From a virus: a stretch of 58,397 bases of DNA. Below, piece after piece: positions 1 through 58,397 of this stretch (the first letter of the stretch is position 1; the number at the start of each line of letters is the position of its first letter). Made by a program: the position numbers and the translations under genes. The notes below the pieces were generated by a model. It saw only the letters and a list, made by a program, of their open reading frames with translations, was not told the DNA's origin and ran no database searches. Location: IMG/VR virus record IMGVR_UViG_3300025466_000039, positions 1 to 58,397 of that record, one strand, 5' to 3'.

Positions 1-155
1 GTTTTAATTGGTTCAATCTTTGTTTCGTACCAATTCGTTTCATGCCCTCGTTTAGCCCATCCATATCTTGTCATCAATACAGGTTCCCAATATGCAGGAT
101 GATTGATGATCTTTGATTCTTGGACTTGGTAATGGCTTTCTAGATCATTAAACAT
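1..155 (-). CDS. WVGL-module small protein, 5' part (continues at 58229-58397)
   Basis: The frame starts with ATG at 155 (MFNDLESHYQ...), preceded by an AAGGATAAAAAT Shine-Dalgarno-like stretch, and runs off the window at base 1. The 155 coding bases leave two bases of an unfinished codon, and the fragment at 58397 supplies exactly one base before continuing in frame. Joined, they give a 107-residue protein. The N-terminal part (HPAYWEPVLMTRYGWAKRGHETNWYE) has no function I recognise. It overlaps the end of the upstream gene by 8 bases, as is usual in this operon. Confidence 0.75.
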   Translation of the reverse strand, partial: MFNDLESHYQVQESKIINHPAYWEPVLMTRYGWAKRGHETNWYETKIEPIK

Positions 156-513
156 TATTTTTATCCTTTAATTGTTGTATTGCCCATGCAACACCATCTC
201 GCCACGCTCCAGCACTCTGCAAAGCATAAGGAGATCGCAGTAAACCTTGATCTATTTCCTCATCTATCAGTCCTACCCATGTGCGAGTTTGTAGAGTTGA
301 AATAGCCCAATCAAGCCATTCTTTTGCATCCATATCGTAATAACCAACAGGCCCAACAGATGCTAATTCTTCTCCAAGCCTGATTGCGGCTTTATGCCAC
401 TGTTGATTTTGGTACTTGTCAGCCCACGCATTTAACTCATCAATGGTGTACCAAGGGCGTGTGTTGCTCCATGCTTCACGGGCTTTGGTAAAGTTGTAAT
501 CTTCCATGCTCAT
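148..513 (-). CDS. WVGL-module small phage protein
   Basis: A 121-residue protein that starts on an ATGA overlap with the upstream gene. Its C-terminal half holds the recurring module TWVGLIDEEIDQ followed by an AIQQLKDKNNV tail. This is a divergent copy of the WVGL...AIEAKLKEKNT module in the genes at 510, 56882, 57402, 57622, 57870 and 58229. The N-terminal half is rich in Trp and acidic residues (EAWSNTRPWYTIDELNAWA) and differs from the relatives. The function is unknown. Real coding is supported by family membership and tight packing in the leftward operon. Confidence 0.75.
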   Translation of the reverse strand: MSMEDYNFTKAREAWSNTRPWYTIDELNAWADKYQNQQWHKAAIRLGEELASVGPVGYYDMDAKEWLDWAISTLQTRTWVGLIDEEIDQGLLRSPYALQSAGAWRDGVAWAIQQLKDKNNV

Positions 514-920
514 GTGTTCTTTTCCTTTAATTTGGCTTCAATGGCTCTGGCAAAAGACTTGGCATCGACCCCATCCCAAGGAATTTCATCGTCATCTTTC
601 AGTCCTACCCATTCTTTAGGATGGGTGTAAACAGGAATGGTGTATTCTTCTTTTGCGCCAGCTTCCATCTCTATAAACAAAGAAGTCTTACAAGCACCGT
701 GTCTGTTCATCCACGCCACAGGCTCATCTTTTGTTTCTAGTTGTTCTTTATAAGTAGATTTAGATGCCATGCTTTCCACATCAATAGCAAGACGTAATGC
801 AGTAATGGCTTTGTCCACCAATACATTGTCAAAATATTGATCTACTCCGTGGTATCCATCGTTTTCACCAGTTGATTCCAACGCCTCTAATGCAAGGCGT
901 AATGCTTCATCTTTAGTCAT
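510..920 (-). CDS. WVGL-module small phage protein
   Basis: A 136-residue protein starting MTKDEALRLALEALEST. It has three recognisable pieces: an N-terminal helix of the type common in small phage proteins (DKAITALRLAID), a linker segment MASKSTYKEQLETKDEPVAW, and the C-terminal WVGLKDDDEIPW...AIEAKLKEKNT module. The last two pieces recur almost unchanged in 57870-58232, even at the DNA level. The tail codons KEKNT contain an AAGGAAAAG sequence that serves as ribosome-binding site for the next gene, which starts on an ATGA overlap. Function unknown. Confidence 0.8.
   Translation of the reverse strand: MTKDEALRLALEALESTGENDGYHGVDQYFDNVLVDKAITALRLAIDVESMASKSTYKEQLETKDEPVAWMNRHGACKTSLFIEMEAGAKEEYTIPVYTHPKEWVGLKDDDEIPWDGVDAKSFARAIEAKLKEKNT
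532..612. repeat. Repeat shared with 57892-57972 (81 bp)
   Basis: An 81-base segment identical to 57892-57972 on the same strand, coding for the WVGLKDDDEIPW...AIEAKL module. A second shared block, 711-771 versus 58025-58085, differs at two bases. Both blocks lie in paralogous genes of the same leftward operon if the genome is circular. Confidence 0.95.
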
Positions 921-1035
921 TCTTATTCCTTACATTCCAAGCCAATGCAATAACAATTGCAATAATCACAAAAGCAATTGCATAAACCGTATCACTATCC
1001 ATCACGATATCAATGTGTAATGAGGGTTGAATCAT
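913..1035 (-). CDS. Small single-span membrane protein (40 aa)
   Basis: A 40-residue frame with ATG at 1035 behind a good AAGGGGACAAG ribosome-binding site. It encodes one hydrophobic helix (VYAIAFVIIAIVIALAW) with a charged end (NVRNKND). It overlaps the previous gene end by 4 bases and the next start by 8 bases, which argues for translation by coupling. It resembles the 35-residue membrane protein at 2076-2183. Function unknown. Confidence 0.65.
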   Translation of the reverse strand: MIQPSLHIDIVMDSDTVYAIAFVIIAIVIALAWNVRNKND

Positions 1036-1283
1036 TCTTGTCCCCTTGCTCGGATTGCACCAGCACATTCGCTTGCTCCCTCACCCATGAATTCATATCT
1101 ACCTTGTATGTCTATCCATGATAAGTAAAAACCATCACAAATTTCAGCACACGCCTCACGTTCTTTTTCTGCAATAAGTTTGGCAAAGGCTTCAAGTGAT
1201 TCAGAATAAATACCATCAAGATGTGGACGCATTCCTAATAAATTGCATTCTTGTGCTATCTTTAAAATTTCTTCTTTAGTCAT
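1032..1283 (-). CDS. REACA-motif small phage protein
   Basis: An 83-residue protein. I place the start at ATG 1283 (MTKEEILKIAQEC) because AGGGGAAAAA precedes it; longer readings have no ribosome-binding site. The centre carries the motif AEKEREACAEICDG seen in many small phage proteins, and the C-terminus is GASECAGAIRARGQE. The C-terminal half is almost identical at the DNA level to the gene at 1458-1739, showing a recent duplication. Conserved Cys residues suggest a compact or metal-binding fold, but none is established. Confidence 0.75.
   Translation of the reverse strand: MTKEEILKIAQECNLLGMRPHLDGIYSESLEAFAKLIAEKEREACAEICDGFYLSWIDIQGRYEFMGEGASECAGAIRARGQE
1044..1172. repeat. Direct repeat, copy 1 (129 bp, partner 1464-1592)
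   Basis: This stretch and 1464-1592 are identical except for one base near the left end, at a fixed offset of 420 bases. Each covers the 3' part of a REACA-type gene. Confidence 0.95.
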
Positions 1284-1455
1284 TTTTTCCCCTTTTACGA
1301 ATAGCAAAAGCACAACCGCCTGCCCAATTCTCATCTTCTAGCGCATATTTATCACAAATCTTTGCGCACGCTTCACGCTCTAGTTCTGCTATCCATCTAC
1401 AAAGTTTTACAAAATGTTCTTGTATTAAAAAATAATCAATTTCTTCTTTAGTCAT
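1276..1455 (-). CDS. REACA-motif small phage protein (59 aa)
   Basis: Starts at ATG 1455 (MTKEEIDYFLIQEHF) behind AAGGAAATAATA. It contains AELEREACAKICDKY and GGCAFAIRKRGKND, and is a diverged, shorter paralogue of the two genes on either side. The three paralogues in a row share the start MTKEE/MTNME, the REACA centre and an AIRxR end. It overlaps the next gene by 8 bases. Function unknown. Confidence 0.7.
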   Translation of the reverse strand: MTKEEIDYFLIQEHFVKLCRWIAELEREACAKICDKYALEDENWAGGCAFAIRKRGKND

Positions 1456-1457
1456 TA

Positions 1458-1739
1458 TTATTTCCTTGCTCTGATTGCACCAGCACATTCGCTTGCTCCC
1501 TCACCCATGAATTCATATCTACCTTGTATGTCTATCCATGATAAGTAAAAACCATCACAAATTTCAGCACACGCCTCACGTTCTTTTTCTGCTATTGCCT
1601 TCGCAAAAATAACCAAACCCGCTCCATCACCGTCCAAATAATCATCGGTATGGTTAAATCGTTTACCATCCCATTCATGTTTGGTAACTGCTATAACCCC
1701 GCATTGATCTGCAAGTTGTAGTATTTCCATGTTTGTCAT
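1458..1739 (-). CDS. REACA-motif small phage protein
   Basis: A 93-residue protein with ATG at 1739 behind AAGGGGACAAGA. The N-terminal half (MTNMEILQLADQCGVIAVTKHEW) differs from its neighbour at 1032-1283. The C-terminal 43 residues are the same protein sequence except for the last residues, because of the 129-bp direct repeat. This is a clear case of domain shuffling by local duplication. Function unknown. Confidence 0.75.
   Translation of the reverse strand: MTNMEILQLADQCGVIAVTKHEWDGKRFNHTDDYLDGDGAGLVIFAKAIAEKEREACAEICDGFYLSWIDIQGRYEFMGEGASECAGAIRARK
1464..1592. repeat. Direct repeat, copy 2 (129 bp, partner 1044-1172)
   Basis: Second copy of the repeat at 1044-1172. It encodes the C-terminal REACAEICDG...ASECAGAIRAR segment of the gene at 1458-1739. 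Near-identity points to recent duplication or gene conversion. Confidence 0.95.
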
Positions 1740-2083
1740 TCTTGTCCCCTTAACTTCAAACCTTTTTCATCTAACCGCTCGATAATTTCTTTTATGCTTT
1801 TGCGACCCAAATTTGGAGTTCTAAGCAAACGTAGCTCAGTGCAATTAGTTAATTGTGTGATGGTAAAAATATCGTCCGCTTTTAGACAACGCTCAGAACG
1901 CACGGTCAAATTAAGATGTTCAATCCCATCATCAATCACAGCTTTACGCAAAGCCCATCTGTTAATAATTTCTTGTCTGCGTTCTATCATGTATTCTGCA
2001 ATGCCATATGCATCACGGGGGGACTGAGGGAAAATCTTAAGCACTTCAAATGCAAGTCGGTCAAGTAATTCTTCTTTAGTCAT
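1736..2083 (-). CDS. RNA polymerase alpha C-terminal-domain homologue
   Basis: A 115-residue protein starting at ATG 2083 (MTKEELLDRLAFEVL), with a GGAGCATAAAG ribosome-binding site. Residues 54-112 align without gaps to the bacterial RpoA C-terminal domain: HLNLTVRSERCLKADDI, then TELRLLRTPNLGRKSIKEI. Residues that in E. coli alpha contact UP-element DNA or activators are kept: R62 (R265), C66 (C269), G93 (G296), K95 (K298), S96 (S299), E99 (E302). N268 is replaced by R65. The first 50 residues match nothing I know. By inference it binds A/T-rich promoter DNA or host sigma/activators and so redirects or blocks host transcription. It could also be a plain helix-hairpin-helix DNA-binding protein. 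Confidence 0.85.
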   Translation of the reverse strand: MTKEELLDRLAFEVLKIFPQSPRDAYGIAEYMIERRQEIINRWALRKAVIDDGIEHLNLTVRSERCLKADDIFTITQLTNCTELRLLRTPNLGRKSIKEIIERLDEKGLKLRGQE

Positions 2084-2183
2084 CTTTATGCTCCTGAATG
2101 AATGCCCACGCAAGCACGCAGGCCACAATGAATACAGCTACTGCACCGCCAAGAGCTAAAGCCCATATCAATGAATTAGTCAT
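2076..2183 (-). CDS. Small single-span membrane protein (35 aa)
   Basis: ATG at 2183 overlaps the upstream stop (ATGA) and the stop lies inside the next gene's start region. One hydrophobic helix (LGGAVAVFIVACVLAWAFI) is followed by QEHKDD. It is similar in size and plan to the 40-residue gene at 913-1035. The overlap on both sides supports translation. Function unknown. Confidence 0.65.
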   Translation of the reverse strand: MTNSLIWALALGGAVAVFIVACVLAWAFIQEHKDD

Positions 2184-2452
2184 AGCATTCCAAAGTGTTT
2201 TTGGTAGAAATTTTTTATTTCACCAAGAGAGGCGCCAGGCTTTTGGTTGGCTATTTCAGTGAGCCAAACTCGCTCCCACAGCTCCACCATGACCATCTGG
2301 GCTCCGGCATCTACCAGTTCGAGAGTTGTGTACAGATTCTTGGCCGGATCGATCCAGCAGCGTTTTGAGGTCGGTCTTCCGTAGATTGGGAGGTATGTGA
2401 TTCCCCTCAGAAAAAAAGCCGGCTGGGCAATCGTATTCAATCCTTCACGCAT
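2180..2452 (-). CDS. Small phage protein, unknown function
   Basis: A 90-residue protein (MREGLNTIAQPAFF...YQKHFGML) overlapping both neighbours by a few bases. No domain is recognised. It is Trp- and aromatic-rich (ELWERVWLTEIANQKPG) with no membrane segment. Coding is supported by its position in the overlapping leftward run. Confidence 0.65.
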   Translation of the reverse strand: MREGLNTIAQPAFFLRGITYLPIYGRPTSKRCWIDPAKNLYTTLELVDAGAQMVMVELWERVWLTEIANQKPGASLGEIKNFYQKHFGML

Positions 2453-2600
2453 CGTTGTTCTCCAACCAAAAAATCTTTTTCTCCAGCTCTTCGTTCCTCT
2501 TCACCATATAGGCATACTCGGTTGCGATTTTCTCCATCAACTTGTTGATCTCATCAATGTGGTTGTGAAGCTCTACCAATAGATTTATAAAAGGATGCAT
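2445..2600 (-). CDS. Small coiled-coil protein (51 aa)
   Basis: I choose ATG 2600 (MHPFINLLVELHNHID) because GAGGAATGT sits just upstream; the longer in-frame reading has no ribosome-binding site. The chain is a continuous heptad-like helix (INKLMEKIATEYAYMVKRNEELEKK). Function unknown. Confidence 0.65.
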   Translation of the reverse strand: MHPFINLLVELHNHIDEINKLMEKIATEYAYMVKRNEELEKKIFWLENNDA

Positions 2601-2767
2601 ACATTCCTCACAATAATTGCAACAAACATAGCCAAGCAAACGTTAATGACGGTCTTGGAATAACGGAACTGGCGAGGGTACTTGTAGATGCAGGCACCGT
2701 ACTCCATCGTGCGTGGAAACGCTTCGTTGAGCGTTCTTGGGTATTGTCTAGTGGTTGGGTTGTCCAT
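2585..2767 (-). CDS. Small membrane protein (60 aa), first gene of leftward accessory operon
   Basis: ATG 2767 follows a strong AAAGGAGC ribosome-binding site. The polar N-terminus (MDNPTTRQYPRTLNEAFPRT) is followed by a C-terminal hydrophobic segment (INVCLAMFVAIIVRNVCILL). It is the first gene downstream of the structured non-coding region and probably of the promoter at 3302-3329. Function unknown. Confidence 0.7.
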   Translation of the reverse strand: MDNPTTRQYPRTLNEAFPRTMEYGACIYKYPRQFRYSKTVINVCLAMFVAIIVRNVCILL

Positions 2768-3149
2768 AAAGCTCCTTTGTGAGGTGGTGATTTTGGACGG
2801 AAGGCAAGTATGCGTCTCTAGGTGTTTTCCCTAATAGACAAAACGGCTTTAGACATAGCTATGCCGGGTGACTGGGGGGCCCCTCGAGAGCGCTGTAGGT
2901 CACTGTGTCCACCAAAAGGGCGCTTCTGTCCGCTTTTTGGCTAACGACCGGCCATTACTGGACGATCCACCGAAGTGATTCATTCATCGAGATAAGTGCA
3001 AAGCTGGGTCACATATCACTTATGTCTGCTCTAGTACCTGAACAAGTCTAGAACGCATCAGTTGGTCTTGCTGATACGCGTGTTTTCTTCCGCGCCTCCC
3101 ATACAGGAGCTTGCTAACGTGCGGAGTACGGGTAGAGCAAAAAGCAAAA
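2768..3149. other. Gene-free stretch with RNA-like secondary structure
   Basis: No convincing gene on either strand. On the leftward strand there are local hairpins: GUGAC/GUCAC around a GGGGCCCC palindrome (about 2870-2920) and CGGC/GCCG enclosing CATAGCTATG followed by TTTTG (about 2843-2867). The second looks like a weak terminator or leader hairpin ahead of the gene at 2767. It is the continuation of any transcript that reads through the RNA at 3150-3252. Confidence 0.5.
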
Positions 3150-3252
3150 AACCCTTACAGAAAGATACGAGCTTTAGGCTTGGTTGCCGCATAAGAGCCT
3201 GCTACAACAGGACATCTTAGCTTTGACAAAGCCCGCTCCTTCTGTAAGGGTT
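3150..3252 (-). ncRNA. Structured RNA candidate with long closing stem
   Basis: AACCCTTACAGAA at 3150-3162 is perfectly complementary to TTCTGTAAGGGTT at 3240-3252 (13 bp). Inside it, further stems nest in order: GAGC/GCTC, GGCTT/AAGCC, TAAGA/TCTTA and CCTG/CAGG. On the minus strand the closing stem is followed by a TTTTTT run, as in an intrinsic terminator. A minus-strand promoter lies about 50 bases upstream (3302-3329), with two more hairpins between: CAACGG/CCGTTG and TTGTAG/CTACAA. I read it as a leftward transcribed non-coding RNA of about 150 bases; class unknown. Confidence 0.6.
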
Positions 3253-3301
3253 CGGGGCGTTTTGTAGAACTACAACGGGTTACCAAGCCGTTGATGCGCG
3301 T

Positions 3302-3329
3302 AGTATATCAAAAATAATTATTTATGCAA
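3302..3329 (-). promoter_or_regulatory. sigma70-type promoter, leftward
   Basis: On the minus strand TTGCAT (3329-3324), a 16-base spacer and TATACT (3307-3302). The same two hexamers form the promoter ahead of the late operon at 49531-49559. It would start transcription near 3295 and cover the structured RNA and then the accessory genes. Confidence 0.65.
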
Positions 3330-3617
3330 TAGTTTGTTGGCACTACCCTGCACACTTAAAGAGGGAATATGTCCCACGGCTATGCATCGCCTTTACAGGA
3401 TTACCAACACGGCTGGGGATTGCACATCTACGCCCCGTCTTGCGACTTCGTGCGTTTATCCAATTACTTGGAAGGGTAAGATGCGGGATGGCCCACTCCA
3501 ATCCCCATGCGTGTTAGTTGTTGGCGAGGTTTGGATTTCGTGGGATGTCCATTCTCCCGTGCGCCGTTGCGATCCCAACGGTAAGCGTCCTTCGTCTATC
3601 GCACTACACCAACAAGA
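3330..3617. other. Gene-free stretch
   Basis: Open frames exist on both strands here but none has a ribosome-binding site, a recognisable composition or similarity to anything. I see no gene. It lies between the leftward promoter (3302-3329) and the long-stem structure at 3618-3741. Part may belong to the same structured-RNA locus: CTCCAATC near 3498 could pair with GATTGGAG near 3627. Confidence 0.45.
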
Positions 3618-3741
3618 GTAGAGACTGATTGGAGCCATGACCTCCGTGGAGCATCGGGATGAAAGTGTTAACGCTAGATTACTGGCCAGACTCCAAGCGT
3701 TCAGCGCACCGTTGACCGACTTCTTCCCACTCAATCTCTAC
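3618..3741. ncRNA. Second structured RNA candidate (11-bp closing stem)
   Basis: GTAGAGACTGA at 3618-3628 pairs with TCAATCTCTAC at 3731-3741 (11 bp, one G-U/G-T wobble), enclosing 102 bases. Adjacent inside lies TTGGAG (3629-3634)/CTCCAA (3691-3696), or alternatively AACGCT (3670-3675)/AGCGTT (3696-3701). The direction is not settled; the terminator at 3753-3778 would separate it from the gene at 3818-4129. No coding signal overlaps it. Confidence 0.4.
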
Positions 3742-3752
3742 ACTTCTTGATG

Positions 3753-3778
3753 AAAAAAAACCCGCCACTCAGGACGGG
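3753..3778 (-). terminator. Intrinsic terminator after the gene at 3818-4129
   Basis: Minus strand: CCCGTC, loop CTGAGT, GGCGGG, then eight T residues. The stem is 6 bp with one G-U pair. It ends transcription of the single gene at 3818-4129. Confidence 0.8.
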
Positions 3779-3817
3779 TAAAACCCCAAAAGGAGTAGCA
3801 ACTACCGGAAAACTGCA

Positions 3818-4129
3818 TCATAACTCAACAATTCTGACTTGCCAACGATTATTTACTTTTCGCCAACCATGCACCTCAATCTTTATCCCTGCCGAGACAA
3901 CAACTGGGTAATTATCGTGCGTCTTGATCTTATTAACCCTACTGCTAACGTTGCCATACGAAGTAGTTTGCACCCCCATGACCACGCCTTCTGACAGGCA
4001 AAGTATGTCAATGAAACCAGCAAAATCATTCTTTCGCTTGGTAAAAAAGTTATATCTTTCAACGACTTCTGCATAAAACCCTCTCTCCCTCATGTGCTTG
4101 AGACTTAATTGTGTTGTTGACGTTGCCAT
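3818..4129 (-). CDS. PD-(D/E)XK nuclease-like protein (probable)
   Basis: A 103-residue protein with ATG 4129 behind AAGGGATTTT. It fits the small phage nuclease-fold family with an acidic GFIDIL strand followed by a GVQTTS motif: FAGFIDILCLSEG then VMGVQTTSYGN. In these proteins the usual (D/E)XK Lys position is often Q. A basic stretch SSRVNKIKTH follows. It stands alone between its own promoter region and a terminator, divergent from the recombination operon. Holliday-junction resolution or DNA processing is a guess from the fold; the signature is weak. Confidence 0.5.
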   Translation of the reverse strand: MATSTTQLSLKHMRERGFYAEVVERYNFFTKRKNDFAGFIDILCLSEGVVMGVQTTSYGNVSSRVNKIKTHDNYPVVVSAGIKIEVHGWRKVNNRWQVRIVEL

Positions 4130-4137
4130 AAAATCCC

Positions 4138-4166
4138 TTGCAAGACATGAATTAATTTAATACACT
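4138..4166 (+). promoter_or_regulatory. sigma70-type promoter for the recombination operon
   Basis: TTGCAA (4138-4143), a 17-base A/T-rich spacer and TACACT (4161-4166), with the GTG start of the first gene 35 bases downstream. It lies in the 71-base gap between divergent genes. Confidence 0.6.
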
Positions 4167-4200
4167 GTATGGCCCAACCAACCATTCTACAGGAGAAACC

Positions 4201-4386
4201 GTGAACGCATTCCCAAACCCAAACAACACAGAGCAGGCCGGTATGAGCCTGCTGGATTACTTTGCAGCCCAAGCCCTTCAAGGACTAATAGCCAATGGCG
4301 AGGCAGTTAACGAATACTCAGCTGCTCGCGTGGCTTATAAATTTGCAAACGCAATGATGGAAGTCAGACATGAAGATAACGAATAA
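4201..4386 (+). CDS. Small phage protein, first gene of recombination operon
   Basis: A 61-residue protein with a GTG start and ACAGGAGAAACC ribosome-binding site. It is mostly helical (MSLLDYFAAQALQGLIANGE, YSAARVAYKFANAMMEVR), a plan often seen in small proteins next to phage replication genes. It overlaps the exonuclease start by 17 bases. Function unknown. Confidence 0.75.
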   Translation: MNAFPNPNNTEQAGMSLLDYFAAQALQGLIANGEAVNEYSAARVAYKFANAMMEVRHEDNE

Positions 4387-5248
4387 ATTCAACCTTCCCG
4401 AGACTTTCGTCAACATCATGAAGCGTCCGACCTACAGCAAAGGTCAGGCGAATCTATCTGCTACCGAGCTGATCACAGCCCCCAGGCTTGTACAGCTGCG
4501 CAAAGCCCACCTAGATGAGCTCGAAAGTGACGTTACCGAAAACGTTTGGTCGATCTTTGGCACAGCCATCCACGGTATTCTAGAGCATGGCAAAGCAGAT
4601 AACCATGTCGTAGAGGAGCGGATCACCACCACCATCGAGGGATGGAAGATATCCGGCGCTATCGACCTACAGATCATCAACGAAGACGGGTCTGTAACGA
4701 TCAACGACTACAAGACCACTGGTGCTTGGGCGGTCATGAATGAAAAGATCGACTGGGAACTACAGCTAAACATCTATGCTTGGCTTGTCGAAAAGGTCAA
4801 GCAGCTGCCCGTCAAAAAGGTAGAGATTGTGGCCATTATTCGCGATTGGAGCCGCCGAGATGCTGAGTCTAGGCAAGGATACCCCGATGCCCCGATTAAG
4901 GTCATACCGATCCATCTATGGCCTTTTGAGGTCAGAGAAGCATTCATCATCGAGAAGATCAAGGAACACTCCAACGCTGAGATGGAAGTCGAGATGGGCG
5001 GTGACTTACCCCCTTGTACTCCAGAGCAGATGTGGGAGAAGCCAACCAGTTATGCTGTTATGAAAGACGGTAATAAGCGCGCCACAAGCGTGCATGACAA
5101 CGTTCAGGATGCACTAAACGCTCTTGCAACGATCAAAGGAAAAGCTGATGTCGTGACCCGACCCGGCGAAAGAACGCGTTGCGAAACATTCTGTCAAGTG
5201 AATAAGTTTTGCAGTCAATATCAAAAATATCTACAGGAAAAAGAATGA
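4370..5248 (+). CDS. RecB/Cas4-type PD-(D/E)XK exonuclease
   Basis: A 292-residue protein with the RecB-family nuclease motifs in order: GTAIHGILEHG (H68), ISGAIDL (D99) and INDYKTTG (D113, K115), followed by a QLNIYAWL helix. The C-terminus has three Cys (C271, C275, C281), reminiscent of the iron-sulphur clusters of AddB and Cas4, though the fourth ligand is not obvious. It is placed directly before an ERF annealing protein, matching the usual exonuclease plus annealase pair of phage recombination. It probably resects dsDNA ends to give single-stranded DNA. Confidence 0.85.
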   Translation: MKITNKFNLPETFVNIMKRPTYSKGQANLSATELITAPRLVQLRKAHLDELESDVTENVWSIFGTAIHGILEHGKADNHVVEERITTTIEGWKISGAIDLQIINEDGSVTINDYKTTGAWAVMNEKIDWELQLNIYAWLVEKVKQLPVKKVEIVAIIRDWSRRDAESRQGYPDAPIKVIPIHLWPFEVREAFIIEKIKEHSNAEMEVEMGGDLPPCTPEQMWEKPTSYAVMKDGNKRATSVHDNVQDALNALATIKGKADVVTRPGERTRCETFCQVNKFCSQYQKYLQEKE

Positions 5249-5967
5249 CAGTCCACAAAAAACTAATGCAGGCGAGGTGCCAACTTCTGCTTGCTAAACT
5301 AGAAAAGACCGGAAAAAACAGTTTTGCAGGCTACAAATACTTCGAACTCGGAGACTTTCTGCCTGCCGTACAGCTTATTTTCGAGAAAGTAGGGCTCTGT
5401 GGAGTCGTATCCTACGGGACAGACTTCGCCACCCTAACCATTACAGACGTGGATGACGGCACGATGGTGATCATCCAGTCCCCGATGGCCTCAGCATCCC
5501 TCAAGGGAGCGCACGAAATACAGAACCTGGGAGCTGTTGAGACTTATCAGCGTAGGTATCTGTGGATGACGGCGATGGAGCTCGTTGAGAATGACCCTAT
5601 CGATTCAGCCCCTCCAGTTGAACCGCAACATGTTGCGCCCAAGAAAAAGGATTACAAGGTTGAGAATCCCAAGCCCACCCTACACAAAGACTCCAACGAA
5701 TTCTCCGGACTGAAAGAGATTGGCGTTGGTGAAAACATGATGGTTGAGTGGAAGATCAAGGTTACCGACCCGATTGGAACAGCAGAGTGGAAAGAATCCA
5801 CCATAGAAGCCACCAAAATGGCCGTAGAGCTCACGAAATCAGCCGAGGACGTGCAGAGTATCTACCGCGTTAATAAAGCCGTCTATGAGGATTTAAAAAA
5901 GAGTTATCCAACGGAATTTGCCGAATTGTTGGATTTGTTCAAGGCTAAAAAGGAGTCATTCAAGTGA
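5245..5967 (+). CDS. ERF-family single-strand annealing protein
   Basis: A 240-residue protein starting at ATG 5245 on an ATGA overlap with the exonuclease. It has the ERF pattern: KNSFAGYKYFELGDFLPAV, an alternating strand region (LTITDVDDGTMVII) and LGAVETYQRRYLWMTAMEL, the Tyr-Arg-Arg-Tyr hallmark of the family. The C-terminal half is a linker plus an extra helical region (EVKIKV-type strand, TKSAEDVQSIYRVNKAVY). It anneals complementary single strands for recombination-dependent repair, replication or genome circularisation, working with the exonuclease upstream and the SSB-like protein downstream. Confidence 0.88.
   Translation: MTVHKKLMQARCQLLLAKLEKTGKNSFAGYKYFELGDFLPAVQLIFEKVGLCGVVSYGTDFATLTITDVDDGTMVIIQSPMASASLKGAHEIQNLGAVETYQRRYLWMTAMELVENDPIDSAPPVEPQHVAPKKKDYKVENPKPTLHKDSNEFSGLKEIGVGENMMVEWKIKVTDPIGTAEWKESTIEATKMAVELTKSAEDVQSIYRVNKAVYEDLKKSYPTEFAELLDLFKAKKESFK
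5624..5637. repeat. Palindrome CGCAACATGTTGCG inside ERF gene
   Basis: Exact copy within the linker of the annealing protein (reads PQHVAP). Confidence 0.85.
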
Positions 5968-6227
5968 GTGCAGATTACCCAAACAGCGGAACGTTGTTCA
6001 CCGCTAAAAAAATGTTCAACGAAAAGTCACCCCATTTCAATGGGTATATCGAGATCGAAAAGGACTTGCTCCTGAGTTTGATCGAGAAGTCCGATGGCGG
6101 CGAAGTCAAGATCAAACTTGACGGCTGGAAGAGGAAGGACAAAGAAGGCAATCACATGGTTTCAATAAAGGTAAATACTTATGAGAAAAAGCAGCAAACC
6201 CCAGTCGCAGACCCCTGGGACAATTAA
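5964..6227 (+). CDS. SSB-like OB-fold protein (probable)
   Basis: An 87-residue protein starting with GTG at 5964 (overlapping the ERF stop), with AAAAGGAG upstream. The N-terminal NSGTLFTAKKMFN and central strands (GYIEIEKD, VKIKLDGWKRKD, HMVSIKVNTYE) resemble small phage OB-fold proteins. The C-terminus is a short tail (TPVADPWDN), similar in position to the protein-interacting tails of single-strand binding proteins. Placement after exonuclease and annealase supports single-strand DNA binding, but this is inference. Confidence 0.6.
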   Translation: MSADYPNSGTLFTAKKMFNEKSPHFNGYIEIEKDLLLSLIEKSDGGEVKIKLDGWKRKDKEGNHMVSIKVNTYEKKQQTPVADPWDN

Positions 6228-6402
6228 TGTTTCCCAGCGTACCGCAAAGATTCTTAAAGAAACAATGCAGTCACAGGAAAAACAAATTGAATCATTACAA
6301 GATTACATCAGAGAGTTGAGGGGTGAAATCCTCGACAAGATGGCAGTTATTGAATACTTGGAGAAAAGAATTGACAGAACCAATCCAGTTCGAAGCAATT
6401 AA
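6181..6402 (+). CDS. Small coiled-coil protein
   Basis: A 73-residue protein overlapping the SSB-like gene by 47 bases in another frame. From residue 23 onward it is a heptad-rich coiled coil (ILKETMQSQEKQIESLQDYI...). An internal ATG (residue 29) would remove most of the overlap, so the true start is uncertain. Function unknown. Confidence 0.6.
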   Translation: MRKSSKPQSQTPGTINVSQRTAKILKETMQSQEKQIESLQDYIRELRGEILDKMAVIEYLEKRIDRTNPVRSN

Positions 6403-6793
6403 AACGTCCTTGAAGCAGTCCAAAGATGGGTACATACTCACTTTGGCTGTTCACCCGGACGACCTGCCAGACGACTTGATGAGAGACTTTATTGGCTCTC
6501 GGTATGTTGTTGTGATGGTCAGGATTGGCGATGATGAGATGCCACTATCTCGGGAAGACGAATTCCCTGGCGACATGGCGGTGAAGATCGCAGGAATGTT
6601 GTGCAGAGACAAGGAGTTTTGGGATTGGCTCAACAAAAAAGAATGGTTGATGGAGAGAAACGAAGCCGCTTGTGCAGAGTGGCTTTGTTCCTACCTTGAC
6701 ATTGAGTCCCGCAAGGAGCTCAAGACAAATGTTGAGGCAAGATCTTTATTCAACCAATTGCGCTCAAGTTTTGAGCACTGGAGAAAAGAGTGA
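6371..6793 (+). CDS. Conserved phage protein, TTG start
   Basis: I place the start at TTG 6371 (140 residues; TEPIQFEAIKTSLKQ...), which has TTGGAGAAAAG eight bases upstream. The ATG at 6323 lies deep inside the previous gene without such a site. The body contains DDLPDDLMRDFIGSRYVVVM, a PLSREDEFPGDMAVKIAGML segment and DKEFWDWL, a combination I know as a recurrent unknown family in small-genome aquatic phages. Its position among recombination genes hints at DNA metabolism. Confidence 0.75.
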   Translation: MTEPIQFEAIKTSLKQSKDGYILTLAVHPDDLPDDLMRDFIGSRYVVVMVRIGDDEMPLSREDEFPGDMAVKIAGMLCRDKEFWDWLNKKEWLMERNEAACAEWLCSYLDIESRKELKTNVEARSLFNQLRSSFEHWRKE

Positions 6794-7053
6794 AACTAAT
6801 CCCGTACAGCGTGTACCTGCCGCCAGAGTACTACGATCAAATCAAAGAACTGGCCAAGGAGCGCAAGGCTTCCAGCATGGTTCGAGATGCGATCTGCATG
6901 ATTATGGATGGCAATGACCAGTTTAAAGCAGGTTACAACAAAGGCTTGATGGATGCTACAAGGGTCGTCAAAAACAACAAGGAACTCAAGATGGCGGGCG
7001 GGGACTTCCTTAAAGAAGTACTCGAGCGAAACATCAAGAGGTTGCACAAGTGA
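6790..7053 (+). CDS. Ribbon-helix-helix DNA-binding protein
   Basis: An 87-residue protein with GTG start at 6790 overlapping the upstream TGA, preceded by GGAG. Residues 4-37 fit a ribbon-helix-helix domain: strand PYSVYLPP, helix YYDQIKELAKE and helix SSMVRDAICMIM. The C-terminal half is helical and basic. It is likely a dimeric repressor or accessory DNA-binding factor of this operon. No operator is identified. Confidence 0.7.
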   Translation: MKLIPYSVYLPPEYYDQIKELAKERKASSMVRDAICMIMDGNDQFKAGYNKGLMDATRVVKNNKELKMAGGDFLKEVLERNIKRLHK

Positions 7054-7256
7054 AGACGGCTCAAAGAATAGCCATTGCCATATCTCATGCGCTTAACGAT
7101 GAGATAGAAGAAAACCCAACAGAAGTCTTATTGGCTTTTGCTGGGTTATTTTGTAGCCTGTGTATTCATTGCAATGTGCCGGAAGACGACGCCATGAATC
7201 TCATCAGAAATATTTACAAGGACGTTTTAGCAGACGCCCAATCGGAGATGCATTAA
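7050..7256 (+). CDS. Small helical phage protein
   Basis: A 68-residue protein with GTG start at 7050, overlapping the previous stop. Helical with two close Cys (LFCSLCIHC), ending IRNIYKDVLADAQSEMH. It is followed by TAATG coupling to the next gene. Function unknown. Confidence 0.65.
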   Translation: MKTAQRIAIAISHALNDEIEENPTEVLLAFAGLFCSLCIHCNVPEDDAMNLIRNIYKDVLADAQSEMH

Positions 7257-7471
7257 TGGAAGACCGCGAAAACTTTCGAGCACTAGCGTCTATGTTTGCT
7301 TTGAGCAGACTGGCATACTACACGCCCATCGAGAATGAAGAGTTTGCTGTGCAAGAGGCCGCTCGTGTTGCGAAAACATGTGTTCGCTTGGCTGATGCTT
7401 TGCTCGATGAGCTAGACCCCCAAGAAGGGATTGTGGCACTCAAGAAAAGGAAAAAGAATGTACAGGAATAG
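7256..7471 (+). CDS. Small phage protein
   Basis: A 71-residue protein whose ATG (7256) shares an A with the upstream TAA; GGAG lies 6 bases before. All-helical (FRALASMFALSRLAYY, AVQEAARVAKTCVRLADALLDEL) with a basic C-terminus. Function unknown. Confidence 0.65.
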   Translation: MEDRENFRALASMFALSRLAYYTPIENEEFAVQEAARVAKTCVRLADALLDELDPQEGIVALKKRKKNVQE

Positions 7472-7766
7472 ACCGCTACTAAACGCCTGTCGCGAGCTGC
7501 CTTGTCAGCATTGTGGCATCAGTGATGGGACTGTTGTGGCGGCTCATTCTAATCAACTGCGAGACGGCAAAGGACGCGGCCTGAAAGCTCACGATTATCG
7601 GGTTGCGTCACTCTGCTACAGGTGCCATATGGAATTAGACCAAGGCAAAGACTTATCTAAACAGGAAAGGATTGACTTGTTCGAAGCCGCCCATCGCAAA
7701 ACGATAGGCCAACTCTTTGAGAGAGGACTTATCTCTGTTTCTGCACCTGCGCAATCTCATCGTTAA
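7458..7766 (+). CDS. YbcO-like (DUF1364) HNH-type nuclease
   Basis: A 102-residue protein starting at ATG 7458 after AAAGGAAAAAG. The pattern CQHCG...VVAAHSNQ...GLKAHDYRVASLCYRCHMELDQG matches the DUF1364/YbcO family of small zinc-binding putative endonucleases found in lambdoid recombination regions (two Cys pairs, AHSN and CHMELD). It is the last gene of the operon. Its 3' end overlaps the 3' end of the giant minus-strand gene by 38 bases, with no terminator visible between. Confidence 0.8.
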   Translation: MYRNRPLLNACRELPCQHCGISDGTVVAAHSNQLRDGKGRGLKAHDYRVASLCYRCHMELDQGKDLSKQERIDLFEAAHRKTIGQLFERGLISVSAPAQSHR

Positions 7767-10700
7767 ACTGTTTCATTGTTTGAGTTTTGGCTGCTTCAAG
7801 CGCGCGTATATCTTTTATAGGTACCTTCGCTTGGAGCATTTCTTTTTTATCTTGGTTCATTTTGTTGACGTCGTTATAGTAACTATTAACTTCGTCAGCA
7901 AGAATTGCCGCAGGATATTGTTTATAAAACTTAGTTGGGTCTTGTCCGGCGGCCTCAATGTTCTTGACTTCATTTGCATACTTGTTCATCAATGTAACAT
8001 TGTTATAGAACTTGTCTTGAATGGCTGCCGCGCTTTTTGCATCACCATAGAAACGGCCAACAAGCGGAATCCTGTAACTTGGCTGAGATTCACTTGTGAA
8101 CCATGACTTAACTGTTTCTGCGCCTTTAATTACCTCGCGTGCAGCTCCTCCACCAACTTGACCAGCATAATAATCAAGCTCATCTGCTGTTGGGCTGATG
8201 TGGCCTTTTGTGAAGTGCGTACCTGGAGGTGAGCTGACATAGTTTAAGAACTCAGCAATCCATTGGCTAACTTGCGTTGCATTTTCCCTGCTCCTCATAA
8301 ACCCAGGTGTAGGTTTAAGAGCGGTGTCTTCTTTATAGATTGGCCGTCCAAACGCATCTTTATTCGTGGCTGTAGCCGCGATGGGATCAAGAACAGTTGG
8401 AGAAACCATTTGCAATAAAGAACCGCCACCCAATGGGTTAAATGCATCTGCAAATAAAGTGAGCACCTGTGTTGCCGCATCAGTCAATGGTTTTCCACCG
8501 CTGATTAAATGATTTTTACCAAGAACATATTCGGTAGCAATCCTTGCAACGCCAGGCACAACGTTATATCCAGGAGGCATTGGTAACGTTAAATACTTTT
8601 TATTGCCAATTGGAATAATGAAGTTTTTATCGCGAACATAGTCTGGGGGTTCATCTGCATCAAACCCAGCCGCCGCCATCCACAAGGCTTGGAGAACGCC
8701 AATGGTAAGACCGCCCGCAACAATCTTTCTTCCTGCCGGGCCTTTTAGCGTTTTTCCGACAAGAATTGTGCCCTGTACAGCTGGATTAAAGAATGCATAC
8801 AAAGCTTGTAAAAGAGGACTGGATTGACCTTTGCGGTTGAAGTTAATGGTGATGTTTTTAGCCAAACTGGCTGCACGTTCTTCGCTTAAATTATTATCAA
8901 GGGCGACTTTGAATACAGATAGACGAACAGCGTTTTCCATTGCTTCGTTATAGTCTGACAACATATCAAACAAATAGCGTGCTTTTTTCATGGCGCCTCT
9001 TTGAGTCTCGTCAGCCCACAATCTTTCAACAATTGTTGTATCTTTGCCGCTGAAGTTTCCTTTTGCAAACGACTCTCTAAATCCAGTTGTGCCACCAGCC
9101 CTGCGGAACCGATCATAAAGAGCAACATAGGGTCCTGTGACTGTTTGGTTTTTCCTGGCCGCCCTCTCATTTTGAATGATGGCAAACATTGCAGAAAATA
9201 CATGGCGAGCAACTTCTTTTTGCTTGCCAGCCAATGGAGTGTTGGTCAAATTAAATGCGGCGCCTTGAGCATCGCGCGCAAAGTTAATAACACCAAACAC
9301 AGGATTAAATTGTGTATTAACAGAGGCAAACCAACGCGTCATCATTGCCGTTGTGCCCAGCAGGCCACCCAAGGTCTGGGCGTCCAAGTTTGACATCGCC
9401 TGCGCCATTCTGATGGCTTTGGGATCCTTTGTATTAAAGAATATGTATCGATCTTTACCGTTGATCCTGACAGGGAATACATTGGGACTGCTTCTGAGGC
9501 CTGCATTAATGGTATAACGAACCTGTCCGGTTAAGGGATCAAGGCTGGGGGTCTTTGGCTCTTGGATGAAATTCTGTGCAGTAGAGATGGGCAGACCCAT
9601 CGAGACAAGCTCTTGATACAAGGCCGCTTTGTTTTTTACTGCATCGGGATTGACTGGTAGCCAAAAGTCTGGATTTGGGTTCTTTAATGCCAGGCCGTAT
9701 AGCGCACGACCAATTCGAGCTTTCTCAGATCGAATGATGGCACTCTCGCGTTGAATGGCTATGTTGGCAAGAATATCTACCACAGACTTTGATGACCCAT
9801 AGGCACGCTTCGATGCGCTTCCTTTGACCTGAAAGCCTTTGCCCAAACCGGCCCCATGATGCATGAAATCAAGCTCTTCCTGATCCCTCATGAGTGGAAT
9901 GTAATGCTTATAAGCTCTATTCCAATTGTCAATTGTTTCTTGAGTTTCTAGGCCGCGGTCAACAAGAATCTTTTGCGTGCCTTTAATAATGTCGTCTACT
10001 TTGGCGGCAATCTTTGCAAGCTCGGCCGCTTTTGTTGGATCAAGATTCTTAAAGTAATCTCTGGCCGCCTGAGTGCCAATACCAGAACCCGGCTCGTTAT
10101 CAACGTCTGCAAACCTGGGATTGATTTGTGCAATTGCATCATTACGCTCTTCGGCATGACGGTTATGCATATACTGCTCAAGATCGTCAATTGTAAGTTT
10201 AGCGCCTATTAAATCCTTGATGATTGGACTTAATTCATTTTTAAGAAAGTCTTTGATTTCATTGGCCGTCCTGCCATGATACAACTCCTCCTTCATGTAC
10301 GCATCAAACGCGTCATCAATCAGGCCAACATTTTTGGTAATCGCGGCTTGGACTTGCCTTGTATCAACGTGCTTGTCTGCAATTTTATAGTCAAGCGTGT
10401 TGATTAGATTGCCAAGTTTGGTCTCGGGCGCAAGATCCCAGGTCTTCTGCGGCGCAGGTCCGCCAAACACATTCCTCTTGCTCGGGGGACCGGGCGGGAA
10501 CATGTTGCCTTGTCGGCCTTGTGGGCTCAAGGGTGCAACTTGTTGCGATTGAGGAGCCGGCGGGAACATTTGGCCTTGGGATTTTAAACTAACACCAATA
10601 CCGGCGGCAACACTGGCTATAGACTGGCCTATTCTTTCGTTGGGCTTGCGACTGAATATATCGTTAAATACTTTATAGACTTCTGACTTGTGATTAACTC

Positions 10701-13700
10701 CAATAACCTTTTTGAGTCCTTCGAACAGGCGGCGCATTGCAAGCACAAAACGATCCCATCCAGAACCTAACTTCTTGTGCATCAACTTCTCGGCATTGAC
10801 AGCCCAATACTCTGATGGGGTTAAGAATTGATACCAGTTATTAAACTCTTCACGATCCTTTTCTTTGTTGCCGGTTTTTGGAACTGTAGGTATTGCAGCA
10901 ACAGCGGCGTCATATGTTGCATGACTAGGATTTGCAAAGAACACCTCAACCGCCTGGATATAATTTTTTGCTTGAGGATTTTGACTCTTTTTGACGGTTG
11001 CCTTGAAATCTCTTTCCCAAGCCTCAATCAAAGCAACCTTGGCCGCGGGGCTCATCATTTGTTCCATTGCGTGGGCCAACTCATGCCGAACGATTTCAGC
11101 CTTTATCACGCCTGCGGTTTTTTTATATAACTTAACAATTTGTTCAGCAAGATCAAACTCACCCAATGTGCTATTGAATATATCTTTAGATTGGATGACA
11201 GAGAGCTTTAGTCCCTCGAGTAAGAATGGTGCTTTTTCGTATGCAGCATGAATGACGTCATAGACTTCTTTTGCAATACCTTCTTCAGGCAATCCATTTC
11301 TTTTTGCTTTTTCGTAATTGTTTAAAAGCTGCCGAGCATATGTGTCAAAGTCCCCCGCAGTACGGGCTTCATCTTTGGTGTCCTCAATATAATCTTTAAG
11401 GTTTTTCGCAAGCGCATTTAAGTTTGTGAGCTCTTGCTGCAACGAAAGATTAGAGCCCTGCTTGGCCACTTCTTTCAAGACGTAAGCACGACGTTGGTTT
11501 ACTTTGGCATATTCCTGTACGGCGTTCTTTCTATCAATCTCCATTGTGGTTTGAGCACCAGGGTAGATTGGCATGTTGAAATTACGAACGGCAGCATTAA
11601 GAGGAATTTGATACTCCTCTTCCTTTGCGGCGATCTGTTCTTCACTTGGCTTTTTAGCCTCTTTAATTGGCGTCTTGATTTCTTTTGTAAGTGGCTCAAC
11701 GCGTTGGCGCATCATGTCATCACGATAGGTTGCCTTCCCGTTGACAAAGTCCATCGCATTTGTTGCACTATCGGGAACGATAAAGAGCTTGGCGCCATCC
11801 ATCTGAGATAGATGATTCTTAACCAAGTCACCAAACGTTGCCTTATCTACATTGATACAGCCAAACGAAAACCTAGAAACGTCAGGGCGTTCTGTCTTTA
11901 GGGCCGCCAGACGTTGTGCGGCGTCAGACTCATGCGTCCATACGGAATGCATGATGGTCATGGAGTAAGGGCCATGACGGCCTTCACCGGCGTGTTCGAT
12001 TACAAACACTTTGCCGTAATCATATTCACCGGCAGTCTCGGCCTCACCCTTAGAGCGGGATGCATCCCTCAAACCCAGGTTATATAGCCCAGCAGGCGTG
12101 ATCTTGTTGGCATCTATTTCATTAGATCCGGATGGCAAGAAATCACCCATGCTCTTGGACAACAATACCTTCTTATCCAACAGGAGAGATCCATCGGGAT
12201 TGAAGATAAAGTTTCTAGCCATCGGCTTGTCGGTCACGATAAAGAATTTATTGTTCTTCATCAACTCTTCTTTTAGAGTTGGATAAACGACGCTATAGAT
12301 CTGTTGTGCTGCTGGAGACATCTTTGCCTTTGCGTCCGCGGGGACTTCAGCATAGACGGTTTCAATGCGCGTCTCATATTGAGGAACCGCAATGATCTCT
12401 GGTTTGGTAATGAAGTTGGGATTGAGCACCATTGCAACAGATAGCAAGCTGTTTGCAATCTTATTGATGATAGGGCGAATCCTGTTCTTGATGGCCTTTG
12501 CGCCCTGCGTGATGAAGTTAAATACATCGTTATGCAGGCGCTCTAAAAATTCATTTGAGCCATGCTTGGCGCCGTACTCCTCCTCGAGCACAGCTTTTTC
12601 ATTGGCAGTCAACTTGTTGGATTCATCGGCAATCAATAACAATTGTTCTTCGTTACCAACCTCTTTAACCAAATCCGTCCCATCAATGATGTTGGACTCG
12701 TCTGTAATTTGTGGACCAAACTTGGCCAACAAAACACCAGGATCGTCTTCTTCTGCGAGAGCATCAATGATTGCCTGCTCTCTGGTTTTGCCTTTAGATA
12801 CGCCATCCAAAATAGCAGAACGCACTTTGCTGGCATCGGCTGTAACCTGCGTATTGGGTGACTCGTTAGCAACAATGTTTAATAAAGGATTGAGCTTGTA
12901 GTCAGATGCTGCGCCGAGAAAGTGAATCTTCTTTGGCTTTGACTCACGCAAGAAGTCAGCCAATTGATCTCTTGTGATAGCCTCTGCATTAGATGGAACG
13001 CCAACAATAAAGTCATCTGTACCCAGGGTCTTGACAACATGATCGTAAGCCTGCGATAGCGTCAATGCTCCATTTTGAATGGGAATCATTGGCTGAGTAA
13101 TATTGCCCTTGATTTCTGGAATGATCCAGTCTTTATGTTTATCAATTAAAGCTAACGACCCAGCTTGATCACCAACAATGTCTGGCATGACAATGATTGG
13201 ACGGGGATAATCCGTTTTTTCATCTTCGTTCAAATTATGAATTGCTTCAGTAATCTGATCGTACTTTGCAAGAATTTTATTAAAGTCAAGGGGCTTGGGT
13301 CCATTGCCCTTAAGGTTTTGCCTGAAGTTACTGAAAGCACCAGAGTCAATAAAGACCGGAACATTCATGTTCAAAATAGCGTGCGCAAGAGAGTCTATCG
13401 CATTGTTTGATAGTAACCCTACATCCACTCCTATTCCGTGGTTCTGATGGCTTCCTCGAGCCTTTACGCCTGACTCTAAATCGCTAACACCACTCATGCC
13501 TGATGCAAAGCGAACCATATCTTGTTTGATATTGGATAGAGCTCTTTGTTCTGGCGCCTCACCAAACAAATCCTCTTGGCCTTTGGCGGCGGCAATGTCG
13601 GCAGGACGATTACTTCCTGTCAAAGTAAACTCGCCAACGCCTTCATCGGCCTTGGCTTTAGCTTCCGCTTCTTTTTCGGCTTTTAATCGGTCTTCCTTGG

Positions 13701-16700
13701 CGCGTTCTGCTGCTCTGACTTCATCGGGTGTTTGACCGGTAAGTTCCAGTTGCGCTTTACTTGGCTCAAAAACTCTATTCTCGTCTTCGGGCTCAATGAC
13801 CGTATCAGCGAGGTCAGCTTCTCTTTGCTCATTAAATGCTTCTTCGAGGAGGAGGTTGACATCTTTTAACTCCAGTTGTTCTTTGATTTGATCTTCTAAC
13901 TCTTTGATGTTACCGCGCAAATCTTCTATTTCGCCGGTGATTTTTTCTATTTCTCTCTCGGCATCATACGTCATGTAATTGGGCGGATCTTCGCGCAATT
14001 TTTCTTTGATGTATTCAGAAGATTGTTTGTCATCAAAATTTGGATGATCGTGCCGCATTCCGTATGGCAAATATTCATCAAGATCGCCAGATGAAACAAT
14101 ATCAGCTAAATCAGCCCCGCCATTTTTGTTTTTAAGTTGAGTGTATTTTGTATCCGGAGAAATGTCGTTGACTTCTGATGCTTTTAATTTTTGTCTCAAG
14201 GCGCCAAATAAGCCTGTTGTTTTAACTCGTCTTCTGGCCATCTCAGCATATTCTAAATCCTTGTTGAGTTTTTCAAGATACAACTCATCTTCGGTTTTAT
14301 TTGTCAACTCTAGAGGGGGTGGAGTTTTTTTAACTCTAGTTTTTGTTGGAGTAATTAGTTTCTTTGCGGCCTTTATTGATTTATCGTGTTCAATCAAAGC
14401 CTTTTTCAATTCAGCATTGGCTTTTTGTATGGCCCTATTTTGCTCACCAGGCGTCTTCTTGTTGTTCCTGGCCATCTCATTAACAGCAATCTGACCTTTG
14501 TCTTTTAATATATCTGCGGTGCTATTTAAATCATCAATTGCTTTTTGATGTGCATCCGGATCTTTTGCCGCTGGCATGGACTCAGTTAATTGATTAACCA
14601 AATCATTTGACCTATTGATACCATCAACCGCGGGTTGCGCAAGTTTTTCTAATATGGGCGCCGGGGTTAACTTCGACTTGCCAACTTTAATTTTTGGTTC
14701 TATAGCGGCAGTTGGCTTTTCTTCTTCCGCCTTGGGTTCTTCTGACGGCAACTTCTCTTCAACTTTTGGAGCGGTTGGTTCTTCTTTTTTGACTTCGGCA
14801 GGCCTCTCTGTAGGAGCGGGCTCGTTAAACTTATGTGCTTTAACAGCTTGTTCTCTAACGAAATTCAAAGCGTTTGCCTGCGCCTCATCGCCAAACGTCT
14901 TATTGGAGAACATCCTTGCAGAACCAGGAATATACTTGCCTGCATCAGCATCAAACATGTTGGCTGTATAACCTGTAGGTGTTTTTAAAACGTGATATTC
15001 CGTGTTTTCACCCATAGGAATATTGGCCACTTGCTCAACATTGGGTGGCAACTTTGGTGCTGTAGCGATTGGCTCTTCAACTTTGGGCGCTTTAACTTTA
15101 GGTGCAGGAGCTTCTTTTTCGGCACCCATGCTTTCAGCAACCCTAACTATATCCGGACGATTGTTTTCTACACCAAAATTGTATGCTTGCTGTATTCCCT
15201 CTTTTGATCTTGCCATTGGGTTTATCAAAGAACTAATTGCAACATGCAAGGGATTGTCGGCAACGGTCTTGCCTTTGCTTTCATCTTCTTTACGAATTAA
15301 ATTAGCCTCTTCTAACAATTGATTGCGGTCAGCTCTAAGTTGAAATTGCTCAAGCTGAGTATCAAATGCTTTTTGGTTTTCAACAGGAGCTTCCTCGATG
15401 TTTTTACCACTCAGCTCATCCAACATAGCCTGAGTATCTTGACTCTCAGATGGCGCCGCAACTTGTTGCTCCTGTGGTTGCTGTTCTTGCGGCGGCTGCT
15501 CTGGAGGTGCAATAGCAACAGGCAACTTTTTATTGCGATCAACAGTCTCTTCTGGCTGAATCAATTCTTGATTGTAAGAATTGGGATCAAGTCTAGCTAT
15601 GGCTTCTCGTTTTATTTTCTCTGGAGAAAAATTGCCAGACTTTACATCTTCTTTAATGGCGTCAGCAATTTGCTTGTTTCTGCCATAGTCTGTGTTGTCG
15701 TAAACTTTACCAGCAATATGAGCCCCACCAGCCATAATCCCCGACATCAACATAACATCAGGCAAAACTTCTTTGGCAGATTTGGCAATATCACCCATAT
15801 CTGTAAATGAACGTTTGGGTTGATTGCTAAGTCCCGCATCAACTTCAACGTTATGTTGACCAGTCTGAGTAACGGTTTCGGTGCCAAGCTCTGTACCAAA
15901 TTCAAGAGCAGATGCGCCAAAAGACTTGAGCGTACCCATGAGACCTTTTCCGGCCTCTTTAAATATAACGCTACCTAATTTTGCACCCAAAGCATTACCA
16001 AGTGCTTCTGGAACCGCCTCCCAAAGGCCATGTTCTTGAACTAGATCGTTATATTGCTTGGCATAGTCCAGCCATTGCTTATCTGTTAGAGGCTTTCCTG
16101 TAGCCTTTACAGAAGCATCATCAAGATTTTCTCTAATGTCTCGTAGAAAACCATTGGTATCCATGCGGTAAGCAGCCAGACCAGACGCAGCTGTACCCGC
16201 GGCATATCCACCAACTGGGCCGGTAACCATGCCCACCGCACCAGCAGCCAATCCGGCACCCATAGAAAGTACCGAGAACATTGCATTCTGAGGCAACTCT
16301 CTGACTTTTTGACGGGTAATTCCTAAGATATATTCATCTTGTAAACTTGGATCTTTTGCGTTTTTCTTTGAGAGCTCTCTGGCCTCTGCAATAGCATCAT
16401 GCTGCCAATCCGTTTGCGATGTTAAATCTTCTGGTTTGTTGCCGCCAACTAAAGCCTGTGTTGCAGCTTTAGCGTAAGTGGGCGTAGCTTGTCCTGCTGC
16501 AAATATATCTTGCGCAAGATTTCCACCCAAAACCTTTGGACCAACTTGTTTACCTAATTCAGCCTCCCCTGTGGCTGATTCTGCAAATGGAGCCCACCAC
16601 GGTTTTTCTGCTGGCGAAGCGGATTGGGCGGCGGCAGGCACAGAAGGCTGTGCGACTGGAGCGGCCTGGGGCTGGAGCAAACCAGCCAAACCCAATTGAC

Positions 16701-16839
16701 GATTGACTAACTTATCTGTTTCTTCTGGCGTAGCCTCAGACGGAGCGGTATAACGATAATAACGCTTTATAAGTTCTGTCTGTGTAATGTCATCTGGAAC
16801 GCCGGAAACAATCGTTCCATCGGGCATCTGTACATCCAT
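7729..16839 (-). CDS. Giant virion-associated polyvalent protein (3,036 aa)
   Basis: It starts MDVQMPDGTIVSGVPDDIT, an N-terminus typical of phage internal or ejected proteins, behind AAGGTGCAATT. In order: a Gly/Ala-rich hydrophobic stretch at about 194-230; Pro/Glu/Lys linkers and coiled coils at about 400-1000; a region at about 1130-1370 with VFIDSGAFS, VMPDIVGD and HFLGAASD, like the TIM-barrel of tRNA-guanine transglycosylase-type enzymes; an L,D-transpeptidase-like part at about 1530-1700 with SFGCINV (Cys about 1661); HELAH at about 1919-1923 in a metalloprotease-like segment; then about 900 mainly helical residues resembling the C-terminal domains of large polyvalent proteins. Inference: it is packaged and injected, opens the cell wall and delivers enzymes. 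It is the last gene of the late operon. Confidence 0.8.
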   Translation of the reverse strand: MDVQMPDGTIVSGVPDDITQTELIKRYYRYTAPSEATPEETDKLVNRQLGLAGLLQPQAAPVAQPSVPAAAQSASPAEKPWWAPFAESATGEAELGKQVGPKVLGGNLAQDIFAAGQATPTYAKAATQALVGGNKPEDLTSQTDWQHDAIAEARELSKKNAKDPSLQDEYILGITRQKVRELPQNAMFSVLSMGAGLAAGAVGMVTGPVGGYAAGTAASGLAAYRMDTNGFLRDIRENLDDASVKATGKPLTDKQWLDYAKQYNDLVQEHGLWEAVPEALGNALGAKLGSVIFKEAGKGLMGTLKSFGASALEFGTELGTETVTQTGQHNVEVDAGLSNQPKRSFTDMGDIAKSAKEVLPDVMLMSGIMAGGAHIAGKVYDNTDYGRNKQIADAIKEDVKSGNFSPEKIKREAIARLDPNSYNQELIQPEETVDRNKKLPVAIAPPEQPPQEQQPQEQQVAAPSESQDTQAMLDELSGKNIEEAPVENQKAFDTQLEQFQLRADRNQLLEEANLIRKEDESKGKTVADNPLHVAISSLINPMARSKEGIQQAYNFGVENNRPDIVRVAESMGAEKEAPAPKVKAPKVEEPIATAPKLPPNVEQVANIPMGENTEYHVLKTPTGYTANMFDADAGKYIPGSARMFSNKTFGDEAQANALNFVREQAVKAHKFNEPAPTERPAEVKKEEPTAPKVEEKLPSEEPKAEEEKPTAAIEPKIKVGKSKLTPAPILEKLAQPAVDGINRSNDLVNQLTESMPAAKDPDAHQKAIDDLNSTADILKDKGQIAVNEMARNNKKTPGEQNRAIQKANAELKKALIEHDKSIKAAKKLITPTKTRVKKTPPPLELTNKTEDELYLEKLNKDLEYAEMARRRVKTTGLFGALRQKLKASEVNDISPDTKYTQLKNKNGGADLADIVSSGDLDEYLPYGMRHDHPNFDDKQSSEYIKEKLREDPPNYMTYDAEREIEKITGEIEDLRGNIKELEDQIKEQLELKDVNLLLEEAFNEQREADLADTVIEPEDENRVFEPSKAQLELTGQTPDEVRAAERAKEDRLKAEKEAEAKAKADEGVGEFTLTGSNRPADIAAAKGQEDLFGEAPEQRALSNIKQDMVRFASGMSGVSDLESGVKARGSHQNHGIGVDVGLLSNNAIDSLAHAILNMNVPVFIDSGAFSNFRQNLKGNGPKPLDFNKILAKYDQITEAIHNLNEDEKTDYPRPIIVMPDIVGDQAGSLALIDKHKDWIIPEIKGNITQPMIPIQNGALTLSQAYDHVVKTLGTDDFIVGVPSNAEAITRDQLADFLRESKPKKIHFLGAASDYKLNPLLNIVANESPNTQVTADASKVRSAILDGVSKGKTREQAIIDALAEEDDPGVLLAKFGPQITDESNIIDGTDLVKEVGNEEQLLLIADESNKLTANEKAVLEEEYGAKHGSNEFLERLHNDVFNFITQGAKAIKNRIRPIINKIANSLLSVAMVLNPNFITKPEIIAVPQYETRIETVYAEVPADAKAKMSPAAQQIYSVVYPTLKEELMKNNKFFIVTDKPMARNFIFNPDGSLLLDKKVLLSKSMGDFLPSGSNEIDANKITPAGLYNLGLRDASRSKGEAETAGEYDYGKVFVIEHAGEGRHGPYSMTIMHSVWTHESDAAQRLAALKTERPDVSRFSFGCINVDKATFGDLVKNHLSQMDGAKLFIVPDSATNAMDFVNGKATYRDDMMRQRVEPLTKEIKTPIKEAKKPSEEQIAAKEEEYQIPLNAAVRNFNMPIYPGAQTTMEIDRKNAVQEYAKVNQRRAYVLKEVAKQGSNLSLQQELTNLNALAKNLKDYIEDTKDEARTAGDFDTYARQLLNNYEKAKRNGLPEEGIAKEVYDVIHAAYEKAPFLLEGLKLSVIQSKDIFNSTLGEFDLAEQIVKLYKKTAGVIKAEIVRHELAHAMEQMMSPAAKVALIEAWERDFKATVKKSQNPQAKNYIQAVEVFFANPSHATYDAAVAAIPTVPKTGNKEKDREEFNNWYQFLTPSEYWAVNAEKLMHKKLGSGWDRFVLAMRRLFEGLKKVIGVNHKSEVYKVFNDIFSRKPNERIGQSIASVAAGIGVSLKSQGQMFPPAPQSQQVAPLSPQGRQGNMFPPGPPSKRNVFGGPAPQKTWDLAPETKLGNLINTLDYKIADKHVDTRQVQAAITKNVGLIDDAFDAYMKEELYHGRTANEIKDFLKNELSPIIKDLIGAKLTIDDLEQYMHNRHAEERNDAIAQINPRFADVDNEPGSGIGTQAARDYFKNLDPTKAAELAKIAAKVDDIIKGTQKILVDRGLETQETIDNWNRAYKHYIPLMRDQEELDFMHHGAGLGKGFQVKGSASKRAYGSSKSVVDILANIAIQRESAIIRSEKARIGRALYGLALKNPNPDFWLPVNPDAVKNKAALYQELVSMGLPISTAQNFIQEPKTPSLDPLTGQVRYTINAGLRSSPNVFPVRINGKDRYIFFNTKDPKAIRMAQAMSNLDAQTLGGLLGTTAMMTRWFASVNTQFNPVFGVINFARDAQGAAFNLTNTPLAGKQKEVARHVFSAMFAIIQNERAARKNQTVTGPYVALYDRFRRAGGTTGFRESFAKGNFSGKDTTIVERLWADETQRGAMKKARYLFDMLSDYNEAMENAVRLSVFKVALDNNLSEERAASLAKNITINFNRKGQSSPLLQALYAFFNPAVQGTILVGKTLKGPAGRKIVAGGLTIGVLQALWMAAAGFDADEPPDYVRDKNFIIPIGNKKYLTLPMPPGYNVVPGVARIATEYVLGKNHLISGGKPLTDAATQVLTLFADAFNPLGGGSLLQMVSPTVLDPIAATATNKDAFGRPIYKEDTALKPTPGFMRSRENATQVSQWIAEFLNYVSSPPGTHFTKGHISPTADELDYYAGQVGGGAAREVIKGAETVKSWFTSESQPSYRIPLVGRFYGDAKSAAAIQDKFYNNVTLMNKYANEVKNIEAAGQDPTKFYKQYPAAILADEVNSYYNDVNKMNQDKKEMLQAKVPIKDIRALEAAKTQTMKQFNDEIAQVQKQR
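10534..10547. repeat. Imperfect palindrome copy TGCAACTTGTTGCG
   Basis: One base off the consensus; in the giant gene, reads QQVAP in a low-complexity linker. Confidence 0.6.
15457..15470. repeat. Imperfect palindrome copy CGCAACTTGTTGCT
   Basis: One base off the consensus; in the giant gene, reads QQVAA in a Gln/Glu/Pro-rich linker. Confidence 0.6.
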
Positions 16840-16848
16840 AATTGCACC

Positions 16849-18300
16849 TTATTTAGGAAGTTGACCGAATGGTACTATATTTGGTCGTGCATTAATAGGC
16901 GCATTGGGGTTGTTGAGTGGCGAGTTTGGATTTGAAGTTGGCGGACCACCAGGCGAAGGACTTAGTGGTTGAGCTGCAAGACCAGGCAGGCCTGGCGTAG
17001 TAGTGTCTTCTGCCGGTTGTTTGGCCTTACTGGTAAACCAACTAAAAAATCCATTATCATCGCTGGTAGTATCTTGCGGTGCAACATATTGAGGAATGTA
17101 TCCATATTTATCTTTAATGGATGGATGTGCGGCATAGATTGAGTCAATCTCTTGATTGTGCAAATCAATAACTCGATTGACAGCCTTGGGATCAACATAA
17201 GGCTTTGCCAACATAGCCGCCAGGGTTTGTTTTGACCTTGAGGTTGCTTGGTTCACCCGAGCGTCAAGTTGTGCCACCAATTTATCTTCTGGTGAAACAA
17301 CCCTGCTCTTATAATAATCTTCCTCGGCAGATTGTAAGCCGGCCAATGAATTGGCTTTCTGTTGATCAATGCTGGCTTGGAAACGTTTAATATCATTGCC
17401 TTCTTTTTCGGCGCGCAACTTACCTTCATCTGCTTTAGATGAGTTAAGTATTTGAATTCCATGATATTCAAGATTTTTCCCAGCCATTAAATTAGCCTGG
17501 GCTGCATTTTGAAGCGTAATTTGATCTTTAACATCACCCTTGAGCGCCGCATTCTTTGCTTGTTCCGCCAAAAATTGCGAGTGATCCAACAAGTCTTGAG
17601 AATCTTGAATGGATTTTTTACCAGATAGGTAAGCAGCCACACCTTCTTGACCGCCTTTTGCTATATTAGCAAGACCATAAGGAGATGTTCCCCCCATCAT
17701 TGCAAGACCAGCCTGCAATAACGCCATGTGAGTATTGGTATTTTTTCTTTCGTCAATATCAGCTTGTTTGTTTTTTAATTTTTCAATGTAAGGATCAAAC
17801 AAAGCGGCGGTTTTTGCCTGTTCTGGCGCGGCCATTTGTTCCGCGGATGACTGCATTTTTTGAGTATATGTTGATATATCTTCGGGTGTTATATTTTTAG
17901 GCAAGTCAGCAGCTGTCATTGCTGTATAGCCATAAGCCGGCTGAACAAGACCTTTGTCTGCATAATGTTGTTCGCCAGTAATACCGCCACCAGCCATTCC
18001 CTGCATGTTCTGAGCCGGTAATGCACCAATCCCCTGCTCCTCTGGCAATTGGGCTTGCTGGGGCATTTGAGGCGCCTGCTGGGGCATCATCTGGGCTAAG
18101 TCTTGCTGGACTACAGGAGGAGGCGTCTGCCCTGATTGGCGAGCCATAGCTTCTGATCGCATGTTTTTGCGGTCTTGGCTTTCTTGGAACGCAAGAGGAA
18201 AGACGTACGGATCGTTGGCATGCATCTTGGCATACTGCGCCAACTGTACATCGGACATTCTTCGAAGATTAGAACTAATACTTTGCGGTGCAATAGACAT
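16849..18300 (-). CDS. Probable internal virion protein
   Basis: A 483-residue protein whose ATG overlaps the previous stop (TAATG). Residues 55-110 are Gln/Pro/Met-rich (QQAPQMPQQAQLPEEQ), 140-340 helical with coiled-coil character, and the end is Pro/Asn-rich (PSPGGPPTSNPNSPLNNPN). No enzyme motif is visible. Together with the proteins before and after, it forms a set of large low-complexity late proteins at the operon end, where podoviruses keep their DNA-ejection proteins. That role is inferred. Confidence 0.7.
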   Translation of the reverse strand: MSIAPQSISSNLRRMSDVQLAQYAKMHANDPYVFPLAFQESQDRKNMRSEAMARQSGQTPPPVVQQDLAQMMPQQAPQMPQQAQLPEEQGIGALPAQNMQGMAGGGITGEQHYADKGLVQPAYGYTAMTAADLPKNITPEDISTYTQKMQSSAEQMAAPEQAKTAALFDPYIEKLKNKQADIDERKNTNTHMALLQAGLAMMGGTSPYGLANIAKGGQEGVAAYLSGKKSIQDSQDLLDHSQFLAEQAKNAALKGDVKDQITLQNAAQANLMAGKNLEYHGIQILNSSKADEGKLRAEKEGNDIKRFQASIDQQKANSLAGLQSAEEDYYKSRVVSPEDKLVAQLDARVNQATSRSKQTLAAMLAKPYVDPKAVNRVIDLHNQEIDSIYAAHPSIKDKYGYIPQYVAPQDTTSDDNGFFSWFTSKAKQPAEDTTTPGLPGLAAQPLSPSPGGPPTSNPNSPLNNPNAPINARPNIVPFGQLPK

Positions 18301-19538
18301 TATGCCTCCATCTTGGCTAGAGCCAAATCAACCAAACCTCTTGATTTAATATCTTTGGTAGACCCGCCTTCTTTAGCGTGCATCAATGCAGCCGCAGTCA
18401 AGCCTGCTCCAGCTACCTGTGACAGCATGCTAGGAGGAGCCTGGTAAACAGACGCAGACTGCTGTGTCATCGGTAATCCACGGATCAAGTTAGACATAAA
18501 GTTCATCTGTTGATACGGGAAATTCTGCGCATTCAAAGCGTTTTGCTGATCTACATTCATTTGATTTTGGACTTGCTGTTGTTGCTGTCCGCCCAACTGA
18601 TTCTGTAGACCAATAATACCAATGTTCTGGTTGTATTGGTTATTGCCCAATGTGCCTAACGTGTTAGCGCTTTGCAATGCGGTATTCAATCCTTGAAGAC
18701 CGAAATTAGCCCCAAATTGTCCTTGTTGTGCGTTAAGATTGGCCGCTGACTGATTGGCTCCTTGATTGGCCAATTGAGCCTGCATGTTCTGGCCGGCCCC
18801 AAGATTTTGTACGCCCAACAAAGCCTGTAGGTTTGTGTTACCTACGTTGTAGCCCATGTTTTGGTTGGCCAACTGCGCTTGTAGATTGGCGGCTTGCTCA
18901 GTATTAAACTGGCCTTGCGCGGTGTTATAGGCATTGTTATATCCTTGGCCCACCAGATTACTCATGGCCAACTGATTGGCTTGATTTTGTTGAGCGTTTT
19001 GTACGCCAAAACGTGAGTTACCAAACGCTCCAGCTTGCGTTGCTTGCGCCGCATTGACTTGGTTCTGAGCGCCCTGCTGTTGACCCAATAACGCCATCTG
19101 TGGTGCTAATGACGCCTGCAAGTAAGGGTTCATGTACTGTTGCGCAGTACCAGCCGAAGTAAAACTTTGCGTGCCTACATTGCCAGGATTCGCCATCTGA
19201 AAGTTTTGCAACTGTGGTGCGTTGGCTTGACCCGCTTGGTATGGGCTGTATGTATAGCTGGCATTTAGCCCGCCCATCCCCGCTTGACCTGCCATTGCCG
19301 TTGCATCTTGCAATTGACCTGAAGACTTCAATGCCCCGGCTGCGTCATAGGACTGATTTTGCAAACCCGTAAATCCTGCAACTTGAGGCCCTTGGTATTG
19401 TTGATAAGGGTTGGTCTGAGGGTTTGTAAAAAACGCACCTTCGCCCAGCAAAGCCTGTCCATAAGGGGCAATCTCAGGCGCAAAGCCTGTTTGCATCTGG
19501 GTAATTTGTGTAGGTGTTGTCGTAGCTGTCGTGGTCAT
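18300..19538 (-). CDS. Gln/Asn/Ala-rich virion protein
   Basis: A 412-residue protein, extremely rich in Gln, Asn, Ala and Gly (for example NLGAGQNMQAQLANQGANQ and QLGGQQQQQVQNQMNVDQQN). Imperfect repeats of the form (A)NLQAQLANQNxG recur in the middle. The C-terminus becomes ordinary (GGSTKDIKSRGLVDLALAKMEA). There is a TAATG overlap with the next gene. Such composition is common in internal or tail proteins of small aquatic podoviruses; no enzyme activity is expected. Confidence 0.7.
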   Translation of the reverse strand: MTTTATTTPTQITQMQTGFAPEIAPYGQALLGEGAFFTNPQTNPYQQYQGPQVAGFTGLQNQSYDAAGALKSSGQLQDATAMAGQAGMGGLNASYTYSPYQAGQANAPQLQNFQMANPGNVGTQSFTSAGTAQQYMNPYLQASLAPQMALLGQQQGAQNQVNAAQATQAGAFGNSRFGVQNAQQNQANQLAMSNLVGQGYNNAYNTAQGQFNTEQAANLQAQLANQNMGYNVGNTNLQALLGVQNLGAGQNMQAQLANQGANQSAANLNAQQGQFGANFGLQGLNTALQSANTLGTLGNNQYNQNIGIIGLQNQLGGQQQQQVQNQMNVDQQNALNAQNFPYQQMNFMSNLIRGLPMTQQSASVYQAPPSMLSQVAGAGLTAAALMHAKEGGSTKDIKSRGLVDLALAKMEA

Positions 19539-19547
19539 AATTTTTCC

Positions 19548-22500
19548 TTATGCAGGTAAATATTTGTTAGCATTGGTGTTGGTAGCCACGCGGTCTTTGC
19601 CAGTTGTTTTTGCTCTGGCTTGTTGGATTCTGTCCATCATCTTATAAAGCTGCCTTGCGCCAGCTTCTGTAGAACCATTACCAAGTTCGGAAACGATCCG
19701 AGCAGGAACCACAAACTCACCGTCAGCAAGACGAGCAGGCTCAGGATTAGTATTGCCAATAGTAGCAGGGATCGAATCTGATACCCCATCGCCCGGGCCA
19801 CGCAGTAGACGTCCTCCATCTGAATATCCTCCTAAGTGGCCTACAGACATACCGCCCGCAGCAAGACCCAGTAAACCTCCACCTGCGGCTGCTACACCCA
19901 TGTCAGTGTATGACGGATTGCCATTGCTATCTTGGCCACCATCAGGAACCATAAGATGACCGTTACCTGCAATGTAAGAACCAGCAGGATAAGATTTACC
20001 ACCAACTGTTACTGGCGCTGAACTGGGCGTATTGGTTGCAGTTGTTGTATTGGCACTTTGATCTGTTGTGCTTTTTCCGTAAGCAGAAACACCGTTTTGA
20101 TTTAAATAGTCTAACGTCTTTTGACTTAATCCAGGAACGGGCTCTCCTTTGTATCCTGGTAGATAAGCCCCAATGTAATCTGCCGTTGCATTGAAGTTAG
20201 GATCGTAGTTTGGATTAGCAACATACGATCTAGACGTAGGATCAAATATGGTTGGCTGAGAAATTGTGTATACAGGATTCTCTTTCATCCCCATCACAGA
20301 TGTATAGTAAGGTTTAAAAATCTGGCCATCAGTCGTATAAGGAACCTTTGATGCAGGTATTTTTCCAGACAACATATCCAAAATATGTTGTGTTGCCGCA
20401 TCTGTAGTTGTTGTAGGAGCCGGAGGATTGGTAGCGCCCAGACTTCCACCCGCTTTGGTGTATGCGTCTTTCATTTGCTGTAGCGACGTCCAGTTCCCCA
20501 AGAAACCTTGAGCATTCAATGGTTGGCCTACCTCATTGGCTCTTTGAGAAACATACCCGTTTGCATCAATGAATGCGTGCGAGCCAGACACTCCAGGGGC
20601 TGACGTTGGGTTGGTCGTTGAGTTACTGATATAGCCCGGCGTGTAGTTATTTGCAGGCTGTGTCAGCGTATTTGCCATTACTGCTGCAGGAGACGCTGTA
20701 ATTGATGGCGTAGTTAAAGGTGTTGTAGGTGTAGTTGTTGGCGTTGAAACTGGTACGGTGCCCGGCAATGTTGGTGCGGGAGTAGGTGTTGGTGTAGGAG
20801 TTGGGGTAGGAGTTGGTTTAGCGGTTACTACGGGCGCTGTTGGAGTGGTCGCATTATTAATTGCTGCGTGTAGCGCATAAACACCACTTGGATCAACAGC
20901 GTTATAAAGGTTTTGAATTGTGCTTGGATTAACACCAATAGCTGTACCGACATCAGTAGGTTTAACACCCCACTTGTCCATGAGTGTGGCAATAGCTGCT
21001 TGAGCTTGCGTAGTGTTTCCACCATACAAATCTGTAGCCGCAGTAATTGCATTTTGAATGGCTTTGTTTTTATCAGCAGCGCTACCATTTTGGAAATTGG
21101 TTATGTCTGTTGATGTTGGGTTCGCAAGTGATTGCAACAACCCGTATTCTTGTGCATTTTTAATTGCCTGTATTCCAGCTTGTTGAGGAGTTGCTGTGGC
21201 ACTACCTGTAATAGCTTTATCAATAGCAGCTAAACCAGCCGGTACTGGAGCATTTGGGTTGATCCCATAAACACTTGGATTTGTCAATGTAGTTTGACCA
21301 TATGCATTTTCAATTCGGTTGTAGGTTGCGTCCCCTGGTTTTGCGCCTTCTGCTGAAATAACTTGCGGTGCAATAATGCCTTGATTGTACAATTGCTGGG
21401 CAATTTGATTGTCTGTTAAACCTTTGGATTGAAGCGCTGAAACGGCTGATGCTATATCTGCTGTACTTGAATTAGCATTGACTGACGCTGGGTTAAAAGG
21501 TGCGGGAGCAGGCGTGGGAGCGGAAGATGCTGGTGTTGAAGCAGCATTGATCAAAGGCATTATAGAAGTTATACCATCACCGCCCGACTGTGTTGTAGCA
21601 GGAGCCGGAGTAGGAGTAGAAGCATACTGTGGTGTGCCATCATCATAGTAGCCAATAATAGCAGGGATCTTTAAACCTCCGTCACCACCCACGATATTGT
21701 TAGGCCCGGGGGTATTACTAACATCAATAAAATTACCGGAAGAATCAATATAGTTACCTGAATCATCAGCAACATAGTTACGATCTGGTGCTGGTGTTGG
21801 TGCTGGTGCGGGTTGTGAAGCTGGGGCTGCCTGTTCATTTTGAATGGCCTGAGCCAATGGATTATTGGCAGGAGGTGCAGAAGCAGCAATGGCAGCATTG
21901 ACAGCCGCAGGATCAGCGTTGAATTGTTGTTCGGCAAGAGCAACATTTGCGCCGGGATTTTGAGCAAAATAATCTGTTATTTGTTGTGGGGTATAAGATG
22001 TGTATTGTGGTGTAGCAGGAGCCGCAGGCGCAGCAGGAGCGGCGGGAGCGGCAGGTGCAGATGCGTATTGAGGAGTACCATCATCGTAATATCCAATAAC
22101 CGTTCCACCATCATCGTAATGGTGAACACCACCGCCTTTGGCCAAGGCAACCAGACCGCCAGTAGCGGCTTTAGTCTGATACACATTGCTCGGGCCTGAA
22201 AATACACTACCGCCAAAGTATCGTAGTTGTTGATTGTTGGGTGCGTTGTAGTTTAATTGCTGTGGTTTAGCGGCGGCTTTAAGTAAACCAATTCCACCAA
22301 CGCCAATTGCTGCTTTTTCCCAATTTGGCAAAGCTTTAAAGTCTTGCCACAAGGTTGTTGGAGCGACTTTATCAACTGCACTTTTAGCAATTTTTTCTGA
22401 AAGTCCACTTGGTGTAGGTGTTGGCGCAGCAGATGATGGTGCAGCAGGAGATGATGGTGCAGTTTGCGAACCATTAATTGCCTGAGCATCTACATCAGAA

Positions 22501-23033
22501 GAAATATTTGAATAAGACGGAGTAGTTGGTCCAAGCGGGGTAGCGGTAAGATTGGTTTGCGCTGCAACAGGGGCATTTGAATAATTACTAAAATCAGTTG
22601 GTTGTTGCGCCAATTCATCGGCACCACCCATATTGTTCGTATTGTATGATGCGTAATTACTAATGCTTGGAGCTCCAGGGGTAGCCTGAGATGGTAGCAT
22701 CTCGGTGCCGCCCAAAGGATCAGCCGTAGCTAAATTACCTGCTCCCGATAAACTACCGAGCCCATAGGCCATTGCACCCTGCGTAAGGGCGCTACCAATA
22801 TTCCCGCCATTTAATAGATTAACCAAACCAGAAGCAACGCCAAAATTCCCAGCAGCGCTTGTAATGCCTAGATTTCCAGCGAATGATGTTCCGCCGGAAG
22901 AAAGAAACCCCTCTGGGTCTCCTGTAAAATACGCCAGTGCAGCGGCCTCGGCCATCTGTCCGATAGAACTTTTGCCTACATCATGGATGGCATTCGATAT
23001 GCCGTTCAGCGCATTGCTAAAAATATCAGACAT
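19548..23033 (-). CDS. Large low-complexity virion protein (1,161 aa)
   Basis: It starts behind GGAGCGGTTTT. The N-terminal 110 residues are Gly/Ala-rich. A duplicated unit IGYYDDGTPQYAS occurs at about residues 313 and 460, and long Ala-Pro and Thr-Pro runs join the segments. The C-terminal 90 residues are ordered and conserved-looking: GPGDGVSDSIPATIGNTNPEP, ARLADGEFVVPARIVSELGNG and a basic helix. That C-terminus is a recurrent end module in aquatic phage late proteins. Probably a virion (internal or tail) protein; role unknown. Confidence 0.7.
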   Translation of the reverse strand: MSDIFSNALNGISNAIHDVGKSSIGQMAEAAALAYFTGDPEGFLSSGGTSFAGNLGITSAAGNFGVASGLVNLLNGGNIGSALTQGAMAYGLGSLSGAGNLATADPLGGTEMLPSQATPGAPSISNYASYNTNNMGGADELAQQPTDFSNYSNAPVAAQTNLTATPLGPTTPSYSNISSDVDAQAINGSQTAPSSPAAPSSAAPTPTPSGLSEKIAKSAVDKVAPTTLWQDFKALPNWEKAAIGVGGIGLLKAAAKPQQLNYNAPNNQQLRYFGGSVFSGPSNVYQTKAATGGLVALAKGGGVHHYDDGGTVIGYYDDGTPQYASAPAAPAAPAAPAAPATPQYTSYTPQQITDYFAQNPGANVALAEQQFNADPAAVNAAIAASAPPANNPLAQAIQNEQAAPASQPAPAPTPAPDRNYVADDSGNYIDSSGNFIDVSNTPGPNNIVGGDGGLKIPAIIGYYDDGTPQYASTPTPAPATTQSGGDGITSIMPLINAASTPASSAPTPAPAPFNPASVNANSSTADIASAVSALQSKGLTDNQIAQQLYNQGIIAPQVISAEGAKPGDATYNRIENAYGQTTLTNPSVYGINPNAPVPAGLAAIDKAITGSATATPQQAGIQAIKNAQEYGLLQSLANPTSTDITNFQNGSAADKNKAIQNAITAATDLYGGNTTQAQAAIATLMDKWGVKPTDVGTAIGVNPSTIQNLYNAVDPSGVYALHAAINNATTPTAPVVTAKPTPTPTPTPTPTPAPTLPGTVPVSTPTTTPTTPLTTPSITASPAAVMANTLTQPANNYTPGYISNSTTNPTSAPGVSGSHAFIDANGYVSQRANEVGQPLNAQGFLGNWTSLQQMKDAYTKAGGSLGATNPPAPTTTTDAATQHILDMLSGKIPASKVPYTTDGQIFKPYYTSVMGMKENPVYTISQPTIFDPTSRSYVANPNYDPNFNATADYIGAYLPGYKGEPVPGLSQKTLDYLNQNGVSAYGKSTTDQSANTTTATNTPSSAPVTVGGKSYPAGSYIAGNGHLMVPDGGQDSNGNPSYTDMGVAAAGGGLLGLAAGGMSVGHLGGYSDGGRLLRGPGDGVSDSIPATIGNTNPEPARLADGEFVVPARIVSELGNGSTEAGARQLYKMMDRIQQARAKTTGKDRVATNTNANKYLPA

Positions 23034-23067
23034 AAAACCGCTCCAATAATAGTTTGTAGTTTACCAT

Positions 23068-23394
23068 TTAACCTATCTTCCAGCTAGTACCTGTCGAGTA
23101 AACAGGCACGGTATTTGTACCGCCACCAACCACCGTTGACCCAAAAGTTGTAACCGTTGCATCAGACACAAAAGTCCTAGTCCCCGCGTTGGTCATGGAC
23201 GCTGTGGGTAGTTTGGCCACTGTAGTTATGGATGTGTTGGTAATATAGGCATCAATGACTGTGCCTAAAACCCCATTCAACTGATTAAAAAACAAACGTA
23301 GAACGTTGGCCAGCCTGTCTACATACGTTTTATCGTATAAATCTGGGGCTATGGGCAGGTTCGGTACTGCGGGATTGATGGGTTTTGTAGCCAT
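23068..23394 (-). CDS. Small tail/virion protein
   Basis: A 108-residue protein. The N-terminus is PAVPNLPIAPDLYDKTYVDRLANVLRLFFNQL, and the C-terminus is the recurrent segment ATVTTFGSTVVGGGTNTVP followed by VYSTGTSWKIG, typical of phage fibre and tail-associated proteins. It overlaps the next upstream gene by one base. A structural role is likely; the exact position in the particle is unknown. Confidence 0.65.
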   Translation of the reverse strand: MATKPINPAVPNLPIAPDLYDKTYVDRLANVLRLFFNQLNGVLGTVIDAYITNTSITTVAKLPTASMTNAGTRTFVSDATVTTFGSTVVGGGTNTVPVYSTGTSWKIG

Positions 23395-25487
23395 TATCTG
23401 CGTCCGTCTGGTCTAATACTAAAGCGTGGTGCGCCCAACTGCCATGTCGTGCCAATCTTGTTGGACTCCATCTTAAAGATCATTTGGCGCCCTCTGATCC
23501 TGGTATAGACTTGGCCCGTAAATTCTTGGGTAATGTTATAGGCCGCTTGGTACGCAACATTGTTGCTGTACGTCTGGGTAGCACCCGAGCCCGAATCGGT
23601 CAAGGCATACAAAGTCATTGTGGTGACTGGGCTACTGTTGTTGGTAGACCCCTCAAACGTTAAGTCAGGAAGTATGCGATCAACAAATACAAAGTGATCC
23701 CCATCACCAATATCGAACTCAGAAGAAGATATGTAAGCGTCAATAGCAATAGGAGTTCCCGTTTCGTTATCGTCCACGCCACTTTCTTGATTAAGCAAAT
23801 AGCCATTGTATGTTGCTCCAATCGGATTATTTTGAAGTGTGGTATCTAGCCATGCTGTTCTACCCATTGTGCCGTAATACCATGTTTTCTCAGCGTAGTT
23901 ATAGACAACATAGCTGTTAATCTGTGTACCCGTGCCTGATACATAGAACCACCAAACCTCATTAAAGCCTTCTACTGTAGAGCAGTAAACTTGTTGGTTT
24001 TGGTAGTAATTGATATTTTGGAAAACATATCGGCGCAGGTCACAATTTAGCGTCTGGGCTACACCGCCGCTATACATGTAAAACTTATCAACACCCATCC
24101 AGTACACAACGCCCGAAGCAAGCGCTGCTGCATTGGGCCCAATGATTGTTGTGTTTTCACCAAGAAGCTGTACGCCCCAAACATAAGGCGGGCCAAGGTA
24201 TTGAAAAGAATAACAAGCCGCATCGGTCAATACAAATATCTCTTGACGGGTTTGGATGGCCGTGACAATTTGTGAGCCGTGCGACAAGCGCACGCTACCC
24301 GCTTGATTGGTAATATCAGGATACCAAACCAAAGGATTTTGCTGGTCAGACCAACGAATCAACATGGGGTCTAGCGTGCTTGAGCCGTAGTCATTTGTGC
24401 CAAATACAATGACAAAATTAGATGCATCTGAGACTTGTAAATAGTTTTGATAAAGCGGAACATCCACTAGATCAGAGATGTAAAACGTGCCAGAGCCAGC
24501 AGAAGACGTATTAATAGGCGCGCCACCTTGGGTAGCTGAAATATTAAACTGTGTTCCAGAGACATTGACCACATAGTAAGTTGTATTGGTCGCTAAAGGA
24601 CTGGGCAATGAACCGCCCGTCACCCCAAGCTGTATGCCACTGTTATTGGGCAGAGTAACGCCCGATACGACTAGCGCTGGGGAAGCGTAAGAAATCGTGA
24701 CAGAACCACCTGTTGTATTAAGCGCTACACCGCGCGTAGATAAAGTTGGTGCAGTCCAATAATAAATACCACCACCACGGGGGCCAAAGATTAAGTTTTG
24801 ACCAAAGTTGTATGCGTTCCAAATCTGGAGATTGTTCTTGACGGCCTGCCCATTACCCCATGAACCCCCACCCCAAGTACCTGCGCCCCAACCACTAAAT
24901 GGCGTCTGGAAAGCTGGGCCAGTATTGAGTTGATAAGCTGCCGTAACTGTTCCGCCTCCAGGTGAGCCTGACGCATCGGTTGAATTGGCTGTAGCCGTAG
25001 CGGTAAATGTAAATGAATTGACGTTGGGAACGCTTGTAATTTGATACTGTTGATTGAGTACACCCGCAGTGATATTACCTCCTAGCCCCGTAGCGCCACT
25101 AAAAGTCACAAAATCATTGATTAATGCGCCGTGTGCAGTTGCGGATACCGTGATGGTAGAAGATCCTGCTATGGCTGTGAAAGGATTGGTTAGTGTGGTT
25201 GTTGATCGGATTGGGGTAATATCAAAATACTGATTACCAATCGTCAGGTAGTATTTAAGATTAGTACCAACACCAATGATATTTTGCGCAGATAAAGTAA
25301 TCCAGTTCCAAAGCGAGCGACAAACGCCCAAAAATGTATTGGATGAATACTGCGTCCAACCGCCAATCTTCTCGGGACTGCCTTGACGGAATCTTACTTT
25401 GTCGGACTCATACCACCCGCCTTCATTGAAGTAGCGGGTATTTTCTCTATTGACCCCAGGTTTAAAGGTTATCTTCGAAAATGGCAT
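23394..25487 (-). CDS. Probable tail nozzle / DNA-stabilisation protein (P22 gp10/T7 gp12-like)
   Basis: A 697-residue, beta-rich protein starting MPFSKITFKPGVNRENTRYF then NEGGWYESDKVRFRQGSPE. Repeated blades such as LYQNYLQVSDASNFVIVFGT, IVTAIQTRQEIFVLTDAACY and ASGVVYWMGVDKFYMYSGG resemble the beta-propeller hub/nozzle proteins of podovirus tails. One segment, ATAHGALINDFVTFSGAT, is an Ig-like insertion common in tail proteins. The C-terminus handles TRIRGRQMIFKMES. The assignment rests on fold-like pattern and context, not on a signature motif. Confidence 0.6.
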   Translation of the reverse strand: MPFSKITFKPGVNRENTRYFNEGGWYESDKVRFRQGSPEKIGGWTQYSSNTFLGVCRSLWNWITLSAQNIIGVGTNLKYYLTIGNQYFDITPIRSTTTLTNPFTAIAGSSTITVSATAHGALINDFVTFSGATGLGGNITAGVLNQQYQITSVPNVNSFTFTATATANSTDASGSPGGGTVTAAYQLNTGPAFQTPFSGWGAGTWGGGSWGNGQAVKNNLQIWNAYNFGQNLIFGPRGGGIYYWTAPTLSTRGVALNTTGGSVTISYASPALVVSGVTLPNNSGIQLGVTGGSLPSPLATNTTYYVVNVSGTQFNISATQGGAPINTSSAGSGTFYISDLVDVPLYQNYLQVSDASNFVIVFGTNDYGSSTLDPMLIRWSDQQNPLVWYPDITNQAGSVRLSHGSQIVTAIQTRQEIFVLTDAACYSFQYLGPPYVWGVQLLGENTTIIGPNAAALASGVVYWMGVDKFYMYSGGVAQTLNCDLRRYVFQNINYYQNQQVYCSTVEGFNEVWWFYVSGTGTQINSYVVYNYAEKTWYYGTMGRTAWLDTTLQNNPIGATYNGYLLNQESGVDDNETGTPIAIDAYISSSEFDIGDGDHFVFVDRILPDLTFEGSTNNSSPVTTMTLYALTDSGSGATQTYSNNVAYQAAYNITQEFTGQVYTRIRGRQMIFKMESNKIGTTWQLGAPRFSIRPDGRR

Positions 25488-25488
25488 G

Positions 25489-26085
25489 TTAACCGCCTAA
25501 AACAGAAAGGGCGTGTTGGGTTAATTTGATACGTTCATCAAGACCAAATGTACCACCATTTATGCGTTTTGTTAAGCCCAGCCAGTTCTCCGCTTCAGCC
25601 AAATCGTTGCATCCGTGGGTCTTCCAGAACCACCCAGCAGACAGGGCGGCATACATGGGGGTCGCAACAAGTTGCGGGTTCATCACAAAATCCTGACCCA
25701 CTGCTTGTCCAAAGTGCCAGTAGTTATCATGAAAGGTGAGCTGGATACAGCCTCTTCCGTGAAAGCGATGCCCGTCCCCTGAAGCTTCATCTCTATTACC
25801 GCCTCGATTGGCGTAAATTCTGTTGGCAATCTTAACGGGATTGTGGGCGTAAAGCTCAACTTCTCCTGGCTTAAACTTGTGACCAAATTTTGCTTGAAGG
25901 ATTTCGGCTCGATAGTTGAGGTTTTCTTCCAGTGTTTTGAAATGGTTGCACTCGTGAGAGCACTGTCCGATAAAAGCTGCCTGCTTCTTGACATCGTTTA
26001 CCCCAAACGTAGCAAAGGTTGTAGTCAATGGCTCTGACCATTCAGCACCTATCCCGAGCTGATTGAGCTTCTCAGGGCTTAACAT
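25489..26085 (-). CDS. Endolysin, glycoside hydrolase family 19
   Basis: A 198-residue lysozyme/chitinase-fold endolysin. FIGQCSHECNHFKTLEENLNY contains the catalytic Glu (E45) and a second acidic residue (E54). Further on are ANRIYANRGGNRDEASGDGHRF, GRGCIQLTFHDNYWHFG and GWFWKTHGCN, ending NRRINGGTFGLDER-like (KRINGGTFGLDER). The length fits single-domain phage endolysins. No signal peptide or membrane anchor is present, so release must depend on a holin. The start overlaps the Rz-like gene by 14 bases. Confidence 0.92.
   Translation of the reverse strand: MLSPEKLNQLGIGAEWSEPLTTTFATFGVNDVKKQAAFIGQCSHECNHFKTLEENLNYRAEILQAKFGHKFKPGEVELYAHNPVKIANRIYANRGGNRDEASGDGHRFHGRGCIQLTFHDNYWHFGQAVGQDFVMNPQLVATPMYAALSAGWFWKTHGCNDLAEAENWLGLTKRINGGTFGLDERIKLTQHALSVLGG
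25663..25676. repeat. Palindrome variant CGCAACAAGTTGCG in endolysin gene
   Basis: Same arms, centre AA; reads PQLVAT in the endolysin. Confidence 0.8.
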
Positions 26086-26647
26086 TGACCATCTCCCTTA
26101 CTTTTTGGTAGGTGTCGATACAGGCGTTGAGCTGGGTGATGGCGATGTCCCCGTCTGCTGCGATGGCTGCAATAGCTTTAAGAGTCTCTCGCTCAGATTC
26201 GCTTGCATCGGTTGTATTTCCGCTGGTAGCTCCGGCATCTGCACTGGCTTGAACGGGACAACTGGAGGGGAGGCGCAATTTGTTACTGTCCACGAAAGCA
26301 GTAAGATTATCTTGTTTCGCTTTAACATCATCTTTTGCCTTTCTCAATGCACTATTTACCCCAACCAGCTTTTTGTTTAGCTCGGCTTCTTTGGCTCTTG
26401 CTTCGTCATTAAGTCGGATAATTTCTGCTTGATCTTCAGCAACACGCCTTTGATAACCATGATGATCTGCGACATAGTAACCTCCTAAAATAACTAACAC
26501 AATACCGCCAATTTGCATGACAAAAGCCTGTGGCTTAAGCATGGGCAGGAACTTGACCAGGTGACTTACCAAATACAAACCAATTCCTACTGCCAACGAC
26601 AGCAGTGCAAGGTAGTACAAGATGTCACCAAAGAGCCAACTAAGCAT
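26072..26647 (-). CDS. Rz-like inner-membrane spanin
   Basis: A 191-residue protein with two N-terminal hydrophobic helices (about residues 8-32 and 42-60), then a periplasmic coiled coil (QRRVAEDQAEIIRLNDEARAK...), and Cys residues in the C-terminal half (SSCPV and NACID). It sits directly upstream of the endolysin gene and carries an Rz1-like gene inside it in another frame, the classical spanin arrangement. Two membrane helices instead of one is unusual. It spans the periplasm with Rz1 to fuse inner and outer membranes at lysis. Confidence 0.75.
   Translation of the reverse strand: MLSWLFGDILYYLALLSLAVGIGLYLVSHLVKFLPMLKPQAFVMQIGGIVLVILGGYYVADHHGYQRRVAEDQAEIIRLNDEARAKEAELNKKLVGVNSALRKAKDDVKAKQDNLTAFVDSNKLRLPSSCPVQASADAGATSGNTTDASESERETLKAIAAIAADGDIAITQLNACIDTYQKVREMVNVKP
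26098..26331 (-). CDS. Rz1-like outer-membrane spanin lipoprotein, nested in Rz
   Basis: A 77-residue frame wholly inside the Rz-like gene. It starts MMLKRNKIILLLSWTVTNCA: a positive N-terminus, hydrophobic core and a Cys at residue 19 as lipidation site (Asn at -1 is unusual; Gly, Ala or Ser is normal). The mature part is short and Pro-rich (SPPVVPFKPVQMPELPAEI; TSPSPSSTPVSTPTKK), as in lambda Rz1. AAGGCAAAAG precedes the start. Composition and location both fit an o-spanin. Confidence 0.75.
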   Translation of the reverse strand: MMLKRNKIILLLSWTVTNCASPPVVPFKPVQMPELPAEIQPMQANLSERLLKLLQPSQQTGTSPSPSSTPVSTPTKK

Positions 26648-27116
26648 TTACACTAGCCCTTGCATGAGCCATTCTCTCACGTTCTGCGTCATCTTCCAAG
26701 GTGGGGTGAGACATGGGTGGAGGGGGTGGAGTCCAGCCAGACGGAGAAGATGGAGCCATCATAACAACTGGAGCTGGCGGTGGGGGAGGAGGTGCAACGT
26801 AAGCATCCTTATTGGCCTTGGCTGCATTCATCATGTTGGTTGCCTCATTGGTTAAACCCTTGGTCAAAATACCGCCTATCCCGCCCACGATCAGTAACAC
26901 GATATCATTAAGCATCTTGGTGTATGCTTGATCAATGGGAGCCATAGCCTTAATGGGTTGGGTCACAAAGGTTACCGAATAGAGAAGCGCCAAGGTAATA
27001 AAGGCAAAGATTAAAGTCACCATGATGATGACAAACGCCCTGACACGGACTTCTATCTCATCGGCAGACAGGCGTTCCTTGGGGCTGTTGAACAGTGCCA
27101 GCAATAGTTCCTTCAA
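26640..27116 (-). CDS. Two-span membrane protein, holin candidate
   Basis: A 158-residue protein starting at TTG 27116 behind GGAGAAGAAAA. Two membrane helices (FVIIMVTLIFAFITLALLYS and IVLLIVGGIGGILTKGL) are followed by a Pro-rich tail (YVAPPPPPPAPVVMM; WTPPPPPM) and a charged end. It lies immediately upstream of the spanin genes. Two transmembrane segments and the cassette position make it a holin candidate, although the long Pro-rich tail is atypical. It overlaps the lipoprotein gene by 59 bases. Confidence 0.65.
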   Translation of the reverse strand: MKELLLALFNSPKERLSADEIEVRVRAFVIIMVTLIFAFITLALLYSVTFVTQPIKAMAPIDQAYTKMLNDIVLLIVGGIGGILTKGLTNEATNMMNAAKANKDAYVAPPPPPPAPVVMMAPSSPSGWTPPPPPMSHPTLEDDAERERMAHARASVNA

Positions 27117-27282
27117 TTTTCTTCTCCAGTATGGGGGCTACAAGATATTCAGGACAGTCTTGGTCAAACTCACATCGAGGCTTTTGGCACTGAGCCGCAC
27201 CAAAGTTGTCAGGATTCTGGCAAAAGTACCTGTAGTTATCACCACAGCTAGTCAACAGTAATAAAACCCAAAGGTATTTCAT
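27058..27282 (-). CDS. Small lipoprotein, Cys-rich
   Basis: A 74-residue protein: MKYLWVLLLLTSCGDNYR is a lipoprotein signal with Cys13 in a TSC lipobox. The mature part has several more Cys (RYFCQNP, AQCQKPRCEFDQDCPEY). It could be a second outer-membrane component of the lysis cassette or a superinfection-exclusion lipoprotein; the sequence does not decide. It overlaps the next start by 4 bases. Confidence 0.65.
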   Translation of the reverse strand: MKYLWVLLLLTSCGDNYRYFCQNPDNFGAAQCQKPRCEFDQDCPEYLVAPILEKKIEGTIAGTVQQPQGTPVCR

Positions 27283-27518
27283 TTGCCTTCAATCCTTGCA
27301 AGAGCTTTGTTGACTCTGATCTCCATCATCTTGATGTCTATGTACATCCATGAAAGCAGTGGTATGAATAGGAGGATCACCACCATCAAGACCACGATAA
27401 CAATGACGAAGAACGAACGATCATCAGCATCAGCCATATCCACGCTATCATCAGAAACGTTATTACTGTAGCTATTGCTCTGTCTTGGAATTCCTCCGCC
27501 CTTTGACGCTTTAGCCAT
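27279..27518 (-). CDS. Single-span membrane protein
   Basis: A 79-residue protein with a polar Ser/Asn/Asp-rich N-terminus, one strong membrane helix (FFVIVIVVLMVVILLFIPLL) and a charged C-terminal helix (IDIKMMEIRVNKALARIEGK). Its first 133 bases overlap the end of 27386-28105 in another frame; both frames look genuinely coding. Possibly lysis-related by location. Confidence 0.6.
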   Translation of the reverse strand: MAKASKGGGIPRQSNSYSNNVSDDSVDMADADDRSFFVIVIVVLMVVILLFIPLLSWMYIDIKMMEIRVNKALARIEGK

Positions 27519-28105
27519 TGCGCTTTCCGTTTCTTGTCTAGCTCCGCCTTTCTGGCTAACGCCTGCTGATTGGCAATATGCCCAATCATTTTATTTACCC
27601 GACTGTACAAGTCCTTCATCTCAGGAGGAACATGGTAGACCATGTACTCCCGCATTTCCTCATTCAACTTTTCCATCTGTAAGTTAGCAATAACCAACTT
27701 GATCGCAATGTCGTTTCCTTCTTCGTTGTTGGCAGTCAGCGCCAACTCTTCTTGTTCTTTTGTGTAAGCCTTTAAGCCGTTGTATGCGTGGAAGAACTTG
27801 GTGAGGGCATCTGCGACTTGGGCATAGATTTGATTCTCATCAAATTCAACCCTCTTTTTTTGTTTAGCTTTAACAGGAGCTTGGTTAACCGTGGCTTGTG
27901 GCTTTTCTTTACCACCGAAGAGTTTAGAGAAAAACCCAAATATCCCTTTTGCGTCATTTTGGATACCCTTGATATCCCCCACAACTCCATCAATCTCTTT
28001 CTTGGCATCAACAACGAACTGCCGTCCCTCCTTGTACATCTCACAGGATTCTTTAACGAGTTTAAACGCCGAAGTAGCCAGAGCGACAAGGGTGAATGGA
28101 TCAAT
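27386..28105 (-). CDS. Conserved late protein with C-terminal membrane helix; AUU start likely
   Basis: From ATG 28039 the protein is 217 residues, but the open frame extends upstream with sensible sequence: DPFTLVALATSAFKLVKESC. The only start-like codon there is ATT at 28105, two bases after the upstream stop; this gives 239 residues beginning (I)DPFTLVALA. I recall relatives beginning MDPF, so AUU initiation is my preferred reading. The body is a long helical, coiled-coil protein (EMREYMVYHVPPEMKDLYSR) ending in a membrane helix (AIATVITFLMIAWIWLMLMI). Function unknown; it lies within the lysis/membrane gene cluster. Confidence 0.65.
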   Translation of the reverse strand: MDPFTLVALATSAFKLVKESCEMYKEGRQFVVDAKKEIDGVVGDIKGIQNDAKGIFGFFSKLFGGKEKPQATVNQAPVKAKQKKRVEFDENQIYAQVADALTKFFHAYNGLKAYTKEQEELALTANNEEGNDIAIKLVIANLQMEKLNEEMREYMVYHVPPEMKDLYSRVNKMIGHIANQQALARKAELDKKRKAQWLKRQRAEEFQDRAIATVITFLMIAWIWLMLMIVRSSSLLSWS

Positions 28106-28107
28106 TT

Positions 28108-28302
28108 TTACAACCCAAAGAACTTATGGAAAAACTGCCCTGCCACATTGGGGCCGAGCAGGACTAGGAGCATCACGCCATAGATCAAATACTCGATCTT
28201 GGTCATGCGTCTATCGCCTTCTTTCAGCATATCTGCGATCTGCCTATAGCGCTCATCACAGACTGCAACGTGGACGGCCAAGTCCTTCTCGGTATCAGAC
28301 AT
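28108..28302 (-). CDS. XhlA-like small membrane protein, holin-associated candidate
   Basis: A 64-residue protein. A charged coiled-coil N-terminus (VAVCDERYRQIADMLKEGDRRMTKIEYL) leads into one membrane helix (IYGVMLLVLLGPNVAGQFF) and a short basic end. This plan matches haemolysin XhlA-type proteins, which associate with holins in lysis. It overlaps the gene before by 8 bases. Confidence 0.65.
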   Translation of the reverse strand: MSDTEKDLAVHVAVCDERYRQIADMLKEGDRRMTKIEYLIYGVMLLVLLGPNVAGQFFHKFFGL

Positions 28303-28447
28303 TGGTTTCAGGTGGAGTTGTTGCCACTTGCTCTTGAGCTTCTTTTTGCACTTCTTGAATCAATTGGAATACTTCTTGGAAAGGCTTAGTTCCCAAATAT
28401 GCCATGATGTTATTCACGAGTGTGGTTGATAAAGTTACTTTGTCCAT
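28295..28447 (-). CDS. Small phage protein (50 aa)
   Basis: ATG 28447 has AAAGGATAAAA upstream. The 50-residue product (MDKVTLSTTLVNNIMAYLGT...) is helical with a Gln/Glu-rich end and no membrane segment. Its stop lies inside the start of the XhlA-like gene (8-base overlap), suggesting coupling. Function unknown. Confidence 0.65.
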   Translation of the reverse strand: MDKVTLSTTLVNNIMAYLGTKPFQEVFQLIQEVQKEAQEQVATTPPETNV

Positions 28448-28449
28448 TT

Positions 28450-28536
28450 TTATCCTTTAGAAATTAAAATTCCCATTGCGTAACCAATTATAAAAGCCAC
28501 CATTGGATGACAAATAAACTTGATTACTTTTGTCAT
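28450..28536 (-). CDS. Tiny membrane peptide (28 aa)
   Basis: ATG 28536 overlaps the upstream stop as ATGA, and the stop is followed after two bases by the next ATG. The product MTKVIKFICHPMVAFIIGYA plus MGILISKG is a single membrane helix with basic ends. Its coding end doubles as the AAAGGATAA ribosome-binding site of the next gene. Short, but the exact packing argues for real translation. Confidence 0.55.
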   Translation of the reverse strand: MTKVIKFICHPMVAFIIGYAMGILISKG

Positions 28537-28889
28537 GCCGTTTGCCAAGGTAAGGGCGGTTGAATGGTCGCAGGGTTAATCTGTGACGCTAGATTTGAAT
28601 TGATTGCAGTCTCTGTGGCAGTTTGGTCAACGCCATTTGCCCAACACCATCCCACAACTTCTGATTGTGTTAACTGTGCATAGGGCGTGAATGATGATCC
28701 TGTAGCAGGTTCAGGGAATGAACAAGTGCCATAGACAGAAGATGTAAATGTAACAGGTGGAGTGGCAGTATTAGCCTCGGTTCCTGTGCATCTCCATCCA
28801 CAAGTTAAAACGACTTCAGAAAAGCCATTGATGGTTTGTGTGGATGCTGACATCCAATCTATACTCCATAAAATTTGTGCGTTTAACAC
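28533..28889 (-). CDS. DUF7936-like phage protein
   Basis: A 118-residue protein with the pattern of a family frequent beside phage fibres: an N-terminal strand (AQILWSIDWMSAST), then FSEVVLTCGWRCTGTEA, a Tyr-Gly-containing middle, FTPYAQLTQSEVVGWCWANG and a C-terminal NPATIQPPLPW. Four Cys occur in pairs (CGWRC). Function unknown; the location between fibre genes and the lysis cassette is usual. Confidence 0.7.
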   Translation of the reverse strand: MLNAQILWSIDWMSASTQTINGFSEVVLTCGWRCTGTEANTATPPVTFTSSVYGTCSFPEPATGSSFTPYAQLTQSEVVGWCWANGVDQTATETAINSNLASQINPATIQPPLPWQTA

Positions 28890-28900
28890 ATTAAACTCCT

Positions 28901-29086
28901 TTATTGAATTTCGTCAAGTTGTTGTTGAGTTGGCTTAGGATAAGTTGGATGGTTCCAAACATCTATGTAATCACCTTTTCCATCCCCATCATTGCGAACA
29001 ACAATGATGTTATTCATAGGAATAAAGTCAGTGAACTTTAAATCTGGGTAAAGAATGCATATTTTTTCGGCTAGTGATTTCATCAT
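28901..29086 (-). CDS. Small fibre-linked protein
   Basis: A 61-residue protein (LAEKICILYPDLKFTDFIPM...) ending NHPTYPKPTQQQLDEIQ, a tail shared by phage proteins encoded just after tail fibres. It may assist fibre assembly, by position only. It overlaps the fibre gene end by 4 bases. Confidence 0.6.
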   Translation of the reverse strand: MMKSLAEKICILYPDLKFTDFIPMNNIIVVRNDGDGKGDYIDVWNHPTYPKPTQQQLDEIQ

Positions 29087-31083
29087 GCTCCTCTTGCTAA
29101 AAATGCTTCAAATCTTGTGGCAACGCCTGAATTAACATTAACATTGCTAGAACAAGTAAAATAAACTTCAATGTAATCAGTTGACCCATTCATATAAACA
29201 ATAGCTGAACCAAGTTGATATTGGTCATTGGCCCCACCATTATTCCATGATGTCATTGATGCATAAAAGCCACCATTTAAATATAGCGATACAGTTGTAT
29301 TTGCACCATTTGTTGCAGTGCCTGCTTGACCACTAGGAATACAAGTATTTACTTGGTAATAACCTGCAACATTAGGTGTATATCTTTTGTTTGTAAAGTC
29401 AAAAGATGAAGAAGTGTCCCACCCACTAGATGTTGTCCAATTCGTTATTTTTGTAAGCGTGTTTGCCGTAACTGCTTGTGTACCAGATGAAGTTACTTTA
29501 AATGTAGGTGTACCCGTCAATCCTTTTGGTGCTTGGATTTTTCCACTTCCACTAGGGCTTGTTGTAGTACCCACTAACAAGTTACCACTATTATCTAGTG
29601 TCATTGCTTGGGTGAAGGATATAGTTCCACCAGCAGTACCAGTACCTGCCGTATTCCAAATGTGTTGTCCAGCATATTGCGTATAACCTGACGCATAGCT
29701 AGATGTTTTGTAAATGTAATTGCCAGAAGAATTTTTATATGTGTTTGCAAATACACTTATTGATGAGTTGTTGCTTGTAATAGCAGAGTTTGAACCACCT
29801 AAATCTAAAACTGAAAATCCAGATTGCCATGCGTTTGGTGTAGTTCCTAATCCTAAGTTGCCAGAGGAGTCAAGCACCATTTGTGCTGTACCGCCTTTTT
29901 GCCATTGGTATGTTGTAGCACCACCGTTGGCTGTTGCAACATTAAATAACAAAGCACCTGTAACCGTAGCATCGTTTTTAATAGTGCTGTAATATGTTCC
30001 GCTACCAAGCCAAATTGTTCCATTATTAGCTGTGGAATCTTGTACGTTAAGCGCTGCATTAGGACTACTTGTACCTATACCTAGATAGCCTGATGAATTA
30101 AATGTGCCAACAGTACCGCCTCCAACTATTTGAAATTGTAAACTTCCTCCTGATGGATAACCTATTGCGGTTGCAGAAGCATTTGCATAAACATAAGAAA
30201 CAGCAGAATTGTTTACTGTAAAACTAAGTTTGTTTGCCAAACCAGTTGTAGCATTCATCACATAATTTGTCCCTGATACAAAAGTAGAATTACTTGTTGT
30301 TCCCAAATACAAATTTGTTCCATCAAATCCAAGTGTTGACCCAGTAGCCAAAGCACTTGTACTTGTAGCGTATGCTACGCCATTCGTTGTTAAGCCACTT
30401 AATCCTGTTGATATAGGCAATCCTGTTGCATTAGTCAATGTAACGCTAGATGGCGTTCCAAGGGCAGGAGTTACCAATGTAGGAGAAGTGTTCAACACCA
30501 CGCTACCTGTACCCGTAGATGTAGTCACACCCGTACCACCATTGGCGACATTCAAAGTGCCTGCCAAAGTCACTGCGCCAGTCGTTGCGGTGTTGGGTGT
30601 TAATCCTGTTGTCCCTGCGCTGAATGAGGATACGTTGACTGTTGAGCTGACCTTTACATAATCCGTAGCTGTGACTGAATCATAATAAACAATCGCTGTT
30701 TCATTTGGCGCAATACTAACCCCAGTACCGCCTGACTTCTTGATGACAATCGCAAACCCGCCCGTGGTATTGTTAATAACTACAAATGTTCTACTTGACG
30801 CTGGAGCGATGATGTTTCTAATTGCCCCTCTAGCGCCTGTGCAGTTCAACACATAATACTGAGCTACTGTTGAGTTGGTCGCTGTGGACGTAAACGTAGA
30901 GGAGTTATTCCCGTTACTGACCGAGAGCGTGATGTCTGAGTCCTGCGTGATATTATTTGTACCTGCAACCGATACATCAATCAAAATCGTCAAGCCATTG
31001 TTGACATCATCGCCCCAAACACCAGACTCTGTGCCAGTAGTGGGTAGAGCTAAACCTAGTAGTGATGTGTTAGTTACTGTCAT
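29083..31083 (-). CDS. Tail fibre with C1q-like tip
   Basis: A 666-residue protein. The N-terminus (LGLALPTTGTESGVWGDDVN) is the attachment-type start of many phage fibres. The middle is a beta-rich, Thr/Ser/Gly shaft (ALGTPSSVTLTNATGLPIST). The last about 140 residues look like a C1q/TNF-type jelly roll (FDFTNKRYTPNVAGYYQVNT and YIEVYFTCSSNVNVNSG), a typical trimeric receptor-binding head. It probably determines host-surface recognition. Confidence 0.8.
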   Translation of the reverse strand: MTVTNTSLLGLALPTTGTESGVWGDDVNNGLTILIDVSVAGTNNITQDSDITLSVSNGNNSSTFTSTATNSTVAQYYVLNCTGARGAIRNIIAPASSRTFVVINNTTGGFAIVIKKSGGTGVSIAPNETAIVYYDSVTATDYVKVSSTVNVSSFSAGTTGLTPNTATTGAVTLAGTLNVANGGTGVTTSTGTGSVVLNTSPTLVTPALGTPSSVTLTNATGLPISTGLSGLTTNGVAYATSTSALATGSTLGFDGTNLYLGTTSNSTFVSGTNYVMNATTGLANKLSFTVNNSAVSYVYANASATAIGYPSGGSLQFQIVGGGTVGTFNSSGYLGIGTSSPNAALNVQDSTANNGTIWLGSGTYYSTIKNDATVTGALLFNVATANGGATTYQWQKGGTAQMVLDSSGNLGLGTTPNAWQSGFSVLDLGGSNSAITSNNSSISVFANTYKNSSGNYIYKTSSYASGYTQYAGQHIWNTAGTGTAGGTISFTQAMTLDNSGNLLVGTTTSPSGSGKIQAPKGLTGTPTFKVTSSGTQAVTANTLTKITNWTTSSGWDTSSSFDFTNKRYTPNVAGYYQVNTCIPSGQAGTATNGANTTVSLYLNGGFYASMTSWNNGGANDQYQLGSAIVYMNGSTDYIEVYFTCSSNVNVNSGVATRFEAFLARGA

Positions 31084-31086
31084 GTT

Positions 31087-31911
31087 TTATCCTGTTGAAA
31101 TCACTGTCCAATTCGGCGTTTGATTGTCGTCAATTGTAGACCAGCCTGGGGTCTGTGCGTCCCCAATATTCTGCCACGAAGGGTTCTGGCTGTCATCAAT
31201 TAAACTCCAATACACCGCAAACATATTGCCCACTTGACCCGTTGCGTTCACTCCTGTCAACTGAGCCGTCCTTGCTCCCATCGTCACGGAACCCACCAAG
31301 CCACTCGCCCCAACACCTGTCAAAGCTATCGTGATGTTTGGCCCAACTGAACCGACATTACCATTTGCGGTAACGCCCCTCAAAGCCGCTAAAACCGATC
31401 CGACTGCGCCCGTGGAGCTTGTTCCAGTCAATCCCACTGAACTGCTGGGGGCCACCGTACCAACTGCACCTGAAGCATTATCCCCTGTCAGTCCAAAACT
31501 CTTGGCTGGACTGACTGACCCTACCGAGCCACTGGCAAAAACTCCTGACAGCGCCCGAGCATTGGTGACCATCAACGTGCCAGCATACCCAGATGCCGCA
31601 TCGCCTGACAACCCCACCGATACACTAAAGCTGACCGACCCAACCGCTCCACTACCGCCAACACCTGAGAGCGCTATAGTGATATTAGGCCCGACAGACC
31701 CTACACTACCAATTGCTCCATCGCCCGTACCAGCCTCAGACTCAACCGCTACGACTGTCCCTACATTTCCTACGCCACCTACGCCCGTTAAAGCGATGGT
31801 GATATTGGGGCCAACTGATCCTACATTACCCGAGGCTGGGTCTCCTGTGAGTGGTAGAGTACCGCCCCAAGCTCCATCACCCCAGTTGCCATAGCCCCAT
31901 GTTAATGCCAT
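31087..31911 (-). CDS. Repeat-built fibre/decoration protein
   Basis: A 274-residue protein beginning MALTWGYGNWGDGAWGG. About ten repeats of roughly 20 residues follow the pattern (A/V)GSV-x-PNITIALTGVGASG. The C-terminus has three copies of a D-(D/A)-Q-x-P-x-W unit (DDSQNPSWQNIGDAQTPGW). This architecture suggests a beta-solenoid or filament attached to the virion. Placed between the fibre and two small structural proteins. Confidence 0.65.
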   Translation of the reverse strand: MALTWGYGNWGDGAWGGTLPLTGDPASGNVGSVGPNITIALTGVGGVGNVGTVVAVESEAGTGDGAIGSVGSVGPNITIALSGVGGSGAVGSVSFSVSVGLSGDAASGYAGTLMVTNARALSGVFASGSVGSVSPAKSFGLTGDNASGAVGTVAPSSSVGLTGTSSTGAVGSVLAALRGVTANGNVGSVGPNITIALTGVGASGLVGSVTMGARTAQLTGVNATGQVGNMFAVYWSLIDDSQNPSWQNIGDAQTPGWSTIDDNQTPNWTVISTG

Positions 31912-31914
31912 ACA

Positions 31915-32382
31915 TTATGTTGTGGACAAACGTAGTAATGCTGAAGATGTCGAGTTGGAAGGCATGGTCAATGTAAACGTACCCGCCGTGATGGTCTGAG
32001 AACCAAAGGTATGAACGCTCACTGCCTTATTTGAAGCACTGGAGTTGTAAAGCAAAACAGCATCAAAGGCGGTGTTTACTGTCAAAGCTGTCCACTGAAA
32101 GCTCGCAGTAGGAGTCCAATAAGCCACGCCCGCCGTAGAAGATGAGTTGGTAGCAATCGGACTTGTACCATTTGTCACCGTCACACCACCAGCCGTATAT
32201 CCAGTACCTGAAGTGTTGGTCACCTCACCAGTAGTAGAGTACGCAGTTGTGGCCGCATTGACAGTAGCAGATGCAAAGTACAACGCTGCTTTGAATGTAT
32301 TACCTGTACCAGTGGTAAAGTTGTGAGTGGCTGTCATCAGCTCACCCATGAAAGAGGTACACATTGATTGCTGATTCGCCAT
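31915..32382 (-). CDS. Structural protein, paralogue of 32581-33024
   Basis: A 155-residue beta-rich protein. Segments such as GNTFKAALYFASATVNAATT, TGYTAGGVTVTNGTSP, AFDAVLLYNSSASNKAVSVH and FTLTMPSNSTSSALLRL line up with the gene at 32581-33024. Two paralogous minor virion proteins in the fibre region suggest heteromeric assembly or recent duplication. No enzymatic features. Confidence 0.7.
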   Translation of the reverse strand: MANQQSMCTSFMGELMTATHNFTTGTGNTFKAALYFASATVNAATTAYSTTGEVTNTSGTGYTAGGVTVTNGTSPIATNSSSTAGVAYWTPTASFQWTALTVNTAFDAVLLYNSSASNKAVSVHTFGSQTITAGTFTLTMPSNSTSSALLRLSTT

Positions 32383-32392
32383 TTTAAGCTCC

Positions 32393-32584
32393 TTAGAATG
32401 TTTCTACCGTACCCGAAACAAGGGACGGCATTTGTTTTAAAGTCACATGAGCAGAACGGTGAACCAACTCACCATCAAGATAGTACTCATCCCATGTTGT
32501 GTACTCAATATCATTGTCGATAAACCCGGGTCTATGCTCCAACAATGAAGTATCCATGTCGCCTTTGGTAGTTGTGATAATCAT
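32393..32584 (-). CDS. Small phage protein in fibre region
   Basis: A 63-residue protein (MIITTTKGDMDTSLLEHRPG...) with DNDIEYTTWDEYYLDGELVH and a beta-strand-like C-terminus, lying between two paralogous structural genes and overlapping the upstream one by 4 bases. Function unknown; a virion or assembly role by context. Confidence 0.65.
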   Translation of the reverse strand: MIITTTKGDMDTSLLEHRPGFIDNDIEYTTWDEYYLDGELVHRSAHVTLKQMPSLVSGTVETF

Positions 32585-33024
32585 GCGATCCTCATTATTG
32601 CATTAGTGCTGTTTATGGCAGGCATTGTGACTGTGAACGAGTTAGCACAAGTTTTATCTGCGCCAAAATCCAATAGAAAAACTGAAGCATTATTTTGACT
32701 TGAATTGTAAATCAAAGCACCACGAGCTGTAAACGCCGCTGGGCTCCACACTACATTTGCAAAAGACCAATAGGCCACTGTGCCACCTAAAGAACCAGAC
32801 GTTGGAGTTTGATTAATTGTCAAAATCTGTCCGCCTTGCGTATAACCTGTTCCAACTACCTCCCCAACAAGTTGGGTAGAGTACTGCGTTGTGGTCGCAT
32901 TCAACGTGGCCGCTGACGTAAATAGTGCAATTTTGAACGTGTTGGGATTGGTGGGCCCAAAGTTGTGTAAACCTTGAGCTATTTGAACTCTGAAGCTGGT
33001 CGTGGCAGTCTGGACTATGCTCAT
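32581..33024 (-). CDS. Structural protein, paralogue of 31915-32382
   Basis: A 147-residue beta-rich protein: NTFKIALFTSAATLNATTTQ, GTGYTQGGQILTINQTPTSG, ARGALIYNSSQNNASVFLLD and FTVTMPAINSTNAIMRIA. The order of motifs mirrors the paralogue, so both descend from one gene. Overlaps its neighbours by 4 bases on each side. Confidence 0.7.
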   Translation of the reverse strand: MSIVQTATTSFRVQIAQGLHNFGPTNPNTFKIALFTSAATLNATTTQYSTQLVGEVVGTGYTQGGQILTINQTPTSGSLGGTVAYWSFANVVWSPAAFTARGALIYNSSQNNASVFLLDFGADKTCANSFTVTMPAINSTNAIMRIA

Positions 33025-33890
33025 GTGACCGCCTGCCTAAATTGTGGAGTGCGGTATGCATCTTGACGCTCCATACCATCACCAAGACGTTTAGCAAGAG
33101 CTAATGCCTCAATGTACTTTTGATTGTAAAGCGCCATCATGTCTTGCTCACCCTTCATGAAGGTATAAGCCTCGACAAGAGATCCATACAAAAGCACGGT
33201 ATCAAAGTTGTCCCCAAGCCAAGAAGTACCACTTGGGTTGTTAGTGGTATCTGCGATTGAAACTGGGTAATAGTAATAATGCAACTCAGCGGTATAAGCA
33301 GTGTCAGGAGTGGGGCCCAGTATGAAAGACAATTCATTGGTGATTGCCCCGCTAACGACTGCTGGCCCAAACAAAGCATAGTACTGCGGTGTTCCGTAGG
33401 AGTTTGGAAACCCATAGGCTTCACGAATGAAATTGACGTCTTTGTTGAGTAAATACTGAAACTGGCCTTGGAACGTCACTGTTCCTGATACTGCGCCAGT
33501 GTTGATTGCAGATAATGCTATTGTGGTTCCTGAAATACTCGTCACATACGCATTAGATGCTATACCTGTTCCTTGCGCCAACTGGCCCACAACAATACCT
33601 GAATTGCTATTTACAGTGATCGTAAGGGCGCCAGAAGAGCCTGTAGCGGTCGTGGATGCAGTTGTGTAGATAGCCAGTGAGTAAGGCGCCAAAAAGTCCG
33701 TAGGAGACGCTAGATATTGGTTGTTGGGGCTTACCGATCCCGTCACGTTTTTTCGCAATGACGGGAACTGCACCGAGTTATAAATACGCTGTTCAGCTTG
33801 CTCAACAAACGTAGGAATATCCGCTACGAAAGTAGTCTCGTAGTTCTGCGTGTAATCCTGAATGTTTTGCTTGAGCTGGGCGTAGTTCAT
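33021..33890 (-). CDS. Probable tail adaptor / tail tubular protein
   Basis: A 289-residue protein starting MNYAQLKQNIQDYTQNYETT then FVADIPTFVEQAEQRIY, the N-terminus of a family next to connector genes in small aquatic podoviruses. An Ig-like Gly/Ser/Thr insertion lies at about 90-145 (GSSGALTITVNSNSGIVVGQ). The C-terminal half is helical (LLYGSLVEAYTFMKGEQDMM). I favour an adaptor ring between portal and nozzle, by context. Confidence 0.6.
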   Translation of the reverse strand: MNYAQLKQNIQDYTQNYETTFVADIPTFVEQAEQRIYNSVQFPSLRKNVTGSVSPNNQYLASPTDFLAPYSLAIYTTASTTATGSSGALTITVNSNSGIVVGQLAQGTGIASNAYVTSISGTTIALSAINTGAVSGTVTFQGQFQYLLNKDVNFIREAYGFPNSYGTPQYYALFGPAVVSGAITNELSFILGPTPDTAYTAELHYYYYPVSIADTTNNPSGTSWLGDNFDTVLLYGSLVEAYTFMKGEQDMMALYNQKYIEALALAKRLGDGMERQDAYRTPQFRQAVT

Positions 33891-34174
33891 GCCATCGGGC
33901 CTCTTGCCATCACACCTTTAGTCGCTGCACCTGTGCCACGAATCTTGATGCCGTCTTCTTTGACGCGGTCATCCATCGTAATAGACACGCCCATCAAAGG
34001 AACCCAGTTCTTTTTCTTCTGGAACTCTGGTTCTGTGAATGCATCGGCTGGTCCAACAGGACGGCCTTTCATATCATGCGGTTTTGCATACTCATCAGCA
34101 GTGCCATTATTAACATCACGCGCGCGATGAATAGCAGGACTATTTTTTTTGGTGGGTTTAACTTCTGGTTTCAT
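33887..34174 (-). CDS. Small basic phage protein
   Basis: A 95-residue protein (MKPEVKPTKKNSPAIHRARD) with a hydrophilic N-terminus and the conserved-looking end IKIRGTGAATKGVMARGPMA. Such small Lys/Arg/Gly-rich proteins recur beside the adaptor genes of related phages. Role unknown; it could be a minor virion component. Confidence 0.65.
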   Translation of the reverse strand: MKPEVKPTKKNSPAIHRARDVNNGTADEYAKPHDMKGRPVGPADAFTEPEFQKKKNWVPLMGVSITMDDRVKEDGIKIRGTGAATKGVMARGPMA

Positions 34175-34392
34175 TATTTGCTCCCAGGTTTTTGATTATG
34201 AGCGCGAGCCAAATTGCGGCCAACAGCTCTCATGGCTTTACCAGTGACACCACCCTTGGCCATCTTGTGGATTTTTCCACCCTTCTTGAGTTTACTCAAA
34301 TCAGTGTGTTTGCCAGGATGTTCCTGCTTATCGTGCATACCAAAAGCCTTTTTGATTAGCTTTTTGTCTTCCTTGATGTCATCATGTTTCAT
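34174..34392 (-). CDS. Small basic phage protein
   Basis: A 72-residue, Lys/His-rich protein: DDIKEDKKLIKKAFGMHDK, then LKKGGKIHKMAKGGVTGKAM and RAVGRNLARAHNQ. No acidic or hydrophobic core; likely nucleic-acid or scaffold binding, by charge only. One-base overlap with the next gene. Confidence 0.65.
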   Translation of the reverse strand: MKHDDIKEDKKLIKKAFGMHDKQEHPGKHTDLSKLKKGGKIHKMAKGGVTGKAMRAVGRNLARAHNQKPGSK

Positions 34393-34401
34393 TTCAAACT
34401 C

Positions 34402-34791
34402 CTACGTTGTAACTATTGTGACTGTACCAATTTGCACCTGTAGAAGCAAATCATTTTGAGTCAAAGGAACATCAAATTGACTGGCACCACCCACAGGGTT
34501 CCACCCCCACTGAAATACTCTACTGCCTTCTCCAATACTACCTGTGGACGTTGTGCCAGAAGCGTAATAAGTGGTGTCAGGACGCGGATCACGCACCCCT
34601 TGAGGGTCATCTACTGGGTACATACCCAATTGCAACTGAGGTTGATCTGGATCCCAACAGGCTGGACAGACTTTTAAATCATAAACCTTGGTCTTGATGA
34701 TCTCTTTTTTGAGCTCTGTCAGTTTAAATTGAAATCCGCACCGATCACACTCGGCAATCGAGTTCTTGCCAGAGGAAAATCGGTTACCCAT
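34402..34791 (-). CDS. Zinc-ribbon-containing structural-region protein
   Basis: A 129-residue protein. CDRCGFQFKL near the N-terminus and CPACWDPD about 25 residues later form a two-Cys-pair zinc ribbon. DPQGVRDPRPDTTYYASGT and a beta-rich C-terminus follow. The ATG overlaps the connector gene's stop (TAATG). It is a conserved neighbour of connector proteins; exact role unknown. Confidence 0.65.
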   Translation of the reverse strand: MGNRFSSGKNSIAECDRCGFQFKLTELKKEIIKTKVYDLKVCPACWDPDQPQLQLGMYPVDDPQGVRDPRPDTTYYASGTTSTGSIGEGSRVFQWGWNPVGGASQFDVPLTQNDLLLQVQIGTVTIVTT

Positions 34792-35744
34792 TACGAATAA
34801 CCCCCACCAATGTACATTCTGCGAGGTACAAAACGCACCGCCGCCTTCTCATGGTCTTCGCCAGCTGCTAATTCCCACGCCTCATCATATTGAGACTTCA
34901 AAATTGGCAATCTTTCCAGTCCGCCTGGCACTTTTAACGCCATGTAATACGATAAACCACTCACCATAGCGGTAATAAACCGAAAAGGGACATCCATAAT
35001 GTTGGTACCGCTACCAACATCTTGCATTCTACGCATTCTCCAGTAGACAAACTGGTATGTATTGGCACCATCGGGTGTTGGCCATACAGTGATACTGTTC
35101 TTTTGGTTTAAAAGCAGTGGTGTGCCAGCCACATGAGTGGCTGCAGTCGTATTACCTTGGCCACGAGTGCAGTTTAAGAGGTACGCGGGGTTACCATTGG
35201 CAGCAACTTGCAACTCATTCCATCCAATCAGTTCATTATCAAGTGTAATCCAGCCCGCATTTGGCAATCCAGCCACCCCGCTGATGGCAATTTGAGTGTC
35301 ACTAGTGCCAACAGCAGAATTAACAGTAATTCCAGTAGGTTGAGAGTTGGCTGTAAGACGCTGAATCCATACCTGAATTGGGCGTCCTTGAATTAATTTG
35401 TTGGGTATCGTTGCATAAGTTGGCATGCTTATGCGTGTAATCGTTAAATCAGCTTGGTTTGATGGCTGATTTTGTTGCGTTCTAATAACGTGATCCAATA
35501 GATCAACGGTATCATCTGGCAACGCATAAGTTGGTTGGCCTTGAACAAGATTAATAACATCTTGCTCAAATGTCCACATGTTAATTCCGCGATTTGCCCA
35601 GTCTGTAAAAAGCAAATTCAATGATCTTCTGGCTGTTTTAATGTCATATCCGGTACGGGATTCACCGCCACAACGCTCAAAAGCCTCCTCGACTAACTCG
35701 GGAAGCTGTAGATTAAACGTTGATAAACCAGATGTTTGTGCCAT
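34791..35744 (-). CDS. Probable head-tail connector/adaptor protein
   Basis: A 317-residue protein. The N-terminal helical part (LQLPELVEEAFERCGGESRT, DIKTARRSLNLLFTDWANRG) and a beta-domain with an LDNELIGWNELQ segment fit the adaptor family that docks below the portal in P22-like phages. The C-terminus is helical (MALKVPGGLERLPILKSQYD). The assignment is from overall pattern and position. Confidence 0.6.
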   Translation of the reverse strand: MAQTSGLSTFNLQLPELVEEAFERCGGESRTGYDIKTARRSLNLLFTDWANRGINMWTFEQDVINLVQGQPTYALPDDTVDLLDHVIRTQQNQPSNQADLTITRISMPTYATIPNKLIQGRPIQVWIQRLTANSQPTGITVNSAVGTSDTQIAISGVAGLPNAGWITLDNELIGWNELQVAANGNPAYLLNCTRGQGNTTAATHVAGTPLLLNQKNSITVWPTPDGANTYQFVYWRMRRMQDVGSGTNIMDVPFRFITAMVSGLSYYMALKVPGGLERLPILKSQYDEAWELAAGEDHEKAAVRFVPRRMYIGGGYS

Positions 35745-35998
35745 TATTTAGCCGCTCTCATGTTGTCTATCAGATTTGGGTAAGGTCTACCCGCCGCTTT
35801 TGCAGCTTTCTTTGCGGCAGCTTTTTTAGCGGGGCTTAGCTTCTTGGGTTTTCCTAAACCTTTGGGTCTAGGCTTATCCCAAACTTCACCACCCTTTTTG
35901 TAGACAGATACATCGTTCGGATTATCCTTGCGATGTATCGTTTTTCTACCAGGCATTTTGGACGGGTTGATATCACCCATTCCGCGGCTTGCCATCAT
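35744..35998 (-). CDS. Small basic phage protein (histone-like composition)
   Basis: An 84-residue protein beginning MASRGMGDINPSKMPGRKT (after an initial extra Met). The C-terminal half is Lys/Ala/Pro-rich (KPKKLSPAKKAAAKKAAKAA) and ends GRPYPNLIDNMRAAK. The composition resembles histone H1-type tails and suggests DNA binding. Overlaps the gene before by 4 bases. Confidence 0.65.
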   Translation of the reverse strand: MMASRGMGDINPSKMPGRKTIHRKDNPNDVSVYKKGGEVWDKPRPKGLGKPKKLSPAKKAAAKKAAKAAGRPYPNLIDNMRAAK

Positions 35999-36231
35999 TT
36001 TTTAGCCATCCCGCCACCACACATTACGATGTGGCCTTTGGTGTGTCCCTTCTCGCAACAACCATCAGCACGCTCGCTTGCACGATGAGCAGAACCGCCC
36101 TTTTTCATGCCACCAGGACGTTTTGCAGCCAACAAGGGGTTGATGGGCATGCGGCCTGCCATAGGCGTTCTGGAACGCATTGGAGCAGCCGCAGGCGCCA
36201 TTTGATTCATCATCATTGGATTCATTGGCAT
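35995..36231 (-). CDS. Small protein with Cys pair and GHTKG motif
   Basis: A 78-residue protein: Met/Pro/Asn-rich N-terminus (MPMNPMMMNQMAPAAAPMRS), then RRPGGMKKGG-like basic part (KRPGGMKKGGSAHRASERAD) and the end GCCEKGHTKGHIVMCGGGM. The (K/R)GHT(K/R)G element is shared with the next small genes. Possible metal or nucleic-acid binding. Confidence 0.6.
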   Translation of the reverse strand: MPMNPMMMNQMAPAAAPMRSRTPMAGRMPINPLLAAKRPGGMKKGGSAHRASERADGCCEKGHTKGHIVMCGGGMAKK

Positions 36232-36241
36232 GATAATCTCC

Positions 36242-36448
36242 TTATTTGGATTCTTGGTGCTTGTGCATGTGCTCTACGATTTCATGATGCTTGTGATGGC
36301 CAGCAGCATGCTCTCCGTAGTGGTGATGATGGTGAACATGTCCACCAGCTTCATGTTCCTTCATGTGATGTACATGGTGTTTGTGCTCATGAGGATGTTC
36401 GTGTCCAACTGGATGAACGTGCTTATGATGTTCGTGATGATGTTTCAT
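36242..36448 (-). CDS. Histidine-rich protein (30 His in 68 residues)
   Basis: Start chosen at ATG 36448 (MKHHHEHHKHVHPVGHEHPH) because GAGGACATC precedes it. Of 68 residues 30 are His, with a GGHVHHHHHYGEH core and no Cys. Such sequences bind Ni, Zn, Cu or Co, or become charged at low pH. The gene is in the middle of six small basic structural-region genes and has a proper ribosome-binding site and overlap-free spacing. The function is unknown; a capsid metal store, pH sensor or DNA-packing counter-ion are possibilities only. Confidence 0.65.
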   Translation of the reverse strand: MKHHHEHHKHVHPVGHEHPHEHKHHVHHMKEHEAGGHVHHHHHYGEHAAGHHKHHEIVEHMHKHQESK

Positions 36449-36455
36449 GATGTCC

Positions 36456-36908
36456 TCACTTCTTGTGATGATGTTTAGCGTGGCCACCACGCTTCATACC
36501 CGTTGTAGAACCAGCCATCTTGGGCTCCATACCTCTGGTGTGACCACGCTCTTGAACAGAGTGTTCGCCATGTGCGCGCATACCGCCTTCTTTGACTTTT
36601 CCCATCTTGGCTGTAGTCATACCCTTTTTCTCTTCAACACCGTGCATTCCAGTGACTCCACCGGTAGCCATTTTTTTAACATGACCGCCGTGTTTCATCG
36701 CTTCTTTCAAGTGATGATGAGCCATTTTCATGTGATGATGATGCATTTCGTGCTTTTCCATATTTCCACCTTGTTTAAATGTGCGGCCTTTGTCCGCTTT
36801 ACTGAACTCTTGCCCCACATTTTGAGGGACCCCTACTTTCTTGGCGAACGATGGATTGTGAGCCACCGCCTCCATGAATCTGTGTTGTTTTGCGCTTGTG
36901 CTTGGCAT
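36456..36908 (-). CDS. Small basic protein with RGHTRG motif
   Basis: A 150-residue protein. The N-terminus MPSTSAKQHRFMEAVAHNPS followed by FAKKVGVPQNVGQEFSKADK is a recognisable small phage domain. A His/Met/Lys-rich linker follows (HEMHHHHMKMAHHHLKEAMK), then QERGHTRGMEP and a GGHAKHHHKK end. The linker is similar in composition to the His-rich neighbour. Likely a minor head protein; function unknown. Confidence 0.65.
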   Translation of the reverse strand: MPSTSAKQHRFMEAVAHNPSFAKKVGVPQNVGQEFSKADKGRTFKQGGNMEKHEMHHHHMKMAHHHLKEAMKHGGHVKKMATGGVTGMHGVEEKKGMTTAKMGKVKEGGMRAHGEHSVQERGHTRGMEPKMAGSTTGMKRGGHAKHHHKK

Positions 36909-37378
36909 TATCTCATCCTTCCTCTGGTATGGCCGCGTTGAGCAATTCCATCGCCACGTTTAGATGTTTTGGTTTGTTTAAACTTTATTGTGATACTTTT
37001 ATCACCGCGTTTTTCAGCCGCCTTAACAGCCGCAGATGCGCTTTTATAATGTTTAATCTTGCCGCCTTTTTTCATCCCCTCAGATCCGCTTGATCCGGCA
37101 AATTGACCTTGATCTCCCATTCCGGGAGCTGCAAATCTACCAACATCAGAATCTTCATTAACGCGATCCATTGCATCTTGTCTTGCGCCAGGATACTTTC
37201 CAATAATATATTTGCCTTTTCCTGTGACACTGTTAACGTCATTCTGAATAGCTCTATACATCTCTTTGGGTGACAACTTGTTGCTACCCATTGGAATATC
37301 TGCAACGTCCTTTTCTGGACCCGCAAGCATCTCAACCAATTCCTGGGGTGTTGCATAAGATATTGGTTTAGTAGCCAT
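36908..37378 (-). CDS. Small structural-region protein with RGHTRG end
   Basis: A 156-residue protein. The acidic-to-neutral N-terminal half (YATPQELVEMLAGPEKDVAD) and GKGKYIIGKYPGARQDAMDR give way to a Lys-rich part (KKGGKIKHYKSASAAVKAAE) and the C-terminal DGIAQRGHTRGRMR. The end motif is shared with three neighbours. Function unknown. Confidence 0.65.
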   Translation of the reverse strand: MATKPISYATPQELVEMLAGPEKDVADIPMGSNKLSPKEMYRAIQNDVNSVTGKGKYIIGKYPGARQDAMDRVNEDSDVGRFAAPGMGDQGQFAGSSGSEGMKKGGKIKHYKSASAAVKAAEKRGDKSITIKFKQTKTSKRGDGIAQRGHTRGRMR

Positions 37379-37379
37379 A

Positions 37380-37667
37380 TTAGATTATCCTTCCTTTGGT
37401 ATGTCCTCTAATGGCACAGCCATCAGCACAATTCCAAGCCCGAAGGCTTTTGTTAATCCGACTGTTTGGATCTTTGGCTGTCTTCTCTGAAGTCAGCTTG
37501 GCTTTCATTCCTGACATTCTGGCGCAAAAAGACGTCTTCCTTGATCCGCCCTCGGGTTGAGGAGGCTTTAAATGCATCCCCTCCCTCGCGGCTGACGCTC
37601 TTCCTTTGGCGTTTAGCCCGCCATTCTTGTTCTTCCCTTCCGCTCTTTGCCATGCTGGAGTTGCCAT
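37380..37667 (-). CDS. DUF6321-like small phage protein
   Basis: A 95-residue protein: PAWQRAEGKNKNGGLNAKGR, LKPPQPEGGSRKTSFCARMS and KDPNSRINKSLRAWNC match a small family I associate with DUF6321. The C-terminus CAIRGHTKGRII carries the shared motif. Role unknown, always in the structural region. Confidence 0.7.
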   Translation of the reverse strand: MATPAWQRAEGKNKNGGLNAKGRASAAREGMHLKPPQPEGGSRKTSFCARMSGMKAKLTSEKTAKDPNSRINKSLRAWNCADGCAIRGHTKGRII

Positions 37668-37669
37668 GA

Positions 37670-38443
37670 TTAACCATTCAAAATCAAATAGCCCTCTTGC
37701 GAAACCGTTAAGGCCGCAGTACCAGTACTGGCTTTTGCTTGCAATTGGATGTCCGTTTTTTCCGCCACAGCTCTGGGCATGACCCGTTGCGTATGGTAGT
37801 TGTTTGTAAACGGAGCAATGATCGTAACAGTGGATACACCAGTGTTAGTTGTTTGGTAATTTTGATACGTCGCAAAACCAGCAGGATTAGCATTCAAGCT
37901 AGTATTGATGTCAATACGGCTTAAATAAAACGTATAGCCCGCAGGTACGGTATAGATGCCCATCAAAGTGCGACCGTTGCCAGCTAAAATTTCCGCATAC
38001 AAAGTTGTATCAGATGTATCTTTTAGCGTGATGTTACCAGTGGGTGCGCCGGTGGTTACTGACATGCTATTGATACGGAGGTACGATTTCACTGTAGTCA
38101 CAGCGGTCGTTCCGTTCAGCTTTATAGTTTCAGAAATTTGGTTATAGTTTGCATCCAGCCCATTGATAAGAACAAACGTATTTGTCTTGTCATCGCCACT
38201 GTTAACAGAACTAGCAACGTGCATTTGAATTGCAGACGATGGAAAAGTGTAGGTGGTATTGCCTTCCCACACAGGAACAAACGATGTGCCTACTGCTGAT
38301 TGATAGCCATAAATGTTCAGGACACTATGTCCGTAAATTTGGCCACGCGCAACCTGTAAATCAAACGGTTCGTAAAGCGCTTGTCTTGTAATTGAATTAA
38401 CGATGTTGCCCGTGCTGGGTACACCATTTGGACTTTGTGCCAT
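37670..38443 (-). CDS. Virion structural protein
   Basis: A 257-residue, beta-rich protein with an N-terminal PNGVPSTGNIVNSITRQALY, then YGHSVLNIYGYQSAVGTSFV and a GRTLMGIYTVPAGYTFYLSR motif, found in phage virion proteins encoded after the capsid. It may form a capsid decoration, neck or fibre-base element. No catalytic pattern. Upstream lies the terminator at 38461-38482. Confidence 0.65.
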   Translation of the reverse strand: MAQSPNGVPSTGNIVNSITRQALYEPFDLQVARGQIYGHSVLNIYGYQSAVGTSFVPVWEGNTTYTFPSSAIQMHVASSVNSGDDKTNTFVLINGLDANYNQISETIKLNGTTAVTTVKSYLRINSMSVTTGAPTGNITLKDTSDTTLYAEILAGNGRTLMGIYTVPAGYTFYLSRIDINTSLNANPAGFATYQNYQTTNTGVSTVTIIAPFTNNYHTQRVMPRAVAEKTDIQLQAKASTGTAALTVSQEGYLILNG

Positions 38444-38460
38444 GAATAATCTCCTTAATT

Positions 38461-38482
38461 AAAGACGGGGGCCGAAGCCCCC
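38461..38482 (-). terminator. Terminator-like hairpin after 38489-39205
   Basis: Minus strand: GGGGGC, UUCG loop, GCCCCC, then GUCUUUAAUU. A very stable UUCG-capped stem, but the U-run is weak, so it may only attenuate or protect the 3' end. Confidence 0.65.
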
Positions 38483-38488
38483 AGAAGA

Positions 38489-39205
38489 TCAGTCGAAGTT
38501 ACCGTAGGGGTAAGTTGTCAAGTTGCCAATATTGGGGTCGTTCTGTGCGTAGCGCATTGTAAAGTTGAACTTACCGCCAGTAGGAGCCGCAACACTTGTA
38601 CCAGTAATGGACAATGTAAACACAACTTGAGAGAAGAAGCTAGGCTGTGTACCAACTTGGGGGTTTTGAATATCCGAAGTTGTGGCAGTCATGTTCAACA
38701 AATTTGTGCCAGTGAAAGTGATGGTTTGACGACCAGCAGTACCCACTGTGGTTGTGCCAAGAGCAGCAGTAGCGTAAACAGGTGTTCCGCCACCAGCAGT
38801 GTAATTGTTAGAAACAAACACGCTCACATTACTCAATGTTGCGCCGCTCTCGCCAGTGATGGCAGAGATATAGTCAATATCAAAAGTAATGATTTGGCTA
38901 TTAATGGGCACATACATTACCACACCACGATACACCTGAGTAGAAGTATCAGCAGGTAGAGTCTGTACGGTTGGGCCAGTAGCGACAAACGTAGAATTGG
39001 GTGTATAGACAACGCCCTGCAAATTGGGAATGGTATTGGAAGAAACAAACTGTCCTGAACCACCACTGTAGCCAGCAGTACCAAGAGTTGTGTTTGACAA
39101 ATCAATATAGCAGTCTTGCTCTAAAACTGTATATCCAATATCGCGAAGGGGGCCGAAACGGTTATCACCGCTTATGATTGGGCCGTCAAATGTACTGCGT
39201 GCCAT
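38489..39205 (-). CDS. Virion structural protein
   Basis: A 238-residue beta-rich protein (MARSTFDGPIISGDNRFGPL...) with FVSSNTIPNLQGVVYTPNST and a C-terminal FNFTMRYAQNDPNIGNL. It lies between its own promoter (39297-39324) and a terminator-like hairpin, so it is probably made in large amounts. A major decoration or second capsid component is plausible. No signature domain. Confidence 0.65.
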   Translation of the reverse strand: MARSTFDGPIISGDNRFGPLRDIGYTVLEQDCYIDLSNTTLGTAGYSGGSGQFVSSNTIPNLQGVVYTPNSTFVATGPTVQTLPADTSTQVYRGVVMYVPINSQIITFDIDYISAITGESGATLSNVSVFVSNNYTAGGGTPVYATAALGTTTVGTAGRQTITFTGTNLLNMTATTSDIQNPQVGTQPSFFSQVVFTLSITGTSVAAPTGGKFNFTMRYAQNDPNIGNLTTYPYGNFD

Positions 39206-39296
39206 GATAATTCCTTATGCAAAAGTCTCTTGTTAATCGTTGCATCGTGACCCCTGGGCGGGCTGGCAACAAGAGAAAAAATCCCAGACAACCTAC

Positions 39297-39324
39297 AATA
39301 TACACTATACACGCATGGTGTCAA
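39297..39324 (-). promoter_or_regulatory. sigma70-type promoter for the structural gene at 39205
   Basis: Minus strand: TTGACA (39324-39319), 16-base spacer, TATATT (39302-39297). It overlaps the last codons of the HNH gene and fires into the 38489-39205 gene. Confidence 0.7.
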
Positions 39325-39895
39325 CAAGTTTGTTAGACTTTTTTAAATTCTCTTCTTGCGTAATAACACGCAGATTCCAAGGCACATGTAGGCCACATAC
39401 AGACTCTGAGATGAGCGGAATAATATGGTCAACTACATACCTTTGCCCAGCTATTTTACTGAGCTCTTGCGCCTTTAAATACAGATTTCGCATGGCCAGC
39501 TTTTGTTCTGGCGTTATCCACTTGGGTGTGGCGTTCTTATGCCTACGTTTGCGTACACTGTTAAGAGCTTTATACAACTCAGGGTTTTGTGTTTTGTATT
39601 TTTCTCTATGTAAACGCCGTTGCTCGACAGGTCGAGCTGCCGCCCTTGCAATTACTTGTTCTTTATTGCGCTCGTAATATTCTTTCTTGGCCTTTTGAGA
39701 CGCCTCGGATTGATTATATTGTTTAAAGTATTCTGCTCTGGTTTCATTGCCTTTATCCCACTCCACCTTTAGGCAGTCAAGACATGAGCCTTTTGTTTTA
39801 CGCAAAGCGATATGCCCATGTTTGCAGGGTTGTCCAGTGAAATAGTACTTACTGCCGATTTTTTTTGCCTCTGCTCTTGTGGCTGGGTAGTCCAT
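39305..39895 (-). CDS. HNH endonuclease (probable homing endonuclease)
   Basis: A 196-residue protein, ATG 39895 behind AAGGAGTACAC. The N-terminal YFTGQPCKHGH and GSCLDCLKVEW form a zinc-binding module common in phage HNH enzymes. A basic helical linker follows. The C-terminal RYVVDHIIPLISESVCGLHV, PWNLRVITQEENLKKSNK is a His-containing HNH motif. It interrupts the capsid genes, sitting after a terminator and before a promoter, as free-standing homing endonucleases often do. Confidence 0.85.
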   Translation of the reverse strand: MDYPATRAEAKKIGSKYYFTGQPCKHGHIALRKTKGSCLDCLKVEWDKGNETRAEYFKQYNQSEASQKAKKEYYERNKEQVIARAAARPVEQRRLHREKYKTQNPELYKALNSVRKRRHKNATPKWITPEQKLAMRNLYLKAQELSKIAGQRYVVDHIIPLISESVCGLHVPWNLRVITQEENLKKSNKLVDTMRV

Positions 39896-39935
39896 GTGTA
39901 CTCCTTGATTACGATACAGGTAATTATAGTACGAG

Positions 39936-39960
39936 AAAAAGGGGCTCTTGTGAAGCCCCC
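39936..39960 (-). terminator. Intrinsic terminator after the major capsid gene
   Basis: Minus strand: GGGGGCT, loop TCACAAG, AGCCCC, then TTTTTC. A good Rho-independent terminator 27 bases after the capsid stop codon. Confidence 0.85.
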
Positions 39961-39986
39961 TTTAATTAATTAAATGTTTAATTTAA

Positions 39987-40889
39987 TCAATATGAACCAT
40001 AGATTCCGAGAGGATCACTCCAACCGAAGCTATAGCGCTCGCGAGACTTGTATCTCACGTTACCGGTGTCGAAGTCCCCGTCCATTGAATTCTGGAGAGG
40101 TGTACGCTCAAAGTGCTTCAAGCCATTTGGAACGTCTGTGGTCAAGAACCATGCATTAGTTGCGGTCAAGAAGTGGTTAACGGTATAACCTTCAGGGATT
40201 GAACCGTTGTTCTTGAGAGCGTTAATGTCATTGTTGTTTGTGCCAACACGCAATTCTGTTTCGAGCAAACGTGTTGCAACAAACATTAGTGCTGGAGGAA
40301 CAATCAACTTCTTGGGGCGTGCGGCGATCAAAAGACCACGCTCGTCTGTCCAAGCAGCGATCTGAATGACGGCATTTTCAAGAGAAGTCTCGTTCAAGTC
40401 AGCCGCTGTGGAAGGAGTGTTGGCGTTTGTGCCACCGTTCACCAAGGGGTGAGCAGAGTTCAACAAAGACACGCCATCACCACCAGGATAGGCAGCGTTG
40501 TAGGCGTTGTTCAACACGTTGGCAGCTTTCACCTGTTTGGTGTAAGCCATCGCACGGGCCAAGCCTTTGGTGTAGCGAGCAGACAAGCTGTCGTACAAAT
40601 TATCCTCAATCGCCTCTTCAGTGATTGAGAAACCCAAAGCAATGGTCTCGTGGTTGTAACGTGCTGTGAAAGCCTCTTGCGCATTGTCATAGCTGAGAGC
40701 TGTACCCTCGGCCTTGACTGGTGCAGCTGAGAAGCCTGACAGTTTTGTTTCTTCTTCAAAGCTACGCTCTGATTTCTCAGTTTCGTAGATCTCTTTGTGC
40801 TCTTCGCCGTAACGGGCGTACTCTAGACCGAACAATGCGTTCAAACCAGGGAGCAACTCTTTAAGCAGTTGTGCGCGTGAAATAGCCAT
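39987..40889 (-). CDS. Major capsid protein, Mu gpT-like
   Basis: A 300-residue protein. The N-terminal LLKELLPGLNALFGLEYARY, the segment TARYNHETIALGFSITEEAI, then LLNSAHPLVNGGTNANTPST and RPKKLIVPPALMFVATRLLE follow the Mu-like major head subunit (gpT) family of HK97-fold capsid proteins. It lies downstream of scaffold and portal, and has a strong terminator after it, consistent with high expression. No obvious cleaved N-terminal delta domain, so a separate scaffold protein (42230-43162) is used. Confidence 0.85.
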   Translation of the reverse strand: MAISRAQLLKELLPGLNALFGLEYARYGEEHKEIYETEKSERSFEEETKLSGFSAAPVKAEGTALSYDNAQEAFTARYNHETIALGFSITEEAIEDNLYDSLSARYTKGLARAMAYTKQVKAANVLNNAYNAAYPGGDGVSLLNSAHPLVNGGTNANTPSTAADLNETSLENAVIQIAAWTDERGLLIAARPKKLIVPPALMFVATRLLETELRVGTNNNDINALKNNGSIPEGYTVNHFLTATNAWFLTTDVPNGLKHFERTPLQNSMDGDFDTGNVRYKSRERYSFGWSDPLGIYGSY

Positions 40890-40904
40890 TTAAGTGCTCC
40901 TTAA

Positions 40905-41774
40905 TTAAACACCAGCAGTGTTAGTCATACCTTGGAATGTTGCATTCCATACGACCAAAACTTCAGGGAAACCAACGAAAGATAAGTTCGTGCCTGTGGG
41001 AACAGAAATACTGGAAGCCAAAGTAACGGTTGTGCCGCTAACGTTGGTTACAGAAATATAGTTACCTTGGGCAACGCCACTTACGCCTTGAGCAATCAAT
41101 TGCATTCCGGGCTGGATAGCAGTGTTTGCAGCTGTCAATGTAATAGTAGTACCAGATGTGCTGGCATTTCCGCCAACGGCAGAAACGGTAACAGCAGTAT
41201 CTTGCACCACGCTAACACAGCGGAAAGGTAGCAATGTAGCAATACGAGTATTACCAGATGTACCAGAGCTGATCACAGCACCAGAGACGGCCATTGCTGA
41301 GTCACCAGTCGTGGTGTTACCTGCTGTACCTGTGACGGCATAGAGGTTAGAACCAATGAAGGTGGGGTTAGCATAGCCAACTGTGGAAGCGGTGTTGGAC
41401 AAGGAAGTACCTTGAGCAACCATCACTGCTTTGAACACAGTACGGGGATCGTCAATCACATATCCAACTGCATAGTTAGATGATGTGCTTGCAGGCCAGT
41501 ATTGACCGCGAACGATTTGGCTGGAAGAGTTTGTGTACTCAGCACCAACAAAGATACCCAATGTACCGGCTACAGGAGTAGCAGGGCTAGAGGCAGCAGA
41601 CATGGTGGTGGCAACAATGCTACCGTTAGAGAGCTGAACAATGTCACCATTGAACAACGATGTACCATAAGCAGTAGCAATGGGATACATGCGAGTTGAC
41701 CCAGAATAGGGTAATCCGCCGAACTCACTGACCGCTTTAAACCCGTATGGAGCGGGAATAATTGGATAAGCCAT
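40905..41774 (-). CDS. Probable head decoration protein
   Basis: A 289-residue, beta- and Thr/Ser/Gly-rich protein. The N-terminus MAYPIIPAPYGFKAVSEFGG and the strand FVGAEYTNSSSQIVRGQYWP are typical of phage head proteins encoded just upstream of the capsid gene. An Ig-like GGNASTSGTTITLTAANTAI segment lies near the C-terminus. Decoration or cement protein is the best guess. Confidence 0.65.
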   Translation of the reverse strand: MAYPIIPAPYGFKAVSEFGGLPYSGSTRMYPIATAYGTSLFNGDIVQLSNGSIVATTMSAASSPATPVAGTLGIFVGAEYTNSSSQIVRGQYWPASTSSNYAVGYVIDDPRTVFKAVMVAQGTSLSNTASTVGYANPTFIGSNLYAVTGTAGNTTTGDSAMAVSGAVISSGTSGNTRIATLLPFRCVSVVQDTAVTVSAVGGNASTSGTTITLTAANTAIQPGMQLIAQGVSGVAQGNYISVTNVSGTTVTLASSISVPTGTNLSFVGFPEVLVVWNATFQGMTNTAGV

Positions 41775-41793
41775 TTAGGACTCCTGAATTAAA

Positions 41794-42237
41794 TTATCTT
41801 GCGCCAAACCCAGTACCGCGTGTCGTTGTGGATGTTCTATCCGAAAACTTGCGCATCCTGGGGTCATTGTCTTTCATGAAACTGTTGTCCACTGACTCCA
41901 TCTGATCTTGTGCTTGCTTGGCATAATAGCGCTGGTAGGCGTCAAAGTTTTCTTGTGTGTTTTTGCACAGAATCAAACCACCGACTTCTACGTTGCCCTC
42001 ATTATTCCCCTCAAGCATTAGCTCGGGATGGTCTGCCGCCTTGACTGGTTCCCAGCCGTCACGTCTCATGCGAGACAATCTGGTGTGATCCGCCTTACCT
42101 AATATGTGTGTCATAACGTAACGATACACAAAACCAGGCTCGGGTGTTGGGTCTGGCAATTGGCTCGAAGGTTTGTACTCCTTACGAACTTCTTTATCAC
42201 GGGTTTCAATATCACGAGTTTTCTTAACATCAACCAT
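41794..42237 (-). CDS. Conserved head-region protein
   Basis: The start is set at ATG 42237 (MVDVKKTRDIETRDKEVRKE; 147 residues): GGAGG lies 7 bases upstream and the ATG overlaps the scaffold stop by 8 bases; the longer reading starts inside the scaffold gene. The protein has RYVMTHILGKADHTRLSRMR and ADHPELMLEGNN segments and a charged C-terminus. It is probably a head assembly or completion protein; no known fold recognised. Confidence 0.7.
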   Translation of the reverse strand: MVDVKKTRDIETRDKEVRKEYKPSSQLPDPTPEPGFVYRYVMTHILGKADHTRLSRMRRDGWEPVKAADHPELMLEGNNEGNVEVGGLILCKNTQENFDAYQRYYAKQAQDQMESVDNSFMKDNDPRMRKFSDRTSTTTRGTGFGAR

Positions 42238-43162
42238 TTTGTGCCTCCAATTTCTGTTGTTCAAGGTAATACTTCTTGGGATCAAGATTAAATTTCTTCA
42301 CTAACGCTGCTTGCGTCGGAGTCAATTGAACCTTTTTTACGCCAGAAGATCGTGACGCTGGAGCAACTACATTCGAAGGACGCTTTGCGGCTTGTGCCGA
42401 TTTTTGTTCACCGAATACTTCCGGGAACGTGTTTTTGATGCGTGAATCTATCTGTTGATAATATTCATCGGAGCGCGGGTCTACACCCGAGTTGACTAGT
42501 TTTTGATGCAGCCCTAGCGCAAAGCTGGTAACTTCTTCAAACCCTTGCGAACCAAACCACTGGTTTTTTGCCTGCCAGCGCAGGGATTTTTCGTCTGGTT
42601 GTACAGATTGAGTCTGTCTAGGTTGAGTTTGTACCGTATTTTCTCGCTCTTGTAAAGCAGGACGGTAATTTTTCAATGATTCAATGCGCCATTTAGCCTC
42701 AGTCAAAGCCTCTTGAGCCGCAATAATGGCATCAGTATCGTAGGCTTCTTGAGCCTCTTTATACTGTTTTCTCGCCAATACCAGGTCAGCTTCAGCCTTT
42801 TCTTTGGCAGAAGACGCAATCATTTGATGGCCCGCTTGGACGTTGCTTTTTAGAGACTTGTTCTCTTCAATTAACTGTCTAGCAAGGCTTTCAAGCTCCT
42901 GTTTTTCCCGCATAGCCGCTTCGGCTTTACGTCTCTCATCGTGTCTAGCATGCGTCAATTCCTTGATGCGGCTTTGTACATTCTGAGAGTAACTGGCAAT
43001 TTCATCGTCAGTTGGATCTGGAACTTCTTTGTTTAAAGGCTGTTTGCCTTTGTCGCGTTCTGGGGTGTCATCGATGATTTCAATTTCGATTTCTTCCTCG
43101 TTTGCTTCCGCAGCTTGAGGTAGTTCATCGGTTTCATCGGGGAACTTGTATGGTTCGTTCAT
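42230..43162 (-). CDS. Scaffolding protein (probable)
   Basis: A 310-residue protein: a very acidic N-terminus (EANEEEIEIEIIDD), a long coiled coil (ELTHARHDERRKAEAAMREK...), a helical middle and a basic C-terminal end (KKVQLTPTQAALVKKFNLDP) suited to bind the inner capsid face. This layout and its position between portal-side genes and the capsid gene are typical of phage scaffolds. Confidence 0.75.
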   Translation of the reverse strand: MNEPYKFPDETDELPQAAEANEEEIEIEIIDDTPERDKGKQPLNKEVPDPTDDEIASYSQNVQSRIKELTHARHDERRKAEAAMREKQELESLARQLIEENKSLKSNVQAGHQMIASSAKEKAEADLVLARKQYKEAQEAYDTDAIIAAQEALTEAKWRIESLKNYRPALQERENTVQTQPRQTQSVQPDEKSLRWQAKNQWFGSQGFEEVTSFALGLHQKLVNSGVDPRSDEYYQQIDSRIKNTFPEVFGEQKSAQAAKRPSNVVAPASRSSGVKKVQLTPTQAALVKKFNLDPKKYYLEQQKLEAQNG

Positions 43163-43171
43163 ATTTGTCCT

Positions 43172-43606
43172 TTATGCACGGCTTATGCCGCGGGGGTCTT
43201 CAACAACAGCATCGACTTGGTCATCGTTGATGAGCCTAAATTCTTTGCCGAAAATTTTAAAACGCGTACCAGAATAAGTACGAGTTAGCACAAAATCTCC
43301 AGGCTTGCACCACGCTCCAGTGGGGTACTTTTCTGGGTCTTTATATGCATCGGGCCCAACCTTAAGCACAAACAAAACGGTTGTAGCGTGTTGTTCTTGT
43401 ACCGCGTATTGGGATGGTCTTATCAGATCCAAATCAGTTCCATCAATCTTGTCGGAAATGTCGGGCACTCCGCAAAGAATTTTGTAACCGGTTGGTTCTG
43501 GTAATACAGTGGCCTTCTCTTCATTGGTTGCATTCTCTTGTGGGGCCTCCACAGGTTGAATGGTTTCTGGCATCGTAACGCCAGGGGGGAGGATGAAATC
43601 AGTCAT
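43172..43606 (-). CDS. GroES-like cochaperonin
   Basis: The start is set at ATG 43606 on an ATGA overlap (144 residues, MTDFILPPGVTMPETIQ). After a variable N-terminus come the Cpn10 elements: DLDLIRPSQYAVQEQHATTV, a beta-strand LFVLKVGPDAY, WCKPGDFVLTRTYSGTRFKI and FRLINDDQVDAVV, matching GroES (KVGD-(I/F)V... and DILAIV-type end). Phage-encoded GroES relatives (T4 gp31 in function) team with host GroEL to fold capsid protein. Location next to portal, scaffold and capsid genes fits that. Confidence 0.75.
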   Translation of the reverse strand: MTDFILPPGVTMPETIQPVEAPQENATNEEKATVLPEPTGYKILCGVPDISDKIDGTDLDLIRPSQYAVQEQHATTVLFVLKVGPDAYKDPEKYPTGAWCKPGDFVLTRTYSGTRFKIFGKEFRLINDDQVDAVVEDPRGISRA

Positions 43607-43793
43607 CGTTTTCTTCACTTTCTTTTAGCAGGTCTAGGAGGTGACGCTCTGCAATGGCCAGACCCGAAATAAGCCCGCAGAGTTTTTGATATTCTTCGAA
43701 AGAGCGGCATGCACCACCAGCCATATCATCGGCATAGTTGTTCATGTCAGTGCGTAATTTTTCGCGCAATACGCGTGCGAAGTCTTGGATCAT
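43599..43793 (-). CDS. Small phage protein next to portal
   Basis: A 64-residue helical protein (MIQDFARVLREKLRTDMNNY...GGACRSFEEYQKLCGLISGL). ATG 43793 overlaps the portal stop by 4 bases; its own end overlaps the GroES-like start. A conserved small neighbour of portals in aquatic phages; function unknown. Confidence 0.65.
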   Translation of the reverse strand: MIQDFARVLREKLRTDMNNYADDMAGGACRSFEEYQKLCGLISGLAIAERHLLDLLKESEENDD

Positions 43794-46312
43794 TGTTTAC
43801 CTTTGTTGGCCTCTCGCCTTCTCATAGCAAGTTCGGCTTTGTGTTTAGCAATATCGGCACCGGTTTGTATGCCGATCTGTCTGTCAGCCGCGGCAGTCTG
43901 ATTTCTGTGTTTTGCAACATCAACAATCGTATTGAGTGCGGCCTGTTTCTCTTGTGTATCGATTTGGTTTTTGTGTTTGGCCATATCGATACCGGCTTTG
44001 TACGCACCTAGCTGTTGGTCGCCAGCTATTTTTTGTTGCTCTAAGGCTAGTTTTGCTTGAGCAATTTGCGCTTCCATCTGGGCCTTTTGGGCTTTGATTT
44101 GAACTTCTTGTTGTGCAATTTGCAGTTCTTGCTGTTGCATCTGTAGAACTGGGTCTTGCGCCTGTTGCTGGGCTTGCTGTTGTGCAGCCATTGCCTGATG
44201 TTGTTGCGCAACTTGTTGCGCTGCTTGGGCTAACATTCCAGACAATGCAGTCTCCAGTTGAGGAGTCATCTTTTCATCTTCGGGCGGCATTGCCATTCCG
44301 AGTTGTTCTTCTACCTGCTGACGATACATATACCCAGCATGCTCGCCCATATGCGCCTGAAGAGCCGCCATGATTTGATTGGCTTGGGGATTCTGACCAA
44401 TAATTGCCATGATCATTGGATCTTGCATCATCGACTGATGAACCTGAATATGCGCTTGATGATTCTGGAATAAGAAAGCCTTTAGCGGCTTGCCCTTAAG
44501 CGCCGCTTGGTTCTCAGATACAGGGTCCGTAGGTTTCTGATCATCTGGTAAAGGTACGAGTTTGTCCGCATTTTTAATTCCTAAAACATCTAACATTGAA
44601 CGGTGCAATTGCGGGAGATCATAAATCTGTGGCGCCATCTGGGCCATCTGTATCACAGCTTGATACTGCACCACTCTCTGAGAAAGAGTAGCCGCGTTAG
44701 GATCAGAAACCGGAATAATGTCTACTTTATCGTAATCGGCTTTCTTAGACTTCCTTCCGCCATACTCTGGGTCGTAGGTATAGTCTGGATCTGTGTAGTC
44801 TCGAATAATATTCTTGAGAAGTTTCAACTCCTGCTTTAAGGCAAAGTGTGTGCGCGCCTGCACTGCACTCAACACCTTTAGCTGTCTCTCAAGTAGAGCT
44901 AAAGTAGTTCCGACTGGTGTCTGGGCAGACATGTCGGACACACTCATATCGGCAGTAGCAGCAAACCTGCGGCCTTCTTCTACGATGTTATTGAGTAGTG
45001 TATAAAGAACTTGACTCGGTTCTTTGTAGGGTAAGGGTAATATAGAGTCGCGGATATTTCCTGACGCTACATCTACATCCCGGAATTCTCCCGGAGCAAT
45101 TGGGGTATCATCGCCCTTAATGCGAAGGCCCCTGGACTTGAGTCCCCCAGGCAAGTTTGATAAAGTTCCTGCATCAATGAGCTGTCGCATGATGCTAGTG
45201 GCAGATTTAGCAAACCCGCCAATGAGGTGGAAGAGCCCGAACCCATAAGCGCCAAAGCCGGGTATGTATTGGTAGTGGACAAAATGCTGTCTCTTGAGCC
45301 TGAGTTCGTCGCCTTCATTCCAGTTCCTCCTTACGGATAAGATATCATGAGTACCCTTAATTAAGGTCACGACATAAGGAACCATAATTCCAGTTTCGTT
45401 ACCTTCGTCATCAACATCCTCAAAACCATCCAATTCAAGATCAACGTGGCACTCATAAAGAGTATATCGTTCATCGTTCAAATCGCTAAATCCAGTCTCC
45501 TTGTCCTTCGCCATCTGGATATCTTCTCGCGAACGACTAGGATCGGGTAACTCTATATCACGGTAAAAACCGGCATTTTGTAACTTGACAATCTCATTCT
45601 TGGTCTTTCTCATGACGTGCGTCACTCGATAGCAGGTATCCATATCTGTAGTCCCGTAGGGAAGAATGATATCTTCGGCAGGGATAAACATAGAAACCTG
45701 GCGTCCTAGATTGGGATCGTAGTACACCTTCTTAAATGCAGAGCCAGTCGCTGGCAAAGACCAAAGCATGCGCTCATGTTCCGGCCTAAATTCTTTCATA
45801 ACTTCCGTCAATTCGTTGTTCATGTCGTCTTGAACATTGATGGATATTTCTCTGGTCTCGTTGGTTTCTTTGCCGATGATTTTGCTGCGAACCGGGCCTT
45901 GGGCTGGGAATGTTTCCGTGATCATCTCAGACTGGAACCTGACCACTGCCTCTGTAATCATAGGATGGAATACACCTGATGCACCGTCCCAGGGTTCTGT
46001 TCTCTCTTCTATATGCAGGCCGAGTAATTTAAGGCCCTCTGTATACGCTTTCTCCCAGTCTTTCCTGGAGTTCTTATCCTGATCAATACTTCTGTCTAAG
46101 TCTCCGGCCAATGTGGATAGCGCAGCTTCGCTTATTTCTTCTGCTAAATTATTGCTAAATCCCTCTTCATCACCTTTTTCCATATCAACCTCAAGATCGC
46201 CTGCTTTAATATGGACCGCTTCGGGATCTACGATTTCTATCTCCACAGGTTCCTGGTCTTGGGCTAAACTCTCAAGTCCAGCTGGGGCTTGGTTAAGTGA
46301 TTTGTCTATCAT
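43790..46312 (-). CDS. Portal protein (large P22-type)
   Basis: Start placed at ATG 46312 (MIDKSLNQAPAGLESLAQD, 840 residues), as AAGGAACATC precedes it. The core includes GWEKAYTEGLK-like (WEKAYTEGLKLLGLHIEERT), WDGASGVFHPMITEAVVRFQ and GLFHLIGGFAKSATSIMRQL with the helical wing and stem, as in P22-like portals. The last about 150 residues are Gln/Ala-rich coiled coil (MAAQQQAQQQAQDPVLQMQQ), comparable to the barrel extension of P22 portal. Forms the dodecameric DNA gate at the head vertex and docks the terminase. Confidence 0.85.
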   Translation of the reverse strand: MIDKSLNQAPAGLESLAQDQEPVEIEIVDPEAVHIKAGDLEVDMEKGDEEGFSNNLAEEISEAALSTLAGDLDRSIDQDKNSRKDWEKAYTEGLKLLGLHIEERTEPWDGASGVFHPMITEAVVRFQSEMITETFPAQGPVRSKIIGKETNETREISINVQDDMNNELTEVMKEFRPEHERMLWSLPATGSAFKKVYYDPNLGRQVSMFIPAEDIILPYGTTDMDTCYRVTHVMRKTKNEIVKLQNAGFYRDIELPDPSRSREDIQMAKDKETGFSDLNDERYTLYECHVDLELDGFEDVDDEGNETGIMVPYVVTLIKGTHDILSVRRNWNEGDELRLKRQHFVHYQYIPGFGAYGFGLFHLIGGFAKSATSIMRQLIDAGTLSNLPGGLKSRGLRIKGDDTPIAPGEFRDVDVASGNIRDSILPLPYKEPSQVLYTLLNNIVEEGRRFAATADMSVSDMSAQTPVGTTLALLERQLKVLSAVQARTHFALKQELKLLKNIIRDYTDPDYTYDPEYGGRKSKKADYDKVDIIPVSDPNAATLSQRVVQYQAVIQMAQMAPQIYDLPQLHRSMLDVLGIKNADKLVPLPDDQKPTDPVSENQAALKGKPLKAFLFQNHQAHIQVHQSMMQDPMIMAIIGQNPQANQIMAALQAHMGEHAGYMYRQQVEEQLGMAMPPEDEKMTPQLETALSGMLAQAAQQVAQQHQAMAAQQQAQQQAQDPVLQMQQQELQIAQQEVQIKAQKAQMEAQIAQAKLALEQQKIAGDQQLGAYKAGIDMAKHKNQIDTQEKQAALNTIVDVAKHRNQTAAADRQIGIQTGADIAKHKAELAMRRREANKGKQ
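44207..44220. repeat. Palindrome variant CGCAACTTGTTGCG in portal gene
   Basis: Same arms, centre TT; reads QQVAQ in the Gln-rich portal tail. Confidence 0.75.
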
Positions 46313-46320
46313 GATGTTCC

Positions 46321-46899
46321 TTAAATTAATTTCCAATTACCTGATGAATAATGTTGCGGCATTGCAACCCCACCGGACTTGTTACCTAAATCTTGTTTCA
46401 TATAGCTCTTTAATGAATCCAACATTTTGAGTTGGTCTTTGTTGTATTTCATTTCATCGTTGGCTTCTTTTGGCCATTGATTTAATAGATATCCTCGCAT
46501 TGCAGAGTCTGTTCCGTTTTGCACCGCATCTGCGGCCGGCCTGCCTTCGTCCATTGTTTGTTTAAAGTCACCAGAAACTGTAGCAAGTGTAGCAAGTTGC
46601 TTTGCAGTCATTGAATCTATTAAATCTTTTCTAGTTTTATTTGCAATGGGATCGACATGCATTAATTCGCCAGCCAAGTCGTGATGGGTAAATTCGTTGG
46701 GTTTGCCTATCATCACTCCGACTCTATCAATGGGAAATTCTTTTGGCCTTGGAGCGTTTGGAGCGCCGGGCTCATTTTGGGGCCATGTTTCAGCGTAGTC
46801 TTCCCCTGCATTTCCAACCATTACGATAGGATTATGTTTTGCAATAAATGGGTATTCTTCAACAGCTTTACTCATTAAATTGTTTATATAATCATCCAT
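46321..46899 (-). CDS. Unknown protein between portal and terminase
   Basis: A 192-residue protein: MSKAVEEYPFIAKHNPIVMV, PRPKEFPIDRVGVMIGKPNE, FTHHDLAGELMHVDPIANKT and helical C-terminus. The HHDLAGELMHVD segment contains several potential metal ligands (His-His-Asp...Glu...His-Val-Asp), but no known family fits. It sits where other phages keep head-maturation proteases, although I see no serine-protease motif. Confidence 0.6.
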   Translation of the reverse strand: MDDYINNLMSKAVEEYPFIAKHNPIVMVGNAGEDYAETWPQNEPGAPNAPRPKEFPIDRVGVMIGKPNEFTHHDLAGELMHVDPIANKTRKDLIDSMTAKQLATLATVSGDFKQTMDEGRPAADAVQNGTDSAMRGYLLNQWPKEANDEMKYNKDQLKMLDSLKSYMKQDLGNKSGGVAMPQHYSSGNWKLI

Positions 46900-46907
46900 C
46901 TCAATCC

Positions 46908-48401
46908 TTAATAGTATGCGGCTCTACGACGGTAGGAAGACGGTTCGTCTTTCTCGTCAGAATTTAAAGACAAAAATCCGCCTTTTCTGAATCTCAGCAA
47001 TGCTTGGGTTGTTGAGTCCACAAGGTCATCATGGTCTGAGTTTGGGAATGCGGCCAGTTCTTCAATTACTTCATCCGCCCATCTGGTGGGTGGCGCCCAG
47101 ACCTTTCCGCTTGCAAAAAGATCAGACACTGAGTTAATCCTCACCATCTTATCATTTCCCCTGCTGGGCGTAAACTCTTGCACCGGGATACCCATCGCCC
47201 TTAATTCATAAATAAGAGGAGCTCCAGAAGCCTTTGCCTCTACGATAAACGCATCTGGCTCCCAGTTTCTATACTCTTCTAATGCTACCTGCTTAAGCTC
47301 TGGGAACTCCATCCGTCTTTTAAATGCATCTAATAATATTACATGGGGATCTCGGACGTTCTCGTTAAGATAAAACACACCCCAGGTCGTACAAGCAGAG
47401 TAGTCGCTTCGTTCGTTCTTGGTAAAAGCCGTATCCCAAGACTGAATAATATACTCACATACAGGAACATTATCTTCCCATATCTTCCACCATTCTCTCT
47501 TGACGATAGCCCCTTCCTCCGAGGTAGGGGACTGCATGTATTGGGCATTCCATTTCGCAGCGGGGAGTTCGGACTTGAGTGCCAGCAACTCCTCTAGCCG
47601 CCAAAACTCTGGCCACAGGGGATTCCCGCTTGGCATAATTGCCGGCAACTGAATAACCTCCCACTTCTCTCCGTCCCTGTCGATCATGGACTGGATGATC
47701 TTGCCTGTTAAATCTTTCTTCGCCCATCTGGTCATCACCACCACAATAGCCCCGCCTGGTTGTAGACGCTGACGAGGTCCGGATGTGTACCACTCATAAA
47801 CTTTATCAAACACCGTTGGGTCTCCGGCCGCTAGAGCTGCCTCCTGTTCCGAATGCGGGTCATCGATAATAAGAAGGTCAGCTCCTTTACCCGTTACCGT
47901 ACCGCCAACACCGATCGCAAAGTATTCGCCATTCTTATTCGTACTCCATCTTCCAGCGGCCTTACTATCCGACCTCAGATTCACAAATGGGAATATCTTA
48001 TGGTATGTCTCAGAGGCTACCAGGTTCCTCACCTTACGGCCGAATCCAACAGCCAACTCGGCAGTATTGGATGTTTGGATAATCTTCTTCCCCGGGTATT
48101 TACCCAGGAACCAGGCGGGCAACAGAAAAGACGCAAACTCAGACTTGGTATGCCGAGGCGGCATGTTAATGATCAAACGCTTTAACTTACCACTAGCGAT
48201 CTCTTCAAACTTCTCTGCCATTAACTCATGATGCCGCCCATGTATAAACCCAGGCCACATCTCAGAAACAAACTGCATAAAGTCATCGGCGGCTTTCTCT
48301 ACGTTGAGGCTCTCCTTGTACACCTCAAACATATCCCACATCTCCTCCGCCAACTCCGGAGGCATGTTCTGTATCGCCGCTTCCATCTGCTCTACATTCA
48401 T
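46908..48401 (-). CDS. terL: Terminase large subunit
   Basis: A 497-residue protein. ATPase: Walker A-like MPPRHTKSEFA (81-90), Walker B LLIIDDPHSEQEA (177-189), coupling motif VVMTRW. Nuclease: YIIQSWDTAFTKN (first acidic), FIVEAKASGAPLI, and a C-terminal NSDHDDLVDSTTQALL. All elements of a functional packaging motor are present. It cuts concatemers and pumps DNA through the portal. A circularly closed assembly without end repeats favours headful (pac) packaging. Confidence 0.95.
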   Translation of the reverse strand: MNVEQMEAAIQNMPPELAEEMWDMFEVYKESLNVEKAADDFMQFVSEMWPGFIHGRHHELMAEKFEEIASGKLKRLIINMPPRHTKSEFASFLLPAWFLGKYPGKKIIQTSNTAELAVGFGRKVRNLVASETYHKIFPFVNLRSDSKAAGRWSTNKNGEYFAIGVGGTVTGKGADLLIIDDPHSEQEAALAAGDPTVFDKVYEWYTSGPRQRLQPGGAIVVVMTRWAKKDLTGKIIQSMIDRDGEKWEVIQLPAIMPSGNPLWPEFWRLEELLALKSELPAAKWNAQYMQSPTSEEGAIVKREWWKIWEDNVPVCEYIIQSWDTAFTKNERSDYSACTTWGVFYLNENVRDPHVILLDAFKRRMEFPELKQVALEEYRNWEPDAFIVEAKASGAPLIYELRAMGIPVQEFTPSRGNDKMVRINSVSDLFASGKVWAPPTRWADEVIEELAAFPNSDHDDLVDSTTQALLRFRKGGFLSLNSDEKDEPSSYRRRAAYY

Positions 48402-48712
48402 TCCAAATCCCTAAACTTAATATAAACAGGCCGAACACTTCTGTCCTTATTCGCGAGTTTCTTACAAACCCCCAAATTACACAAGTTCCTAATCACCCTC
48501 ACCAAATTCGCCCGACCCTTATCCCCAGTCGCCCGCATAATGTCCTCGTAAGAAGGACCATACCCAAATTTCTTCCAATGCTCATCTATTACCAAAAACA
48601 CATTCCTCTCTTTAGGCGTCATATCCATCTCCATACACTCCGTCTCCGATAACCTACCAGGCCGAGACATCGCTTTCAATTCCTTCTTCGTATGTATGTA
48701 CTTCTTTTTCAT
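48398..48712 (-). CDS. LexA-like winged-helix DNA-binding protein
   Basis: A 104-residue protein. Residues about 28-100 follow the LexA N-terminal domain: MTPKERNVFLVIDEHWKKFG, YGPSYEDIMRATGDKGRANL then VRVIRNLCNLGVCKKL and RSVRPVYIKF. No peptidase domain is present, so it cannot self-cleave. It lies between the two terminase genes, with a 14-bp palindrome (48716-48729) filling the space normally used by the ribosome-binding site. It may autoregulate, or be part of the packaging machinery. Confidence 0.7.
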   Translation of the reverse strand: MKKKYIHTKKELKAMSRPGRLSETECMEMDMTPKERNVFLVIDEHWKKFGYGPSYEDIMRATGDKGRANLVRVIRNLCNLGVCKKLANKDRSVRPVYIKFRDLE

Positions 48713-48715
48713 TAC

Positions 48716-48729
48716 CGCAACATGTTGCG
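48716..48729. repeat. Palindrome CGCAACATGTTGCG, upstream of winged-helix gene
   Basis: A perfect 14-bp palindrome ending 4 bases before the ATG of 48398-48712, with no Shine-Dalgarno there. Operator candidate. Confidence 0.85.
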
Positions 48730-48765
48730 CTCTTAACGCTTTTTCTAAAAATATACACCCCCACC

Positions 48766-49497
48766 CTATTTTGTTTCAGAGACTGACGGGGGGGGTTCCG
48801 CAACATGTTGCGCTGGGTCTAGATCGGAATTTTCGATGGATTGAGTGAGTGGAGTAGTATGCGTAGGATCCCCGCCCGCCTCGAGCTCAGTCGCGGGGGG
48901 TGCCCCGTGGGTGGGGTCGCGCCCTTCGGATATCTCTTCCAGCAATGACCTCCCGCCTGAGCGCGCCGGCTTGGCGTCCACGTCCACCACTGATTTGATT
49001 CTCTCCAGTAGCTGAGCCTTGATGTCTCCGCTCTTAACGTGCGTGACTGTAGTCTCTTTGCGCTCCATGAATGCACCGACGTCGTACAGTTTGCCGATGA
49101 GTTCTAGCGCCTTCATTCGTTGGGCCGGTGGAAAATCCTCATCAATGGAGTGCTTGACCAATTGGTGGATTAGCAGTGCCTTTAATTCTCTAGGGGTTCG
49201 CAGTTTCTCCGCCTCAATCGCCAGCCTGTAAGCGTTCACCTCTTGGATCACGCGTGGATCACTGGCGAGCTTGTACGGGTCACTGGCGAGCGTATAGTCA
49301 CTCCGAGCGTTATATGTCTCTCTGTATGCTTGTCTCTTGCTCATTGTCCCCTCTGCTAGTTTACGCGCGTACTCTCTCTGTTTACTTGTGAGCGGTTGTT
49401 TTGTCCCTAAGATTGACTCTATTGGCGTGCTCTCCAGTGTTTCCCTTATTTGCGCCCTGGTTAACTTTTTAGTGGGCGCGCGTTTTGTTGCCGGCAT
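48766..49497 (-). CDS. terS: Terminase small subunit (probable)
   Basis: Start set at ATG 49497 (MPATKRAPTKKLTRAQIRET, 243 residues), behind GGAGGGTAGAATC. A helix-turn-helix region PLTSKQREYARKLAEGTMSK, RQAYRETYN fits small terminase DNA-binding domains. The middle is helical, with LRTPRELKALLIHQLVKHSI and PPAQRMKALELIGKLYDVGA, and the C-terminal 80 residues are disordered (Pro/Gly/Thr-rich with GDPTHTTP and RDPTHGAP). First gene of the late operon, right behind its promoter. Confidence 0.75.
   Translation of the reverse strand: MPATKRAPTKKLTRAQIRETLESTPIESILGTKQPLTSKQREYARKLAEGTMSKRQAYRETYNARSDYTLASDPYKLASDPRVIQEVNAYRLAIEAEKLRTPRELKALLIHQLVKHSIDEDFPPAQRMKALELIGKLYDVGAFMERKETTVTHVKSGDIKAQLLERIKSVVDVDAKPARSGGRSLLEEISEGRDPTHGAPPATELEAGGDPTHTTPLTQSIENSDLDPAQHVAEPPPSVSETK
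48799..48812. repeat. Palindrome CGCAACATGTTGCG inside small-terminase gene
   Basis: Exact copy of the element at 48716; read in the gene it gives AQHVAE near the C-terminus. Confidence 0.85.
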
Positions 49498-49530
49498 GAT
49501 TCTACCCTCCAATTTCCTATACTTGACGCG

Positions 49531-49559
49531 AGTATAAACGCAAACAGCACTCCATGCAA
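49531..49559 (-). promoter_or_regulatory. sigma70-type promoter of the late operon
   Basis: Minus strand: TTGCAT (49559-49554), 17-base spacer, TATACT (49536-49531), 34 bases before the small-terminase ATG. It has the same hexamers as the promoter at 3302-3329. Confidence 0.75.
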
Positions 49560-49624
49560 ACACCCCCAAAATCAAATTGTAGTCCTTATAAATCAACAAC
49601 TTACACGCGCTGGCACGATTTTTT

Positions 49625-49643
49625 CCCCATATAAGGTATGGGG
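49625..49643 (+). promoter_or_regulatory. Hairpin in the early-gene leader
   Basis: CCCCATA, loop TAAGG, TATGGGG: a perfect 7-bp hairpin, flanked by T-run and A-run that could extend it. Located about 50 bases before the first gene of the plus-strand operon. Could be an operator, a 5' stabilising hairpin or an RNase site. A clear plus-strand promoter is not evident in this 194-base gap. Confidence 0.45.
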
Positions 49644-49691
49644 TATCAAAAAACAGAGCCTCATATTTTCAACAACTAAGGAAAACACACT

Positions 49692-50003
49692 ATGTATTCA
49701 CAATTCAAAACTCTAGAAAATCTAATCGATTATCACCTCACCAGTGAGCAAACCATGTACCTGTGCGACTTGACCGGCCTAAGTGTTGACGATCGCGGGT
49801 TTGACTCGCTCCAACACTGGTTCGACATCAACGACCCATTCCACACCGCCTCGAAAACCATGCGCGAGATTGGTGGCTCATTTGCCGGTGCGATCGGCGA
49901 GGCTTACCAGTGCGCCGACTCTCGCAACCGCTTGATCTTAATTACCGCCTTCAAGGATCTATTCGTTCGCTTTATGCCCACTAGTGTGACTGATGAGGCT
50001 TGA
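49692..50003 (+). CDS. Early protein of unknown function, end overlaps ribozyme
   Basis: A 103-residue protein (MYSQFKTLENLIDYHLTSEQ...) after AACTAAGGAAAACACACT. No domain recognised; the middle GGSFAGAIGEAYQCADSRNR is helical and the end is SVTDEA. The last seven codons (VTDEA and stop) are also the 5' strand of stem I, the CUGAUGA core and part of stem II of the hammerhead at 49984-50033. Cleavage happens 24 bases after the stop codon, so the message stays complete. Confidence 0.75.
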   Translation: MYSQFKTLENLIDYHLTSEQTMYLCDLTGLSVDDRGFDSLQHWFDINDPFHTASKTMREIGGSFAGAIGEAYQCADSRNRLILITAFKDLFVRFMPTSVTDEA

Positions 50004-50033
50004 TTAGCCGAAACCCCGCGAGGGGTCTCACAC
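49984..50033 (+). ncRNA. Type I hammerhead ribozyme 1
   Basis: Stem I GTGTGA (49984-49989)/TCACAC (50028-50033); core CTGATGA (49990-49996); stem II GGCT/AGCC with loop TGATT; GAAA (50010-50013); stem III CCCC/GGGG with GCGA tetraloop; T50026 and C50027 complete the GUC site. Predicted cleavage between 50027 and 50028. All bases required in the hammerhead core are present. Downstream leader CAACTACTGGAGAACC leads to ATG 50050. Confidence 0.95.
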
Positions 50034-50049
50034 AACTACTGGAGAACCA

Positions 50050-50499
50050 ATGAAAAACGAAATTATCTTAGCCCTTCACACCTTCGCACGCAAGCGCCCT
50101 CAGCTTGAATACGGCAACTATGGGAGCGCCTCGAGTTACCGCGCGGAGGCGCGCGCCATTACAAGAGACTTGCAACACGCACGCGCTCTACTTCGCAAAG
50201 TGGAGTTATCGGGTATCACCGCTCAAGATTTAATCAAGGCGAGTACTGAGGCATTCTCAGGCCGGTTAACGATTATGCCCGCCAACTCTTACAGCGACAA
50301 AATCCGGATCGATTATTGTGTTGGCCAATATTGGCCGACCGAATACCGCAAAGCAGTTTGCGCAGTATTGGCTCGCGCACTCTGGAATCACTGGATGGAA
50401 GATCGAAAAGAGGGCGAGTTTATGACCACCCGCCAAAAAATCCGCATACTGGCGCGCGTGGAGCTTGGAAGAACTATAGCGCAAGTCTATTTTAATTAA
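50050..50499 (+). CDS. Early protein of unknown function (between ribozymes 1 and 2)
   Basis: A 149-residue protein with ATG 50050 after ACTGGAGAACCA. Basic and helical: MKNEIILALHTFARKRPQLE, YRAEARAITRDLQHARALLR, KAVCAVLARALWNHWMEDRK. No known domain. It is the only gene on the RNA released between the first two hammerheads (50028-50543). Confidence 0.75.
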   Translation: MKNEIILALHTFARKRPQLEYGNYGSASSYRAEARAITRDLQHARALLRKVELSGITAQDLIKASTEAFSGRLTIMPANSYSDKIRIDYCVGQYWPTEYRKAVCAVLARALWNHWMEDRKEGEFMTTRQKIRILARVELGRTIAQVYFN

Positions 50500-50549
50500 G
50501 CATAACTGACGAGGCTTAATGAGCCGAAACCCCCGCGGGGGTCTTATGC
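50500..50549 (+). ncRNA. Type I hammerhead ribozyme 2
   Basis: Stem I GCATAA (50500-50505)/TTATGC (50544-50549); core CTGACGA (50506-50512, C at the free position); stem II GGCT/AGCC with loop TAATG; GAAA (50526-50529); stem III CCCC/GGGG with CGCG loop; GTC with cleavage after C50543. It begins at the base after the upstream TAA. The leader after cleavage is AACAACAAGGAAAC then ATG 50570. Confidence 0.95.
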
Positions 50550-50569
50550 AACAACAAGGAAACAAAACA

Positions 50570-50734
50570 ATGATTTTACTTACAAAATTTTGGGGTTATC
50601 TCACCCTCAAAACCGCGCTTTGTCTCGGCGGGTATGCGGTAACAGTCTTACAAGGCTCACCCAGTCAAACCCTCTTGATTGTCGGCTCATTGTCGGCTCT
50701 TGCAATCCCAGTATTTTATTATTTTGGAGAGTGA
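50570..50734 (+). CDS. Small two-span membrane protein (54 aa)
   Basis: ATG 50570 follows ACAAGGAAACAAAACA; a longer frame starting inside the ribozyme is rejected. The product is nearly all hydrophobic: MILLTKFWGYLTLKTALCLG, GYAVTVLQG and LLIVGSLSALAIPVFYYFGE, two short membrane helices. Early membrane proteins of phages often block superinfection or disturb the host envelope; no direct evidence here. Confidence 0.7.
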   Translation: MILLTKFWGYLTLKTALCLGGYAVTVLQGSPSQTLLIVGSLSALAIPVFYYFGE

Positions 50735-50738
50735 CACC

Positions 50739-50915
50739 ATGCTAATCGCTTACCACGCAAAACATGAGCGCCACGGATGGCGCGAGATATGTCGTCAACC
50801 TATCGACTGGGATGGATGGGGAGATTTCGACCGCTCCATGATTGACGAACTAATCAAAAACGGGTCTCACGTTTTAACGTGCGGGTGGAATATGTACCAA
50901 CTAATTGAGGGTTAA
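50739..50915 (+). CDS. Small early protein (58 aa)
   Basis: Start at ATG 50739 with TTGGAGAGTG upstream; the frame extends further 5' but only into the previous gene. A Trp/His-rich protein (MLIAYHAKHERHGWREICRQ, PIDWDGWGDFDRSMIDEL). Function unknown. Confidence 0.65.
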   Translation: MLIAYHAKHERHGWREICRQPIDWDGWGDFDRSMIDELIKNGSHVLTCGWNMYQLIEG

Positions 50916-50918
50916 ATT

Positions 50919-51566
50919 ATGAGAGTAATTATGCTGAAAAAAGAGGCGAGCGCGCTTACTGGTGGACTCACCGAAACTTCTAAGATGCCTTGCAAGTCCT
51001 ACAGTTTACCGACTGAGGCGTGCGAGACCGGTTTCAAAATGGCTCAAATTGAGGGGTCGATCTGTTTTTCATGCTATGCGGATCGTAATTTTTATTTGAT
51101 GTATCAAAACACAATTAAACCCGCCCAATTCGCTCGACTTGATTCAATTAATGATTCCCATTGGGTGGACGCGATGGTTACTCTAATTGGCTTAGATCCT
51201 TATTTTAGGTGGCACGACTCCGGAGATCTCCAAGGCCTTGATCACTTCAAGAAAATTATAGAGGTTGCGACATTGACGCCAAAAACAAAACACTGGCTTC
51301 CGACCCGTGAATACTCAATTATTAAGGATTTTATCTCAGCCGGTGGCGTAATCCCCAAAAACTTAATTGTCCGGCTCTCGGGTATGTATCCTGACAAGGC
51401 CGTAAAAGTCCCCAAAAGCCTCGAAGGCGTGCGAGGCGTGACAACGTCTAACGTCCACACCAAAAAGCCTCTAGGGCTCGCCTGTAAAGCCCCAGAGCAA
51501 GCCGGCGAGTGTCGCGATTGTCGCGCGTGTTGGACTTCGAAACCGGTGTCCTACTTGATGCACTAG
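50919..51566 (+). CDS. GP88-like protein with Cys clusters
   Basis: A 215-residue protein (or from ATG 50931). TSKMPCKSYSLPTEACETGF followed by GSICFSCYADRNFYLM matches the GP88 family known from mycobacteriophages (K-M-P...S-x-x-L-P...C...CxxCYA). Then RWHDSGDLQGLDHFKKIIEV and WLPTREYSIIK; the end is CKAPEQAGECRDCRACW. Eight or so Cys suggest metal or Fe-S binding, possibly radical-SAM-like, but no CxxxCxxC is seen. The stop codon is followed at once by ribozyme 3. Confidence 0.7.
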   Translation: MRVIMLKKEASALTGGLTETSKMPCKSYSLPTEACETGFKMAQIEGSICFSCYADRNFYLMYQNTIKPAQFARLDSINDSHWVDAMVTLIGLDPYFRWHDSGDLQGLDHFKKIIEVATLTPKTKHWLPTREYSIIKDFISAGGVIPKNLIVRLSGMYPDKAVKVPKSLEGVRGVTTSNVHTKKPLGLACKAPEQAGECRDCRACWTSKPVSYLMH

Positions 51567-51617
51567 CATGACTGATGAGGCCTGAGAGGCCGAAACCCGA
51601 GCGATCGGGTCTCATGC
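51566..51617 (+). ncRNA. Type I hammerhead ribozyme 3
   Basis: Stem I GCATGA (51566-51571)/TCATGC (51612-51617); core CTGATGA (51572-51578); stem II GGCC/GGCC with loop TGAGA; GAAA (51592-51595); stem III CCCGA/TCGGG with GCGA tetraloop; GTC, cleavage after C51611. It shares only the last base of the upstream TAG. The leader AACTACAAGGGAAACA leads to ATG 51634. Confidence 0.95.
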
Positions 51618-51633
51618 AACTACAAGGGAAACA

Positions 51634-51801
51634 ATGAAATATTCCGAATTTGACTATATCCAAGCCGGTTATCTATTTGAGAAAAACCGCATTAAGCTCG
51701 CACGATTTGAGCGTATGCTCGCGCGCGAATATCAGGAACACAAAAACAAAGCGGTCTTTTTGTTCAACCGCGGTCGATTGGAGGCTCGCTCATGTATCTA
51801 G
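51634..51801 (+). CDS. Small early protein (55 aa)
   Basis: ATG 51634 after ACAAGGGAAACA, the usual post-ribozyme leader. The product MKYSEFDYIQAGYLFEKNRI, KLARFERMLAREYQEHKN is helical and basic, ending RGRLEARSCI. The end overlaps the next start by 10 bases. Function unknown. Confidence 0.7.
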   Translation: MKYSEFDYIQAGYLFEKNRIKLARFERMLAREYQEHKNKAVFLFNRGRLEARSCI

Positions 51802-51974
51802 TCTTTAACCACAATGCCCGATTTTTGGGCGACTTTGCGACCATGCATGAGGCTCAAACTGAGGCCATGCTCTATATGGGGCAAACCGGAAACCCCGCCT
51901 ACATCACAACCCGCAACTTGTTGCGCCCCGAAGAGCGCGACTCTTACGAACAATTTTTGGAGATACACGAATGA
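51792..51974 (+). CDS. Small early protein (60 aa)
   Basis: ATG 51792 behind GGAGGCTCGCTC. MYLVFNHNARFLGDFATMHE, AQTEAMLYMGQTGNPAYI, then RNLLRPEERDSYEQFLEIHE. It contains one of the CGCAAC-TT-GTTGCG elements. ATGA overlap with the next gene. Function unknown. Confidence 0.65.
   Translation: MYLVFNHNARFLGDFATMHEAQTEAMLYMGQTGNPAYITTRNLLRPEERDSYEQFLEIHE
51912..51925. repeat. Palindrome variant CGCAACTTGTTGCG
   Basis: Within the 60-residue gene at 51792-51974, reads RNLLRP, a different frame from the other copies. Confidence 0.8.
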
Positions 51975-52204
51975 CTTCTATCGCAACAAAATATAACTGG
52001 TTACTGGTGGACAAAACCGGCGTAGCAGTCCCCAAGGGCGCGATCATCAAAACACGCAACGGCGAAGAGTTCGAGCTCACTGGGGGGAGACCCCCGCACA
52101 ATGACGGCTCAACCGGTCGCGTATGGGTTAAGCCCGTGGGCGAACCCGAAACCACGCAAGAGCTCTACCCGACAGTTTTTGATCTGAAATGGGAAATAGT
52201 CTAA
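51971..52204 (+). CDS. Small early protein (77 aa)
   Basis: Starts on an ATGA overlap. A beta-rich protein: YNWLLVDKTGVAVPKGAIIK, GEEFELTGGRPPHNDGSTGR, VWVKPVGEPETTQELYP. The LTGGRPPHNDGSTGRVWV part recurs in small phage proteins of unknown function. Its TAA is followed at once by ribozyme 4. Confidence 0.7.
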   Translation: MTSIATKYNWLLVDKTGVAVPKGAIIKTRNGEEFELTGGRPPHNDGSTGRVWVKPVGEPETTQELYPTVFDLKWEIV

Positions 52205-52256
52205 GCGCAACTGATGAGCCCTGACTGGGCGAAACCCGCGCGAGCGGGTCTTGTGC
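52205..52256 (+). ncRNA. Type I hammerhead ribozyme 4
   Basis: Stem I GCGCAA (52205-52210)/TTGTGC (52251-52256, one G-U pair); core CTGATGA (52211-52217); stem II GCCC/GGGC with loop TGACT; GAAA (52231-52234); stem III CCCGC/GCGGG with GCGA tetraloop; GTC, cleavage after C52250. It starts at the base after the upstream stop. The leader AACTACAGGAGGCC leads to ATG 52276. Confidence 0.95.
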
Positions 52257-52275
52257 AACTACAGGAGGCCAAAAA

Positions 52276-52512
52276 ATGGCACGATTAATTAAAACTGAGA
52301 AACAATGGGTAATTCGTGACGAATGGTGCGAGGATGATATCACCGACCAATGCGAGCAAATCGGCGAAGAGCTCACCCTTGACGAAACCCGCAAAGTGTT
52401 GGAGATCATCGTCAAATCACACGATGCTGAAATTGGCATTAACTGGAATTCAATCAATTCAGCAATCGATGAGGTCTTGATGCTACGCGATCAAGAGGCC
52501 GAAAGGGATTAA
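52276..52512 (+). CDS. Small acidic early protein (78 aa)
   Basis: ATG 52276 after ACAGGAGGCCAAAAA. MARLIKTEKQWVIRDEWCED, DITDQCEQIGEELTLDETRK and a helical end. Strongly acidic. It is the first gene after the last ribozyme; the following genes are packed with almost no gaps and carry no ribozyme. Function unknown. Confidence 0.7.
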   Translation: MARLIKTEKQWVIRDEWCEDDITDQCEQIGEELTLDETRKVLEIIVKSHDAEIGINWNSINSAIDEVLMLRDQEAERD

Positions 52513-52515
52513 AAA

Positions 52516-52845
52516 ATGACTTGTTCAAAATGTAACTCACCTACAAGTAACACTTGGGATTGTGAATGCCAGTATGAAAAGGTAGACCCGATGCTACGGG
52601 CTAAGATTTTAGCCAAACTAACACCGCAAGAACTCGATCCAGAAATGTACTCTGATTCGGACACATGGGGCTCAACTGAGGTTGATGGGGTTATGTATGA
52701 CCTCAATTTTTGGTTTGATGAAGATCAATTCAATATCACCGCTTACTTTTTAACCGAGGAAGATGGTGTTGTTGTCACGGATAACTGTAGATTTTTTAGG
52801 ATTTTGTCTAAAACTGTTAAGGTAATAGACGAGGAGAATGAATAA
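52516..52845 (+). CDS. Small zinc-finger-like early protein
   Basis: A 109-residue protein starting MTCSKCNSPTSNTWDCECQY: two CxxC/CxC pairs form a small zinc knuckle. The rest is beta-rich and acidic (STEVDGVMYDLNFWFDEDQF). The end DEENE and the AGGAGAATGAATAATG junction recur at the end of 53030-53158, so the junction has been duplicated or converged. Function unknown. Confidence 0.7.
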   Translation: MTCSKCNSPTSNTWDCECQYEKVDPMLRAKILAKLTPQELDPEMYSDSDTWGSTEVDGVMYDLNFWFDEDQFNITAYFLTEEDGVVVTDNCRFFRILSKTVKVIDEENE

Positions 52846-53033
52846 TGGCACCAATTGACCAAGCATTTTTTGAGATGTATCGCGGATCTATTTCTGAGTG
52901 CGATGACGAAACAATTTTGCGCTTTTTGAAGGATAACGAATCAGTAGATAGTTTTGAAGGATATACACATTTGATGGATACCTATATTGCATTCGAGGCC
53001 GGTATTAAATACGCAAGGGAAAATCCAATATGA
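52845..53033 (+). CDS. Small acidic early protein (62 aa)
   Basis: TAATG start overlap. MAPIDQAFFEMYRGSISECD, DETILRFLKDNESVDSFEGY and YIAFEAGIKYARENPI: acidic and helical. Overlaps the next start by 4 bases. Function unknown. Confidence 0.65.
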   Translation: MAPIDQAFFEMYRGSISECDDETILRFLKDNESVDSFEGYTHLMDTYIAFEAGIKYARENPI

Positions 53034-53158
53034 CCGCACAAGAACTATACGAGGCCTTAGAAAAAGCCGGCATTGACTTTGAGGTTGTCGAGATATTCGA
53101 AGGATGCCGGTGGCTTAGATTTGACGTTGAAGAAGAAACAGACGAGGAGAATGAATAA
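53030..53158 (+). CDS. Small acidic early protein (42 aa)
   Basis: ATG 53030 overlaps the previous stop. MTAQELYEALEKAGIDFEVV, EIFEGCRWLRFDVEEETDEE: a short helix-strand-strand protein with a very acidic tail. Its tail codons supply AGGAG for the next gene. Function unknown. Confidence 0.6.
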   Translation: MTAQELYEALEKAGIDFEVVEIFEGCRWLRFDVEEETDEENE

Positions 53159-53349
53159 TGATGGATCGAAGAATTAAAAGTTATGCGGTGCAAATTACTT
53201 GGGATGACGGAGAAACAGAAATTCGTGAGGATTTCCCGCCTATTCCCTACATCGAAGAGTGGATGGATGAGATTGAATTAGAAGAAAACAAAGCCTGCAA
53301 CATGATTGTGGATGATGTTGAAAAAGACGAAGGGGTGAATGAAGAATGA
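53158..53349 (+). CDS. Small acidic early protein (63 aa)
   Basis: TAATG start, with a second ATG next to it. SYAVQITWDDGETEIREDFP gives beta strands; EEWMDEIELEENKACNM is an acidic helix. Overall strongly acidic, as often seen in DNA-mimic inhibitors, though no such role is shown. Overlaps the next gene by 4 bases. Confidence 0.65.
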   Translation: MMDRRIKSYAVQITWDDGETEIREDFPPIPYIEEWMDEIELEENKACNMIVDDVEKDEGVNEE

Positions 53350-53489
53350 TAACCATATTTTTTGAGATCGATGGCCACGTCTTTGAGTCGGCCACATTTG
53401 CCAACGAGGGACTTTATATTGCGTGCTACGGGGCTCTTGAGCACTATGCGCGCCTCAACAACTTTGACATGACGGAGGTGGTGACATGA
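53346..53489 (+). CDS. Small early protein (47 aa)
   Basis: ATG 53346 on an ATGA overlap. MITIFFEIDGHVFESATFAN, EGLYIACYGALEHYARLNNF. Ends GACATGA, whose ATG opens a seven-codon frame that runs through the ribosome-binding site of the next gene. Function unknown. Confidence 0.6.
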   Translation: MITIFFEIDGHVFESATFANEGLYIACYGALEHYARLNNFDMTEVVT

Positions 53490-53501
53490 TAAGGAGTCAA
53501 T

Positions 53502-53660
53502 TTGACTAGATGCGAAGAATTGGGAGTCTGTCAATCCATTGGGTGCGCAGACTGCCCGCAACTTGTTGCGGTGGAAGACCCGCAACTTGTTGCGCTTACA
53601 GCATTTTTACAAGGCTTTCACCCGCCAACTGAGACCCAACCCGAGCCTCAAAATCGTTAA
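53502..53660 (+). CDS. Small Cys-rich protein with TTG start (52 aa)
   Basis: TTG 53502 lies 7 bases after AAGGAG. The product begins LTRCEELGVCQSIGCADC (four Cys, zinc-knuckle-like), then twice PQLVA encoded by two copies of the palindromic repeat, then a Pro-rich end. Its 3' 65 bases overlap the 3' end of the Toprim gene on the other strand. Coding is likely from the ribosome-binding site and Cys pattern but not certain. Confidence 0.5.
   Translation: MTRCEELGVCQSIGCADCPQLVAVEDPQLVALTAFLQGFHPPTETQPEPQNR
53557..53594. repeat. Two palindrome variants 24 bp apart (53557-53570, 53581-53594)
   Basis: Both are CGCAACTTGTTGCG and both read PQLVA in the 52-residue gene at 53502-53660. The second reaches the 3' end of the Toprim gene. 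Confidence 0.85.
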
Positions 53661-54372
53661 AATCCTCCCCCTCTTCACCTACCCAGTAGCATGAGGCTAT
53701 TTTTTCTGCCGTTTTCACTCCAACTGGATCGTTGTCCGCAACAACAAGAGGCTTATTTAAGGACTTCGCGATCTCAATCATATTAGAGGCTGAGAAACAA
53801 ATATGTATCTTATACCTCACCCGCAACAATTTCAGGGCTCTACGGATCGATAAACCGGTCGCATACCCCTCACAAATAATATCCCGTCCCTTATTGTCTA
53901 TCACGAGGCTTGCGCCCTTGGTAATCTGACCCGACAAAAACTTTTTATTGCCGTCCTTGTCGATCAGCTGACAACCCACCAACTTGTCTCCGACCCGCAT
54001 TGTGACGACCAACAAATCCTTCCATACGAGGCCACGCTCGGTGAAACCTTTGCGAATTAAGTACGGGTGGGACGAAAGAACCCCGCTCTTGACGATGTAA
54101 ACCGCCTTCTTTCTAGCCTCCTCCTGCCGGTGGAGGCGGTCTTGGTTTACTCTCGCAATCTTCTGTTGGTCGATTACATGAGGCTTGTCGGTCTTGTAAG
54201 GCGCGTGAGATTCCATAGTCGCAAAGTTAATAACGGCACCACCGACCCCATCGAATATGTATGCGCCGTTGGTTTTGGTGGGTTTGTCTAGCGTCTTGAC
54301 CCTAGCCCACCGATCCATCACAAGATTCTCAATAATGAGGCCGTGCTGATATGCAAAGTCCTCGAATGTCAT
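53596..54372 (-). CDS. Toprim-domain primase
   Basis: Start set at ATG 54372 (MTFEDFAYQHGLIIENLVMD, 258 residues), an ATGA overlap with the helicase. The C-terminal half has the Toprim catalytic elements: IICEGYATGLSIRRAL (E168) and VVADNDPVGVKTAEKIA (D213/D215). The N-terminal half resembles the zinc-poor primase region of phage/plasmid primases (YLIRKGFTERGLVWKDLLVV). It makes RNA primers and pairs with the adjacent helicase and presumably the host polymerase. Confidence 0.85.
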   Translation of the reverse strand: MTFEDFAYQHGLIIENLVMDRWARVKTLDKPTKTNGAYIFDGVGGAVINFATMESHAPYKTDKPHVIDQQKIARVNQDRLHRQEEARKKAVYIVKSGVLSSHPYLIRKGFTERGLVWKDLLVVTMRVGDKLVGCQLIDKDGNKKFLSGQITKGASLVIDNKGRDIICEGYATGLSIRRALKLLRVRYKIHICFSASNMIEIAKSLNKPLVVADNDPVGVKTAEKIASCYWVGEEGEDFNDFEARVGSQLAGESLVKML

Positions 54373-55838
54373 GCTTTCTGTCCCTTTGCCCATGCTATTT
54401 GCCTCGAGCGTATCCAATTTACAGTTTTTTGCGTTGTTGGAATTGTGTTGGAATTCAACCCGCGAGGGAAGACCCCAAACTTTTCTTTGTATTTGTGCGC
54501 TGCCCAACCATCCTTGTACCCGCGCAAGCGACAATAGTACAACAATTCAGAATAGAAAACTTGATTTGTATCGACCGCCGTCCTGGTTCCCGTTAATTCG
54601 TGGAGCTCACCTGGCACACTTGCGATACCCTTGAGTGGCTTTTCATGCCCACAAAACACGCAAGCAATCGAACCCTTCTCCCAGAGGCTACCGCAAGCCG
54701 GACACTTCGAATCTTTCTTTTCCTTCTCGGTCGGTTCTTTCTTGGTCTTTTCACCGCCTCCGCTCTCGAGCTCTGTCACCCCTTCATCGAAGAGCTTGTC
54801 CCAATCCGAGCGGAATCGCAGGTAATTACCAGAGTGATCCAGCCAAACCCCAAACTTTTTATCTGGAGATGGGCGCATAATCCTACCCATCTGTTGAACG
54901 TGCGAGCTGAATGACTTAGAAAATGGCCTCGCTGAGACCCCTATAAGCACATCTGGGACGTCAAATCCGCGGGTGAGTATGTCGGTGGCTATGAGGCCGT
55001 GAATATCTGTATCAGGGCGACCAAAGTCCTCAATGATTTCACGCTTGTAATCATCGTCTTCAAGATAGGATATGGATTTAAAGTTATATCCTTGGGCTTG
55101 AAACTGTTTCTCAAGGTCTCGTCCGTGGGCAACGCCCGCACAGAACACAACAGTCTTCTTGGGGCCACCAAAAATGTCGTGGGTTTTTTTAATCCATTCT
55201 GTGACGATGTCTCCGGTAATCTTCATGCCCCGCTCGGTGACTTGATCTTGTGACCATTCACCAGCAACCTTGGTGACCCCCGTCATGTCGATTTCTTTTG
55301 AGATAAAAATCTTTAGCTGAGTCAACCAACCTTTGTCGATCAAGTCTCCCGTGGAGGTGGCTCCAACCACATGAGAGTAAACATCTCCGAGCCCCGCGGT
55401 GAATGGCGTGGCTGTTAATCCAATTACTTTAAGGTCGGGATTGTCCTCAATGAACCTAACAACACTCTTACGCTGAACATGACATTCATCGATGATTAAG
55501 TATTGTAGATCGGGGAATTCATCTCTTTTTTCGAGGGTCTGAGCGGAACATATTTGGATTCTTTCGAATGGCCTGTACCGCCAGTGGTCAGCCTGCATGA
55601 CGCCGTGCTGAATTTGGTACCGCGCGAGGCGGGTACTGGTTTGGTTGACCAAGACGATGCGATCCATAACCATCGCAACACGCTGTCTCTTGTCTGCAAT
55701 TTCCTGCATCAAAGATATAGCAACCTCAGTCTTGCCAAAACCCGTTGGAGCATAGAGCAATTGCGCTCTATGTCCATCCTCAAAGCCCTTGTTGATTTTC
55801 TCAACCACCTCAACTTGGTGGGGTCTTAATTCAAGCAT
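54369..55838 (-). CDS. Superfamily 2 DNA helicase with zinc ribbon
   Basis: A 489-residue protein. Motifs: RPHQ Q-like start, I APTGFGKTEVA (30-40), II LIIDECHVQRK (DECH 117-120), III GLTATPFTAG (140-149), then GRPDTDIHGLIATDILTRGFD, a motif VI HVQQMGRIMRPSPD. A C-terminal zinc ribbon follows (CPACGSLWEKGSIACVFCGH). It unwinds or remodels DNA at forks and in recombination (UvsW-type). Directly upstream of the primase; the pair is the only replication-initiation machinery visible. Confidence 0.9.
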   Translation of the reverse strand: MLELRPHQVEVVEKINKGFEDGHRAQLLYAPTGFGKTEVAISLMQEIADKRQRVAMVMDRIVLVNQTSTRLARYQIQHGVMQADHWRYRPFERIQICSAQTLEKRDEFPDLQYLIIDECHVQRKSVVRFIEDNPDLKVIGLTATPFTAGLGDVYSHVVGATSTGDLIDKGWLTQLKIFISKEIDMTGVTKVAGEWSQDQVTERGMKITGDIVTEWIKKTHDIFGGPKKTVVFCAGVAHGRDLEKQFQAQGYNFKSISYLEDDDYKREIIEDFGRPDTDIHGLIATDILTRGFDVPDVLIGVSARPFSKSFSSHVQQMGRIMRPSPDKKFGVWLDHSGNYLRFRSDWDKLFDEGVTELESGGGEKTKKEPTEKEKKDSKCPACGSLWEKGSIACVFCGHEKPLKGIASVPGELHELTGTRTAVDTNQVFYSELLYYCRLRGYKDGWAAHKYKEKFGVFPRGLNSNTIPTTQKTVNWIRSRQIAWAKGQKA

Positions 55839-55867
55839 TTAAACTCCTGATGGGATAGTGCCCAACT

Positions 55868-56644
55868 TCACTTTTTCTCTAGTTTTTCCGCTCTGCGTTT
55901 CCAGTATTTCACTTGATTGATAGCGTCTGCGGCCTTTTGTTGGAAGTCATTTCTACTGATAGTCATGGCTTCTAATAAAGATTGTAAGCGAGAATTTTCA
56001 GCACGCAACGATTCCATTGTTTCTTCGAGGGTTATTTTCTCTTCGCCCTCTATGTCGTACTGGCCAATTGCAATTTTGTCTCTGAGTTTTGTATTCTCCG
56101 CAAGCAGTGCTTTGTTTTCTGTTATGAGCTCGTTTACTTCATCAGCAACATATTCATCCGCTGGCTCCGGTGTGATCTCTGCTTTTGGCTTCTGAGTGGT
56201 CTTCTGTGTTTTCTTTAGCTCTAGTTCTTTTTTGTATCGACCAATTGTCATGTCTGATACTTTGCATATTTTTGCCAAATCTTTATTTGACAGCATGCTC
56301 AACTCTACGTCAGCGAGTGCTCTAGCAATACTTCTGCGCTTGTCTTCGTTTGATCTTGGTAGGCCGTGATCGTGATTTGCGCCCAGGGAATACTCCCATG
56401 CATCGCGTTTTGTACCATTAACGATGTCGGCATTTATTGCATCAATCTTTGCTCTTTTGTGAGCAAAGTATCTATGGAATCCATCTGCAAGCCACCAGTC
56501 TTTGCCATCATAAAAGACTTTAACGGGTTTAAATGTTTCGCCCTCCATGAGCTTTTCGGTGTAATCCAATACTGTTGCCTCTTTGAGCGACTCTCTGGAT
56601 TGTGTATCTCCATCAATTCTTATTTTTGCTAAATTAATTTTCAT
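55868..56644 (-). CDS. ParB-like nuclease/DNA-binding protein
   Basis: Start at ATG 56644 (MKINLAKIRIDGDTQSRESL, 258 residues). ParB/Srx-type N-domain: RIDGDTQSRES, FYDGKDWWLADGFHRYFAHK (the LADGFHR box). A helix-turn-helix follows (MLSNKDLAKICKVSDMTIGR). The C-terminal half is a long coiled coil with a Lys-rich end. No ParA is present, so partition is unlikely; a CTP-clamp or regulatory DNA-binding role is more plausible. Confidence 0.8.
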   Translation of the reverse strand: MKINLAKIRIDGDTQSRESLKEATVLDYTEKLMEGETFKPVKVFYDGKDWWLADGFHRYFAHKRAKIDAINADIVNGTKRDAWEYSLGANHDHGLPRSNEDKRRSIARALADVELSMLSNKDLAKICKVSDMTIGRYKKELELKKTQKTTQKPKAEITPEPADEYVADEVNELITENKALLAENTKLRDKIAIGQYDIEGEEKITLEETMESLRAENSRLQSLLEAMTISRNDFQQKAADAINQVKYWKRRAEKLEKK

Positions 56645-56885
56645 AGTCTCTTTCGTTCCATTCTGGATCATCAAAACAAATCACCGGTGTATCAATACCG
56701 ATGTATGCACCTATCACATTAAACTCAAGAAATTCATGAGCATCTTCTTCGTCCATGTCATCTCGCGTCATTAAAAGATCAATCATCTTATCGCCACTGT
56801 AAACCAATACTTCAACAGTAATTTGGTCTCGCCAAATACTAGCGGTGCCAATGACGCAATCGTCAAACCCGTACCACTTTTTCAT
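56634..56885 (-). CDS. Small acidic phage protein (83 aa)
   Basis: MKKWYGFDDCVIGTASIWRD, VEVLVYSGDKMIDLLMTRDD, MDEEDAHEFLEFNVIGAYIG. Beta-rich then acidic helix; overlaps both neighbours. The pattern is that of a recurrent phage family of unknown function. Confidence 0.7.
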   Translation of the reverse strand: MKKWYGFDDCVIGTASIWRDQITVEVLVYSGDKMIDLLMTRDDMDEEDAHEFLEFNVIGAYIGIDTPVICFDDPEWNERDYEN

Positions 56886-57097
56886 GTGTTGCGCTCCTTC
56901 AGCTTAATTTCAATTCTTTTGTAGATTTGCCACGGCAAAAACTGATCAGGAGTTATGGCAAAGCATTCTTTGATTTCATCTTCTGTCAGTCCTACCCATT
57001 CTTTTTGTTTAGAAACCAATGGAGGTTCTAGAATGTAATCAATTAAGTATTGTCGTTTCTTTACAATACGTTCAAATTCTTCATCTTCTTCAGTCAT
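56882..57097 (-). CDS. WVGL-module small protein (71 aa)
   Basis: Start at ATG 57097 on an ATGA overlap (MTEEDEEFERIVKKRQYLID). The C-terminal module is KEWVGLTEDEIKECFAITPD then IYKRIEIKLKERNT. One of seven paralogues in the joined leftward operon. Function unknown. Confidence 0.75.
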   Translation of the reverse strand: MTEEDEEFERIVKKRQYLIDYILEPPLVSKQKEWVGLTEDEIKECFAITPDQFLPWQIYKRIEIKLKERNT

Positions 57098-57405
57098 TGG
57101 TTTCCCTCCGTTGTAATGTCTTCTGTTCTGTGTCGTGTACAAGCCTTACCGCAATTCTCATCCCAGTTCTTCTGCGTTGTTACCTTGTCACCGCATTTTG
57201 TGATGTAGTGATACTCCCTGTCATAAAACCTATATACCTTACAGTTATCAAATGTTTGTATAACTTGCATGGCGTGGTCTTTTGCAATCGCCTCATTGCT
57301 TGGGACAAAACCTAACCACAACCCATATACCATAGCCCATGCTAGAAAACACATAACGATGACAACAAGTATTGAGTAAATTATTTCTTCGATTCTTAAG
57401 CTCAT
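57094..57405 (-). CDS. Single-span membrane protein, Cys-rich C-terminus
   Basis: A 103-residue protein. MSLRIEEIIYSILVVIVMCF and LAWAMVYGLWLGFV form one or two membrane segments. A soluble C-terminus follows with DNCKVYRFYDREYHYITKCG and ENCGKACTRHRTE. This type (short transmembrane start, then CxVYRF-D-R-YY-C) recurs in phage genomes. Function unknown. Confidence 0.7.
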   Translation of the reverse strand: MSLRIEEIIYSILVVIVMCFLAWAMVYGLWLGFVPSNEAIAKDHAMQVIQTFDNCKVYRFYDREYHYITKCGDKVTTQKNWDENCGKACTRHRTEDITTEGNQ

Positions 57406-57632
57406 GTGTTCTTCTCCTTCAGCTTGGCTTCAATTGCCATACCCACATCAAAAATGTTTACGCTTCCTCTAACACCGCCTTTCGGGTCAACAACTTTAAG
57501 GTTGCAACATTCCTCAAAACACTCATGAATCTCATCTTCAGTCAGTCCTACCCATTCACGCTTAGGCAAGTCATACTTGCGAGATACATAAACCATCTTG
57601 TCGTGGTCTGTTGGGTGTGGTTTAAGTGGCAT
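57402..57632 (-). CDS. WVGL-module small protein (76 aa)
   Basis: MPLKPHPTDHDKMVYVSRKY then KREWVGLTEDEIHECFEECC and AIEAKLKEKNT. AAGGAAAAG in the upstream gene's tail provides the ribosome-binding site. Paralogue of the neighbours. Confidence 0.75.
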   Translation of the reverse strand: MPLKPHPTDHDKMVYVSRKYDLPKREWVGLTEDEIHECFEECCNLKVVDPKGGVRGSVNIFDVGMAIEAKLKEKNT

Positions 57633-57873
57633 TGTTCTTTTCCTTCAGCTTGGCTTCAATGGCTTGACATAGTTCGTATGACATTCCAAATGGCAACACC
57701 CCGCATTGAATAAGTTCCGCTTGTGTTAATCCAACCCATTCACGCTCAGGCTTTTCCATTTGAACAATCAATGAGGATTCTTTAATCATCTGCCCCTTGA
57801 GCAATCGGTCAACATCATCCTTGTTGAGATACAAGTTGTCGTACCCTGCGTTGAAAGTTCGTGTTAGTCTCAT
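57622..57873 (-). CDS. WVGL-module small protein (83 aa)
   Basis: ATGA start. MRLTRTFNAGYDNLYLNKDD then PEREWVGLTQAELIQCGVLP and CQAIEAKLKEKNNAT. The first 40 residues differ from paralogues. Overlaps the next gene by 11 bases. Confidence 0.75.
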   Translation of the reverse strand: MRLTRTFNAGYDNLYLNKDDVDRLLKGQMIKESSLIVQMEKPEREWVGLTQAELIQCGVLPFGMSYELCQAIEAKLKEKNNAT

Positions 57874-58232
57874 GTGTTCTTCTCCTTTAGCTTGGCTTCA
57901 ATGGCTCTGGCAAAAGACTTGGCATCGACCCCATCCCAAGGAATTTCATCGTCATCTTTCAGTCCTACCCATGTGCTTTGTGGTGCAACATAATTTGGCC
58001 CCGCCATGTGTTCATGGAACTGTTCCCACGCCACAGGCTCATCTTTTGTTTCTAGTTGTTCTTTATAGGTAGATTTAGAGGCCATGTTTTGCACATCTTT
58101 TGTCATTCCTTCGTACTCAAGGATTGCTCTAGCAAACAATACAGGAAAGTCAGCCGTGCCAGTCGCTTCAACCAATCCCTCTGCTTTGCCACTCATGTGC
58201 AAATAAACGTTGTGTATTTCTTCGTCAGTCAT
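57870..58232 (-). CDS. WVGL-module small protein (120 aa)
   Basis: MTDEEIHNVYLHMSGKAEGL, then the helix ILEYEGMTKDVQ, MASKSTYKEQLETKDEPVAW and WVGLKDDDEIPWDGVDAKSF ending AIEAKLKEKNT. The last two pieces are near-identical in DNA to 510-920. Function unknown. Confidence 0.8.
   Translation of the reverse strand: MTDEEIHNVYLHMSGKAEGLVEATGTADFPVLFARAILEYEGMTKDVQNMASKSTYKEQLETKDEPVAWEQFHEHMAGPNYVAPQSTWVGLKDDDEIPWDGVDAKSFARAIEAKLKEKNT
57892..57972. repeat. Repeat shared with 532-612 (81 bp)
   Basis: Partner of the repeat at 532-612; see there. It is a duplicated coding module, not a terminal repeat: flanking bases on both sides differ. Confidence 0.95.
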
Positions 58233-58397
58233 GTGTTCTTGTCCTTAATCTTAATTTCAATGCGTCTTGCATACACATCAATGGTCTGTGTTGGCAAACC
58301 TTGCAAGCACTCATCTACTTCTTTATCTGTAAGCCATACCCATGTGCGTTGTTGTTGGTCTTTGTACAGCGGGATAGCGCCATCATCATTTTTGTCT
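58229..58397 (-). CDS. WVGL-module small protein, 3' part (continues at 1-155)
   Basis: Open frame entering from base 58397 with DKNDDGAIPLYKDQQQ then RTWVWLTDKEVDECLQGLPT and RRIEIKIKDKNT before TGA at 58229. It is the missing C-terminus of the gene starting at 155: phase matches, no stop intervenes, and the (A)IP(L/V)Y...WVxL order is the family's. It provides evidence that the window is a closed circle. Confidence 0.75.
   Translation of the reverse strand, partial: DKNDDGAIPLYKDQQQRTWVWLTDKEVDECLQGLPTQTIDVYARRIEIKIKDKNT

Follow-up and report, generated by a model that had tools for sequence, protein, structure and literature searches.

Why does a single phage operon carry four hammerhead ribozymes in the gaps between its genes? 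The literature describes the role of prokaryotic hammerheads as an open question (PMC6155905), and a locus with several copies offers a way to approach it. We analyzed a phage from an environmental metagenome (IMG/VR record IMGVR_UViG_3300025466_000039), whose full 58,397 nt are referred to here as the window. A descriptor specifying, in order, stem I, CUGANGA, stem II, GAAA, stem III, UH, and stem I′ was run on both strands; it identified four complete type I hammerhead cores, all on the plus strand (Table 1), and no fifth anywhere in the window. The descriptor had no match in 200 Markov-shuffled one-strand windows. A first-pass annotation had reported four type I hammerheads here, and that observation is correct: the descriptor places them at the same coordinates with the same predicted cleavage points, and each copy has the full core and three helices.

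Table 1. Genes, hammerhead ribozymes, and leaders of the operon in the window
Feature	Coordinates	Strand	Size or sequence	Basis or remark
First operon gene	49692..50003	+	103 aa	ORF; no Pfam or PHROG match
Hammerhead copy 1	49984..50033	+	stem I GUGUGA/UCACAC; loop II UGAUU; stem III CCCC-GCGA-GGGG	predicted cleavage after 50027
Leader 1	50028..50049	+	22 nt; UGGAG before ATG 50050	sequence
149-aa protein	50050..50499	+	149 aa	ORF; sole gene between copies 1 and 2
Hammerhead copy 2	50500..50549	+	stem I GCAUAA/UUAUGC	predicted cleavage after 50543
Leader 2	50544..50569	+	26 nt; AAGGAAA before ATG 50570	sequence
Hydrophobic protein	50570..50734	+	54 aa	ORF
58-aa protein	50739..50915	+	58 aa	ORF
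GP88-family protein	50919..51566	+	215 aa	Pfam PF17338, E 1.6e-18
Hammerhead copy 3	51566..51617	+	stem I GCAUGA/UCAUGC	predicted cleavage after 51611
Leader 3	51612..51633	+	22 nt; AAGGGAAA before ATG 51634	sequence
55-aa protein	51634..51801	+	55 aa	ORF
60-aa protein	51792..51974	+	60 aa	ORF
77-aa protein	51971..52204	+	77 aa	ORF; stop adjoins copy 4
Hammerhead copy 4	52205..52256	+	stem I GCGCAA/UUGUGC	predicted cleavage after 52250
Leader 4	52251..52275	+	25 nt; AGGAGG before ATG 52276	sequence
78-aa protein, first gene past copy 4	52276..52512	+	78 aa	phrog_10258 (function-unknown PHROG), E 6.4e-7

The four elements are compact (50 to 52 nt), with short closed loops and without an extra domain. 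In all four, stem I is a perfect 6-bp helix and the core CUGANGA ... GAAA ... UH is present together with the pairs A15.1-U16.1 and G10.1-C11.1. The open stem I holds both ends, and loops close stems II and III, as in the type I topology. The minimum-energy fold contains the hammerhead for copies 1, 3, and 4, while a rival stem III register competes in the predicted fold of copy 2 (RNAfold). By eye, no consistent pairing extends stem I of the window copies beyond its 6 bp. Pairing of loop II with the downstream AACUAC was also considered and was ruled out, as complementarity is absent.

A covariance model built from 44 hammerheads, all from other phages (model R1), matched exactly the four copies in the window and nothing else, at 62.0 to 67.3 bits (copy 1, 62.0 bits, E = 5.9e-13; copy 2, 64.1 bits, E = 1.7e-13; copy 3, 63.2 bits, E = 3e-13; copy 4, 67.3 bits, E = 2.7e-14). 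In contrast, an Rfam search of the window at gathering thresholds returned zero matches. At a relaxed threshold only copy 4 was found, by HH9 (RF02275; 23.3 bits, E = 0.016, cut-off 52) and by Hammerhead_1 (RF00163; 19.1 bits, E = 0.0021, cut-off 34). The first-pass annotation had tied its reading to a covariance-model hit; the curated Rfam thresholds give none, whereas the purpose-built model matches strongly. We attribute the Rfam miss to the tuning of its models and thresholds. Some relatives from the same scans exceed the RF00163 cut-off (36 to 37 bits), and most compact relatives fall below it. Model R1 also recovers the hammerhead of Pseudomonas phage PaP3 (34 bits), which a relaxed-core descriptor missed.

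The stems covary, as the first-pass annotation had claimed from the four copies. In the 44-hammerhead alignment, 99.7% of cells are paired, 13 of the 15 pairs vary on both sides, and the covariation score is 0.90, versus 0.16 for shuffled and at most 0.11 for slid alignments. Among pattern-only matches, selected without a pairing requirement, stem I is fully paired (six of six) in 86 of 94, and all 84 good matches have A/A at position 7. The core is constant among orthologous copies except at the free position N7; conservation of the core among relatives is not independent evidence, because the core was required to find them, while the four window copies are independent in this respect. Identity is higher between orthologous copies (0.90) than between those of a single genome (0.72), and therefore little gene conversion has occurred between copies; we rejected gene conversion on these grounds.

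Covariation extends beyond the helices. In 406 unique relatives, the final base of loop II changes in step with nucleotide 7 past the cleavage site (U-A, 305; A-U, 57; G-A, 33; A-A, 6; U-U, 0). According to O'Rourke (2015), as cited in PMC9217987, minimal hammerheads gain full activity from a contact between U at +7 and the A of the loop II tetraloop. Judged from base combinations, the putative pair between nucleotide 7 and loop II matches this activity-restoring tertiary contact. Of the window copies, 1 and 4 are U-A, and 2 (G-A) and 3 (A-A) have rarer combinations; the cleavage speed of the latter two may therefore differ from that of the U-A copies.

Each copy sits at a boundary between co-directional genes. 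The UGA stop of the gene upstream of copy 1 (50001-50003) falls inside loop II, and the UAG stop of the GP88 gene (51564-51566) overlaps the first base of copy 3. Copies 2 and 4 begin immediately after the upstream stops (50497-50499 and 52202-52204). The stops and starts confirm, for all four, the earlier description of a stop-codon end followed by a short leader and the next ATG. The copies thus form an array, defined as at least two coding-strand hammerheads at boundaries of co-directional genes. Among the operon genes, only the GP88-family protein has an assigned function in Pfam or PHROG. A promoter scan gave no more sites than expected by chance, and neither a phage promoter nor a transcript boundary was identified; these results and the gene assignments lend no support to the early timing that the first-pass annotation gave the operon. 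A terminator scan found no terminator at the hammerheads, and no tRNA genes were found. The region from 48.7 to 53.6 kb had no blastn match to annotated phages.

The first-pass annotation had proposed looking for the same array in related phages, and such arrays exist. We found about 400 distinct relatives in phage contigs, between co-directional genes and in arrays of up to 12 per contig. They share a common compact form with an uninterrupted 6-bp stem I, covarying stems, and an invariant core. In 324 of 351 cases the upstream stop lies inside the hammerhead or within 10 nt of it, and in 327 of 351 an ORF starts 8 to 70 nt past the cut (mode, 25), versus 38% for random positions. The genes behind the hammerheads belong to 201 families, and therefore we regard hammerheads as general boundary elements. 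Several close relatives (GP88 81 to 84% identical) have no ribozyme after GP88 and keep the downstream Shine-Dalgarno sequence, so cleavage is not essential for expression of the next gene. Hammerheads are absent from HTVC027P, 023Pt_psg01, and DSL-LC04, the annotated relatives that are closest by terminase or GP88. Cultured carriers of one hammerhead include the Pelagibacter phages HTVC019P and Jormungand and a Flavobacterium elemo phage.

With the anatomy, covariation, conservation, and position of the ribozymes established, we propose, with a probability of roughly 80%, that four constitutively active compact hammerheads cut one polycistronic phage mRNA into separate units. The processing of polycistronic mRNA suggested by the first-pass annotation is thus the most likely role here too; we infer both that cleavage takes place in this phage and that it brings a physiological benefit. 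Other phage and prophage hammerheads self-cleave in vitro and in Escherichia coli. Cutting would be co- or post-transcriptional and, if complete, would yield everything up to 50027, then a one-gene piece (50028-50543), two three-gene pieces (50544-51611, with GP88, and 51612-52250), and the remainder from 52251 onward. Upstream products would all terminate with the GC-rich hairpin of stem III and a 2′,3′-cyclic phosphate, and each downstream product would begin with a 5′-hydroxyl and a 22- to 26-nt leader with its own ribosome binding site. A 5′-hydroxyl end is a poor entry point for the 5′-monophosphate-dependent RNase E, and a terminal hairpin with a cyclic phosphate withstands 3′ exonucleases. 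Because of these two properties, the stability and translation of neighboring genes would be expected to become uncoupled.

The excised segments could instead be joined into circular mRNAs, by the reverse reaction or by an RtcB-type ligase. Two hammerheads in succession leave ends of compatible chemistry, and the segments between cuts measure 516, 1,068, and 639 nt. Tandem hammerheads of retrozymes and viroids do yield circles (PMC7761336). However, Perreault et al. searched for spliced or circular products of tandem phage arrays without detecting any (PMC3088659), many phages have a single copy, and no RNA ligase was seen among the subset of window ORFs whose proteins were scanned. Moreover, the downstream product would retain one short strand of the 6-bp stem I, which would disfavor religation, and we consider circles very unlikely. 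We find it just as improbable that the elements are mobile or recombination linkers for swapping gene cassettes, with incidental ribozyme activity. Such linkers would fit the clean presence or absence of hammerheads at orthologous gene boundaries in related phages, the recurrence of near-identical hammerheads in differing contexts, and the finding of one downstream family behind different upstream families (309 distinct family pairs among 377 boundaries). The scans required an intact core, and these counts cannot show how common core-mutated (cleavage-dead) copies are. Yet an invariant core with compensated stem changes fits an RNA function and is unexplained at the DNA level, the orthologue identities leave little room for gene conversion, and neither a transposase nor a target duplication was seen.

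The hammerhead variant of haloviruses HF1/HF2 precedes a helicase gene by 13 nt, and salt-dependent control has been suggested for it; the copies could accordingly be aptazymes or salt- or Mg-sensing switches of the downstream gene. The small size of the elements without an extra domain, the diversity of downstream genes, and a ribosome binding site that is outside the ribozyme and mostly unpaired in the uncleaved fold argue against switches, which we regard as even less probable than circles or linkers. Least credible of all are non-catalytic hairpins with a chance likeness to hammerheads, such as terminators or RNase sites. Stem III does form a stable GC hairpin, closed by loops of the GNRA or UUCG type, but it lacks a U-tract, and neither the recovery of all four copies by a model trained on other phages nor the empty shuffled windows would be expected of chance hairpins.

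Segmentation of the mRNA by the four ribozymes is therefore the reading we favor. The odds appear about even that it extends further, to a widespread, distinct class of minimal hammerheads that would serve many tailed phages as a general protein-free mRNA segmentation system. This putative class would comprise 50- to 52-nt elements with an uninterrupted 6-bp stem I and a reversible A-U/U-A pair between nucleotide 7 and loop II. They would occupy any gene boundary, often contributing the stop codon of the preceding gene as well as the leader of the following one, with up to 12 per contig; being mostly below the Rfam cut-offs, they would be under-annotated. An operon with four copies, relatives whose counts range from 0 to 12, orthologous boundaries that either have or lack the ribozyme, and cultured carriers together provide a natural experiment. 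Should cleavage determine mRNA stability or gene dosage, catalytic RNA would do the work of RNase III or of additional promoters and terminators. The conserved nucleotide 7-loop II pair is a natural counterpart of the engineered minimal, fully active hammerhead and may be useful in the design of small insulators.

An operon-wide hammerhead series had been thought new to phages in the first-pass annotation, but Perreault et al. (2011) had already described clustered phage hammerheads, proposed an mRNA-cutting role, and demonstrated cleavage (PMC3088659). Their clusters are from Agrobacterium tumefaciens, Azorhizobium caulinodans, and Clostridium scindens, and tandem arrays, including that of A. 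tumefaciens, cleaved when transcribed in E. coli (PMC3088659). The idea of the role in phages thus dates from 2011; such arrays prove common. As in those clusters, several hammerheads flank single genes or short blocks, with the same proposed cutting of the transcript. Unlike those clusters, which are of mixed types in prophage and bacterial loci, the window, from a metagenomic phage, has four copies in a single operon, all uniform and of type I, and its relatives reach 12 per contig. The hammerhead of phage PaP3, reported as active by Perreault et al., is likewise an intergenic type I element, separated by a short leader from the gene start downstream, but it is a single copy with a long stem III and reported core variation. 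The HF1/HF2 element also precedes a start codon in a polycistronic region, and a mapped RNA 5′ end lies within 3 nt of its cut (PMC3088659), but it is a single-copy core variant of an archaeal virus. Rfam Hammerhead_1 has the same topology and core as the window copies, the best of which scores 19 bits against it. In phage T7, RNase III processing of the early mRNA turns one transcript into short, separately stable mRNAs. The proposed segmentation would likewise produce short stable mRNAs, but by RNA catalysis, and would leave 5′-hydroxyl and 2′,3′-cyclic phosphate ends in place of the 5′-phosphate and 3′-hydroxyl ends left by RNase III.

A descriptor scan of both strands found exactly four complete type I hammerhead ribozymes in the window, at the positions where the first-pass annotation had placed them, and 200 shuffled one-strand windows scanned in the same way contained no match. 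Searching the record with a broader pattern gave a concordant result. The Rfam covariance search that the annotation had proposed yielded, with release 15, no match in the window over any curated threshold, and at relaxed thresholds only copy 4 resembled HH9 (23.3 bits) and Hammerhead_1 (19.1 bits, E 0.0021). A model that we trained on hammerheads of other phages (R1) identifies copies 1-4 with 62.0-67.3 bits (E 5.9e-13 to 2.7e-14) and has no further match over the 58 kb. The 44 training hammerheads came from other phage contigs, with the window and its close relatives excluded, and were reached by a pattern demanding neither stem I pairing nor flank; the purpose of R1 was an independent test of membership. 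Judged from sequence, four gene boundaries carry a complete, selected hammerhead fold on the coding strand.

Hammerheads and other features of the window and of other phages
Feature	Position	Strand	Details
Copy 1	49984-50033	+	predicted cleavage after 50027; leader 22 nt
Copy 2	50500-50549	+	predicted cleavage after 50543; leader 26 nt
Copy 3	51566-51617	+	predicted cleavage after 51611; leader 22 nt
Copy 4	52205-52256	+	predicted cleavage after 52250; leader 25 nt
18-nt repeat	51909-51926, 53554-53571, 53578-53595		palindromic core GCAACTTGTTGC
PF03118 protein	1736-2128	-	E 3.6e-17
Long ORF	7729-16839	-	3036 codons
Phage locus L365	G020:20000-39798		12 hammerheads in 20 kb
Phage locus L366	G049:1-14000		9 hammerheads in 4.2 kb
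Loci L370, L372, L369 (cultured Pelagibacter phages HTVC019P and Jormungand, Flavobacterium phage elemoA_7-9A)	2946-3011, 4218-4283, 7288-7350		one strong hammerhead each, 48-55 bits

Each copy consists, by the descriptor, of a 6-bp stem I, CUGANGA, stem II, GAAA, stem III, UC and stem I'. Stem II has 4 bp, with a fifth pair possible in copies 2 and 3, stem III is GC-rich with a short loop, and the hammerhead is the minimum-energy fold (RNAfold) of copies 1, 3 and 4. The described placement at the stop-codon end of a gene, followed by a short leader, holds throughout. For copy 1, the stop codon of the upstream gene (50001-50003) falls within the ribozyme; for copies 2 and 4 it directly adjoins the ribozyme, and for copy 3 the two share one base. 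The leader past each predicted cut carries a Shine-Dalgarno sequence outside the ribozyme. Stop codons occur in all three frames within each hammerhead and its 3 preceding bases, so that the upstream gene would be terminated in any phase. The segments bounded by the predicted cuts hold small genes, and among their products only the 215-aa protein of 50919..51566 (+) has a family assignment (GP88). A divergent terminase-small-subunit-like gene lies upstream of the operon, and convergent helicase and Toprim-domain genes lie downstream. Two of three copies of an 18-nt repeat, perhaps an operator or terminator, fall in the convergent region at the operon end. Elsewhere, the window encodes a protein that contains the C-terminal domain of RNA polymerase alpha, possibly a transcription-modifying factor, and one very long ORF.

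An IMG/VR search with the flanked motif retrieved at least 45 contigs, and relaxed patterns add further contigs among the matches listed; these numbers are lower bounds and not a census. A search that demanded the core gave at least 212 unique copies whose stem I has six base pairs; conservation of the core in this set is therefore not evidence by itself. All six stem I pairs form in 86 of the 94 pattern-only matches listed, where pairing was not demanded, and stem I of relatives is almost always exactly 6 bp long. The stem covariation noted among the window copies extends to 44 aligned copies of other phages, selected with the helix bases adjoining the core demanded: 99.7% of cells are paired (26-38% in slid controls), and 13 of 15 pairs have changed on both sides.

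A further covariation links loop II to the nucleotide 7 positions after the predicted cleavage site (nt 7). This nucleotide is A in all 275 copies with a UNANU pentaloop and U in 40 of 41 with a GUAA tetraloop. Across 406 unique copies listed, the last loop II base and nt 7 combine as U-A (305), A-U (57), G-A (33), A-A (6) and U-U (0). The Fisher p-value is too optimistic, given that the copies are related to one another, that nt 7 was set to A in some scans and that other scans sampled by loop class; the association is equally clear in the two scans that fixed loop II and left nt 7 free. Window copies 1 and 4 have U-A, and copies 2 and 3 the rarer G-A and A-A. According to the account in PMC9217987 of O'Rourke, Estell and Scott (2015), minimal hammerheads become fully active when a U at this position pairs with the A of their loop II tetraloop, a gain that PMC9217987's own designs did not reproduce. 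The phage family has that pair and also its reversed form.

Among 351 copies with enough flank, 327 are followed by an ATG-started ORF 8-70 nt past the cut (mode, 25 nt), compared with 38% of random positions, and the upstream ORF stops inside the ribozyme in 188 and at most 10 nt upstream in 136. The downstream genes belong to 201 different families. Arrays like that of the window, which the annotation had suggested seeking in related phages, do occur there, with one to 12 copies on a single strand within each record. In L366, the hammerheads precede an A/T-rich leader with no obvious Shine-Dalgarno sequence. Orthologous copies are more alike (0.90) than copies within a genome (0.72), core changes in 20 orthologues affect only the free position N7, and in relatives with 81-84% identical GP88 the element is cleanly absent from the interval that separates the GP88 stop codon from the Shine-Dalgarno sequence after it. 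The higher likeness of orthologues and this clean absence indicate that copies are inherited by position, with possible gain or loss. Four other loci (L307, L320, L340 and L296) share stem I GUCCUU/AAGGAC, have no nearby downstream start codon and continue into a similar, structured-looking stretch (AC-G/C-C-ACCG...CGGUG); they may represent a different non-coding RNA context.

Hammerheads of such kind self-cleave, and tandem phage or prophage arrangements cleave in vitro and, in one case, in E. coli (PMC3088659). We infer that the four ribozymes would cut the operon mRNA into segments, each cut leaving a downstream segment that opens with a 5'-OH leader and an upstream segment that ends in the stem III hairpin and a cyclic phosphate. 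Cleavage more likely tunes stability and coupling between genes than switches translation on, because the ribozymes do not include the ribosome binding sites and relatives that lack the ribozymes keep these sites. Since stop codons overlap the ribozyme, we speculate that a terminating ribosome would transiently block its folding.

The annotation's belief that only single hammerheads are known in phages does not stand: Perreault et al. 2011 (PMC3088659) reported clustered hammerheads in prophages, for which they suggested the processing role that the annotation infers. Phage PaP3 carries a related hammerhead in single copy, which R1 detects at 34 bits. Given these clusters and the PaP3 relative, the window array belongs to an already described kind. 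In a comparison based on open-licence papers, what may be new is how widespread and uniform the compact form is, together with the natural covariation of nt 7 with loop II and the arrays of 9-12 hammerheads.
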